64,000 nucleotides of DNA from NCBI GenBank assembly GCA_009761415.1, contig QUOL01000010.1, positions 806,001 through 870,000 of the forward strand, read 5' to 3'. The position numbers and the translations under genes are program-made. Source of the stretch: Sarcomyxa edulis. Lineage: Eukaryota > Basidiomycota > Agaricomycetes > Agaricales > Mycenaceae. Under the pieces are notes generated by a model. It saw nothing but the letters and a program-made list of their open reading frames with translations. It was not told the DNA's origin and ran no database searches. Of the stretch, positions 1 through 64,000 are shown in pieces; the first letter of the stretch is position 1, and each line of letters opens with the position of its first letter.

Positions 1-3000
1 ATTACCGTTCTTCCGCGAGGCAAGCCTGTGACCCAGGATAGCTTCGACTTCGTATTGCTCGATATCCAAATAATCACGGGTAGGAGGTAGGATGGTACGT
101 TCCCCGAACTCGGAAGAGGATTGATGGTACTTCCGAAGGTGATCCAGGTTGAAGACCGGATGCATAGGGTAGTTCTCGGGCATCCGTAATCGGTACACCA
201 TAGGGTTCACCTTCTCCATAACCTCGAAGGGCCCAATAGTGCGTTGAATCAACTTCCTTCCAGTACCCTTGACATCGACGAGTTCGAGAGTGTGAGGATT
301 AACCAGGGCCCAATCTCCCACTTCCAATTCGTCCACTTTCCTTCGATGTTTGTTGTGCGCCCGCGCTTGTCGTTCCTGCGCGAGCACCAAACTATCTCTG
401 GCCGATTTCCGATGTGACTCTAACTCGGCCACGAAACCCTCGCCCTTCTGACTGGGGAGAAAGGGGCGATCCACTCCATCAAGATGAGGGACTAATAACC
501 CCGCCGCAGCTTTGGGTTGATAGCCCATCAACAAGAAGTCAGGCGAGTAGGAAGTCGAGGAGTGAACAGACGAATTGTAGGCTCTTTGTATCTCACTTAG
601 CCAACCCGCCCACGAAGCTCTGTCCGTGGCCACATAGGCTCGCAACATAGTCTCGATAGTGGCGTTCAGAATCTCGGTTTGTCCGTCTGTCTGGGGATGA
701 TGGGCTGAGGATAGCGCCATTACGCTCCCGTAGTAGGCAACCACAGATTTCCAAAACGCCGTAGACCACCGCCTATCTCTATCAGCAATTATACGGCTAG
801 GCAATCCGTACACATTAGCGATATTATTCACAAATAACTTCGCAAACCCTTCTTGGGATAATGTCTGATAAGTGGGGATTATCCGAGCATACTTAGTGAA
901 CTTGTCCACTATCACCAGTATAGCATCGAACTTCTCGTTCCCAGAGGGAGGCAGTCCCGTTATAAGGTCCAAGGAAACCGTATCGAAGGGACGAGATGGT
1001 ATATGAGCTGGCCTGAGGCCACCCTGCTTCTTCCTTCGATCCACCTTGATCTTCTGACAAACATCGCAAGTAGTAGTGTATAACTCGGTATCCTTTCGCA
1101 TCGTGGACCAGAAGAAGGCTTCCTGAAGACGAGCCAAGAACCGACGCGGGCCGGCGTGAGCACTCTCGTAAGGGGACTCGTGGATCCAACGCAGCACGTA
1201 GGCTACCATTGATCTAGGTACGCATAGACGAGTATTCCAGTCAGCGTCAATGAAGTACATTAGCCCGTTCTTCCCGACACGAAAATGGGAGGGAGTAAGG
1301 AGCTTCTCCGCCTTCGGGTTCTCAACTACATACTTCGGTTTGAAGTAAGAATCCAACTGGTACCCCTCGATGAATCGACTAATCAGTTCCGGTTTGATAG
1401 AGAGTAGAAGATGTGGCTGATGAGCCCATTCTTCGTCCAAGTCTCTGTCCTCTGGCTTGCCCTTGACTCCAGCAGGATAAGTCCAGTGATCACCGTCGAT
1501 GAATGGTAGCGTCTCGTCGTCGCCAGTCACGTTCGTAGCAGGAGGTTCTTCCTCGCGCTTTTCAGCAGCAAGATGATCTTCCTCCTTACGTTTCTGGCCC
1601 CGCGTCTGTAATGCGAAAGCGTACTTGTCAATCGTCTCCTCAAACCACCAAACCGAGAACACGGCTCTCTCTGCCGGTGCAAAGAGGGCCTTGTCCTCAG
1701 CTCCTTGCGCCGTGTATTGCTTATCCTCATCCGGTATAATCGTTTGAATATCGTCCCTGATAGGCGAATCGTGCGGCGGTACCCGTGGAAGTCGCGACAA
1801 CGGATCTACGTTGGAGTGTACCTTTCCTGGCCTGTGAATGATCTTCAATCCAGGATAAGCAGCGTAAACCGCCCCCCACGCCGCGAGACGCCTATTGGTA
1901 TTCTCATAGACACGCGCCCACTGAAGGGCAGCATGATCGGTAACCAGAATAACTGTCTCACCCTCGATGAATGGCTGAAACTTGACAAGCGCCTCCTTCG
2001 CGCCCAACGCTTCACGTTCCGTCGCACTGTAATTCCGCTCAGCAGACTTCAAAGTGCGACTCCAGTAGCAAATAACCCGTTCCACGTACACCACCGTCTC
2101 ATCCAAAGTGTCCGCCCAACTGCCGCCGCCGACTGGCCTCTCCGCGTCGATGATCTCCTTTACAAGGTTGACCACCAAAGATGGTATAGGCAAGCCAGCA
2201 TCCCAGGCGCGCTGCAGCTTGTCGTACACGGCGGTACCCTTCAGATCTCCCACTGATATGGGCTGCACCTGCTGCAAACTCGCTCCAAGCGCGAAATCAG
2301 AAGCATCCGTGTACAGGCGATAGGGTGTTCCCTGAACTGGATGACCCAGCACCGGCGCCGCGGCCAACGCGTCTTTTGCGCGTTGAAAGGCCACTTCATG
2401 CTCCGCGCGCCACAAGAACTTCACGCCTTTCTTCAACAACGCAAACAGAGGTGCGGCAATGAAAGCATAGTGAGGAATGTAGGACGCAAAGTACACCACC
2501 ATGCCCAGAAACTTCTGAAGCTCATTGACGCTAGTTGGGCGAGCTAAATCCTGAATCGCGCTGACCTTCTCCTGGTGGGTAGACAAACCCAAACGAGAAA
2601 CCTTCTGGCCAAGCAGCAAAATCGAGGAGTAACCGACGAAACATTTGGCTGGCGAGAGGGTGATCCCCGCGCCCGCGATGGCACCGAGCACCCGATCCAA
2701 ATGCACCAAATGATCTTCCCAAGACTTAGAGTAGATGACAATGTCGTCAATATATACCAAGGTGAAAAGCCAAAGGAAAGGGGACAACACCCCTTGCATT
2801 ATTCTCTGAAATATGGAAGGCCCATTGCGCAAACCAAAAGGCATGCGCCGGAACTGCCACAATCCAAGATGAGAACGAAATGCAGTCTTCTCCTTTTCAC
2901 TCTCACCCATCTCCAACTGAGTGAATCCGGCGAGAGCGTCGAAAGAAGACAGAACCTGAGCACCCGACAAGGCCTGAATGATCTCCGTTTGACGAGGTAT

Positions 3001-6000
3001 CGGGAACTCGTCCGGAATAGTCTGCGCATTCAATTTCCTATAATCAATGACGCACCGAGGCTTCCCGTTACGATATACGACCACAATCGGGAAACCCCAG
3101 GGACTGGTCGAAGGCTCTATCACCCCTGCCTCAAACCAAATCTTCATCTGCTTATCAATGACCTCTCGCTTCGCGGGAGAAGCGGTGTACATAGGTACCG
3201 ATATCGGCTGAGTATCAGGGTATAGGTTGACAGGAACTTTGGCTTCGACGTGGCCCAAACGGCCATCGACCCCGAAGGCTAAGACATTCTTACGCAGCAC
3301 TTCCTCCAGACGAGGACGTATACTCGAAGGAATGTCCGGCCCAAGATTCACCAACTTAGTAACATCAACGCCCATCTCCACGTCGTCAGGGACCGCGGTA
3401 GTCTTAGGTCCCCAGTTCTCGTCCCCTTCCAGCATATCATCACCTGTAGGAACAAAATCATGACGAGGTGGAGGGGCGGTACTAAGATCCTGTGCCTGCA
3501 TCGTACCCTCGACCATTGCCTTCAAAGCATCGGCGGAAGCCGCATACTTAGCCCACTCCTCATCCGTAGCCGGAGCATCCAACTCATCAGCAGGATTGAC
3601 CAGATAACCCACTATGTCACCCGCCCTGATGTACCAAGGGCGAGTCGTTGGATTAGCAATTGGGAGGTAAGGTGTTTCGGAGTTAATCCAGGTCGTAGGA
3701 GCCGCCAAAACAGATCCTTCCTCCATCCCAATGACCACCTTCTCCACGAGCCAATCCGAACGTCCCTCAAAGTAAGAGGACACCCGAACATTATGAACCG
3801 AGCCGGCTGCAATGAGGACGTCCTCCTCTGCAATCACAGAAGGAGGACCATCATCGCGCCCCAACTCTCGGTCTTTACGTCGCGCACGTACAGCAGCTTT
3901 GGCGCGGACGAAAGATTGACTAGTGTCCGCGTGGCGTATTTCGAAACCCAAATCCACCGCGGAGGCTGAGGAAGCAGGGATAATACGACCTGAATTCCCA
4001 ACATAAACCTCGCCCCGCCCAGATGCGTAACGCCGTAGACCCAGCTCGTAGGTAACCTGAAAGTCCTCTCCTAACAATAATGGAACGCGCATGTCGCGCA
4101 CCACATAAGCTTCCAAGTCGAAGGATACCACGGAACCATCCCGAGCAGCAGCAAATAACTGGGTCTTGACATACCCAAGTACTCGCGCGTGCCCAGTAAG
4201 ATGATACAACTTCATCCTGATACCCGGCTTTGGTTCACCTAAGGCAGATATAGTCTTCCAGTAATCTTCCGACATCAAAGTTATATCCGCCCCAGAATCC
4301 AGACGGGCCTGAACAGGGGCAACATCCAAAGCGTGAACATTAGCCTTGATATGCAGAGCCCGCGTTCCCAGAGATGCATAACCCTCTGGAAAAGATCGAG
4401 CCTTCCGCGCAGGGAACACAGTACCGAGCACTGGTTCGGCCTCCAACTCGCGATACCCATTCCGCCATCGCCGACGTCGTTCCTTGTGAGTCATACCAGT
4501 CCTCTCAGGCAGAGCTCTGTGCTTGCCCTTATCTTCAAATTGCACCCTACGACGAACGTTACGGTTCAAGCCATAGTATGAATGCTTAGCATGAAGCGCA
4601 AAGGCACCTGTAGTCTTAGCATCAACCGTGAATACCTCACGAACCCCCACGGGGTGGAACTCAGCGTCGGGATCCACAAGGTCGTCAATGGACTCATTGA
4701 ACTCAGAATCGGAATCACGAGCCGCATAATCGTCAAAAGATTCATTAGTCTCAACCAACATAGCTAAGTAAAGACGATCTTGTTCCTCCTCCTCCGCCTG
4801 ATCCATGTCCACATAGATAAGATTGGCGTTGCGCAGAACGTTCCATTTACCGTAATGAGGACAATCCCGCGCAAAATGACGAGGGCTGGTACAGATGAAA
4901 CATACGCCGTTAGGAGGCTTATTGCTAGACACAGAGTCGTCGCGAGAAAAGCTGTAACCATCTACAGTCTTCCCCTCAGGCCAAGGTTTCTTGATGCCTC
5001 CTCCGCGGCCAGCACCACCTCCGCGACCCTGACCGCCAGGCCGACCTCTGGAGCGATCAGCACCTCTAGGCGTCGTGCTTCTATCTGCAGCAAAAGCCCA
5101 CGTCTTTCCAGCGGGAGCATCGTCTGAATCGGACTCATCGTCGGTCGGAGGGCCAGCACCATCCGCCCCATCAGCTACCTGCGCGTTGCGCCTGAAATTG
5201 CTACGACGAAATCCCGTCGACGGAGCACCCATTTGATTCCTCAACTGCTCGCCCGTCACCCATAAAGAAAGCAAGGCCAGCGTAGACTGAGAGCAGCGCT
5301 GTTGTAATTGATAAATGAACGGACACGTCTGTTCGTTGAGGATGGCAGCCCATTCGACAGGTTGAGTTCGTAGTATGCGAGCAACTGCCATGCTCCCATC
5401 AGGCTCCTCGAACAGGAATGAATGATATTTCGCTCTGCGCTGAAGGAAATCCAAAGGCTCCTCAGTAGAATGACCTTTCTGACGGAATCGCATTTCCTCA
5501 AATTCGAAGGTACGCGCTTCTATCCAAGTCTTATCCATGAAATGGTCGCGCAACGCAAGCAGCAACGCATCCCAGGACTGCGAGATGAAATTCTTGTCGG
5601 CGTCAGGAAGCATATCCCACCAATGCAAGGCTCGATCCGTCCATTTAATGTAGGCAATCTGCGCCAAACCTTTGGCCATTTCATCGCTCAGTCGTGCCAA
5701 GTTGGCCATCTGAGATATGTAAGGTATAATAGTGCTACCTTGACCGTCCCAGGCGGGCAAGGAGTTGGTGCTAATCTTCCGGTTCAACTGCCACGAATTC
5801 CAGACCTGCAAAGCTACAGAGTCTGTCACTGGATTGCCGAAAGCGTCAACCGGATGATCTCCAGGGGGATCGCCGCCGTCTCCACTCCCAATAGGAACAG
5901 GAAGACCACCTCCACCGCGTTTGACACTTGACGCCGAAGTGGAGGTGGAACTGGAGGGACGTGATGACGGAGGAGATGCTTTCGCTTTGGCGCTCGGGAA

Positions 6001-8070
6001 AGTCACCTCGCGGTTAGGGATGGTTCCAGGTACGTTCGTCTGGAAGATGTGACTAGTCCAACCCGAAAGGTTGGCGCCAGGACGTATCAACGATGGCCCC
6101 CCAGACGAAGCAGATGCAGCAACTGAGTCGCGCTTCTGCAAGTCTCGGACCTTACCAACGCCTGGAAGGGAGCTAACCGCGTGAGGGCCCCCCAAAGTGG
6201 ACAGGCTCTCCGGTTGAGCAAATCGTAGACTCTTGACTTGAGTCGTGGATAGAGGCAAGGCAGCAGAGTTGCGAGAACTGACGCTGTTCGTAATGCTACG
6301 AGCAGGAGGATGGGAGAGGGCTCCCGTAGGCCAGAAAGGAGATCGGTACTGAAATCCTTCCACTTCTTCACCCTTGTAGAAATGCTCGGGTACCGACTCC
6401 AGTCCAGCGACTAGACCAGATTTGGCTTCTGAATCAATAGTGTTGGCCATCGCCCCATAATCGGGACGCGCCACTAGCTTAGCTAACTCATGCACAGGAT
6501 TTCCCGTACCGAAATCCGAGCGCACGGAAGACAAGGTAGAGTTAACAGAAGCAACGAAATTGCTTCCCAAAGCGACATTGTTCAACTTCTTGACTTGCCG
6601 AAGGTACTTCAGGACATGCCCACGAGCGGACCATAAACGCATCTGCAGAACTCCGTACGTGGTGAGTATCTGCTTCCGATCCGCATGTAACTCGCATAGC
6701 TTCAGAAAGGCGAAGTTAGGATCCAGGAAGAAGACCTGTTTCTCGTCCAAGCCCAAGTATTGCTGGAGAGCTAGCAAAATCTGAGACATGGCGAGGACCT
6801 GATGTGCCAACTTCAGTAAGCGGTGAGCGCCTAACGAATAGTACTTCGTTTTCGTAGTGTCGTGAGGGTAACGAAACGCTTCCAACTCATGCTTCCTGGG
6901 TCGTATCTCCTGAAGAGCAGTGATAGAGTCGCCTAAGTCGTTCCAAATCATATCCTTGTGTTTGCCCGTCCAGCGAGTAACCGCATCGCGGAGTAGCATG
7001 GACTCGGCCACTGAACGACCAGGCATCATGCTGTCGACAGCTCCGTACTCGGTCAAAGGATCGGCATCGGTGAGGGGATCATAGTAAGGGTGGTAACGAG
7101 CTACCGAGGCCTCGATAGGTTCGTCCCGGATGTTCAAGTCCTTGCAAACGACACTGAAGATGCGTGGATATTCGCTCATGATCCGAGGGCCTTGCAGCAT
7201 TTCAGAAATGGAATTACTGTAGAGGACCCCCTGATCGCCCTTGTTAACCGTATGACCCGACTCCTCAGAAGATCCTGATGTACGGAAAAGGTCTTTCAAA
7301 GAAGGAGTAGCGGACTGAGCGTAAGACGGATTATCGAGGTCTCCTTCAGGGGAGGTAGTTCGAGAAGGAACAACAACCTCCTCCTGAATTTCCTCTATAG
7401 AAACTGCAGGATAACGAGATTTGCCTTTGGTCTTTGATATAGTCTTAGCGCTCGTGGTCGAACTGACTGGCAGGGTACTAGTCGAATGATGATGAGTAGG
7501 CAACGCGCTTACAGCAGCATCAGGAGAGGTCGGGAGGGAAACGTAGGCAGATTCGTTCGTAGCGACGGACGCGCTGCGAGCAGCATCGTGATGTCTGGAC
7601 GAAGTATGACGAGACGCGCTACCAGCGGCATCCGTAACAGATGAAACAGAGGCGGACGCGCGTGAAGCAGCATCATAAGGGTAACCGACAGGAATAGAGG
7701 GAGCTAACGTATCCGAGACAGAGGCTAGAATAGACGCGCGAGGGGCAGCATCCTTGGCGGAGGAAGCAATGGAAGACGCGCGAGTAGCAGCATCTTTGGA
7801 GCGTTTAGGCAGGGATGATACGAAGGTGGTCGACAACGACGACTTGGCTTTTGTAGTCGGATTCACCGGAATTGAATGGTTACTATCAGGGGGAAGACTC
7901 CCTTCTGATTCAACGGGGAGGGCAGGCGACGCGCTAGAAGCGGCATCTTGGGATTTAGAAGACAGTACCTCGCCCTTATTGTTACGAGGACGAAGGTATG
8001 AAGATGGTAGGGCGGGTTTGGAGAGTTTGGGTAGGCTAGCCGGTTCTCCCTTAGATCTGGGAGGAACCAT
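1..8070 (-). CDS. Gag-Pol polyprotein, intact, 3' partial
   Basis: This retrotransposon polyprotein is open for 2690 codons from the ATG at 8068-8070, with no stop or frameshift found when every codon was read. An in-frame stop lies upstream near 8131. Visible landmarks, with approximate residue numbers, are: Gag with degenerate DAA/RAS repeats (37-190), a CCHC knuckle CFICTSPRHFARDC (1057), an RGG-rich stretch just after it, protease DSGAD (1258), reverse transcriptase with LVYIDDIVIY (1773), RNase H with TDAS, ATEREALG, VTDH and VHSNVDPLS (from 1922), and integrase with an HHCC finger (from 2297). The integrase triad is D2368, D2430 and E2466, exactly D-35-E for the last pair. A GPF module follows, and a chromodomain start (YEVEAILGHR, 2674) lies at the edge. 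Gag before the knuckle is unusually long at about 1050 residues. All catalytic residues that can be checked are present, so the element may be autonomous. Confidence 0.95.
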   Translation of the reverse strand, partial: MVPPRSKGEPASLPKLSKPALPSSYLRPRNNKGEVLSSKSQDAASSASPALPVESEGSLPPDSNHSIPVNPTTKAKSSLSTTFVSSLPKRSKDAATRASSIASSAKDAAPRASILASVSDTLAPSIPVGYPYDAASRASASVSSVTDAAGSASRHTSSRHHDAARSASVATNESAYVSLPTSPDAAVSALPTHHHSTSTLPVSSTTSAKTISKTKGKSRYPAVSIEEIQEEVVVPSRTTSPEGDLDNPSYAQSATPSLKDLFRTSGSSEESGHTVNKGDQGVLYSNSISEMLQGPRIMSEYPRIFSVVCKDLNIRDEPIEASVARYHPYYDPLTDADPLTEYGAVDSMMPGRSVAESMLLRDAVTRWTGKHKDMIWNDLGDSITALQEIRPRKHELEAFRYPHDTTKTKYYSLGAHRLLKLAHQVLAMSQILLALQQYLGLDEKQVFFLDPNFAFLKLCELHADRKQILTTYGVLQMRLWSARGHVLKYLRQVKKLNNVALGSNFVASVNSTLSSVRSDFGTGNPVHELAKLVARPDYGAMANTIDSEAKSGLVAGLESVPEHFYKGEEVEGFQYRSPFWPTGALSHPPARSITNSVSSRNSAALPLSTTQVKSLRFAQPESLSTLGGPHAVSSLPGVGKVRDLQKRDSVAASASSGGPSLIRPGANLSGWTSHIFQTNVPGTIPNREVTFPSAKAKASPPSSRPSSSTSTSASSVKRGGGGLPVPIGSGDGGDPPGDHPVDAFGNPVTDSVALQVWNSWQLNRKISTNSLPAWDGQGSTIIPYISQMANLARLSDEMAKGLAQIAYIKWTDRALHWWDMLPDADKNFISQSWDALLLALRDHFMDKTWIEARTFEFEEMRFRQKGHSTEEPLDFLQRRAKYHSFLFEEPDGSMAVARILRTQPVEWAAILNEQTCPFIYQLQQRCSQSTLALLSLWVTGEQLRNQMGAPSTGFRRSNFRRNAQVADGADGAGPPTDDESDSDDAPAGKTWAFAADRSTTPRGADRSRGRPGGQGRGGGAGRGGGIKKPWPEGKTVDGYSFSRDDSVSSNKPPNGVCFICTSPRHFARDCPHYGKWNVLRNANLIYVDMDQAEEEEQDRLYLAMLVETNESFDDYAARDSDSEFNESIDDLVDPDAEFHPVGVREVFTVDAKTTGAFALHAKHSYYGLNRNVRRRVQFEDKGKHRALPERTGMTHKERRRRWRNGYRELEAEPVLGTVFPARKARSFPEGYASLGTRALHIKANVHALDVAPVQARLDSGADITLMSEDYWKTISALGEPKPGIRMKLYHLTGHARVLGYVKTQLFAAARDGSVVSFDLEAYVVRDMRVPLLLGEDFQVTYELGLRRYASGRGEVYVGNSGRIIPASSASAVDLGFEIRHADTSQSFVRAKAAVRARRKDRELGRDDGPPSVIAEEDVLIAAGSVHNVRVSSYFEGRSDWLVEKVVIGMEEGSVLAAPTTWINSETPYLPIANPTTRPWYIRAGDIVGYLVNPADELDAPATDEEWAKYAASADALKAMVEGTMQAQDLSTAPPPRHDFVPTGDDMLEGDENWGPKTTAVPDDVEMGVDVTKLVNLGPDIPSSIRPRLEEVLRKNVLAFGVDGRLGHVEAKVPVNLYPDTQPISVPMYTASPAKREVIDKQMKIWFEAGVIEPSTSPWGFPIVVVYRNGKPRCVIDYRKLNAQTIPDEFPIPRQTEIIQALSGAQVLSSFDALAGFTQLEMGESEKEKTAFRSHLGLWQFRRMPFGLRNGPSIFQRIMQGVLSPFLWLFTLVYIDDIVIYSKSWEDHLVHLDRVLGAIAGAGITLSPAKCFVGYSSILLLGQKVSRLGLSTHQEKVSAIQDLARPTSVNELQKFLGMVVYFASYIPHYAFIAAPLFALLKKGVKFLWRAEHEVAFQRAKDALAAAPVLGHPVQGTPYRLYTDASDFALGASLQQVQPISVGDLKGTAVYDKLQRAWDAGLPIPSLVVNLVKEIIDAERPVGGGSWADTLDETVVYVERVICYWSRTLKSAERNYSATEREALGAKEALVKFQPFIEGETVILVTDHAALQWARVYENTNRRLAAWGAVYAAYPGLKIIHRPGKVHSNVDPLSRLPRVPPHDSPIRDDIQTIIPDEDKQYTAQGAEDKALFAPAERAVFSVWWFEETIDKYAFALQTRGQKRKEEDHLAAEKREEEPPATNVTGDDETLPFIDGDHWTYPAGVKGKPEDRDLDEEWAHQPHLLLSIKPELISRFIEGYQLDSYFKPKYVVENPKAEKLLTPSHFRVGKNGLMYFIDADWNTRLCVPRSMVAYVLRWIHESPYESAHAGPRRFLARLQEAFFWSTMRKDTELYTTTCDVCQKIKVDRRKKQGGLRPAHIPSRPFDTVSLDLITGLPPSGNEKFDAILVIVDKFTKYARIIPTYQTLSQEGFAKLFVNNIANVYGLPSRIIADRDRRWSTAFWKSVVAYYGSVMALSSAHHPQTDGQTEILNATIETMLRAYVATDRASWAGWLSEIQRAYNSSVHSSTSYSPDFLLMGYQPKAAAGLLVPHLDGVDRPFLPSQKGEGFVAELESHRKSARDSLVLAQERQARAHNKHRRKVDELEVGDWALVNPHTLELVDVKGTGRKLIQRTIGPFEVMEKVNPMVYRLRMPENYPMHPVFNLDHLRKYHQSSSEFGERTILPPTRDYLDIEQYEVEAILGHRLASRKNGN

Positions 8071-8702
8071 GGGGGGAGGAGGATGAAGGAGTTGTCCTCC
8101 GATTCCTCCTCTGCCTTTACTTATAATCTCCTAACACAGTACTCCATACCATGTAATTCCCTTTCAACTCGACGATCCTCCTGTCGCCACGTTTTAGCAG
8201 ACTGAATGTTAGTAGGCAGTGATCAACTCCGCCTTTTGATCACAAAGCGATCCACCCAGGGGCTACTATCGCTCATGAGTGGATATTGAAATCCTCGTCG
8301 AGATCGATCGACGGGAAGGCTGAAAAGGATCATCCTTGTCGTAGCTTATGGCCGGCTCGATTGCACTCTGAAGAGAATTGACCTTGCTGGTCCTTCTCGA
8401 GGATTCAGGAATTTTCCGCGCATAAGAGCAGCAGAGCAGAAGCATTATCCGCGCTGAAGCAGCAGATAATCAAGGGTATCCTTTTTTGAGTAAGAATTGG
8501 ACGATATAAATCGTCCGCTGGTAACGACTTGAACTCCATCTCCCGGTATTTGGAATGCGGAATGCAAACGATCGAAGTCAGCGGTCGGCTATTCCACTTA
8601 AAGGTACGAGGGAAAAAGGGGGGGGAATAGCATAGCAGCAGCAATACAACCGCGCTGGGAGGGGAGTTTATCGGAAAGACTTCCAACTACTAAGGTTGAA
8701 GT
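8071..8702 (-). other. Retrotransposon 5' leader
   Basis: This untranslated leader lies between the primer-binding site and the gag start. Short open frames occur (for example 8405-8686, minus) but they show no family resemblance and are best read as chance. An in-frame stop at about 8131 fixes 8070 as the first usable gag ATG. Confidence 0.7.
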
Positions 8703-8719
8703 CCACGGTTCTGGCACCA
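8703..8719 (-). other. Primer-binding site (tRNA primer)
   Basis: On the minus strand this reads TGGTGCCAGAACCGTGG, one base inside the LTR end. It begins with TGG, the complement of a tRNA CCA tail, as expected for a tRNA-primed LTR element. The tRNA species was not identified. Confidence 0.7.
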
Positions 8720-8720
8720 T

Positions 8721-9000
8721 TGTGATACGGCCCGTGACGTGACTTCGGTGAGTAGAACGTTAGAAGTCTTGAGGTTGATCCGAAGTGAGCCCGACATCGG
8801 GAACGGAGTCGGGGAGGCTGTGACCGGGCTTCCGGGAGCAGTTACGCGTACTCAGGCACCGAGGGCGGGGATCAACCGAGTATCACGCTGACACCGGGCA
8901 GTCTTCTTGTATTAAGATAGCATGCTAGGGTGTTTGTGGTGATTGTAATATATTAAGGTTCAAGTAAAATAGTACAAGTATATATACTAGGTACTATACA
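8721..9000 (-). repeat. 5' LTR of the chromovirus
   Basis: In element orientation the proposed LTR starts TGTATAGTACC (from 9000) and ends CCGTATCACA (at 8721), giving TG...CA ends and a length near 280 bp. A TATATATA stretch lies near its start. Because the partner LTR is outside the window, the edges rest on the TG/CA rule and on contact with the primer-binding site. An alternative outer start is TGTTAG, 7 bases further right. Confidence 0.65.
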
Positions 9001-12000
9001 GCTAACAACAAGGTCCGTGTACCTGAGTCTATGGACATGTCACAGTCACGTGTTACCCATGTTATCACAACGAGCTCTTAAGCCTAGCTGGTCAAGCATG
9101 GGTGGATGGAAGCCGCTCTATATTGTACGCGCATACCGAAGAGATCGGGCTCTATCCCTTCTGGATCTTGTCTTTTTGGAACGAGATAATCAAACTCACC
9201 CCCGCTATGGCAGCTTGGTCTGCTGCGGATTTGTGGTTATCACAAAAGTCGAAAGATCCAAAGTCCGAAGTTTGTCGTCACACTGCGGACGATTTTCGCA
9301 CCGCCTTGTTCAGCCTCTGCTGGGGTGGCGTAATTCACGGATTTACAGACTCGATTCCTGTCTGTTTTCTATCGACTTATCTGTCACGAGAATGGCTCAC
9401 AGACGAACACATCAGCCTGATGCTCGACATCCTTCAGCATCGAATCTCAGCAGACCCAGAGCTTGCTCTCCGCCACTCCATATGTAATGTTTTCACTTCT
9501 AGTGTTATACGACGCGTCCACGGGGCTGAACGGCATGAGAACTACGGCTCCGAAAGTCGTCATCGTGATCTATGGAGGATTGGGGAAGATTTGGCGGCTG
9601 CGAAACGCGATACTGCAGCCATGATGGTTCATATCAACACGAATCATTGGACTGTTGTTGTTGTTGATGCAGTGAACCACCGCGTTGAATACGGTAATCC
9701 AGTGAAGAAGGCCATCTCGCTGACGCCGCCCCCTCCGCCGTCTTGGTTGGTTGATGCTGTGACATGGTGGTTATCGCAGCACTTCCCAGATACATCCTTC
9801 GTATGGGGTGACCTTCCGTGTGATCCTCAAGAGGACCAATTTTCTTGTGGGATACGCGGAGGTCACATCTTGGGGCAGTATTACTTCAAAGATTCGGATA
9901 TGGACCCCCATGTCGATGTTGCTCGGATGAAACTGGGCATGGAGATCATTCGTCGCCATCAGCAAGCTGTAAGTTTCTCTCTATTCTGATCTGTATGATA
10001 CCGGAATTGACACGGTTGTTGCAGCGTCAGTTGTTTTTGGCTGCTGCTGCCGCGAATGCCATCGTTGTTGCAGCTACATTACCTACACCCTCCGATTTTC
10101 TCCTTAGAGATCCATCAGCCATGGAATCTCGCCCATCTACACCTCCGAATCAGTCCTCGAGTGATCTTACGACGTCGTTCTCTGCTATGAAAGTTACGCC
10201 AAAGCGTCATCGTTCCATTTCTTCGAGTCCATCAGCCGACTCCCCTCTTTCTGTTACTGAGGGTCTTTTTACTCGAGTAGACTCAAAGCGACGCATTGAA
10301 GTCACCTCCCCATCTGGATCACCCAAGAAAAAGAAGAACCGCAAGGACACCTACCCAAAAATCGAACCGTTCGGCATCTTCACTTCGACTGCTGCCGCCG
10401 CGACCGCCCAAAAAGTCAAAGGGAACGTGAATGTCGGAGGTTCTGCGGTGGAACCTTCTGGTTCCAAATCTAGTGCTCCACACGGAACAAAGGTCAAAGA
10501 GAAAAAGGCCAGGCGAAAAGCAAAACAGAAAGCAAAACATGTATGTGCCCATTCAATGTCGATTTCGATAGGTTGCTGACATCATAATGTACAGAGCGAT
10601 TCCGAGGAAGAGGACACAGGCCTACATGACCTGTCGGATGACGAGCAAATTGTGAGTCTGACCGGTCGACCGCGCACAGAGCTTCTCGATAGAATCACCA
10701 TCCCTTGCCATGTCCGGAGCAATCCTATCAAGAAAAGGTATCGTTGTGCTGGTACAACGTGTCTCAAGTCCTGGGCAGCTCCGTTAAGTCTTGCTCGTGT
10801 TCTGAAGCATTCCGGCCATTGTTCCCTTCTACCACCCCTTGATCGCGCTGATGCTAACGCGTTGATGGGTGATGGAAGTGTTGGCGAGCGGATTGCAAGA
10901 CTTGAAGCCATCCTTGCAGAGGCTCCTAGTACGACACAGATGCGGGTAGACTCAGATCTACCAGAGGTTCAGCCAGTCAAAAATACGGCTACGTCAAGCT
11001 CTTTCAAATTCGACGTCAACACATATCGCGCGCCTGGTCTCAAACTACTTCAAGCAAGAATGGATCAGGCGGTAGTCCGTCTCTTCTCAGTTGCAGGACT
11101 CGCACCAAGTATAGTCGACTCCAAGGAATGGAAGAATCTTCTGGGGGTCGCTAATTCTTCCATTCGTCCAATGTCGAGTTCGACTCTTGCAGATAGCCAT
11201 ATTCCCGGCGAAGCGGCGCGTATTCGAATCCTTTCCATTGAGTATCTCAAGACCGTGTTTGACCTTACAATAACCTTCGATGGTGGAACGACTCAATCCC
11301 AGCAGTCGGTCTATACCATCCATTTCACCACTCCCGATGGCCGTAGTTTTCTTATCGAAGGAAATGAAGCTTCGGCCATCAGCCACACCGGCGAACATAT
11401 TGCGGGTCTCATCCTTAGGGCGATGGATATGATTGGTAGGACCCATTTTTCTGCAATCGCATCCGACAACACCGGCAACACGAGAGTCTGCCGCCGACAT
11501 GTCTGTAACGTGGTGGCGACACTGATCAACATGCTCGACTGTGTCCATCACATGAGCTTAGTGTGCAAAGACCTATCCAAGCTGCCAATCTTCGCCGATG
11601 TAAGTCCCAAATCAGAGTTCTCTCTACTTGTCTAGCCTATATTCACATGTCTACAGATGATAAAGCAGTTGCGGGCTACAATTACATTCTTCAGCAGTTC
11701 TACCTTCGCCAAAACACACCTTAACGAGGAACGTAAAAACATGGGTATCGGTCGTGGCCTCGAGAAGATTGGCAAGACCCGATTCGCTACGTTAGCCATC
11801 TCCGCAATCGCATTACAACGAAACCTCGTACCCATTCGGAAGCTTGTCACATCCGAGACTATCGAAATTCCCGTACGTTTCCAATCTGCTACTAGAATTT
11901 AGTTCGTCCGTGATGACCCTTTCCTTCTTCAGAAAAAGACGGACACTCTTCGTGATGTGAACCATCTTTTCATCTACGGAAGTCATACCGGGATGCAGTT

Positions 12001-13594
12001 TGAGATGAAATTGGTGCAGTATATAAAAGTACTGACACCTTTCGTAAAATCGATTGCCTGCCTCGAATCCTCTCAAACAAATCCAGCGGATGTTTATCTC
12101 TTTTGGCTTGCCTCCATGGCCAGTCTGAAGCGAGTCCTCGATGATCCAGCCAATGGCATCAATGTCGAGGATGCTGGATTAATCCGCGCTATCGCTAACA
12201 AACGTTTCCGCGAGATTCTAGAAGATGGACCCGCTGAGGACTGTTATATCTCTGCTTTTTTCCTGGATCCTCGTGAGTTTCTCGTACCGTAGTCTTGCGA
12301 TGTCGCTGAAATTATATGTTCAGGCTATGTTCATAGCAAAGTCTTGCGCAAACTCAATCCGCTTGAACTGACCATCCGAATCCCTGCTTCGAAACCCACG
12401 ACTTTGAAATCTTCCGAAAAACATCCCAAACCCAATCAAGCTATCTACGACCGTGTACGAAAATATCTTGGAAAACTTCTCGAAGCAGAATTCAAGAGTC
12501 ACGCCCATCCTGTTCTGTCGGGAATGTCGTCCAAGCAAGTCAAAGAACATTTCACCCGGCAGTTCGACCATTATTCGCGGCTACAGTACCCCTTTGACAA
12601 GCCTCTCGCAGCTGGACAATCCGTTCTGTCATGGTGGCAATCACTTGTGCCGAATGTGGATTCTGCCGTGCTCGCCGTATGTTGCTCTTGATCTCATTTC
12701 ATCCCGTTTTCTTACCGTCTTCATCAGTCATTAGGGAGGAAGCTGTATTCCATCAAACCAACATCAATGCCAGATGAACGCACCGTCTCCGATTTCACAA
12801 GAATCAATACTCGTTTACGTTCTCACCAAGAAGTCCGCACCCTTGTTGATATGACTCAGATCCGACAATGGGAGCGGTACAATCCTGAGGTGTGTCTTCG
12901 TCGTAGCCAGCATGGGATGGGATTGTTATACTAATCACATTTTCGCAAGGTACTCGAAAGCTTCGAACGTCCGACCGTCAGGTTTTGTGATTTGGACCAG
13001 GATATATTTGGGACCCCGGATGGTGGGAAGACACCCGTCAACAAGAAGACCCGCAAACTGGAGCGCTCAGTTCTTGTGATTGAGGATGACGACGAGGGAA
13101 TGGGGCGCGAAGAGATCACGAGCGACGAGACTAAAGAGTGGATGGATGAGCCTCTCGACGAGATCAAAGGGACAGCTAAGTTTGAACTGGAAGCTGACTT
13201 CGATCTCGATGCTCCGGAGCTGACTGATGTTCTTGCTGATACACCTCGCATCGACAAGGGCAAGGAGAAGGCTGCTGATGTAGCGCCGCTGGTGAATTCG
13301 AACACGGCAGATTCTGATGTAGAAGATGACACAGTGGCCTGGGAGTGGTAAAGGCTCTACTACTATTACTGTTGTACTCTACATTCATACTAGTTCCCCC
13401 TCCATTGAGAACCTTTTGTGCATTTACGACGCTACTCTTGAGTCTTGAACAGCTTTCCGCACCCTGGAGCCTAGCACGTGATCACGACACTCAGGTGTTA
13501 AAAACGGTTAAAAACATGGTGATTTCGAAAATTTTTGCCTGCGGCGCGTTTAAAACCCGCAAATAACTCGCGGCGAGTTAATCCCCGTACCCTA
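9001..13594 (+). mobile_element. hAT-type DNA transposon with Ulp1 protease, left end missing
   Basis: This region carries a large multi-exon gene fusing a C48 protease with a hAT transposase. The left side is cut off by the retrotransposon LTR at about 9000, so the left terminal repeat is not visible. A plausible right terminus lies near 13594. On the minus strand it reads TAGGGTACGGGGATTAACTC inwards, an AT/GC-patchy subterminal sequence with a 17-bp palindrome, as is common at hAT ends. Both ends remain unproven because no second terminus is available to compare. Confidence 0.6.
9027..13351 (+). CDS. Ulp1/C48 protease - BED - DUF659 - hAT transposase fusion, 5' end uncertain
   Basis: The frame is open from 9027, and spliced exons run 9027-9968, 10025-10540, 10595-11599, 11657-11872, 11933-12272, 12324-12676, 12728-12889 and 12950-13351. 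Together they make 1312 codons including the stop, all in phase with GT-AG introns of about 50-60 nt. No convincing start codon is visible, and upstream exons probably lie beyond the retrotransposon. The first exon is a Ulp1-like cysteine protease: WVDGSRSILY, then TNHWTVVVVD with the catalytic His, then DPQEDQFSCGI with Gln and Cys. Exon 2 is basic and Lys-rich (nuclear). Exon 3 begins with a BED-type finger (Cys near 10739, Cys near 10759, His/Cys near 10810-10824), then a DUF659/RNase H-like core with FDGGT (about 11280), ASDNTGNT (about 11465) and CVHHMSLVCKDL (about 11542). FLDPRYVHSK and the hAT dimerisation motif KPTSMPDERTVSDF follow (12760-12795). The C-terminus is acidic. This is a transposase, not a host gene, unless domesticated. 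Confidence 0.85.
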
Positions 13595-13732
13595 CTCGAC
13601 GCGCTCTGAATCTCTAAGCTCGCACGTGAGTCTGTGACGTCACTGCAATTCGGCCGCGTGACTGGCCGGCTTCATCTCGATTCTCGATCACACTGGCAGG
13701 ATTGCTCTCCTCCTTCACCTAGATCTACCAAA
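13352..13732. other. hAT 3' flank and promoter region of the IF1-like gene
   Basis: A perfect palindrome TAACTCGC-G-GCGAGTTA lies at 13564-13580, next to the candidate hAT terminus (to about 13594). The remaining 140 bases before 13733 must hold the promoter of the small downstream gene. No TATA box is obvious. No coding potential was recognised. Confidence 0.5.
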
Positions 13733-14120
13733 ATGTCGTCCGGTGCAACAGCACAAGTACTTCTAATACACTCCCCATTCTATACAGTGCGACTCTAACG
13801 CATATACGCTCAGGATAAGACCTTCAAGTCGAAGGAACAAGCAGAGGAGGCACGATATGTTCACGAGAAGGCAAGTAACAAGTCCATCTACCACTCCTGT
13901 ACTTAGGAATTGACGACTGGCCCTACCTTTTCATTCCAACTGCCATGACTATTACCACTACCAGGAGCAGGCCCAGCTGGCAGCTATCCGTGACCAGCTG
14001 AAGAAAGACGAATCATCAGCTGAACCTGCCAAAGCAGACCGAGACCGTGATTTTGAGGGAGGATTTGGCGGACAGGAAGATCTGGAGGACAGATATGCAA
14101 CCACCAGCGGGGAACATTAG
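13733..14120 (+). CDS. IF1-like mitochondrial ATPase inhibitor family protein
   Basis: This is a small gene of three exons (13733-13756, 13814-13870, 13965-14120) encoding 78 residues. The core KEQAEEARYVHEKEQAQLAA resembles the conserved helix of the IATP/IF1 family, which binds F1-ATPase and blocks ATP hydrolysis at low pH; fungal INH1 proteins share the pattern. The C-terminal half is charged, ending in a Gly/Asp-rich tail. The second intron starts with GC (gcaagt) rather than GT; no GT donor nearby keeps the frame. The N-terminus MSSGATAQDK has no clear mitochondrial presequence, so location and function are uncertain. The start is the only ATG that gives the conserved helix after splicing. 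It lies just outside the proposed hAT element. Confidence 0.65.
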
Positions 14121-14548
14121 GACATACGCATAAACTGGATGCGAGATGGAAGAGCAGCTGCTTCATTGACATACAAAGACTATGGCGGTATCATCTTACC
14201 CCAGAATTAAATCCCAGAAACCCAGTCATTGTACAATATATATAATGCTATCAGTACTTCGAAACGAATGTGTTGTATGACACCAAATAGTCCATCAGGC
14301 CTCAGCAGGGTCCGTGTATGTGATAAGTAGGATACGACCGAGTAAGGTAGCGAACGAGCAGACAGACTTGTGGCCGAAAAAGAAAAAGGAGGCAATGGAT
14401 GAATGATGGATGGGGGGGGTAAATATATGTATGCGCTGGACTTTTGACAACAGAAGAAAATCCTAGAAAGAATTCATCACCAAACAGTCTCTAGAATCAA
14501 GTCAAATGCCAAAAGTCAAAAGTCAAAAAGTCAAAAAAAGTCCAAGTG

Positions 14549-17523
14549 TCATGCAACAGACGGTGGCGGCGTGATGAGGGGATTTGCGACGACGTCAAAT
14601 TCGGGCTGTTTCTTGACGATGACGTTCCTCTTCTTCGTCGTCCCGGCGGAGCACAGCGGTGACGGTGGGTCAGATGCAGTGTCCACCCATGGATCGAGAT
14701 AACTACAAGTCGCGATATCAACCATGAGACCAGCATTGTCCGAAGGGTTCTCCCATCCATTGCCTACGCTAGCTGTAGCAGTGATAGTAGCGCCACTCGT
14801 AGCAGTGAAAGAGGGACCAGGAAGAGTAGGTATCGTGCCAGTAGGTGTATAGACGGGGAGTAGACTTGCAGAACCACCGTTGCTGATAACAGGTGGTGGC
14901 CATGCGAGAGACGACGATACAGAGGCAGGGATGCTGCCCGCTCCGGCGCCACCAGTCTGCCATGCGCTAAGAGGCGGTTGCCAAGGGTTGGCATTCGAAC
15001 ATTGGCCGTCTGCTTCTCGAGGATCCGTGGGCATCCACCCGTTGTCGAGACCAAGTTTGTAAGACCAGGCAGGAGCTTCGACTTTCCCTGTAACACTTGA
15101 ATTGCCAACTTTCCACGTCCAGAAGAAGTAGTTCTGTTCAAATCCCAAAGTCAGCGTCTATCATTTCGGAACTTGGTACGATTAATTTCACGCACCTGTA
15201 GAGCATCCATACTTGCCAAAGCAAAGTTCTTGATAGCCGTCTTCATGCCACTGTTATAATTCTGCCAATCTGTCCAGGGAGTGCAGCTTCCAAGATCTGG
15301 GAACGAACCCGCTACATATGTACCATCGTATCTTACTCCTTGACCAACACCGTTAACCCATAGCCCGCAATCCGTAACAGCGTTGCTGAACTCTCCGGCA
15401 GTGGACATACCAAAGGCCGACATGGATTTATTGACGCTGGCGCCCCATGCTGCACAAGGAGTATCGGCGTAGGTCGACATGGCTGCAGTGGATTGAGTGG
15501 TGAAGCATAGGTAAGGATGAGTGTCAAGCGAGATTCGGTCAGCTTGAGGGAGGAAGCCTGCCCAGTCATTTCGAGAGAGGAATCCATCGTGATACGAGAT
15601 GAATGGACCGTTGCCTTTGCCAATACCACTAGCGGTTCGGACGATTTCGTAAGCTTGGAGATAGCTGGTGACATTTCGAAAAGTTAGCACGAAATAGCAC
15701 ATCGGATATGTTTGACAAATAGAACTGACTATCTTGATAACGCGTCTTGACCTACAGTATTTCCTTGAGGTTCGTTTGTTATCCCAAACATAGCGACAAC
15801 ATCGCTGTACTGGGGCTGTGAAATAAATTCTGCGAGAATCCTGATATAATCCAGTGAACGTTGAGCGTTCGCCAAACCCATAGGACCGTTCAATACGTTG
15901 ATTGTTCCTAGGCGTCCAGAGTGGTTCCAACCGTTCTGACTACCGGGAAGAGCGTGGAAATCGAGGTTGATTCGGATACCATATTTACGGGCCCATTGGA
16001 TGGCTTTGAGGAAATAGCTAGTCAAAAAAAAAAATCAGAATCGGTGAGATGAAGTCATAGAAGGGCGCGACTTACGTCCATGAGGTTTTCGCAAGGAATG
16101 GTTCCCCGGCGCGGGTCTCAATGGCCCAGTACGCGATGGGTATACGCACAAAGTTCAGTCCTGCGCCTGCGATTTGAGCAAAATCTTGTTCTGTCTGTGA
16201 TAAATATGTCGATCAGCTATCGTAAGCAGAAATGCAACAAGTCAATCAGCATACAATGAAAGTTTTGTAATGGGTCTCTAATTGCGTTAAGCCGCCTCTA
16301 GCAGTATCTGCTGCCATATTTTCGCAGAGCGTCCATTCATCGACAGCTGGTGTTGTGTTGTTTACGTAGGGTTCGAAAAGGGATGGGACACTAGACGAGT
16401 CGAGATAGTAGATTAGTACGTAGTCTGCCATCTTTGAAGTATGTAGAAGATAAACTCACATGAACTAGAGCGATGAGTAGGAGGTGATTAGATGAGGTTG
16501 AGCATATTAAACTATAACGAACTACCTACCGGCTCAGGAACTAGCCAACCACCCAGATTTACTCTAGAATAAAGAGTGGACGGTAAATTCTATTGGAATT
16601 TTTTTTTGAAGAACTGGGACTTACCCTCTAATTCTATCCACACCGTAGTTAAATGTTTCATTGAGTGCCGGGGACCAAGATTGAGCTCGTGCGCCGTTGT
16701 TAAATGGATCGTTCGCGTCCCAATACCACGTTCCACCGAACGGATTGGAGTACGTGAATGTGGTTCCGTCTTCCATCGTAATGGTGCTTCCATCACCTCC
16801 AGTAACAACTGCAACCGTTGGTGTCTTCGCACTAGCCGTAGCGGATGCTTTGGCACTAGCTCCAGAAGACGAAGCTGAGGCGCTGTGGTCGGTGGCTAGA
16901 TCCGAAGCAGTCTTGCTATTTGGCTTTACCACAGCGAAGTACACTGGAACCACCACGGCGATAATGATGAGAACCAGACCAGCAACCGCGGCGAGAACGA
17001 AGATCTTTCGTTTTGACTTGTTGGGAGCTGCGTAGACGGCATTCTTTTCCTCTAAGAATCGAGGTCGTTTCGAGGAGTCTCCAACTTCAGACATGGGTAC
17101 GCTTCCTTGTTCTTCATAATAACTATCGTGGGGGTCATCACGATAACCACCTACGGGCGTGGCGCCACGGGGATCGTTGAGCGCATAAACGGAGCCGGAT
17201 CCGTACTCGGAAGCAACAGGAGAGTCATGAGTGTTCTGCGATGAGGCATAGGAGTTTCGGATACTAGGTCCGCCCTCATCGTAAAGGGCTTTACCCAGAA
17301 ATCGGGGTTGTGCGGCTCCAGCAGGTATTGAAGAATCATCGGGGGTGCTAAAGTCACGGGTATCTGGATCCGGGTCGTATCTTGAGGTATTGAATGAGGT
17401 TTGGTGAGCGCCTGGCGAGATGGGCGCGTTATAAAGAACGTCTCCGGTATGATCGTCGTTCGTCAACGGAAGGGGATCATAGGTGATATTTGTAGCTCGA
17501 GATGGTTGGGTGGGGTTAGACAT
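14549..17523 (-). CDS. GH5_9 exo-beta-1,3-glucanase, type II membrane protein
   Basis: This multi-exon gene encodes a glucan 1,3-beta-glucosidase. The N-terminal 170 residues are polar and probably disordered. One membrane segment follows at about 174-199 (KIFVLAAVAGLVLIIIAVVV), preceded by basic residues, giving a type II orientation with the enzyme outside. After a Ser/Ala/Thr-rich stalk come family 5 landmarks: VNLGGWLVPEP, LNFVRIPIAYWAIE, INLDFHALPGSQNGWNHSGR, FGITNEPQGN (acid/base Glu), ISYHDGF and TAGEFSNAVTDCGLW (nucleophile Glu), then NYFFWTWKVG. All are as in fungal exo-1,3-glucanases that trim cell-wall beta-glucan. The start at 17523 (MSNPTQ) is the first ATG of the exon. The protein ends in a Pro/Ser-rich tail at a TGA (14549-14551). 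Confidence 0.92.
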
Positions 17524-20500
17524 CGTCGCGAGACGCAAGAGCTAGAAAGGGGAAAAACAATGAGCGACATTCCTGTAGTATGGAAGAAGTATGCCGAGAC
17601 CTACGAGTTAGAGCGTGTTCTTGACGCTAAGTGAAGTAACGGAGGAAAGGATCGACGCCTTTCCTTCGGACCCAAGAGAAGAAAATGAGATATATGAAGA
17701 GGAACGAAGGATGGAACGAGGGGGAGGAGGAGAGGAGGGAAGGCAACGAAGAGAAACTTGTGTTGAACGGACGGCCAACTTTTCCCTTGTCAGGAGGCTT
17801 GCCGAAAAAGGGTCAAACCTCCGGCAGATCCGGCGCTAGTGCCCGCCGAGATGCCAAATATAGCAGTTCTCATACGGCCCCACACCGGTCTCTCGCCGGA
17901 CACCCTTCCCCACCCTTGGCATTCGTTTTTGAGACATTTTCATCATTTTCCAGCTGTATCATTCTCTCATGTTTTGTTCGCTGCAGTCATCGCTTGTTGT
18001 ATCTTGACATTGGGCGGATTTACGACGGCAGGCGTTTGCTCGCCGCAGTCCATTACTGGGAAACTGAACTATCTTCGTTTCGAAGCGTGGTTTGTATTCC
18101 TCGAGGCCAAGAGTATGTAAGCCTCAAGGAACGGTTGCTTACTTGCATAGTGGGGTAGCAGCCAAGCCTTATGAACTTAGATGAGCGCTCTTTGACCATT
18201 TCACGTATATAGACTTGCAAAGGTGTTCCTCTCTGACGTGGCATCGTTTAGGCTTCCCAAAGTCTCTTGTGCAACGACCTGTACACCCTCTGCTCCCTGG
18301 GCCTCTCAAGGAATCTGCTTTGTACATGACGACCGACAACCACGACTCGAAACTATACTTATACACTCATTTCAGCGTTGACGACTGATCTATGTATGTC
18401 ATCGTCATAAATTTAGACTGCTCGTTCTCCATTGCATTCACTTTCGACGCAGAGTTTTCGCTTTCTTTTAGCTTTTCTTCCTATATGGAGCAGCGAACTG
18501 AGTTCATTGTGATCCTGTGCTTTCGGGGAATGATCATCTGCGGCCGCTTGGTGCCATCGCGGGTTCGGCAGGCGATTGTGAATTCAGAGGTCATGCAGCG
18601 ACCGTTGCAATACTGTGGCAGACCTTCAAGACTCACGGCCTCAAGGCCTCACCTTCAATGCCATCTAATTGCCCGCATGATAGGTGAGTCGGCATAATTT
18701 TCCTCCCGAGCTTCAGTTCCGGTTTCACGGAAGGAACTTTTCGTCCTACTCATAGATCACAGACACTGTACCATCAGTTATATCCTCGGGTACACATGTA
18801 CAGCTAGTTTGACTATAATCTTCGCCGTTGACCTGAAACTGGATCAGAGAGCGAATTTTGTTCACTTATGAGAACTATTGGTAGCCCCAGAAACCCGAAT
18901 ATCGTCTACAACTTATCTAGTATGTATCCAAGATTCATTGCCGCTTCTCTCTCTCAACACGTCAAGTTTCAGCGAAGGAGAATGAAGTTCTACTCGTCTA
19001 CCGATATGCAGGTGTCCTCAAAATGAAGATCTTCTCAATTCTCGAAAAGATGAATAAGAGACCTGAGACTCAGGATGTGGATATTCAAATTTCCCCGAGT
19101 GTGTCTATTCATTCTCTGTCTCAGAATTCCTGTGTAGCGGTCTGATCCTCGAATAATTGCGTTCCCAGCCGCACGTATAAATTGTTCATCTTCTCTGGAA
19201 TCTCCCAGGATATAACGCTGAGTCTTGCTCTCTCCAATGTTCTGGCTAAACCTTCAATCGCCCCTCGTGTATGAACGTCCTGTCGATGAGAGGTCTTACT
19301 GTGCCCGTGCATCTTTCCATTCGCCCCGCGAACGTTACGGCTGCTCTGATGAGATTCAAGTTCATGCATGCCTGACCCTGCTGATCCAGATCCATCATCG
19401 AGCGGGCTAGGACATAGGTACGTCGCAAGATCATTATTTCGTGCTCTCAGATTACAACCGAGTCTTCAGGCATGCACCGTAGAAATGCTCCCGAGATTGT
19501 AAAGTGGCTGACTCAGATATCTCACATAGTCGAATAGTGCCGACGCGTTATTCTTTGCCATGTCGTCTTTCAGATTCTTCTTTGTCGTCCCATTCTAACT
19601 CATCACGACAGCACATTAATGTGCAGCGGATGCCACAGCTCAACTTGGACCCCAATTCTCGCTGTTTCTGTTCTGGCGCATCGCAAAATCGCACGCTCAG
19701 CGTCCATCCCGAAGAGTTCTTCTTCATTACATCCACATCTGTTTTGGAGGCTATCTTACAGCCATCGAGACCTGGTGGATTTCATTTACACACGATTGCG
19801 ATATACAATTATGCCACCCACTCCAAGTGGCGGAAATTTGCTTTTGTTACTTCTGCCCGACTCACTCAAAATGAGCAACAGCAATACGCCCTACAGAGTC
19901 GCAAGGAGATAAGATAACGATGTATCTGAAACGCAGCAGTAGATTGATAGATAACATATATGTTGTAAGTATCTTCCCGAGTGGCGTGTTTCGAATCTTC
20001 TGGTGGATTGGAAAGGAAATCGACATACATCTATGATCAAGCGATTCGAACCTGTATTTGGACAGAGAAACGCAGATTTTGCTAAAGTCTTGCAGTGGAA
20101 GCTTAAGCATTGGTGATTGCGCTGAGGCATTCGTGAAGCAATGTCGTAGGTGTAGATATTGACTGAGAACTCGAACGGCGAACACGAATCCCAATGCAAA
20201 AACGAACTTCAACATTCTAGGATTCGTAGCCTTTCTATGGATACAGTAGTTTCAGCACTATGCTTGGAACCTAATATCGAGAAGCTGTTGCGTCATGATC
20301 TAACGGTGACTATTTCCAACCCGACCATTCTCTGTCACCTGTACAAGGTACAAGCAATAGAAGCTTGTTGAGCAAAAATTGACCAGGACTGGGGACTCAC
20401 CAGCTGTATAGAGGTTGACTCCACGGCCTGATCCTTACGACTGACAGGAGACAGTATCAGTTCGGCCTCCCCGGGTGTTAGCGCCAGGCTGTACATATGC

Positions 20501-21397
20501 ATGAGATTGGGTACAGCGTGAGCCCTTTGTAGTTTCGGGGATACACAGATGTCACAAGACTTCGAAGATGAATCAACCGAGACGTAGAGGAGTTTGTCAT
20601 GCTGTGAACCACAGAACCGGGGCGTCAATTATCGTAAGGTCGGACCTGAACTTCACCGAATCCCGGCAGTGTTGGCAGCCATGGTCGGAAACTACACGGC
20701 CCACATAGCCACGAATGTGGCAATCCGCGTGGCAGGCCGGAAAGCCATGATCATGTACATGGCTATCGGGCAGCTCGGGCGTGATATTGGGCCTGTGACA
20801 TGCCTGTGATGTCGTGACTAGGAGGCCCCAAAACGTGAATATGGTCACGCGTGATGGTCGCAAATCAAACGACTCGGACGCGCGTCGCGCAATAAAACTT
20901 TGGAAGGACACGGCCGCATTAGCAAGCGGACGACTCGTCTGAACTATCTCCTCACTGATAGATACCCTTGAGAGTCACAAACAGCCATGAGCAGAGAATC
21001 GCGGAAAGAAGATCCTGCAACGAGTCCACAGCAAATCTATCCTCCTCCTTGAGGCTTGTTCTTAGTTGTTGAGCAATTGTTGAGTTATCTTTCATCACAA
21101 AATCGAGTCCAGGCACCGTCAAGATTTTCGACTACTTTTCTTGAGAGGAAAGACCCAAAAGGTCACTTTCCCTTGGGCAAATTGTCATGTAACTGATTTG
21201 GCCTCGATTTGGCTCTTCACTTTGCCTTCACTAGCAGATTCTTCAGGACTTTCTTCATAACTGAAAGGGAAACAAAGGCCTCTGTTCAAAAACAGATAGA
21301 ATTTGCTAATGTGAATCCCAGAGAAGTGCTCGAAACATCTGGACACTCGATCTCGGCGACGCCGCCTTAATTTTCCCTGATAAGAAGATCAATTTGC
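17524..21397. other. Gene-poor interval, 3.9 kb
   Basis: No gene could be supported here. Open frames of 60-160 codons occur on both strands (for example 17839-18120 plus, 19504-19917 plus, 19862-20215 minus), but none shows family motifs, a coherent exon chain or a signal peptide. The left few hundred bases must contain the GH5 promoter. The right edge is the insertion site of the P-type transposon. Decayed transposon remnants cannot be excluded. Confidence 0.5.
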
Positions 21398-21419
21398 CCT
21401 CAAACCAAGGGGGTACCGG
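21398..21419 (+). repeat. Left target duplication and terminal inverted repeat of P-type transposon
   Basis: Bases 21398-21405 are CCTCAAAC, and 21406-21419 are CAAGGGGGTACCGG. The same octamer occurs directly after the right end (27565-27572), and the 14-bp sequence is present in inverse orientation at 27551-27564. With one mismatch the inverted match extends to 17 bases. Confidence 0.93.
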
Positions 21420-24400
21420 CAACATAATATTTTACCTGGGGTCGATTTATTTTTTGCAGCCTTGCGAGAGCAACTGACTGACTGACGTAATCAAGGGTCT
21501 TCCATATATGGTAATAGTTACCATATGCGGAAGCGGGATCATACCAGAGGGTGCACCAATTCTCGAATCAGTATCGTCGTTGTACTGTAGGTTGATCGAC
21601 AATGCTACATGAGCTTTCTAGACTATCGACGGGCTCGTTTTCCACCTCGCGAAGGCTCTGAGTATGACCTGCAAGCTGTGCAGATCCAACCATCAGTGAC
21701 TTCATCACTGTTCGTAAGGCATGCTAGATGATACTTGAACATTGCGCCGTCAACATCAATCGGTCGATAGAGAGAACGATGACATACCAATTCCGTCTCA
21801 CATCCAGCACGAGCGCATTGTACAATATCATCTGGTGACCGGACATATTCTTCATCTCGGATGACCAACCCACACAGGCATTGGTGGAGATCACCGATAT
21901 CGATACACTTTCGTTTGCGACGTGGACGGCTGAGCGTTTCTTGGTCATGTTCAGCATGGCTCAGCAGCGGCGGACTCTCGATATCGCGGCGAGTCTCCTG
22001 CGGGGTCACGGGGATATGAATCGAGGGGTCAATCTTCGAGAGGCAATTTGATCAGTCACGGTAAAATGAGATGCGAGAGATATCGAGTAAGTACCTGAGA
22101 GTTCAACGTTGGTGAGGCATCGGCTGCTGCCAACTTGGAAGGTCCGGGAGAGGCACTAGGTGAAAGTGTCCTGATTTGTGTAGTGTTCTCGAGCGAGACT
22201 TGTTCGAGAGTACCAGTATGGCTGGCGAAGCGCAAAAGCGAAGTCGTGAGTGGCGGCGTGCTAGAACTGTCTTCAGAGGTGGGTAGCTGCCAGTCGGTTC
22301 GTTCAAGCTCTTTGTCGTTGTTGCAAACTTGAGGAAGAGATTGACCATGATCCTCGCCCAATCCGATGCCTTCACTCTCATCCTTACTCCTGTTTTCGTC
22401 GTCGTCTTCATCACTGCCTTCATCGTCATCTCCATCGCCTTCATCACTGCCTTCTTCGCCATCTCCATCGCCATCATCACTGTCCCCATCGCCGTCGTCG
22501 TTGTCGTTCTCAAGCTCGTCGTCATTGTTAGCAGAACCGGGACTGGGATCATGAGGCAGGTTAGTCGGAATACACAAAACCCAAGCTGCAGTAAGACATA
22601 CCAGGATGCTAACCGAGAGCTATGCGCTTCAGAAATCAGAAGGGCAGGCAGGTTCTTTTGTTTTCGCTTTTTTGTAGTCTTACCACGATCGTTCCAGATC
22701 TTCAACATCTCGGAGATTTCGAATTCGGATAGGGTCCATAGCTGTTGGTACTTTGGGAGAGGTGCGTGAGGATGTGTTTTCATGAAGTGATACTTCAGGT
22801 TGTAGCGCCAGACAGCGGGAGCATCTTTCGGACACAGAGGGCAAGGAAGTGGGACATTGGAGCACGGCGACGTTCGTGTCGATTTGGAGGCTTTAGCGTA
22901 CGAGAAATTGACTAAATTGGGACACCCTGATGAAGCTGCGCGGTTGACCTGAAGACCAGACCCAGAACCTTTACCTTTTCGAAGAAATATCCTGCAGATT
23001 GGAGCTGGGCTAAGACATAGACCGCATGGCTCGGAGGACCGATCCACGTTAGGATCGTTGAGAGTATGACCTCCCACATGGGAGATCGCGTGTTGTCCAT
23101 TACTATCAAGAGTCCTACCGCAGCTTGGACATATGTGAGTACCTTCCCCGTCTTGCGCGCGTGTATTCTCAGATGTCTCGGATACAAAGCATGCTTTCCC
23201 TGAACGTATGTCAGCAAATATAAACTGTTACTGTTGACTGTACATACCGGAAGCTTCACGATAAGGAAAATAAACCGTCTGTTTGACCGTTGGTATGTTC
23301 TTGAAGTCGCGAAGGAAAATTCGGTCAACAAGACTTGACGCAAGAGCCATAATGACGCTACTCTCGAAGAGATAGAACGGCTTGTGAGGTACAGCGGTAG
23401 AGATCGCTGGATTCACGGGCTGGACCATACGCCCCGATACTGTAGAGCCAATACCATCAAGCATACCACGAGATCGCCAATCGTGTTTGAGGCTGGGGTC
23501 ATCCAGAGTATTGGCGGGAACAAGGCACAAGACTTGATATGAAACCTTGACGGTATCTTCCCAAAGCATGTCGAGCCCAATACACTCTACGGGGACTGTG
23601 TCGATGGTGATGTTGTTCACTTCAGCAAGAGCGAGAAAGAACTGTTTATTACAAGAAACGAGAGTTGCGATTGGCTCGGATAAGAATATGCATGGCGCAC
23701 CGAACGCTGAACTGTTCTCGAGGATTGTATCTGATTCTTGAAAGCTGGAAGATGTATAGCGCTGTTGTTGTTCAACGCGGCGGAGACGATCCGTGGAGCT
23801 GGGCGATGTTTTGTATTTTGATCGAAGGGCTAAAGCTCGAGTTTTGTTAATTTTTTTACCACTGATTTCGATGTGATGGCTGAAAGAATGGACAGAATCG
23901 TCCCGAGTGTAGCCTCCAGTAGCATCTTCAAGTTCTAGAGAACATGGATTTGAGTCGGATGGAGGTACCGCGTCGTGCATCGGGGTACTGTCGGGACCGG
24001 TCTCCGTGTCGTCAGGATCAAGCGTGATGTGGACCAAAAGAACCCCAAAGGGTGAGAGGATATCCGCTCCAGGATGTGCCTCGAGTTGGTGAAGGATGTC
24101 GAATGCAAAGGTGCAGTCTGGGTCTGTTTCGACTAGATACCGTCCTTGTTTCCAAGCCGTGATAAGGACAGCATCGCGAAGTTTCACATTCCCGCGCCAA
24201 GATGCAGGCTTAATGTGATCCGATTTGGCTGAGATTTCGGAGGCGTCTCGTGTCATGGGAGGAAGTCTGAGGCGACGAGGACCACGATCCCACTCGGGGT
24301 GCTTTGCAAGAATATTCGACACTTCTGTAGTTCCGGTGAGACGATGCGAAAGCTGAAGAGAATCTAAATTTGAGTCATTTCCCACCATAGTGCGAAGAAT

Positions 24401-27400
24401 GCCGAATAGTTCTTCGAGACGGTCTGTTCCAAGAAGAATAATCCAAAATGAGCCGTCTGGATCATCAATTTTCCCTTTCGCAACACAGAAAAAGACATTC
24501 TTGATCATTATCATGATGTCGATGTACAGAAGGGTGGGTATGAATGATTTGCGTCCTTCACTATAGAGAGCGAGAGAAAGATGGGCTGCGGCGCTGAGAT
24601 GAGCAAGTTGTTCGGAGAGTGAAAGGTCGATGCACAGGTAGGGAAACACGATATGGTGGAGGAGCTTGCCCATAACTCGAAGCGCTTTCCGTGCTGCTGA
24701 AAATCCGGGTTTGGCGTCTGCTGCAGCAGGTGGCAATGACCAGATATCCCGCAATATATCGAAGGCTAGTTTGACGTCCTGTTTGTCGGCGGGGTTAAAA
24801 ATAGCATTGAGATGTTCTGCGGAATGGCCAGCATCTCGAAGGTGTGAACGGATTATTGCAGGAGTGATAATGAATCCCATAATGTTGATACCACTGACAC
24901 GGAGCAATAGGTTACGAAGGCGCTTTATAACGTGCTTGAAATCCTTGTCGGGTGTCAGGTCATCGTCTCCGACCCATAGATTCATGAACCGGAGAGCACT
25001 CAGGAGGGAATGAATGGGAGACTCCGGCTTCAGTTCATGCTTGAACGTCAGAATAACAAAAGATGCACCGCGTTTTGATTCGCCGTCTGAAGCGATAGAG
25101 ATTATCCTGAGGTTTGTGCTGGTTTTTTTGCTATCAACAGCACTGATGGTCGTTCTAATGAGCTTAGCATGTTCCCTGCCATTCCCGCGTTTGCAGGTTC
25201 CAGAAATGAGAATAGGCCGAGCGCTGTATATTCGAGTGTCTTGACTAAGTAGCCCGAGAGCGCCAACCGTTGCCTGAGAGGGATTTGAGATAATACACGT
25301 GGGAAACAACGATAGAAGACTTACCTCACTAGAGTAGTGGACTTCGTCCTTTTCTAAGCTACGGAAGACCTCTTCCAAGTCGTCCTCACCCTGGAACTCG
25401 AGACTCGTCGCATTTCCGTGCTCCCTACAAACACCCAAGAAATTATTGGTCTTGTCATCCCATCTGAGGCGCTTCTCTGTAGCGATCTCATCAAACATGA
25501 GAACCTGATGAACAACCTTTGCGGTGCTCAGAACCTCTTTCAAACTATCAAAACACGAGTCGACGTTGGTCTGGATTTCACTGGAGGTTGGAGTAGTATG
25601 CGAGGGTATGAGATGAGGAACTCTCGATCGATTTCGGAGGGTGGTCATTCCAGGAAGGCCTAATGCACGGTGCCCAATCTCGGCGAGTCGATTCCCTCCT
25701 AATCTCCATAGCAGTATGCCCCGTAGTTCATCTTCTTCAGTATATCCTTTTGGACTGTAAAACCCTCGCACTGCCGCATCATGGAGTTCCAGGATGGTCA
25801 AAATCCCCTTATGTTGAGCCAAATTTGCACGGAGAAGGCGATGCACACTCGCAAATTTTCCGCTAGCAAGTGCAACCAAGAGCCTCTTGTGATCCTCTAG
25901 TGCAGTCGCCTTTCCGAGAAGTGTTCTCCCAGTATTCAAGTCATGTAATCGCACGACGTCTTTTTGGCGTGTCTTCCGCCGCGCTATCACCACCATTCCT
26001 CCGTGGGCCTGGTAAGCAAATTTCGCATTCTCTTGAACACCATTGTGAATCCGATGAATTATACCCTGCAGGGATTTGTTGAGGTTGAGCATCAGACATG
26101 GGCCGCAATTTCTGGACTTTCTTGTCGGTTTCCCTGTACAGGTGCGAGCACGTAGAGTGAGCACCCCATTACTGACCGTATAGTCCCAGGGTAAAGCTAG
26201 TTCATCGTGCAACGCAAATGGGTAGGACGAGTGTGGAGTTTTACCAGGGGGGAATGTCATTGTGAAGCCTGCGCACGACGGTGTTCTTAATGCAGGCAGT
26301 TGGAGCGGCAGTAAAATCTCGATGTCAGGTACCGCGTCAACGTCGATTGGCATGTCTTCTACGAGTAGGCTAACTTGATTTACTTCTAGAATATCGGCCC
26401 CGGTGATGGAGGGAAGGGTCGGAGACAGACTTGCCGGCTGTATTGGTTGAGGTGGATGTGCCGCTGTCTTTGTTATTCTAGAGACACGGTAAGTCTTATT
26501 CTAATGCTTTGACTCGGAAATTCACGAAAGATTCCTCACATAGAATTGATTGCGTCAATCAACACTCGAAGCTTTCCCTCAAGAAGTCCACCCTGCAGAC
26601 CTCGTGTACCCACAAAGTAATTCAAGAACTTCCAAAGTCCCTCTAATCCCTTCTCTCCACGACGGATAAGCTTCTCCGCTTCTTCTGTGGTCTTTCTCCA
26701 TCCAAGCGCGTTCGTCAGCAGAGGATGCAAAGTCTGCTCCCATATTTCATCGGAACCTGCCTCTGCATTGGCGTACGTCTCTGGATCACCCGAAAACACG
26801 GCAAGTTCGTCTCCATCGTGTCCTTCAGGTACCCCATCAGGAAGCTGATCGATAGCCATGCGAAGCTCTTGAAGAAGTCGCGTCGCGACAGGACATGCAC
26901 CAGTGTCATGAACTTCAAGGAGAACTGTAGCTGTGATGGGCTCAGTGCGTGTCTCATCAGATTGACGTGCTACCGGAGTAGACTGTGATGTTGCATGGAC
27001 GAGTGAGGGTGCGGAGACGGTGGTTGGTACAAGTCGGGGAATTTTTTTCATGAAGCTGAAGATCGACATGTTTTTCTTGGGAGTGTTATCTCGTTTGTCT
27101 TTTGCTTTCCTGCATGCTTTGCTGCCCAAGTGGCGCTTCTCGAGATTACTGATGCCTACCGGTCCCAGGTTAACATGCATACCACATTCCGGGCATTTTG
27201 CGTAGCCCGGTGGAACGACTTCGGGATCAGGCTATCATAGATTGAATTTTGTCGACATTAGCATAGCTCAGATATATCTTGATGTCTCCATATGACTGAC
27301 CTCCATTGTGAAGACAGCTCCTCCGAGAAGGCAGGCTTCTTTAATACTGTAAAGAAAATTGACGTTCGAGTTTGCCCTCGAGCTTCGCTCAATTAGTTGT

Positions 27401-27564
27401 TATTCCACATATTTGGTCTAAATGTATCTTCTTTCGGTCACAAGAGTCTATTCTGAGCTCAAAACAAGACAAAAATATGAGGGGTCAAAGTTTTTTTTTC
27501 AGACTTGACGGCCGGACTAACTAACCAAGCCCTGGTGTCGGGTTCGATTCCCGGTACCCCCTTG
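21406..27564 (-). mobile_element. Complete P-superfamily DNA transposon, 6159 bp
   Basis: The element is bounded by 14-bp terminal inverted repeats (CAAGGGGGTACCGG) and an exact 8-bp target duplication (CCTCAAAC). Eight bases is the duplication length of the P and hAT superfamilies. The single internal gene is a P-element/THAP9-type transposase on the minus strand, starting 258 bases inside the right end and stopping 217 bases inside the left end, so the element is compact and appears complete. Ends, duplication and coding frame all look undamaged, which suggests a recent insertion. The restored empty site would read gatcaatttgccCTCAAACt across the junction. Confidence 0.93.
21623..27306 (-). 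CDS. P-element-like transposase with zinc fingers and PHD finger
   Basis: Eight exons (27306-27301, 27231-26540, 26477-25325, 25273-23248, 23199-22602, 22542-22095, 22033-21788, 21733-21623) sum to 5280 nt, in phase, giving 1759 residues. The N-terminus has a C2HC finger (CPECGMHV...H...C). The core matches P/THAP9 transposases: VLMFDEIATEKRLRWDD (first Asp), IASDGESKRG (second Asp), DFKHVIKRLRNLLLR (the HLLKxIRN-like helix), a segment like the P-element FNPADKQDVKLA stretch, and LGTDRLEELFGILRTMVGN (the DxxExxFGxxR motif with the last acidic residue). Downstream are a CPSC...H...H finger, a Cys-rich block, CPLC...H...H, and an Asp/Glu-rich tract. Last comes a PHD finger: CLCG, CARAGCETELYHLAC, WICTAC. 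The first exon encodes only Met-Glu; this start gives the in-phase splice GAG|gtcagt. Two introns (51 and 54 nt) are multiples of three without stops. Function is inferred from motifs and element structure. Confidence 0.9.
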
Positions 27565-27572
27565 CCTCAAAC
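27551..27572 (-). repeat. Right terminal inverted repeat and target duplication of P-type transposon
   Basis: The inverse copy of the left end occupies 27551-27564, followed by CCTCAAAC at 27565-27572, identical to the left duplication. Just inside, the plus strand reads GGTTCGATTCC (27541-27551), a perfect RNA polymerase III B-box and tRNA T-arm-like sequence that overlaps the inverted repeat. Confidence 0.93.
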
Positions 27573-29134
27573 TTCAGTATATCTTGAGTTAGAATAACCC
27601 TGAGGTCAAAAATGCCATAACTCAAGCTGGAAAGGCTGTACGCGGTACTTCTGAGTAGGACTCTGAGGCGGGATCAGGGAGGAGGCCATGGCTATTTCCA
27701 AATCGAGTAAAGCCACGCCATGTTGTGGCCATGGAAATCCACGTTTCGCGGCTTTTGCGGATTTCCGCTGGCTTTCCACTGGCCTTGCCAACACTGAATC
27801 CCGGAGACGAGACAGTATTACTGTCTCCCTAGTAGGACCCGAACGTGACAGGAAATCGACATGTGCTGACTTTCTGAATAAGCAACTTGGATCGCTGGCA
27901 TACCTGCGGAGACAGAGCGGCATGTACCTGTTAGTGACGACTTTGTAAGGCGTCGTAATCAGCAACGGGTCCAATGTCGACGCCGCTGATTGACACTAGA
28001 CTCGAAAATGCTGATCACAAGAGACGAGGCTCCTCCGCTCCGTAGCTGACTAGAAGCTTTCGGTCTTGCACTGTCCTATATACGATCAAATCAACGATAT
28101 AATCCATTGAGCATCCTGACTGCCTTGTACACCGTTGGGCCCCCGCAAACGTCGTGCGACATCGCCGACAGGTAGCTCGCCAAGTGCTTCTCAGAAAAAT
28201 ATCATCCCGAAAGCTGCATACGGCTGAATATTGCGTTTGAAACAAAACTTGAGAAGGTGGAGCCAAGTCGTCCGTCCAAAGTTCGAGGTTATTGAGAGAA
28301 GAACTGAGGCAGAAACGAGTCCATATCGCGCTCCATTATTTTTAGATATCGACAAGCTTCATGCGGTTCCGTCTGCTGCTCCCTTGAACGTTGAACGATG
28401 AACACTAGATGGGGTGAATAGCAAGCATGGATCATGGGTCAGTCCAAGGTTGGCCGGAAGAGTTGGACAGGCATTTCGCGCTTCGCTTCCGCGGCTTCGA
28501 TTTTTCCGCAGGCTGAGGTTGAACTCAAACATTCAGGAAACAAGATCCTCCAGGACTAGGACCCCCATGTAGCTTCTTGTCTTGTCTTGACAAATGGTCC
28601 GAATTTGCCTGTTGTGGTCGACTGCCAGATTACTGGGAGTGCCTCCTGAACGGCGACTCACCAGTCACCTGGGATTCCGATACTTATCCAGCATTCCTTT
28701 TGCACTTCACTGGATTCCGGCAATACCGCTGACGAGACTCGAGGACACCAAGAATGTGGTATGACTTTACCTGGCTGCTGGCGTTTTCGGGTCAGCTGGT
28801 GAAGGTCTTCAAACGAAGTCTCAGTAAGGCTTACAAGCTTCGAAACCGGAAGGCCAAGGGTATGCCCCTCAATGACCCCAGACTATGATCCATCATCCCC
28901 AGGTTCTATGAGCTCCGGAAGCCTTCTTCATTTTGTCACGCGGAGTATCCTACCAGGAACTACCATGCGGGGACTACACTTCATCTCATTCCGACAATAG
29001 TACGCGTGCAAATTCTCTTTTGGGAACCAAGAGTCCGATTTCTTTTGAAGCGTTTTCAAAAGTATAAAGCCAGTCACTCGTCAGGATACCCCAGAGTCCC
29101 ATATACCTCGAATCCTATCGAACTTCGGGCTACC
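27573..29134. other. Intergenic, upstream of first GH55 gene
   Basis: No gene is supported. A 122-codon minus-strand frame (27606-27974) and an 83-codon frame (28015-28266) show no recognisable motifs. The last few hundred bases should include the promoter of the GH55 gene. Confidence 0.5.
29063..29069 (+). promoter_or_regulatory. TATA box, first GH55 gene
   Basis: TATAAAG lies 72 bases before the ATG at 29135, in the context AGTATAAA. The same context and a similar spacing occur before the second GH55 paralogue, which supports a conserved core promoter. Confidence 0.6.
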
Positions 29135-32100
29135 ATGTTCTCAACTTCTCTCGTGCTCGCACTGAGCATGCTTCTTACCTCGATCGTGCCGGCGGTCTCT
29201 GGTCTGGGATCATCCTGTACCTCTCCCCTCGGGGCCGGAACAGCTGCTGCTGGTGATCCGTTTTGGCTTCAGAGTATCAAACATCAAGGCATTTCAGCCT
29301 ACAATTCAAATCCTGGTGGATATCAAGTTTTTCGTAACGTGAAAGACTTTGGAGCTAAGGGTGACGGCGTAACCGATGATACTGCTGCAATCAAGTAAGA
29401 TTCGCAGAGCGGGCTGCCCCAATAACAACTTAACATTTCCATCTTACCCGCAGCAACGCTATATCCTCGGGAGGTCGTTGTGGAGGTGGCAATTGCGACT
29501 CATCAACGTACACATTCCTTCTACTTTTTTCTCTATTATTCCGTTGCACTGACATGGTCAATATCTCTAGGGTGTCCCCAGCTCTGGTCTTTTTCCCGAA
29601 AGGGTGAGATTCCATGTTCTCCGAATCATATGCTTCGTTTGAATTAAGCATTTGATCCAGAACTTATCTTGTCTCGGCTCCCATTATTGCGTATTACTAC
29701 ACGCAACTCATTGGAGATGCTAAAAGTCCTCCCACACTTCTTGCGGCCGCTGGCTTCGGCGGAATGGCTGTCATCGGTGACCATTTCTTGACTGTTCTGT
29801 CAACAGACGAAACAGACGTACTGACTGTGTGTAGATGCCGATCCTTATACCCCTGGTGGTGGAGGTAGCCAGTGGTATGTCAACCAGAATAATTTGTACG
29901 TTCCTTTTTCCTCCAATTTCTTTCCCGACACGACATTGAGCTGAATTCTCCAATAGCTTCCGTTCAGCCAGGAACTTCATCATCGACGTGACTCGCATGC
30001 CGGCAAGTGCATCGGCAACGGGAATCCATTGGCAAGTATCGCAATCGACTTCACTGATCAACATCGTTTTCCACATGTCGACTGCTTCAGGCAATAACCA
30101 TCAGGGTATTGAAAAATTCTCTAGTTTGATTCAAGGAAGGATATACTAATTTGTGACTGCGTTGATGTCTATAGGTATCTGGATGGAAAACGGAAGGTAC
30201 CTAGCTGTCCACGTTGATTCCCCATTCTAGCACTGACAATTCGGTAGCGGAGGATATATGGGTGATATGGTTTTCAATGGAGGTGAGCCTTAGTCCTGAC
30301 ATTGCATGGTTGTAGAAATGAACCGGTCTCAGGAAAGTACGGTCTTTGGGTTGGCAATCAACAGTGAGTCAGAGTCCCCCGTGTGTGACAAATCTGCATA
30401 TACAAACTAAACACTCATTCAGATTTACCGTCCGTAATATCACGATCAACAATGCCAACACTGGTGAGTAGACACGTCTGCGAATATCCGCACATATTCT
30501 CACATTTCAAAAGCTGTCTTTGCACTTTGGAATTGGGGTTCGTAATGTTCCATTCCTTTGTCGAAAGCTCCTACTCAACTTTAACATCGACATCAGGTTG
30601 GACATTCCAAGGCGTCAACATCAATAATTGCCAGGTTTGTAACCTTCATCTTTGTTCGACTATTATCTCTTCTAAATCCTTGACAGATTGGCTTTGACCT
30701 TACTACTGGTGGCACAACTCAGTCAACACAGACTGTAGGCGCGGAGGCAATCGTCGATGCTGTGGTATCGAACACTCCCATCTTCGTTCGCACGTCTACC
30801 GCGAGCAACGGAAGACTTGGAGGCTCTATCGTGATCAACAACGCCAAACTCACTAACGTTCCGACCGCCGTCGGTGTCGTGGGTGGGGCCGTTGTTCTTG
30901 CGGGCGGAACGACGACCATCGCTTCTTGGGGTCAAGGAAATGTCTACACAGGCACTAATCCTACCGCAAGATTCACCCAGGGAAATATCGCGGCTGCGAA
31001 TAAACCGGCAAGCCTGCTCGATGGATCTGGAAAGATTTTCGGTAAAGCACATCCTCAGTATGCGAACTATGCTGTCAGTCAGTTCGTCAGTGTGAAGGAC
31101 AACGGTGCCAAGGGCGATGGAAGGAGCGACGACACGGCTGCGCTCACAGCTATATTCGCCAAGGTCTGTCCACGCGTTTCGCATTGAAACATCAGCATCT
31201 CCTAATAAAATGATACTTTGATTCGCAGTTTGCTGGTTGCAAAATCATATTCTTCGACGCTGGAACTTACGTTGTTTCTTCCACTATCACCATTCCTGCG
31301 GGTACGCAGATAGTAGGAGAGGCCTGGTCGGTCATCGCCGGTACAGGAAGTGCCTTCCAGGATTATAATAACCCTCAACCTGTGGTTCGAGTGGGAGCGG
31401 CAAACTCTCAAGGAGTCATCGAAATCACCGATATTATATTCTCCACTATTGGGCCGAGTACGTTGACTGCTTGAACCTTCAGTCCTACAAAGCTCATCTA
31501 TGTTCACATAGCCGCCGGTGCTATCGTTGTTGAGTGGAACGTTAAACAGCCAGCTGGGCAAAACGGCGGTGCCGGTATGTGGGATAGTCACATTCGGTTG
31601 GGAGGAGGTAATGTCTGGATATCTTCTACTCGATTGGGCCTCGCTAATTCAAGGACCTGGTAACTAGCCGCTGGGACCAATCTCCAAGCCAGCAATTGTC
31701 CAGCAGGTGGCCAAAGCAACTCATGTTTTGCCGCTTTCCTGGCGTTGCATCTGACGCCTGCATCTACCGCATACCTCGAGGTAGGCTTCTTCTGATACAC
31801 GTCTTCTAAGTTGATCTCAATTCCCATTGTAGGGCACCTGGCTTTGGCTGGCTGATCATGATCTGGATGATGGCGGCTCGCCCCAGGTATAGCTACTTCT
31901 TCCAATTATAATGACGTGTACTCATAATCCACACATCTCAGATCAGTGTATTCAGCGGACGTGGCCTGCTCTCCGAATCTGCCGGTCCGGTATGGATGGT
32001 TGGAACCTGTACGTTTCATTATTGCCATTATTGCATCCATTTTGAGTCATGCTGACACATGGATTCTCTAGCTTGTGAGTTCCAGAAGGCTGGGTCATCC

Positions 32101-32734
32101 TCGGAACGCTACCTGACGGAATTGATTTCGCAGCCGAGCATCATACCCTTTACCAGTACAGCTTAGTGAATGCACAGGCACACTGGATGGGTTTGATTCA
32201 GACCGAGACGGTAAGGAAATCGATCTCATTTCACGTTTTGTTCAATGCTAATACTAGCGTTCAGCCTTACTATCAACCAGCGCCGAGTGCCCCAGCACCC
32301 TTCATAATCAACTCGGCTTATCATGATCCAAGCTTTAATGGGATATCCTCCGCGTGGGGTCTTAGAGCCCAAACGTCAACAGACATCATCGTATTCGGTT
32401 GGTGATTTGGACTCTTATTATGAACGAGCCCTTATGTATTATTTCTCTCAGGCGCCGGGCTTTACAGCTTTTTCCAGGTAACGATCTACTTCAATGTTCA
32501 ATCCCATACATGACTGACCTCTTTCCCCGCCAGAATTACCAACAAGGCTGTCTGACGAACAACAACTGTCAGACCCATATTCTAAACATCGATGACAGCT
32601 CGGTGATCCATATATACAGCCTATCGACTGTGGCCACGACTTACCAACTAAGCATCGACCAAAATGGTATCATCAACCAGAGCGCCAACCCTGATGGATT
32701 TGCTTCGACGGTGACATCTTGGAGTCGGTCGTGA
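29135..32734 (+). CDS. Secreted GH55 exo-beta-1,3-glucanase, copy 1
   Basis: This gene has many introns and encodes a family 55 beta-1,3-glucanase. It begins with a signal peptide (MFSTSLVLALSMLLTSIVPA, cleavage near VSG) and contains the two-repeat architecture of GH55: NVKDFGAKGDGVTDDTAAI near the start and VKDNGAKGDGRSDDTAAL near the middle, each opening a right-handed beta-helix. Other blocks are GWTFQGVNINNCQIGFDL, GTQIVGEAWSVIAG, GMWDSHIRLGG, TPASTAYLEGTWLWLADHDL (probable active-site region) and SSEHHTLYQYSLVNA. It is likely to release glucose from fungal beta-1,3-glucan outside the cell. Splicing appears to involve a 3-nt exon at 32072-32074. Introns are about 50-60 nt. The start is the only ATG giving a signal peptide; the stop is TGA at 32732. 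It is a tandem paralogue of the gene at 34257. Confidence 0.92.
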
Positions 32735-34256
32735 TACTTTTCATCAAGTCTCAGCATGGCTTATTACCTTGCACCCCACTTCGCACATTATCTTACGACC
32801 TCCTCGTTGGCTGAAATGAAATGACGGCTCTCGATACTCTCGAAATGTACTTATCAAGTTATGTATGGGTTCTTATTTGATGACTATCATGATAATATAT
32901 ATTTTTCATTTACTCGCAGAGCTTCATCGCACGCTGTCCCAGTTCATGCTTCCGAATACTCATCCCAAATTTATTTCCTACGAGTTGAGTCGCCCCCCAG
33001 TGAAGGGGAATATTCGGATTCATTTAGGAAACAGACTCGAGGAAAAACGGTGGGATCATACCGGCTCCGAGAGGCACTTGACCCTAGTAGCCATTTGCTA
33101 CCTCTGCATGGCGATCTTCAATGCGAGGCCATGATAGCCACGGGGCCTCGACGAATTTCTGACCATGTGATTGCATCGTGAGTACGTGCATTAACGGTGA
33201 GGTCTTTTCGCTCCACTCCCACTCTCACCAATGCATTCTCAACGTGGAAAGCTTTGCTCTTGGAGGCAAGGAACTATTCTGGTGTTACGGGTCATATTGC
33301 AGAAGAGTTGAAGTACGAGATTGTCGGGTTATGAGATGAAGCGAGTGAGAGCAAAAGCGAGTCGTTGTATGGAGCCATTTCGAGACGAACGCTAACCTCC
33401 TTCTCTAATGGTCTTTTAGGAACCACCACCAAAGATACGAAGAGTCGAGGCAGGCTCAGGCAGCAGGATTCAAAGCACAGTATAACCGCGTGTTGCCTGG
33501 GAAGGAGGCAATGTTGTCTTCATGGATCACTGCCATTGGCTTCAGCATGACCTGCAATTTTCCGGCGCGACGATATGACGCATGGCATTAATGCATGCGA
33601 TTTGAGATATGGAAGGTGGTCAGAATGGACATGGGGTTTATTTTAAAATTCTGTCCGACTTCGAGTCTGGTTCCTTGAGCAACAGCGGAGGCCAAAAAAA
33701 GCGCTGGAGCAGGTCCAGTTCATTCATGACATGCATGGAGAATCGACCTCAGGGAATACGTTATAGCAGGAGGCTGATGAAGGATATCTAGTGATGATAA
33801 GGACATAGAGGGAGTCGAGGTCGATATGCCGCTGAGTTCGAAAACGCATCGTGACGCGTCTCGGTGTGACCTTTCTCCATTCTTGGCGCGATCGATGGCA
33901 CTCTCCGTAAACTCCATCTCCCGGACCCGTTTCGCTTGCTTTTCCTTCGTCCGTAAGTACGACATGTATGGGCAAAATCTTTGATCGTTGCAGTTGAACT
34001 CACGATGCTCTACAGTCACGCGTGCTTTCGAAAGAGACACGAGGAACCAGCATACCGATCCCGAAAAAATAGAAGCACATTGACAGTGCGCTACCCATTT
34101 GCTACACATAATTCCGAGTCGAAACACGCGACAGAGATTCTCATTGCTATCTACGTGTCTGTCCAAGGCAAGTATAAAACCAATCATGCCTTTCTTCCTG
34201 TCACGATCTGCATCCCGGACCCTCTTGGGCTTTTACCCCCACTCAACTGAACGACC
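32735..34256. other. Intergenic between GH55 paralogues
   Basis: This is about 1.5 kb without a supportable gene. Overlapping short frames on both strands (for example 33720-34187 minus) have no family motifs. It contains the promoter of the second GH55 gene. Confidence 0.5.
34173..34179 (+). promoter_or_regulatory. TATA box, second GH55 gene
   Basis: TATAAAA lies 84 bases before the ATG at 34257, in the same AGTATAAA context as at 29061 upstream of the first copy. Confidence 0.6.
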
Positions 34257-37200
34257 ATGTTCTCAAGTATTATCCTACTCCTACTGAGCGTGGTACTCGT
34301 ATCGAATCCACTCAGTATGGTATCAGCCCTTGGGTCTGCCTGTTCCGCACCTCTCACTGTTGGAACCGCCGCTCCTGGTGATCCGTTTTGGCTACAAACA
34401 ATCAAGCACCAAGGAACTGCGGCATTCAATCCCGCCCCTTCATCCTATCAAGTCTTCCGTAATGTCAAAGACTTTGGAGCTAAAGGAGATGGTATCACGG
34501 ACGATACAAATGCTATCAAGTAGATCCACGTTTTGATCGTTCCGTCAATAAACCTAACATTGTATATTCCAGCAATGCAATCTCCAGTGGAGGTCGCTGC
34601 GGAGGCGGTACATGCCAGTCATCGACGTGAGGATTAATGAACATATCATGTTGTTTTTGGCTTCTGAAAATCTCGATTTGTGCAGTATCACCCCCGCCTT
34701 GGTCTACTTCCCAGCAGGGTACGCAATTTGCTTCATAAATATTGATATGAGACTCACATTTCAAAACAGGACATACGTTGTATCTGCGCCTCTCATTGCC
34801 TACTACTATACGCAGATCATAGGTGATGCTAAAAACCCCCCTACGCTTCTCGCCACGCCTGGATTCGTTGGAATAGCTGTCATTGGTAATATTTTTTTGT
34901 TTTGACCCTTTTCGAATACCCCTCCGACAATTACAACCACGCAGATGCTGATCCGTATATTCCTGGCGGAAACGGCGCTCAATGGTACACTAATCAAAAC
35001 AACTTGTAAGTGCTCAACCATCTCACATGGAGAACTCGTTCTCATCTTTTGATCGTATTACAGTTTCCGTTCCGTACGAAACATAGTCATCGATCTCCGT
35101 CAAACTCCTGCGGGAGCCTCCTCAACCGGGTTTCATTGGCAAGCTGCTCAGGCCACCTCGTTGATAAACGTAGTAGTGGAAATGTCAACAGATCCTTCGA
35201 CTGCTCATCAAGGTGATAATGATCCATCGGCTGTCGTACCATATGATCTGACAGTAGTTCCTATCCAGGAATATTCATGGAAAACGGAAGGTTAGATTTG
35301 ATTATTGTCTCTTCTAACTATATATTAAACAAACTTCGAATAGTGGAGGTTTCATGGGGGACCTAGTATTCAATGGGGGGAAATTTGGTATTTGGGTTGG
35401 AAATCAACAGTAAGATTTGTTTTCGTGAGCGTGCTGCTAAATCCTCATTGTATCAAACCACAGGTTTACAGTCCGGAACATCACCGTGAACAATGCCAAC
35501 ACTGGTGAGTGGCTTTGATCCTGTATCAAGACCTACTGAGATTGACCTTCAACGTCGCGGACAGCTATCTTCGGCATATGGAACTGGGGTCAGTAACCTC
35601 CGCCTTCCTTTCATCTCCACGAATATTGAATGATCTCTTTCACGAAGGATGGACATTCCAAGGCGTGACCATCAACAATTGTCAAGTTGGCTTCGATTTG
35701 GTAACTGGAGGACTAACCCAAGACACACAGGTATGCCCCTCAGCTGCACGTACCTTGATTCTCTATTAACCGATTACGCTGCTAGACTGTGGGTGCAGAG
35801 GCTATCGTAGATGCTGTCGTCACCAACACCCCCATCTTCGTGCGATCTTCGACGGCAAGTAGTGGTAAACTAGGAGGGTCCCTCGTTCTTAACAATATCC
35901 GTTTGAGCAACGTGCCTACTGCCGTTGGTGTAGTAGGAGGTGCGGTGGTTCTTACGGGTGGGACTACAACTATCGCATCCTGGGGACAAGGGAATGTCTT
36001 CTCAGGCACGAATCCCACGGGTACCTTTACTCAAGGGAACATTCCAGCTGCGAACAAACCCGCTGCTCTACTCGATAGTGCCGGCAGAGTCTTCGGTCGA
36101 TCGCATCCGCAGTATGCAAACTACGCTGTTGGCCAGTTCATCAGCGTGAAAGACAACGGCGCCAAAGGTGACGGGGTCACCGACGATACAGCTGCTCTGA
36201 CTGCTATCTTTGCCAAGGTGTGTATGCCTCGTGTTACTCATACTCCCTGGCGCTGATCCAACTTCCGGTGATAGTTCTCTGGATGTAACATCATCTTCTT
36301 CGATGCCGGAACCTATGTCGTCACCTCGACTTTGACGATACCCGCAGGAACGCAGATGGTAGGTGAAGCCTGGTCGGTCATCGCAGGCAAAGGAAGCGCG
36401 TTCGCGGATCCGAGTAATCCGCAAGTCGTTGTGAAGGTCGGTGACACCAACTCTCAAGGAATTGTAGAAATCACCGATATCATTTTCTCGACTATCGGAC
36501 CTGGTATGCATCTGATCCCTGGATTCGCATTGCCTCGTGCTTACAGACCTTTTGATCAGCTGGGGGTGCTATCGTCGTCGAGTGGAATGTGAAAGAAACA
36601 TCCCAAGGTGGGGCTGGAATGTGGGACTCGCATATCAGGTCAGTTGCGATCTTTTTCTCTCGTAAAGAACATTGTGCTGATTGCTTGTTTCTAGACTTGG
36701 AGGAGGTATTTTCTTTTCACCTATTGCAGACCGTCCAACCAGCTAATGCTGGAAAAATAGCTGCTGGAACCAACTTAGAGGCCGCCACATGCCCGTCGGG
36801 AAGTGATAATGCTGCTTGCATGGCCGCTTTCCTGGCATTGCATCTTACTCCTGCATCTACTGCATACCTCGAGGTATGTGTGCTTAAAATGCTGCGTTAT
36901 CCACTATGTCGCTAATAGCGTTCATGGAAGGGCACGTGGGTTTGGCTCGCAGATCATGATTTAGATGGTGATGGGGTATCACAACTTACCATCTTTTCTG
37001 GACGCGGAATCTTGTCTGAGTCTGCAGGTCCTGTATGGATGATCGGAACTGGTGGGCTGAAATACCTCTCATTCGTTTAGACTTATCTAACATCTTCATT
37101 GGCTTGATAGCTTGTGAGAGCTCTCACGATTGCAAGGTTACGAGACATTGCTGACCCTCACGTCGAATTCCACTAGCGGAACATCACACACTCTATCAAT

Positions 37201-37724
37201 ACAGCCTGGTGAATGCCAAGTCACATTGGATGGGACTCATACAGACAGAGACGGTGAGGGACTATATCGGTTACGTATCAATGGTTCTATACTGACTAAC
37301 GTCTTGGAAATTTAGCCATACTACCAACCTAGTCCCGCTGCACCCACGCCATTCAATACTAACAGCGCTTTCCATGATCCCACGTTCTCCCCTAGTGTGC
37401 CATCTGCATGGGGGCTCAGCGTGCAGACTTCCACCGATATCATTATCTTTGGTATGTCACTTGATATATCAAAGTTTCGCTTTCTGACGTTATGTTCTAG
37501 GCGCGGGGCTATACAGCTTCTTCCAGAACTTCGGCCAAGCCTGCTTGACCACCAGTTCCTGTCAGAACCAGATAGCAAATATCGATACTGCGTCTACTGT
37601 CCACATCTACAGTCTTTCAACGGTCGGGACGACTTTCCAGTTGAGTGTGAATGAGAACACGGTGGTAAACCAGGCGGGTAACGTGAACGGCTTCGCGTCA
37701 ACACTTACTGCATGGAGTCAATGA
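34257..37724 (+). CDS. Secreted GH55 exo-beta-1,3-glucanase, copy 2
   Basis: This is a tandem paralogue of the preceding gene, in the same orientation and with matching intron positions. The signal peptide is hydrophobic (FSSIILLLLSVVLVSNPLSM). Family 55 blocks are NVKDFGAKGDGITDDTNAI, GWTFQGVTINNCQVGFDL, VKDNGAKGDGVTDDTAAL, GTQMVGEAWSVIAG, GMWDSHIRLGG, TPASTAYLEGTWVWLADHDL and the SEHHTLYQYSLVNA stretch. Divergence from copy 1 is spread along the protein, with both reading frames intact, so both probably work. A 3-nt exon (37111-37113) is predicted at the same place as in copy 1. The stop is TGA at 37722-37724. The product is expected outside the cell, acting on beta-1,3-glucan during nutrient use or wall remodelling. 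Confidence 0.92.
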
Positions 37725-38771
37725 TAATGACGTAAATGAGGAGTAGAGTTAAATATCGCGTATCTATATGTGCTATGTACATACGAGGATTCACGACACA
37801 TGTATTACTTATCATCATTTCTGCACCCACGTTCACGTCGGTCACGGGATGGGAAAAAGTCAAACTCCGCCTCAACTCCGCCACATATAAACCTGCCAAA
37901 CGCAAATTTTGTTTCTTCGGAGATTCCTTCCCCAACGATTCAGAGTCAAAGAGCAATCCAAGTTACAGTATCTGTGGCTTGGTAAGGGCGGCTTTCTCCT
38001 CATGTCTTCTATATGGCTAATGTGCTCCTCATCGATTAATAGGTCATTATGCTCACTTGGTCCGGGTTGTAGGAAGAGGCATCCAGATGATTGAACGTGA
38101 GTATTAGCCCCTTCAAGTGTCTTATCGGTGCTAATATCTATTGTCTTTAGTCTGAAAAAAACGAGCATCACATTCCCTGGATCCCTCTACCTGCAGCACC
38201 CTATTCGTTGTCGAGAGGTTATATGACCTGCTCGAGTATGTCGTGCTCTGTTTTTCTCCATCCATTCTGTCTGATGAGAGTATTCATAGAATCCTCCTGA
38301 TCATCGCAAGATGACCGGGCACAACCCCCTCTCTAGAGGGAAGTGGTAACACTTGTCGGTTGGCACTATAGTGGGCTTACACCCTCTATTCGCATTGGTC
38401 TGAACGAAGACAACTTCGGGCACACTACCGCGCTTCTCAAATCAAATAACCCAGGCCATCCCCAAATTCACTACGTACTCGAGTCTCTGTCTTGCTACAC
38501 CTTTCCTACTTAGCTACTGGAGTGGGTACATCTGCTACAGGTCTACATAGACTCTACTACATTTTGAATACCGTACTTCCAAATGTCAATCATGGTTGTA
38601 TCGAATCAAATCGGTGTCTAACACTGAATATCTCAGAAAGATGGGAGTATGAATATCTAAAGCCTCAAGGCCTCAAGGTTCAACGAGATATTAACACAGG
38701 AATACGAATTTACAAGAGGAACTGAACGACTAGGTGTATGCAAAGAGGGCCAAGGTGAAGACTGTTGCCAT
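37725..38771. other. Intergenic between convergent GH55 copy 2 and VID21
   Basis: About 1 kb holding the 3' ends of two convergent genes. Short frames (37736-38020 plus, 38492-38725 plus) lack motifs. Nothing further is seen. Confidence 0.5.
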
Positions 38772-41700
38772 TCATGATTGTGGAGGATACGAACCATTCT
38801 GCATCTGACGTTGGGCCTGTATAATCGATATCAGGATTGATGACACAGGCAACTAGCTTTAGGGAGAAAATATACCTCTAGCACCAACAAACTCTGAGCG
38901 CGCATCGCCTGGTTTATCTGCTCTTGCGTATAGTTGGGTGGTTGGATCGGCATAGCGGGCATGGCAAAATGATGTCCGCCCAAGTTCCCAAGCTGACGCG
39001 GAATAGCGTTTCCGGGTACTTGCATCGCTGCTTGGGCCTGAGCAGATGGTGGACGAGGGGGATTGTTCGATGGAGTAGCCGAATTTCGCGGAGGAGAGCC
39101 CTGTGCTTGTGCTGGAGAGGACGTTGCATCGCGAGAGGCATACTGAGGAGAAAGATGGCCACCCATCCCTGTTCCGTTGATACCATTTTGTACTTGCACT
39201 TGCTGACCGTGAGCTTGGGCATGAGCCTGAGCCTGAGCCTGTGCGTGCGCGATGACACGCGCTTGCTGGCTTTGATGTTGCAACTGCGCCTGAGGCGACA
39301 TGTTTTGCGGCATACGAGGGGGTGCGTTGGTGCTGGACATAGGCGTTGCTATGCGTTGCTGCTGAGATATGTTTACCTGTTGGCTACGAATTTGAGGAAC
39401 TCCTTGAGTCTGTGAGATGACAGTGCCAGGAGGTCGTTGGATTTGAACTCCGTTCACTTGCTGTTGTTGCTGTTGTTGCTGTTGTTGAAGGGCTTGTGCT
39501 TGCTGCTGCTGCTGCTGCAAGTAACCATGAATACGATTAGAGGCTATCTGGAGCGTAACAGAAACCTACCATAGGCATCATTCGATGAGCTTGCTGACGA
39601 CTGATTTCTTGTCTCCTGTGCATTTGTTCTGCATGTTCTCTCATCTCCTTGTCGGCCTTCACCCGGCTCAATTCATGGGGTGTCAGCTTCGGCATGTTAG
39701 CATACTGGCCATGCGTTTCATGGATCGCTGAAGGTTTTCGCTGAATGACTGCATCATTTGTGTTATGAACGATGTCATGAAATTATTAATATGATAAATT
39801 GACTCACGACTAGCTTTGAGACTCGATTCCCTCTTTTTCGCAGCCTTGCGAATGGTTTCCTGAACGAGACTGTGCTTTAGACGCTTCCTAGATTCCGTGG
39901 CAGCACTCGGCGGCCCTGCATTGGCTGCAGACAGACTGGCACTCGCCATCCGCTTTATACCTCGGGTCGTCATCTGGCCCGTAGTCGGAGTCGGAGGCGG
40001 AAGGGGCGCATCAGATGAAGCGGGAGAATCCAGACCGTGATTCCCGTCTGGACCTTGCGCCAGCCGTGGATCCAACGGTGCCAACCGACTCTTCCATCGT
40101 TCGAAAACGTCCCATGGCGTTCGTTTGTCGGTGGAAACGGTGATTCGAGAAGCGTTGAAACATTCTGCAACGAGAGCCCAATTGCTAGGATACTTGTCAA
40201 CAAGATTCTTTAAGATAGTGTCATCCTCGATAGTCCATATATGAGTAGATGGTCGCCTTCGAGGATCCTTGGGAGGCAGACCAGGCGTATAGATACTCAT
40301 GACGGGCATAGGATTGGGTCGATTGGGCTCAAACAGATCTGTAATCAGACGAATTTACTTCATTGATGGAAGAACTATGATGAAAAATGTATAGTCTTAC
40401 CAGAGAACGCTTCGTCTGGAATCTTACTTGAGTGGTCCCAGTCCGGATAGACAGCAGTTTCGTCTAGATGTACCCACTGATTCCCCGTCCATCGTTTAGA
40501 CGGCTGCAGGGGACCTAAAAGAGTCGGTTTGCAACGCATGAAGCGTCCCATGGGGGTAAGCTTGGTGAACGTAGTATCCTCAGGTCGTTTCTGAATCTCT
40601 TCTCGCTCTTTTTCCAACTTTCTTTCCAATCTAGTTTTACCTTCGAGTGACGACGTAACGACAGGCGCGACATCAAACAAACCGAGAGGCGGAAGATCGG
40701 GGAATATAGCCGACAAATCAGGAGGGGGCAAAAGGGCTTCAATCGCGAGGTCAGCACTTGATAATCGCGAGATATCTTCCTCTTTCATAAGTTCAAGATC
40801 GTCTAGTTCGAGGAAAAGTTTCTGGTCATCAGAATACGCGATTCGTTCGCGTAGAGGAGCGTAGAAATTCGTCTTTGTGGTGGTTTTCAATAGGGAAGAA
40901 GGGAGGGTTTCGCCATCGTCGTTAGTCGATGACGCAGACTGGGATTGGGACTTGAGGCCGAGTATTGGATCATCTGAATTCGATTTCAAACCAATGGGAA
41001 TATTCCCTACTGGAGATCCTTCTTCTTCTTTATATTTCTTTCTCTCGACATCAACGTCCATGGAACCGCCACCGCTGACACTAGTTCGCAAGGCAGATGC
41101 ATCATCCACATCCTCAGTCTTGAGCTGGACAGTCGTCATCCCGGCATCGTTCTCGTGACTCTCGATGGCTTCGAGTTCACCTTCAATCAACGCCTGGGTT
41201 TCCAGAGCATCAACGACGCTCTGCTGGTCCTTATCCCGCTCTTGGTCTTGATCATCGTCCTCCTCATCGTCCGAACCATAATCCACCATCAACAACGATT
41301 TCCTCGCTAACGAGTCCTCACGGTCAGCGTCGTTCTCGTTATCGACATCCATGGTAGCTTCCAGAGTAGACTCTTCCATGCCCATGTCAACACTTTCGTC
41401 CATAGCCGAATCGTCCATATGTCGTTCCTTCGGTCTCTTCCAGAGAACACAAATACCCTTGGCTAGCCTTTCCTCCAGGGTGCCAGCTGCATGCCATTCG
41501 AGGACGGCAGTCGACAGGTTATAAGCGAGAGCTAGCTTCCATTTACGTTCCTCTCGGAAATCTATGCGCATCCATTTCTAATGCATAGAAAATAGGGGAT
41601 TAGAAAGAGATCATTACAATATGACGGAAAGAAATGAGACAAACCATTTCATCTAAGAGATGGTCCCAATGTGTCTTGACTAAACCTCCAACACCTCTTT

Positions 41701-43647
41701 GCTTTTTAGGTTGTCTGAAACTCCACCGACCCTCGTATTTCAACGCTTCTACTCTATCGAGAGTTCGAGACAGTCTCACCTCCGAGTACGCAACCTATTA
41801 TCAGAAGTAAACGATCTGTCAGCTACAGACATAATGGATGAACAAACATCATACGCACACCCCAGTCTCGCGAACTCAAGCACTTCGGAGCCCGAGCTAC
41901 CCTTTTCCAGACAGGATTAGCACGAATATTAGCTCCCCATCTATTCAACCCCATCGAAACCCATTCAGTCTTATATTCCTTGTCCTTCTTGATCAAAGGT
42001 TCAAGACCACTCTCTACTTCTTGTTTCTCCCTCTCGCGTTCCCTTTCCTTTTCTCGCTCTTTTTCCTTCTCGCGCTTCTTCCCTAGTTTCTTACCTTTAC
42101 GATGGAATACCACGGGGAGCGCTTTAAGTGGAGGAAGCGTGTAATTGGGATTGAAGTGATGGACAATGCGGGTCTGAGCGGGCGATGGGACTCGTGGAGT
42201 TGGGGGAGAGCCTGATGGCGCTAGTTCGAGGTTGTAAAGGGATGTGGTGGGAAGGAGAGGCGGTGGAACAGGAATGGTGAATAGATGCCGATGAGAATTC
42301 GCTAGAGTACTGATAGAAAGGACGTCCGGTACTTCTGGAGATGTTGAGACCGTGGATGGGTATGGGGTAGGCTCGACTGCTGTGGATTCGCCTTCCTTCT
42401 TGATTTGGGGTCTAGAAGTTGCTGTTCCGTCCAGAGATTGGACAGGAGGGACGACGGGTACTAGTATCTTTCCTTCGGTATGGTGAGGCTCTTCATTGTC
42501 CGTTGGCATTGCATCGTCCTCCACCACCCTGGGCTCATCGGCATCTTTTCGAACTTGTGAAGCAGGTTCTTCGTCAATTACCATGCCATCATCCTCCACC
42601 GTTTGTGAAACCTCCTGCTCTTGTGCTGGACTGACATGTTCATCTCCAACAACGGCTTGTGGTTCGATATCCTCCGAATGCGTCGCTTCAGCCCCAGGTT
42701 CATCTTCCTCGCCTTCCTCGCCTTGTGCCTGACCAGAGTCATCGTCCCAAATTTCCACGTTCTCGACAACATCTTCGGGCCCTTGTATTTCGATATGAGC
42801 TTCTACAGTCGACGTAGACTGTTCAACCTCCGTCTCATCCACATCTATAGGTGAATCGATGATATGGATAGTAGCCGAATGAGTTGGCGACCGAGAAACC
42901 GACTTGGTCGTCGCTGAATACGGTCCCAGAAAGTCAAGCTCATCGTGATCATCATCACGTTCAGAAGGTAGTGGTGGTAGACGGGATAGGGAAGAAGTGG
43001 AATGCGCACGCGAGGCCTGTTTCTGTAGCGGGTCTGCGACAGGAATGCTGAGCTCATCGATTTCGACGTTGTCTGTGCGTTTAGATGTAGAATGGGCAGA
43101 GCGCGGCGAAGGGGTATCAAATAGGGTACTGGGATCTGGAGCTTTGGACTTGCTCCGTCGGTCGGTCCTCTTGGTTTCGCGTGGAGGAAGAAGATGTTCA
43201 CTGCGAGGTATAGGTATGGGCGATTGAACGTCTGGGGTAGCTAGTCTAGACTTTGATGAAGGGCGAGCAGTGTATGGCGCGCTTTGGATTATAAATGGTT
43301 GGTCCTCGTTCAGATTAGCTATGGAACCCGTGTCCGGACTAGGGAAATGGTATGTTAGAAGTCAAGAGATAATGGCACACGCTTGTAACACACTTCTTGT
43401 CCAAGTCGAATCTGTCCAAAAACATATGCATATTCTCCTCCCCGTCCTCATCCAGAACGAGTACCGAGCCAACATCTTGCCGGATCCGCATCATATGGTA
43501 CATCTCGCGAAGAAGTTCATTTCTGCGGTCTGATATAGCTCTAAAATGATGGTATTTAGCACAAACTCCATTCATGTAGATGGGTGAAACGGACTTGAGT
43601 TGTGCAACACGTTCTTCGACAAGTAGCTGTTTAGACCGCGACGGCAT
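38772..43647 (-). CDS. VID21: Vid21/Eaf1-like NuA4 scaffold subunit (HSA and SANT domains)
   Basis: This is a large multi-exon gene. The N-terminus (MPSRSKQLLVEERVAQLKS) begins a helical region, followed by a long low-complexity acidic and Ser/Pro-rich section and a Lys/Arg/Glu coiled stretch (about 42000-42080). An HSA domain follows (THWDHLLDEMKWMRIDFREE, then RKWKLALAYNLS), then another acidic region. A SANT/Myb domain lies at about 40100-40270 (WTIEDDTILKNLVDKYPSNW, ERWKSRL). The C-terminus is Gln-rich with polyQ runs. This order is that of Vid21/Eaf1, the platform of the NuA4 histone acetyltransferase complex, where HSA recruits actin and Arp4 and SANT contacts histone or the acetylase module. 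The last exon adds a short tail ending at TGA 38774-38772. The first intron joins DKK to NPDTGS in phase. The protein is nuclear by inference. Confidence 0.88.
39455..39520 (-). repeat. Polyglutamine-coding CAG/CAA tract
   Basis: Near the 3' end of VID21, mixed CAA/CAG codons encode two runs of seven to nine glutamines separated by AQAL. More dispersed Gln/Ala repeats lie just downstream (39200-39270). Such tracts are typical of the C-terminus of Vid21-type proteins and may vary in length between strains. Confidence 0.8.
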
Positions 43648-45380
43648 CGCCTCTACCGCAAATACACGTTGTTCGGTGCAGATGATGGCACCAAATAATT
43701 ATTTTGAGGATTGCGGTAGAGTTGGATGATCAAAGCGAGAGGAAGTCGAGGTGATGGTGAAGTCAAGAGGAAAGGAGTGAGTTGCTATATTGGGAAAACC
43801 TCGATCAATGAACTCTGCTCTCAACAACCGAAAACAACCGCCGCGAAATTACCTTGCTTGACAAGGTTTCTCCACACCCATAATTGAAGCCAGATCGCGA
43901 CTCACCGGCATTTGCCGCCGCGCGTGGGTTATTTGCTAGTCGCACCGCCACTGCACCGCCGCCTTCGCAAAACTCTAAGCAACAGTCTCTCGCTCTCTCT
44001 CGTCTCAAGGCGTCTATGAGTCTCGCTCCATCTCGTTCGCGCGTTATTTGCTCTGAGCTGCGATAATCATCTGAAGTAACTTGCCAGGCTACATCTCAAA
44101 GGATACCTCTTACAAGTGCTTTGAGTACCGTTCACTTCTGTCACGGAATTATTTAACTTGAAGCCAACTTGCCACTCCGAATCGTTTCGCCCTCGTACCT
44201 GTGCTCAGGAACCCTACATAAATAACGCGTTTGATTCCGTGCTGTGAGTACCCTATATGTCATTTTTTTCTGATAGCACCTGAGATTTTGAGATTGAACT
44301 CGAAGCCTTTTCGTCAGGGTGTCGATATCTTAATATTCAGCAACTCGCCGAACTGGGCGCTATCGACCCCTCACTGACGTGTCATAATCAGCCATAGGTT
44401 AGCTCATACCATCGTTACTTCTCGGGGTGTCCGATGCGTACATAACACTAATGAACTATCCGAACATCGTCTAATGTGAGCATTTCATGTTGTCATTGTC
44501 TCACCGTAGAGGGAAGGTATGAGGCGGCAGACGCAGTGCCCTCTAATTGCAGCCACAGGCAGCGGGTGTCAATTGATGTCATACCTGCCATTGGTCAGTG
44601 TCCGTATCAACATTTATCGATTGCCCCGGATCTCTCTCGAAGAGGTTCTAACTTTAGCCGTCTTTCAATTAGATCAAGCTCAGCCCTCGGGTTCAGTGTC
44701 AACTTGCTTGCCCTCCGTATCCTATAGGCCCCCTGTAGCTTTACCACTTGATGTGTGCCTTTCGAAAACCGAATTGACTCCACGGTACATCGACGCATGC
44801 GGACGGGTAGCCGTTCATTTTCGATTTACGCTGGCCTTGGTTTCCCTTCGTCTCTATTGCCATGACCTCAGCTACATACTCTCGTGGTCGCGGGATCCTC
44901 TCCCCATCTTGCCACACGCGAGATAAACATGTTTTGTTCAGACTTTGCGTGGCTCGCTGGGGAGTTACGCGACGAAGCAATGACGAAGATGAAACTCTTC
45001 AAGACTGTTTGTTCGGAGGGGTGCTTGTATCCATTATACTACCAGCGCCTCAGTACAACGACTCGAGCCATTTCAATATCAGCGCCTAGACTTGTTTCCA
45101 TCTTGTTTCTACACCTGTGTATAGTAAGCACCAATTTCGACATTGCGGACATCAAGACTGTGACTCCGGGTGATAAGTTGGACTTGATAGTTTCAAGGTC
45201 AAACACGACTGAGCTTTTCGATTTTGGGTTCGAGAACGATTCAAAAACCAGAACATTGCAAGCAAGGTTTGCGCCGGCGCAGACGGCACTTCACAAGTTC
45301 GAAAGATCTTTGCAATATTCCAAGTTGATTCCAAGAGTCGAGAAATTACTGAAAAATGTGATAACTACTGGGTACAAAAT
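43648..45380. other. Intergenic between VID21 and the aldehyde dehydrogenase gene
   Basis: This is the 5' side of VID21 and the 3' side of the aldehyde dehydrogenase gene. A plus-strand frame with an ATG near 44930 runs to 45447, overlapping the dehydrogenase exon by 67 bases in antisense. Its product has no recognised motif and it is not called as a gene. Other short frames (43884-44066, 44519-44926) are likewise unsupported. Confidence 0.45.
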
Positions 45381-48143
45381 CTATTTTCTGGCCGCACTGA
45401 TGAGCGCAGACAGCCCACGGAGTCTCGTGCGCCAATCATCAGCATAGAGGAACCGTACTAGACCGCTCGCAAATTCCCTACGAAATAAGTCAGCGCAAGA
45501 ACAAAGGAAAAGACGCGTTCAGTTGCACTCACCAGCTTTGCAACAGTGATCGGATAGGATAATCCAAGACTTTCGGGATGCTAGTTTGGATCAAGGATGG
45601 CCATCGGTCTACCATGATGGCTTTGGGGTTAGTGAGTGCTCGGAGACCTTCCGGGCCACCTGCGAAACCTTGGTCAAACCACGGAGGAAAACGACATATC
45701 TAAACGATTATAAATACCGAATCGTCCGTATCCGCTATATTTTGTTCCTCCAAAAGGTAAATCTTGACTGTATCATGCGACATGTCAGGGCGAGTTGGTC
45801 ATATCACAAAACGAAAGACACCTACTTCAACTGCAGATTCACGGATTAGAACATGAACGGAGGAGAAAAAAGAGGAAAGAATATGAACTTACATAGAACA
45901 CACCGAAATCGTTCACAGAAACCATGCCACACTCCAATTCTTTGGCAACTTTCACGCATAGGTCTTGGTCCGGACCAAAGACGCTAGCACCAAGACCGTA
46001 CCTCGTACCATTAGCGATCTCAACCGCTTCTTCCACGGTATCATAAGGCATTAGAAGAGCTACAGGCGCAAACACTGAGAAAACCAAAAAGGAAGAGACA
46101 AGGGGACAAAAAGTAAGCGGTCAAAAACGTCAACAGAGCATTGGTGTCACTTACATTCAGATTGCGCAATCTCCATCGTATTATCCGCAGGTCCCACAAC
46201 AGTAGGCTCAAAATACGACCCATGCTCCATATAAACATGATTCCACTGTTCTCCACCGACAATCTTCGCCCCATTATTTTCCGCTTCCCTAATCAGATGT
46301 TCAAGACCACGGAATCGAGCCGACGAGATCATGGATCCACAATCTATGGTGGAGACGTAACCTTCGGGAGAAGGTGTGAGGACAGACCCGAGGCGGAGTT
46401 TTTGGACGCGTTCGGTTACTTTTTCGAATAATTCGTCGTATTGGGATCGGTGTACGATTAGTCTTTCGATGCCGATGCAGTTTTGGCCCGAGTTTTGGCT
46501 GGGGGGTAGTAATATGGACGTGAATATCGCGCACACGCGCAAGATGAAGATGGAAGGACGTACAAGATACCACGCATCCACAGACTCAGCCATTTATCGA
46601 GGTTAGTTTCTGGTAAGATGATAGCTGGATCCTTGCCTCCTAGTTCCAATGTAACAGGTGTTAGATGTTCTGTAGCTGCGATTGCGACCTATAACGATAG
46701 AACACCGATCAGATATCATCATATTGTATAATGAGCATCAACAACCTTCCGTCCAACTTCCTCTGAACCAATGAAAGTGATATGCTTGATTAGAGGTGAT
46801 CTCGTCAACGCATCCGCTTCTTCCGGCCAACAACAAACGACCTAGACGTCATGGTAAGAGCAAGGATCAAGATCGCATTGAGAGCAAGATACAATGGAAA
46901 GGAACGCCAACGCACCTGAACGAGCTCTGGATCATGTCCACATACCACCAAACACCTCTTGATGACGTCCACAAACCAAGTAGTCGACCAGATCACATTT
47001 TCAGAACATTTCAGTACACATGCGTTTCCTGCGAAGATGCTCGCAAGGATGGGAGACCAGGCGTTATGAAGAGCTAGCATTGGAAACAAACGATGTGAAT
47101 AACGCGTCTTAGCGAGACGAATAGGCTGGTGACATACGGTAATTCCATGAGACAATTCCAGCTACCACTCCCAGTGGCTCATAATGTACCTGTGATTTCT
47201 TGTAACAAAGAACGAGGTTGCTCGATCGAGTTTCAGGTCGCAAAGCCTTCTCCCCATGGGCGATGAGCCATTCCATTTTCGAACATGTCGTTAGAATCTC
47301 TCCAAGAGCAGCATCCACGACTATTCACAGGACCAAAAACAGTATCAGCAACCAACTCTATCAAAACCAGAAGATAGAGACACTAACACGTCTTCCCCGA
47401 ATCACGACACGCGACCCTCGCACAATCATCCTGATTATCCACCAACCACTTATTCAAACTCCTCACCACGCGTCTCCTCTGCCCAAAGCTCGTCTCCCGC
47501 CACGTCTTCTGCGCCTCCTGCGCCCGAAGGATCTTACCATGAATATCCGCTTCATTATCCGCTACGAATATACCCAAACTCAACCCTGTCGCCGGATCGA
47601 AACTCGTTATGTATTTGTTTCCTGGGATCACCATGGGTGGTAATAAGTCTGAGTCGTCGAGGTGCGAGTCGAGTCGGGCGTTGGGGATGATGTGGCCTTC
47701 GTATTTCGGGTTCGATGCCTAGATATAGAGGAGGGGTAGGTCATTCCATTCATGTTATTGCAGTTGTTACTGCTAGAACATACCGCAGGAGGGTCCATAG
47801 TGAACGGAACGGCACTATTATTAGCATTCTGATACCGTCTGAAGACTAGCCATATCCCGAGAGCGAAAAACGCGGTCAGTGGGTAGACTACGTCTATCCC
47901 CGTGTGGTCGTCGTCGTCGTCGTTCGATGAGAGACTTAGGCTGATGAGTGGATGCAAAGCCCATGAAATAAGAGAGCTCATCGCGTTAGCGTTGGACTGG
48001 GAGTCGCTACTAAGACTCGGACGACCAGCTGCAGCCTGAGGACGGAAACAAGGTCGAGACGCGTGGTTGAAATTTCGAGTCGGGCGTGTTCTAAATTTCG
48101 CACAATCACACGACCTGGCTTTCTTAGTGCGTTCAACGACCAT
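45381..48143 (-). CDS. MSC7: Msc7-like aldehyde dehydrogenase, membrane-anchored
   Basis: This multi-exon gene encodes an NAD(P)-dependent aldehyde dehydrogenase of the Msc7 type. The first exon contains a hydrophobic segment (VVYPLTAFFALGIWLVF), consistent with a membrane anchor. Dehydrogenase landmarks follow in order: PLGVVAGIVSWNYR, NAWSPILASIFAGNACVLK, HITFIGSEEVGRKVA, LELGGKDPAI (general base Glu), QNSGQNCIGIER (catalytic Cys), YFEPTVVG, IANGTRYGLGASVFG and ECGMVSVNDFG. The C-terminal extension after the fold (WEFASGLVRFLYADDWRTRL) is as in fungal Msc7 homologues. The last intron is phase 2 and joins QS to W-EFAS. The start at 48143 has a good context (A at -3, G at +4); an internal ATG at 47981 is an alternative. 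The role in yeast (meiotic recombination phenotype) is poorly understood, and the substrate is unknown. Confidence 0.9.
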
Positions 48144-48286
48144 TCTTCGTTTCTAACTAACTATACTCATATCATATCATAGGTGATTCTCGTCTAACCT
48201 GGCAGAAAGTTAATTGGTGAGCAATTTGACAATGTCCGAGGGATATCACTGACATAGATCCATCGAAACTCCGAGTTGGATCGGGC
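48144..48286. promoter_or_regulatory. Short divergent promoter region
   Basis: Only 143 bases separate the start codons of the dehydrogenase gene (minus) and the F-box gene (plus). The two genes probably share control sequences. No TATA box is obvious. Confidence 0.6.
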
Positions 48287-49546
48287 ATGCCAATCCCAAG
48301 TCTACCCCGTGAAATCTTCGACGCTATCATCGACCACCTACACGATGACCAGAGTGCACTCATGAATTGCAGCCAAGCATCGTCTCTCCTACTTCCCTGC
48401 AGTCGATACCACTTATACTCCGAAGTCGTTTCACAACCCAAGGACCTGTTATCATTTCTGTCACTCTTATCCACTCCGTGGAACACCATTTCTCCTGTGC
48501 TTCATACCCTCACTATCCAAGGTCGCCGGGGAGGTGTATTCGGTCAGATGGGTGACGTCTATCCGGCCTGGAATCCTCCAAAGCTCCGAAATGGATCCCG
48601 CATCATCGCACATCTTCAGAGTGTGAGTTCCGTCAACATAGTACGAATCGACTGGGGGGCTATCCAGGCTCAAGTCCGAAAGGTGCTCTCCAACCTTCGA
48701 GGTGTGAAGAGGGTCAATCTGGAAAATAGCACATTCGACCTCGACACCCTGACGGCATACATCTGCTCGATGCCTAAACTGGAAACACTGTCTTTCCAAC
48801 AACTTCGTCTCCTCCAAGTCGATGTTGCGGAGAGCTCTCTAAATTCTAGCATTGCAACACACCCGAGTCCCCATTCTCCCATCCGCATCATGATATTGAC
48901 ACTCGATCTGAGTTGCATGGAAAAAGTCAGTCTTCTTCTCAAATGGTTCCTTTCTTTCGAGATCCTCCCTACCATCCAAAAACTCTGTCTAGCTGGGTCA
49001 CCCATCCTCGATCCTGCAGAAGTGGCTATCTTGAACCAATTCATCGCCACTATCGGTCCATCGTTAGAATGCTTGCACATCTTCTTCAATCTCAAACACG
49101 AGCGAACTACCCTGACGCAATACTTCTCATCCATCAATTTCAGTCCGTGCACCCATCTTCGAATCTTGCGCATCTGTGGCCCTCATCATATCCTATCGAT
49201 CGTGGAACATATCATTCCGGCTATCGTCTCTCAACTCTCTTCCTCCGCACAGATCATCGAAGTGTCTTTGGACTTGTATACGGAGATTCTCACTTCGATA
49301 CCTCTCTCCACGTGGGTAGGATTTTTCGGATTGTTGCAACACCCGTCATTTAGTTCCCTCCAGAAGGTTGATATATGTCTCCCTTCCTTCCTGAAGCAAT
49401 ACGACATTCTTGCGTCTGGAGAAGATGGCAGGGAACATTGTGCCGCTCTCAAATCTCGTGGCGTTATGATAAATGTGGAATTCACCTCGTCTTTTTCGCG
49501 GGGTACGAGGTTATTCTTGCGGCAGAGCTTCGAAACACTGGGTTGA
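48287..49546 (+). CDS. F-box protein
   Basis: This single-exon gene encodes 419 residues. The N-terminal motif IPSLPREIFDAIIDHLHDD followed by LMNCSQASSLLLPCSRYHLY is an F-box-like Skp1-binding helix set. The remainder has irregular Leu-rich segments consistent with the divergent LRR-like C-terminal part of the F-box proteins that are expanded in mushroom genomes. Such proteins usually select targets for ubiquitination in SCF complexes; the target here is unknown. The frame is intact from ATG to TGA. The gene is divergent to the dehydrogenase gene. Confidence 0.8.
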   Translation: MPIPSLPREIFDAIIDHLHDDQSALMNCSQASSLLLPCSRYHLYSEVVSQPKDLLSFLSLLSTPWNTISPVLHTLTIQGRRGGVFGQMGDVYPAWNPPKLRNGSRIIAHLQSVSSVNIVRIDWGAIQAQVRKVLSNLRGVKRVNLENSTFDLDTLTAYICSMPKLETLSFQQLRLLQVDVAESSLNSSIATHPSPHSPIRIMILTLDLSCMEKVSLLLKWFLSFEILPTIQKLCLAGSPILDPAEVAILNQFIATIGPSLECLHIFFNLKHERTTLTQYFSSINFSPCTHLRILRICGPHHILSIVEHIIPAIVSQLSSSAQIIEVSLDLYTEILTSIPLSTWVGFFGLLQHPSFSSLQKVDICLPSFLKQYDILASGEDGREHCAALKSRGVMINVEFTSSFSRGTRLFLRQSFETLG

Positions 49547-50446
49547 TTCTAATGAAATGTGGGTAGCAATCGAGGTCCAAAATCTCATAGGGCTTGGTCT
49601 TCAACGAATGAAATGGTATGCATTCGTGTGAGGCTTGCGGCGTATTGGTGGGGTGGGATGTCCCCCTCACGAACTCACTCTCACCGTTTTCCACATCAAT
49701 TCCGACCGGCAGACTTTTCCAAAGACTTGTAGCGCACGGCTACTGGGCAAGATGTTGGTTGGACTATCTAGAAAACAAACGGGAACCTTGTCTCCAAGTT
49801 TCACAATATACCCTCTATTTTTGCCGGGTATCGAATACTGATGCGTCGGCGGTCTCTATAGATACTTGGGTTATGAGATCGAGCTCTCTTTCGTTATGGT
49901 CGTGAGCCTGGAAGGAACCGGGCTCCGTATAACATCTCTGTGTTGACGCAGTCCACCCAGCACTGTGTTGAGTATCCTTCTGGATGCTTGGACGTGGCAT
50001 TCGACATTTGCAAAAGACGACGCTGGTGGACGTCATAACATGTGGTGAGTGGACTAGCGCATCGCTGGCATCGTTTACTTGGCTGGCTGGCTGGATGGCT
50101 GGAACTAACACCTTTTTGCTCAGTACGCGTCTCATCATGATCTAATCCTAAACAGTGATTTCTCCATCAAGTGCACGTACTGACTGCATCACGAAGTTTC
50201 GCCCTTCCTTCAGATATGTACTCTTGGAGTGCGTTCGAGTCCTAGCTAGCCTAGTATACATGAGTAGTATATTAGCTGTCGACTCCCAGTAAATTGATGA
50301 ACCTCAAAGTGGTCTTGGAACTGAGCGAAATTGGAGCAAGCATGAGATTGAGGGTGCTTACCTAATAGCGCCTCTCAACTACACTCTCCAGCGAAACACC
50401 ACAGGACTTTGACTGTGATTCCGACTAGTGCTGTCTGCTCTTCGCG
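49547..50446. other. Intergenic, F-box gene to KNR4
   Basis: No gene is supported. A short GGCT/GGAT tandem run (ggctggctggctggatggct) lies at about 50084-50103. The right end holds the KNR4 promoter and 5' untranslated region. Confidence 0.5.
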
Positions 50447-52824
50447 ATGGGCTGGCTTTCTTCCCTTTTCTCTTCAGATAATAATCCACCTCAAAATATA
50501 CGGAAAGGTCAAGCCATGTCCTCGACACACGAGGCTTTCTCCCTCCCAACCTCGTCTCCAATTCTCTCTTCCCATTCAGACGTATTCCATCCAGACGGTC
50601 TGAATACACCAGATCCTGACTCTGCTGTCAGTCCATCATATACATACCCACCCGCAGGAGGCTCTTATGGCTATGTTGCAGCATCGTAAGTACAATCCAT
50701 CCACTTTTCTATCCATTTCACATTTAATCCTCGTTTAACATCGATACAGCGCCCAATCTCACTCCCGACCACCGTCTTTACTTCCAACCCACCATGATCC
50801 TCTTCATACTCCCCTGACTCCCCCATCAGGTTACCCACCTCTCGCAAGGACATGGTCACGACTACAAACATGGCTCACTCGGGAATACCCCGAACTGGGA
50901 GATACCCTCAACTACGGAATCCTACCCCAAGACCTAGCCCAGATAGAAATGCAATTCGGCTTCGCTCTCCCAGCCGTCGTACGCGAATCCTACCTCGTCG
51001 TCGACGGTCAAGAAGCAGAGTCTGCAGCTGGATGTTCCGAAGGTCTTTTTTTCGGACTCACCCTCCTACCCCTCGAGGACGTCCTAGAAGAATGGAGGTT
51101 CTGGCGAGAAGTCGACGATGATCCAGTAACAGGTGCTAACCCTCGTCTACGAGACCTCATGCAATCTATACCACCCGGTTGGGTTAGAAAAGAATATTCA
51201 CAACGAGGTTGGTTACCTCTTATTACTGATAAAACCGGTAATTATATCGGTATCGATCTCAATCCCGCGGAAAGTGGTTCGGTGGGGCAGGTCATTGTGT
51301 TTGGACGCGACTTCGATACGAAAGTCGTCCTGTGGAACGGAGATGGTGTGGCGGGTTGGGCGAAGTGGTTGGCTAGTTTCGTAGAAGAATTAGAGGGAGG
51401 TGAAGGGTTTGAGATTGGTGCTAGTAATGAGGCGAGTGAAGGGAGTGAGGATGATGTCGGTTATGAGAGTTACTTCTATGATGGAAGTGGTCGGGGTCAA
51501 GGAGACGGTGGGGGTGACTCGGGATCGGGAGGTGGGCTTCGTTTGACGGGTGAGTATAGAGGGTGGAGCCCGTTAGAGGCATGGGCAGACCGGAGTGTTA
51601 GACGATGGTACGAAGCAGGCGTCATTCAAGATGACCCCATGCTGCAGGAAGAAGAGGAGGATCTGAAAGGAAAGGTATAGCTACCTCACTTCTCTCCATC
51701 GAATCCTCACCCATCCGTTGATATCAATATCTCAATAGGGACCAGAAAAAGCTGTCGGCCTCGGTGTCCTACACATGCCCGACGCAGCTCAAGTACACAT
51801 CCCCGTACTCGCAGATATCAGTGAACCCACCAACACCAACACCCATAATCGTACTCACACTCATAATCACACAACATCCCGTCCACGACCAACAGACCTC
51901 CCAACCATCTCCATCACCAAACCCCCCGCACCATTACCCGTAGACGTCCCAACCCCCCACGACATCGATGTCGAGTCTCCATCAGATCCAATGGCGGATA
52001 CTGTTCATTCTCCGTTCACTGATGATTTAGAATCGGGGTTGGAGTCGCGTATGAGGGAGGTGGCTATTACACGTACCACCACGCGCGAGGTATCAGCGGG
52101 AGGCGGACTACCGACGAAACCACCACAATCTCATATCCATGAGATTGTCGTTCCGACTGCTACTGTGTCTGTGTCGACGCCTATCATTATTGTCGATCAA
52201 CAACAACAACAGCAGGAGCCACCGACAAGTCCTCCAGACCTCCTTGCGGATTCTGCACCTTTAGAGATGGTGACGACGCCTATTGAACCATCATCTCCTG
52301 CCCGACCTGAAGTACCACTGTCGACTTCTACAGCAACAACACCAATAGCAGCTGTTGCTCCCGCTCCCATCACAGTCCCTGCTCCCGCCTCTGTTCCTAT
52401 CCCTGCTCCCATTCCTTCCGTCACTGCACCCACCACGTCCCTCCTAGATAACGCGGTCTTATCAGAAGAGCCCGAGCACGAAGACCATGACAACGCAGAT
52501 GATGCAGAACCCCAAGAACAAGATCCAGACACGACCATCCGCCTCATAGGCGGTGGAGGGACCGCTGGTATCGTCTCCGAAGACTCCAACCCTCCTCATC
52601 CTGGCGCTGATGACGGGGAATTAACGGACACAGGATCCATAACATCCGCAACATCCGTCACATCCGCTGGCGGTACCAAAACCAAAACCAGGGGGACACA
52701 TAAGAAGACGAAGAGTGGGTTGGCTGGGTTGAAGAAGTTGGGACATTTGGGTGGGTTGAGGAAGAAGGATTCGGTTAGTAGTACTGGTGGTGATGGTGCC
52801 AAGGACGCGTCGGATTCAAAGTGA
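50447..52824 (+). CDS. KNR4: Knr4/Smi1-like cell wall assembly regulator
   Basis: Three exons encode a protein starting MGWLSSLFSSDN. After a Ser/Pro-rich region comes the SMI1/KNR4 domain: WSRLQTWLTREYPELGDTLN, IEMQFGFALPAVVRESYLVV, GLFFGLTLLPLEDVLEEWRF, WLPLITDKTGNYIGIDLNP, GQVIVFGRDFDTKVVL and WAKWLASFVEEL. Knr4/Smi1 in yeast links the Slt2 cell-integrity pathway to beta-1,3-glucan and chitin synthesis. The C-terminal 350 residues are low-complexity (Thr/Pro/Ala-rich, a short polyQ, then Lys/Gly-rich), as in fungal orthologues. The first intron splits the codon of SAQS (50689 to about 50751); the second follows KGK (51675 to about 51739). The stop is TGA at 52822-52824. Confidence 0.92.
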
Positions 52825-53336
52825 TATTATCATCGGTACGGTACCACCATTTGTTTCGGTTCTTTCTCTTTGGTTCGGACCAAGGCCTTCTTCTCTCTTT
52901 TTTGTTTCGCGTTTTGTTTTTCTGGCCTACCTCCTTACCTTTTCCCTTCCTTTTCCCTTCCTTTACCTCAATCAGCTGGCTAATCTTTCTCCTCGCTCAA
53001 GCATTATTACATCGACAGACAGACAGACAGTATCAGTCACGAATCACTTCTTTCTTCTTTCTTTCCTGTGTATTCTTTTTTGCGCATGACATCTACTTAC
53101 TTACACTTTTAAGCTTTCACATGGCACGAACGACTTTTTTTTCTTTCCTTCTTTTTATACCCATGGTTGCAATCTGGCAATCCATGCTATTTCAACTTAT
53201 AGGAATCAATTGACAATGACAACTACTGCTAATAATCCTCTTTCTTTGCTGCGAGCTATAACCATAGCACTGGGGTTTGGATAGAATGAGCCAGAGCCAG
53301 AGAACCTGACTGCAACGGTAGTAGCTGATCACTGTC
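52825..53336. other. Intergenic, convergent 3' ends
   Basis: Pyrimidine-rich sequence (about 52855-53000) after the KNR4 stop is probably its 3' untranslated region. A CAGACAGACAGACAG run lies at about 53014-53028. No gene is recognised. Confidence 0.5.
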
Positions 53337-53922
53337 TTAGCAGTGTGCATGTACAGAACACGCGTCAAAACGTTTCAGCCCCCTCCAACCAGGCTGCGAA
53401 GCATCGTTCGTAAGAGCGAATGCTTTGCATTCTGCTTCAATGGCATCAACATCAGGACAGATTATGTATCCGTGGTTGTGGAGTTGACGAATCGCTTCCT
53501 TAAACCAGACACGACAAGTGAAGATTAGCTCGATGTACGTGTCGATGAATGGGTTGGATAATGGAATGCCCTTCAGTAGCGCGATGATGGGGTTGAGGTC
53601 TCTGGGATGGTTGATAGTGCCTGTACATGAATATGATGCTGGTGAGCATCCGGCCGGGGCGCTGTCGCAATGCAGAGTAAGTACAGTTTATCGACGTACC
53701 TATCTTGATAACGGCTGCGACGATGGGTGACTTTGTCAATGTTTCTGACGGTGGGTCTTCGAAAAACCAGTGGTTTGATACCTGTTTCGCGTGCAGCTTT
53801 ATGACATTATCTCTGTCGTACGCGATGCAGATCGCCCAATGAAATGTCCCGGGATCTGCACGAGAAAGGAGGACAGCATAGATTTCTTGTCGTTCAAGGG
53901 CATCGAAGTCGCGATCGAGCAT
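53337..53922 (-). CDS. Small uncharacterised fungal protein, two exons
   Basis: Two exons are joined by an intron with donor GTACGT near 53701 and acceptor ACAG near 53625. The start is ATG 53922 (MLDRDFDALERQEIYAVLLS) and the stop TAA at 53337-53339, giving about 170 residues. Recognisable features are FHWAICIAYDRDNVIKLHAK, an N-terminal beta-rich part, and in exon 2 PFIDTYIELIFTCRVWFKEA plus a helical tail. This arrangement resembles a family of small proteins that is common in mushroom genomes and has no assigned biochemical role; no function is claimed. No signal peptide or membrane segment is seen. It lies convergent to KNR4. Confidence 0.6.
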
Positions 53923-54192
53923 GATCCGACGGTCAGCTAGATACGAGAAAGCGGCGAGATCACGATGCACAGAGAGACAGAAAGACAGCCAACTCTGGTC
54001 GCAGTAGATAGAAGCCTACTAGAGCTAGCGTAGAAAGAGTGGGAGCCGTGACAAGTTCAAGGTCAAGCTTTCAAGTCGCATCGCGTGATCTAGACGCGTC
54101 CGTTCTGACACGGTTCTCGACGATCATTATTTCAACGAAAACATATCTTAGGACTACCGTTCTCAAGAGTACGCGTCTATCAATGTATCATT

Positions 54193-55830
54193 TCAGTCAA
54201 GTGTAAGAATTATACAACACAAACCTTCCTCCCGGTACTTCGCTATCTTATCGAGTTCTGACAAATCAAGTGGTCTTCCTATCACCTTTGCATCCACCTT
54301 TCGCAATCGCGCGATCGATCGAATCGGAAGGAGAGCGTCTGACCACCAGCGCGATGCCACTATATCCATGATATCTTTTGTTCGAGTGAGAATAGGGTCC
54401 TCGGAACCTCTATTTTCCTTGATGATTATTTCTTGGAGACGAGGAAGTAACGGGTCCGACTCGGCGTATGCAAGAGCTTCGAAGATTCCGGCTGAGCATG
54501 CACAATCGATCAAGGAAAAATAGACGAGTGATGGGATGGCGCGAAACAGAAATTTGAGATCTGAAGATTGTAATGGGAAAGAAAAACTTGTGATGGTCAA
54601 CGATGTCAACGCAAAAAGCGAGCAAGCTTGCATGGCTACAAACGCGTTGATTGGAAATTTGCGAGACTTCGCACCCTTGATGGACATGGTACGCAGCGCG
54701 GGAAGACTGAAACTGTCGAGGAAATTGTCGATTGCAAAAAAGGTAATACCCTGGTGAACAAGATGGAGATCTTGTAGACGTGGAAGGACGACCCTTGGGA
54801 AGTCGACTTCGGAAAATCCGTTGGGCCACAGCAGGCCCAACGTCAGTTGTTCCAGATTGATGCATCGTGAAAATAGAGCTAGGTGCGGGGACTCAAGAAT
54901 GTAGCTACGAATCTCGAGATGGGTCAGCTGCGACCAAGGGAGATTCAGCTTCCGGAGATTATCGTGCCATAAAACGGACATGGAATCGAGCACTACACTC
55001 TTCAGATGGGGTGCATCCTCAAACACCGTCAATACACTCGTCCAAACGTAGCCCTGACTTGGTTCGGGATCTAAGTCCGGGTTCTGAATCAAGTCCGAAG
55101 TCAACGTAAGTTGCAGGTGCTCGAGAAAGCGCATCGAGTGGTGGACCGTAGAAAGGCTAGGTATGAATCCGGCGACGAGAACTAGGTAAAGCCGTTTGCA
55201 TCGAGGGAAATATGGAAGTAATGCGTTCATGATTATAGATAGATGATTCGCGTTACTCTCATCTCTGGTGTTCATGTCCAGAATTAGAGGAATAACTCGA
55301 GCTCGTTCCAAACAAATCTTCGCCAGATTCAGCACGCGGTCGCGGTTCCTTTTGTAAAAGCAGATTGAAATGTGTCTCCACAGTTCCGGAAACTCGATGC
55401 AGATCTGTCTCCAATCTCCACAGACCTGGCCAAGCGATACAAGAGCTTCACAACGTGCAAGAGAGTTGGAGTCCGGATTGAGATGTAGGACGAGGACTTG
55501 ACGAAAAATCTCCCGCAAAATCTCGGGGGGTACGCGCTGGATGGGTGAGATACTTTTTTGGATGATGGGTGAGGGGTTTTGTTGGATGGGTTGGATGACT
55601 TTCTGAATGGGTGAGATAGTTTTCTGGACGGGTGAAATAGTCTGCTGGATGGGTGAAATAGTCTGTTGTAGGGGTGAAATAGTTGGCTGGATAGTTGACA
55701 TAGACTGATAGTGAGAATATCGCAGGCACTTGAGGACAATGTACACAACAATGTAGACGAGCGCAACAATGTCGGCATCCACAATGGTGAGAACAACGAT
55801 GGGATGGCTAGTCGATTGGGAGGCATCCAT
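54193..55830 (-). CDS. F-box/LRR-type protein with N-terminal hydrophobic segment and heptad repeats
   Basis: This single-exon gene encodes 545 residues. Residues 10-35 are strongly hydrophobic (IVVLTIVDADIVALVYIVVY) and could span a membrane. Residues about 46-98 are seven-residue repeats of the type TISPIQQ. An F-box follows at about 96-150 (IQRVPPEILREIFRQVLVLH, LGQVCGDWRQICIEFPELW), the standard form of mushroom F-box proteins, then a long irregular Leu-rich region. It probably acts as an SCF substrate receptor. The membrane segment before an F-box is unusual; if real it would tether the complex. The upstream start at 55830 is the first ATG in frame; an internal Met (MSTIQP, residue 44) would remove the hydrophobic part. 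Confidence 0.8.
   Translation of the reverse strand: MDASQSTSHPIVVLTIVDADIVALVYIVVYIVLKCLRYSHYQSMSTIQPTISPLQQTISPIQQTISPVQKTISPIQKVIQPIQQNPSPIIQKSISPIQRVPPEILREIFRQVLVLHLNPDSNSLARCEALVSLGQVCGDWRQICIEFPELWRHISICFYKRNRDRVLNLAKICLERARVIPLILDMNTRDESNANHLSIIMNALLPYFPRCKRLYLVLVAGFIPSLSTVHHSMRFLEHLQLTLTSDLIQNPDLDPEPSQGYVWTSVLTVFEDAPHLKSVVLDSMSVLWHDNLRKLNLPWSQLTHLEIRSYILESPHLALFSRCINLEQLTLGLLWPNGFSEVDFPRVVLPRLQDLHLVHQGITFFAIDNFLDSFSLPALRTMSIKGAKSRKFPINAFVAMQACSLFALTSLTITSFSFPLQSSDLKFLFRAIPSLVYFSLIDCACSAGIFEALAYAESDPLLPRLQEIIIKENRGSEDPILTRTKDIMDIVASRWWSDALLPIRSIARLRKVDAKVIGRPLDLSELDKIAKYREEGLCCIILTLD
55536..55695 (-). repeat. 21-bp coding minisatellite (TISPIQQ heptads)
   Basis: About seven imperfect 21-bp units in tandem encode TISPLQQ, TISPIQQ, TISPVQK, TISPIQK, VIQPIQQ, NPSPIIQ and KSISPIQ. 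The most 5' units are nearly identical and those nearer the F-box are diverged. Confidence 0.85.
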
Positions 55831-56614
55831 AGACCCTGATTTGTCAGGAACATTCGACTGCGATTAGGCAAGTCCATGAGTATTAGGATGTTGTGTTAGC
55901 TATCTGATGCTCACCGATTGCTCCATTTTCTAAGAGAGAGAGAATCGGTTTGTAGTCTGAAGCCAAGGGTACGTCGCCTGAATGTGTGGCTCGACAAAGT
56001 GATGATGGTAGTTTCGGTGCAAGCTCGATGTCACAAAAAGACAATCCTCTTTGTGTCACCGTCACGTGCGGTTACACGTGCGGTCACGCATTCCATGATC
56101 GAGACATATCTACAATTTCACTGTTTCGGACAGTTTCGACAAAAATTAGTAGGCGACTATATACTGCCCGGACAAGGCTCGGGATGCTCCCTGGATACTT
56201 GCAATGCCAGGTTGAGCGCCAGCGTTGATATCCGTGGTCTATGATTGAAGGTGAGTAGATATCCACTTGCAACAGTGCCAGGTTGAGCGCTGGCAGCGTT
56301 GATCTCCGTGGTCTATAATTGAATGTGAGTAGATATCCACCGATGCCATAAGCTGATTTATATCCATCTGCGACCGTTTCTAGCGCTATATGTGGCTTTA
56401 CCTCCTGCCCTCGATATACCCTTGTAGTTACGAGGCAATGACAGCAATCATATCCTGTGCTCACGACAGACAGTTGCCACACTCTTTTCTTGATACTTAG
56501 CCTTTGAAGAGATCCCTTTACCTTCAAACTTCAAGCCCCCTTGGATCGGCATACACAAAAGTCGTGTTCATTATCTCTCCTACGGCCCTCATCTGCATCA
56601 AAAACATATATCAA
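55831..56614. other. Intergenic with a tandem duplication
   Basis: This is a divergent promoter region between the F-box gene and VTS1. Two direct copies of a sequence of about 70 bp (56198-56266 and 56267-56340), sharing CCAGGTTGAGCG, CGTGGTCTAT and GTGAGTAGATATCCAC, lie side by side. No gene is recognised. Confidence 0.6.
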
Positions 56615-58218
56615 ATGAATCAAGATTCAAGGACTCCCAGGAGCTCTGCTTTCCCTCTTTCACCCCGTGCTGCAGCTTTCAAATTTGGGTCTCCTTCTCC
56701 CCTTTTCAGTGGAGGATCAGCGCCGGCTTCTGGAGTCCTTCCACCTCATGAAGGTACGCACATTTCCTTGCCGATATTGCTGCGAGTATCGACAACTGCA
56801 CGCACGTATAGCCGAAGCTCTTGATAGATGGTTCCAAAATTTCGAGAAATATGAAGTCACATTAGTACGAACAATATGTTTGAACGCTCATGATATGTTC
56901 TGACCGGTTCCCAACTTCTTCACAGAATGAAATGGCCGAAGCATCTGCCGATGAAAAGTTCGCAGAGGAAGTGGGGACTATCGAAAATTGTGAGTGAATT
57001 CATTGTTGTCCGTTGATAATCACTGGCGACGCTGATACTTGATCTTAGGGTTCAAGGTTCTGTCTGACGCAGAGAAAACTGCCACCATTTATAGCCTCCT
57101 CCAACATTCTAACCTCACGCAAGTCAGGTTCTTCATCGCCGTTCTTCAGCAAATGGCAATTAGCCTTCCAGGTCGGTCGCTCTTTGACGATCGCAATTCG
57201 TCAGAATTTGACTTTCTTCACGGAATCCTTAGATGATACTCAGAAAGATAAGCAGCCTACAAAAGGCCTGAAACCTCCCAGTCTGAATCTACCACTACCG
57301 AACTCTCCACCTCCATCTGGTTATCGATTCAATATCCATAACAACTCGAATCCCGACCGTACCGAAGCATCAGATTCAGAACAGACACTCAACGTCCCCG
57401 ACTCTTCGACCAATGGAAATACGAGTTGGGCTAGCATGGTCAATACGCCGCTGGATACTATGTTCCAGACAAGCAGTCAAACGAACATTGCCATGAAACG
57501 AGGCTTCAGTGGTCCTCCCCTCGTCCCTTCCGGAATGCCGATGTTGCCGCTAGATCCTGGTATGATGGGCGCCATGGGCATATCTACTGAGGCTCAGCTG
57601 CTCGCGATACAAATGCTTATGGGTGGATACCTGCCTTCGAACGTCTCTCAGCCTCAACAGTCACCATCACAACAACAGCGTCCCAACGGCCACAACTGGC
57701 GCTCACCCTCTAGCGCCAAATATCCAGGAAGCGCTCTCAGAAGTGGCGGATATAAAGGCAGTGGCACTCCCAAAAGTAGCGGTCCGAGGACTGCATCGAG
57801 TCTCGGGAGTGTAAACTCGCCTCGAGAGGAAGACGTCGATCCGGATTTATTGGAGGACATTCCGGCTTGGTTGAAGAGTATCAGATTACACAAGTATACC
57901 CCTTGCTTCAATGGTATGACATGGAAGGATATGGTTCTATTGGACGATTCACAACTTGTGCGTTCTGTCTTTCCTTCTGTCTTCCATTCACTCAGTCTCT
58001 TTCCTTGTCCTTAGGAATCTTTGGGCGTAGCAGCGCTAGGAGCTAGACGCCGGCTGCTTAGGACATTCGAGCTTGTCAAAAAGAAGACGGGAATGGAAGA
58101 TGTATCCTCAAGTCCACCAAGCGCACTTCCTTCCGGTGGACTACCGTCGAGCACCTTGTCCTCGAGCCAACCTCCGGACAGCGCCCAGCCCAGTGTCGAA
58201 TCTCATAGTGCGACTTGA
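56615..58218 (+). CDS. VTS1: Vts1/Smaug-type SAM-domain RNA-binding protein
   Basis: The multi-exon gene starts MNQDSRTPRSSAFPLSPRAA. Exons 2-4 encode the conserved N-terminal helical region (EALDRWFQNFEKYEVTL, FKVLSDAEKTATIYSLLQHS, VRFFIAVLQQMA) typical of fungal Vts1. A Pro/Ser/Asn/Gln-rich linker follows. The C-terminal SAM domain is split by an intron and reads DLLEDIPAWLKSIRLHKYTP, MTWKDMVLLDDSQLESLGV, then GARRRLLRTFELVKKKTG. Vts1/Smaug proteins bind CNGG(N) hairpin loops in mRNAs and recruit the deadenylation machinery. The stop is TGA at 58216-58218. The product is expected in the cytoplasm. Confidence 0.93.
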
Positions 58219-58503
58219 ATGACCATCGATTTACTATAGCATGGATACTGAGTACTCTCCCACCTGTATCATCTATTTAATTATAGACAAGAGCTAGTCT
58301 CGGACTTTATGTGTAGCGTTTCCGGGATAGTCATCAGTCGCACCAGAGCTGCGAACGTCAATGATAGAAGTGAATTTGGAGGAATGCTCGCAGTTATGTG
58401 AAGAAAAATATATGACCAAGGAGGGTGAAGATTATTGGGACTCGAAGTCGTAGACGATATGATATATCTCCACGCCGTAGGATGAAGTGTCCAATCGCAA
58501 GGA

Positions 58504-61014
<2,511 letters not shown>

Positions 61015-62208
61015 TGAGAGAATGAGAGAATGGAAGAATTGATGAATATGACTTTCAAACTTACTTTTCGGCGCGTATCTTTATGCATAACCAGAATTGC
61101 TCCCGCTTGTCGCGTGAGGAGAGCATTGCACCCGATACCGCGCCAGACTCCATTTGAGCACAGCTTCAGAGTTCCGGAATTCCAATCTTAGTAATAATGG
61201 AAATTGGTATGAGGGACTCACCTGCATATTTGTTTCGTATCAGTGCATGAATCATCGGCGGTTCAAGGGCTAAGTAGTGGCCATACATTTATGGATGGGG
61301 CGCTGAAGAATGAGCAACGCGATAAGCCTTCATCTTAGAGACATTGAACGTACCTTTTAGCGTCCCTTTTGTGGTCTCTCTCGGCCTTTCCAAACACAGT
61401 AAATCCTGCCAAGGTATCCTCGTGTTCTGACCCAACTGACGGACCAGGCGACAGACTCGAATCCACGGCTTTGCTAGAAGGCCGACCAATGAGGCATCGA
61501 CTAAGATGCTCACGAAGTCTTGCCGGTAGGCATCGAATAGAGACAGTAATTCTCTGTGTACGGCTGACAGCAAGGACGTCAATCAGTATATTTCCGGACA
61601 GTGCTCTAAGTATATTTTTCCATGCTCGTGGGATGGCTAAGGCAGATGAGATAATATCGAGTGGCCATGACTGTCGGACGTCGGGGTGATTTTGGTAAAT
61701 AACGCGAGGTAGTTGCTCATCCAAGAAGGAGGTCAATTGACTTGAGGGATTGACTTGAGCTTGCAAAGAGGTCGAGGAGTCCTTGAGCACAAAATGGACA
61801 TCCGAATCGGGACAAAGGAAAAAAAACGTGATCTGGCGCGTCCAAAACGCGTCCGGTGTTGACAATCACGATAAGCTATCAGTCTACTACTGTTGCAGCT
61901 GAAGATTGTGTATTACTTGTAATTCATGATCAAGCAGTTGCTGCAGAGATACCCAGTAGACCAGTCAAATTACTGAAAGCATCGAGCTTTATAGAAGTTA
62001 CGGTCTAATGTCAACGTCCAGTGTAAGTGTAGATAGTCCAGTGTAATGAATGAGATAAGGGATACAAAGTGGGTGAAGTGATCGTCATGATGATATAAGG
62101 TGGTAATATAGAAGATCGAACTGTTACTAGTATTAGAAGCCGATAAGGTAGACGTGAACTTGAACGTGAAGACCATAAAAACATTTCAAGTGTCATAAGT
62201 CCTTCCTT
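61015..62208. other. Intergenic between carboxylesterase and cupredoxin gene
   Basis: A minus-strand open frame of 176 codons (61335-61865) has no ATG at its start and no recognised motif, so it is not called as a gene; it could be a relic or a missed exon. The right end is AT-rich 3' flank of the cupredoxin gene. Confidence 0.45.
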
Positions 62209-63562
62209 CTATAGCAGAGACCCAACAATAGCGGAGACCACAGCTAATACGAGTCCGGCGCCGGCGCCTTTGATCGATGCAGCAGAATTGCTCGTTCCAC
62301 TCGACGTCGTCGTCGCATTAGTACCGTTCTGAGCAATCGCAGCGGCTTGGAATGCCTCGAATGTATTGGAACCTGATTCGACGGCGTTGACTGAGAAGAC
62401 CATGCCCTGACCACAGTGGCCCGTCTGACGGCAGTAAGCCCAGATTGGCTTTGTCTATTATCGATCTGTCAGAATGTAGAAAACGAAGAGCCGGGGGGGA
62501 ACACTTACGTCGTTGATTTGAATAGTGAAAGTTGGGAAGTTGGTGGTAATATTGTCTGCAACGGGCATGCTGTTGAAAGACGAAATAAGTGAAATGAAAG
62601 GTCACACTTGGAACTTCGGAACTTACAACCCTGAATCCCAAGCAACACTCCCGTCAGCATTCTTCAGAGCGATACAAGGAGTCGCAAAGGAACTGGCAGT
62701 GACAGTATGGTTCTTCTGTTGGAACTCAAAGGTAACGGTATCTCCAGGCTGAGCAGTGATGTTTGCTGGACTATAGAAGAGCTTGCCAGATCCACCAACG
62801 ACGACGCGGTGGTCCGATGACGTGAGGCTCGAGGGAGATGCAGAACCGGGATACGAAACGTAGGTAGTGGTGGCAGTAGCAGTGGACGAGGCAGAGGTGA
62901 CTGTAATGGTGGCCGTTACTGTGACGACGTTGGTACCTTGGACCGTCGGAGAGGTCACGGATACAGAGGACGCAGTGGAGGATGCGGATGCGGATGCAGA
63001 TGCGTTCGAAACAGCAGAGGCCCCGGCAGTAGCAGCCGCCTGGAACGCCGCAAATTTATCACCCGGGTTAACAGCAAAGACCATGCCTTGTTGGCAATGG
63101 CCAGTCTGACGACAGTACACCCAAATGGGATTTGTGTCTTGTACTTGAAGCTCGGCGACAGGGAAGCCGGAGGTGACATTAGCTGCCACTGGGATACTAC
63201 AAAGAAATTCAACTCCATGTTCGATAGTCTATCCATGACACTGGGACTCACAAGCCTGAATCAAACCCTCCTTCTAGAGATGTGCAAGGGCTAGCGAATG
63301 AAGATTGTGTAGCGGTGTGATTCTTCTGTTGGAATGTGAAACGGATGACATCTCCTGGATTTGCAGTCTGTGGATGAAAATGAGCTTCGACGCTTTGAAA
63401 AAGAATATTCGGAAAGATACTGACCACAAACGAGGGGGTGTACTGAATGATGCCAACACCACCAACAGTGACGTCTATCTCGGCGCTACGAACGACTGGA
63501 ATGACAAGAAGAGATATGCCTGTTATAGCGGCGAGCATCGATAGTTTAGATGAGAAGAACAT
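62209..63562 (-). CDS. Secreted serine-rich protein with two cupredoxin domains, GPI-type tail
   Basis: Four or so exons encode a signal peptide (MFFSSKLSMLAAITGISLLV), then two tandem cupredoxin-like domains. Domain 1 has FTFQQKNHTATQSSFASPC and VYCRQTGHCQQGMVFAVNP. Domain 2 has FEFQQKNHTVTASSFATPC and AYCRQTGHCGQGMVFSVN. The His of NHT, Cys and His of YCRQTGHC, and Met of GM are the expected type I copper ligand positions. A Ser/Thr/Ala-rich linker joins the domains. The C-terminus is hydrophobic after a small-residue stretch (GAGAGLVLAVVSAIVGSLL), as in GPI-anchored proteins. Such serine-rich cupredoxins are abundant cell-surface proteins of basidiomycetes with unclear roles. The stop is TAG at 62209-62211; an upstream TTG-initiated extension was rejected. 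Confidence 0.88.
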
Positions 63563-63887
63563 TGCAATTGAAGTTGAAGGATGGAATATGTGTGTCAAAG
63601 CTTAGCCTGAGCCTGAGACGAAAGAACGGGAGGATTATAGAAGGTGAGAGGTGAGAGAGAGAGAGAGATCTCGTCGCAAAAATGGCGCATTTATAGTGTT
63701 CCGAATTGAATGGCGCATTGTATTCCAAGACAATAACGGACGGAAATGATCAAGCAATGAACAAGAAACGAAATGAACAAGAACAATGGACACGTGCACA
63801 GTGACCGTTGGCGGTAGTCCTATATTTAGCACAACACCGCCACTCACTCAAAAACAATAGATCTCTTTCCCATCATTCCCGATGCAT
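63563..63887. promoter_or_regulatory. Promoter region of the cupredoxin gene
   Basis: On the minus strand a TATAAATG sequence (plus 63688-63695) lies about 130 bases before the ATG at 63562. A GA dinucleotide run (about 63649-63668) lies between them. No other feature is seen. Confidence 0.5.
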
Positions 63888-64000
63888 TCACACATAATAC
63901 AACTTCACGAACTTGTCCAAATTCCTGATAAGAGGTTCCACAAATTTCTTCCATTCTTCTCCATCGACTCGCTGAAATTCGAATATCTCGCGGTGTGTCA
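63888..64000 (-). CDS. C-terminal end of an unidentified protein (partial)
   Basis: A minus-strand frame enters from the right edge and ends at TGA (63888-63890). The 36 visible residues are charged and helical in character (HREIFEFQRVDGEEWKKFVE, then PLIRNLDKFVKLYYV). The composition looks like a real protein end, but the family cannot be named from so little. Confidence 0.4.
   Translation of the reverse strand, partial: THREIFEFQRVDGEEWKKFVEPLIRNLDKFVKLYYV

Follow-up and report, generated by a model that had tools for sequence, protein, structure and literature searches.

A need for GTP in cleavage and strand transfer serves as a criterion of the animal P element/THAP9 family, and a GTP switch is regarded as a hallmark of P transposase. 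The residues that bind GTP in P transposase have been listed (in a part of PMC7776569), an N-terminal THAP domain was attributed to "all the known P proteins" (in a passage of PMC1562414), and a [C/D](2)H motif after the second D was named a signature of the P superfamily (in a passage of PMC8230255). Zebrafish Pdre2 and THAP9 elements are described, in passages of PMC7776569 and PMC10983969, with 13-bp terminal inverted repeats (TIRs), subterminal repeats, 8-bp target site duplications (TSDs) and internally deleted relatives. In fungi, a 2011 rust genome paper reported P-superfamily elements, "previously unknown in any Dikarya", in Puccinia and Melampsora; they were deposited in Repbase (P-1_PSt, P-1_MLP and P-2_MLP) and have autonomous as well as nonautonomous forms and 8-bp TSDs, the latter given for those of Melampsora (passages of PMC3164196). 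For Pleurotus ostreatus, a TE survey gave Tc1-mariner as the only cut-and-paste superfamily (passage of PMC4905642).

We analyzed a stretch of 64,000 nucleotides from the Sarcomyxa edulis genome (the window). With a probability of about 0.93, it contains a complete P-superfamily DNA transposon that has transposed recently and appears to be autonomous. The element is similar to Pdre2 and the THAP9 elements in the traits listed above, but its subterminal repeats are direct whereas those of Pdre2 are inverted, and no THAP domain was detected in it. Like the rust elements, with which it was compared by description only, it belongs to Basidiomycota. The initial annotation had considered a fully bounded and apparently intact fungal P element to be noteworthy; "fungal" by itself is not new, and the surprise at the kingdom level is gone because of the rust elements of 2011.

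Ends and gene model of the element

The element spans positions 21406 to 27564 of the window (C2:827406-833564) and is 6159 bp long. It is flanked by two copies of the target site duplication CCTCAAAC (21398 to 21405 and 27565 to 27572) and bounded by the TIR CAAGGGGGTACCGG at the left end (21406 to 21419, plus strand) and its counterpart at the right end (27551 to 27564, minus strand). As the initial annotation had claimed, the 8-bp duplication is exact and the 14-bp inverted ends are complementary at 14/14 positions; over 17 nt, the match is 94%. By a naive count, in which bases were taken as equal and independent and the structure could lie anywhere in the window, a perfect 14-bp inverted repeat with an adjoining 8-bp direct repeat is expected by chance about 1e-4 times per window.

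Local alignment revealed a module of approximately 50 bp (GGGGTC, an A/T tract, CAG and an AC-rich tail) in the same plus-strand orientation at both element ends, at 21438 to 21495 and 27481 to 27529, with a score of 37; the highest score among 300 shuffles was 31. These modules are candidate internal transposase sites, possibly like the internal sites of P elements (part of PMC7776569). Next to the left module, a palindrome with 16-nt arms, a 3-nt spacer and 88% complementarity was found (21499 to 21533), and part of it recurs in diverged form at C2:1270062-1270112. The right terminus (27536 to 27564) resembles a tRNA T-arm with a B-box (GGGTTCGATTCCCGG), after which comes an acceptor-like TACCCCC. 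tRNA prediction called none, and the relatives of the element retain just a short hairpin there.

The transposase gene lies on the minus strand, with its ATG at 27306 and its stop codon ending at 21623. The model predicted from the sequence has seven GT-AG introns of 48 to 69 nt each and encodes 1759 aa in eight exons, in agreement to the residue with the unbroken gene described in the initial annotation. Exon 1 (27301 to 27306) holds the start codon and encodes Met-Glu, exon 2 (26540 to 27231) encodes an N-terminal C2HC-type finger (CPEC..H..C), and exon 3 (25325 to 26477) encodes a helical N-terminal part and the first part of the RNase H core with the first catalytic Asp. The second half of the core, a helical insertion domain and a C-terminal beta domain follow in exon 4 (23248 to 25273), a Cys/His-rich segment in exon 5 (22602 to 23199), and an acidic, low-complexity linker in exon 6 (22095 to 22542). 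Exon 7 (21788 to 22033) comprises a basic tract and the first half of a PHD-like finger, which ends in exon 8 (21623 to 21733) ahead of the stop codon. Homolog sequences support intron 7, since its removal restores the spacing of a PHD-type finger and improves the match to Pfam PHD PF00628 (E 0.0042, versus 0.27 with the intron; both under the Pfam cut-off).

A homolog search with the window protein yielded 382 proteins from 7993 scored candidates, the best 120 of which were listed. Among these best 120 of 382, 42 homologs had at least 1500 aa; the N-terminal CPEC...H...C finger was present in 31 of the 42 (regular expression) and the C-terminal PHD-type pattern in 13 (strict pattern). The N-terminal finger lies where a THAP domain would be. 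Exon 2 had no THAP match at E<=10 and the N-terminus had none at E<=1 in the Pfam scan, the control for which was weak: PF05485 was matched in one of four animal proteins, Drosophila P only. The same domain was listed for 22 of the 84 rows of a Drosophila P search, many of which are partial.

Elsewhere in the window, an Ulp1-type protease ORF (PF02902) adjoins a DUF659 ORF (just under the cut-off) at 9027 to 11635. Both ORFs probably belong to a distinct hAT-like element, but inverted repeats that would mark its bounds were not recognized. An ORF of the SMI1/KNR4 family (PF09346) at 50739 to 51680 is an ordinary host gene.

Catalytic core and GTP pocket

Three sets of proteins were compared. 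The mushroom profile consisted of the window protein and 57 homologs from the best 120 of 382 (58 rows), and the animal profile of 78 of the 84 proteins from the Drosophila P search (450 to 1100 aa). A relative on contig C25 (L034 2924-8888), with 30 to 33% amino acid identity to the window protein, represents another subfamily of the P superfamily within this genome, the second one; a search with its protein found 69 proteins, of which 25 were chosen by length (900 to 1500 aa) and 24 were kept in the profile after one was lost for gaps. Pfam scans covered 38 mushroom proteins, namely, the window protein and 37 homologs.

The catalytic residues are all encoded on the minus strand. D337 (25490 to 25492) corresponds to D230 of Drosophila P and is Asp in 56 of the 58 family members, while D472 (25085 to 25087; D303) and E696 (24413 to 24415; E531) are conserved in 58/58, and two alignment methods gave these same counts for the DDE triad. 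The D(2)H signature, D520-H523 (24932 to 24943; D339-H342), is likewise present with both residues in 58/58. In the second subfamily, the DDE equivalents were found in 22, 21 and 23 of the 24 rows and those of D520 and H523 in 21 each, with three gaps. The P/THAP9 motif series that had been noted initially was also recovered: FDE, SDGE, FKHVIKRLRN and DRLEELFGILR are all present in the window protein. Among the best 120 of 382 homologs, FDE occurs in 85, SDG in 112 and DRLE in 105, and a literal KH[VL]IKR in only 10.

The window protein thus shares with Drosophila P (PDB 6p5a/6pe2) the RNase H core, the DDE triad, the D(2)H signature and the 8-bp TSD, and both have a helical insertion between the second D and the E (228 residues in Drosophila P, 224 here). 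Drosophila P is shorter (751 aa versus 1759 aa, at about 17% identity) and has longer ends (31 bp versus 14 bp). Furthermore, the stretch between the first and second D is longer in the window protein, THAP is undetected, and the GTP-pocket residues are not conserved. The proposed kinship to P/THAP9 therefore stands for the P-type core, but the protein is not of a typical THAP9 type.

The pocket was compared in an E-INS-i alignment of 78 animal and 58 mushroom rows. At S409, the animal rows have 77 Ser, and the mushroom rows have 29 Lys, 15 Arg, 6 Gln and 4 His. D444 is Asp in 73 animal rows, and the mushroom rows show 28 Tyr, 9 His, 9 Arg and 7 Phe; N447 is Asn in 76, compared to 30 Val, 12 Ile, 11 Leu and 3 Thr. 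K400 varies in animals (33 Lys, 25 Arg, 15 Asn) and is Asp in 53 of the 58 mushroom rows, and K385 (65 Lys and 7 Arg in animals) falls in a gap in 58/58. F443 is partly retained (26 Phe and 25 Leu of 58). In the second subfamily (24 rows), Ser is not among the four commonest residues at S409, N447 is replaced by Leu or Met, and 4 of 24 rows have Asp at D444. These data suggest that the mushroom clade has probably lost the GTP pocket.

It is quite conceivable, if less probable, that the pocket was kept and the insertion domain binds GTP via residues that were placed in the wrong register. This domain is the hardest region to align, the equivalents of V401 and D528 are retained in 57/58 and 56/58 mushroom rows, and D575, at the K400 position, is itself near-invariant (53/58). 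On the other hand, an hhalign mapping built from the same sequences agreed with the alignment where the two could be compared, including K400, S409, F443 and D444; N447 was unaligned and the K385 position was mostly Gly. The pattern F[DN]..N[SAT], which is found in 57 of 78 animal cores, occurs in 0 of the 58 mushroom cores of the main profile and in 1 of the 24 of the second subfamily, and this also argues against a misplaced register. Finally, PF21788, the GTP-binding insertion domain, was detected in 4/4 animal and 0/38 mushroom proteins scanned. Alone, this absence says little because PF21787 also misses its cut-off (21.4 bits for the window protein, with a cut-off of 24.6; E<=0.01 in only 10 of the 38 mushroom proteins). 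We retain loss of the pocket as the preferred reading.

Copies, mobility and superfamily placement

The copy search covered one assembly (35.6 Mb, 40 contigs), and copy counts are lower bounds. A search for further copies that share the ends but differ in the duplication had been proposed as a check, and at least one other full copy was indeed found (C23:1054778-1060936; opposite orientation, 6159 bp). It differs from the window copy by 10 substitutions and no indel (0.16%), codes for 1759 aa with the changes R352S, N588K and G647E, and is flanked by an exact 8-bp duplication (ACACAAAG in element orientation) within unrelated flanks. Two 511-bp elements (C1:161415-161925 and C36:1295471-1295981; 91% alike) have the ends CAAGGGGGTACCGG and CAAGGGGGTGCCGG and the exact 8-bp duplications CCCTACAC and ACTGACAG; when either served as the query, here one of the two, the total came to 11 matches, of which nine were partial. 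The C25 element has the 8-bp duplication CGGAGGAC and perfect 42-bp inverted ends starting with CAAG. Subterminal direct repeats were detected in the 511-bp elements (scores of 47 and 40, versus 32 each in shuffles), and a comparable direct pair in the C25 element besides its inverted ends (39 versus 28).

The 14-bp end, with at most one mismatch, occurs at 22 places in the assembly, compared to 10 for a reversed-pattern control. Eight of the 22 are the paired ends of four elements, namely, the two full and the two 511-bp ones, and six of the other 14 resemble termini of old, degenerate copies with a common flank. Five degenerate relatives (L016, L017, L019, L023 and L027, on C3, C5, C16, C34 and C39) have a common 12-bp left flank at position 1501, with one base off in L027; they were probably copied with the surrounding DNA, not transposed separately. 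In this one assembly, no empty site was found, just the flanks of the filled sites themselves.

The two near-identical intact copies with distinct duplications bear out the recent insertion claimed initially. Since both are intact, it is plausible that the element may still move. That it is bounded like a transposon yet immobile now, either dead or domesticated, appears unlikely: both copies have 1759 intact codons, perfect ends, distinct TSDs and a difference of merely 0.16%, and the DDE triad is intact. In favor of immobility, only two full copies were found, with no direct sign of movement, and related degenerate copies exist, some with common flanking DNA.

All five bounded copies (two full, two 511-bp and one C25) have 8-bp duplications. 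These have A at position 7 in 5/5 and at position 5 in 4/5, in a set of few copies; the Drosophila P target consensus GGCCAGAC presumably has the same A at both positions. Duplication length alone cannot tell P, hAT and Kyakuja-Dileera-Zisupton (KDZ) apart, whereas that of Transib/RAG1 is 5 bp, and structural similarity of the window protein to Transib/RAG1 was clearly below that to P. An element of hAT or KDZ type that is only superficially P-like is very improbable. Kyakuja and Zisupton are known in Agaricomycetes (part of PMC12730594), active hAT elements occur in a mushroom (part of PMC9674265), and Hermes (hAT) was also matched by structure (Foldseek E of 1.7e-3). However, the fold of the catalytic core is nearest to that of P transposase, at a structural identity of just 17%. 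Pfam scans of the window protein and 37 homologs, with no KDZ protein as positive control, listed no KDZ model. Besides this low identity, the undetected THAP domain and the PF21787 score under its cut-off, some sequence comparisons speak against the P placement: sequence searches of the PDB with the single protein or the profile found no P transposase, and hhalign against the lone Drosophila sequence was weak (P 0.003 to 0.0065; probability 6 to 10%). The profile and structure comparisons proposed initially both match P transposase. Placement in the P superfamily and completeness of the element are thus backed by the copies, the core profile and the structure match, and the P-superfamily traits seen are the DDE triad, the D(2)H motif, 8-bp duplications, TIRs and the P-nearest core fold. 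Segmental duplication or misassembly as the source of the two full copies is hardly credible: they are nearly identical and come from a single assembly, but they lie on separate contigs in unrelated flanks, and each is directly bordered at its two ends by an exact 8-bp duplication of its own.

Distribution and proposed mechanism

The listed homologs include proteins from Lyophyllum, Mycena, Laccaria, Pleurotus, Schizophyllum, Athelia, Auricularia and Gloeopeniophorella. As far as recognized, the named sources among the best 120 of 382 are presumably all Agaricomycetes, and we take the same to hold for the named sources of the C25 search. Family members are carried by two Pleurotus species other than P. 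ostreatus (P0104 and P0112). The 84 proteins of the Drosophila P search include many unnamed metagenome records and none named as fungal. In a single midpoint-rooted FastTree run, which is silent on horizontal transfer, the two mushroom subfamilies formed separate clades (support of 0.92 and 0.99), with a support of 0.72 for the fungal node. "Transposase" was absent from the names, in shortened form, that were listed for the best 120 of 382 homologs, and current models hardly see the mushroom family. Literature searches, with Repbase outside their scope, found no description of an Agaricomycete P clade, and P elements were not found mentioned in the consulted part of a paper on fungal DNA transposons with TET/JBP genes (PMC12730594). 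Judged from sequence, the branch appears widespread in mushrooms, with the cutting machinery kept and the usual GTP-binding site lost.

In the proposed mechanism, the transposase would be transcribed leftward from the right end of the element and would bind the TIRs of 14 bp together with the subterminal direct repeats. The element would then be excised through two-metal DDE chemistry and joined to the target with an 8-bp stagger. Less firmly, the mushroom clade may position the ends without the animal GTP pocket. Contact of the C-terminal beta domain and the PHD-type finger with chromatin is a more doubtful suggestion. Tentatively, we propose a large, old mushroom P branch with at least two subfamilies, in which P-type cut-and-paste might proceed without the hallmark GTP switch and a C-terminus resembling chromatin readers, with a Tudor/BAH-like beta domain plus PHD finger, might replace THAP.

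The significance lies in how large the unrecognized mushroom clade is, in copies that are recent and intact, and in the probable absence of the GTP pocket. With its two intact and nearly identical copies, the element is also a candidate for use as a tool in basidiomycete genetics. A natural branch that has the catalytic core and lacks the pocket residues would make the role of GTP in P-type chemistry directly testable, and, if the proposal is true, comparison with animal P proteins would tell if GTP gating is the original state or arose in animals.
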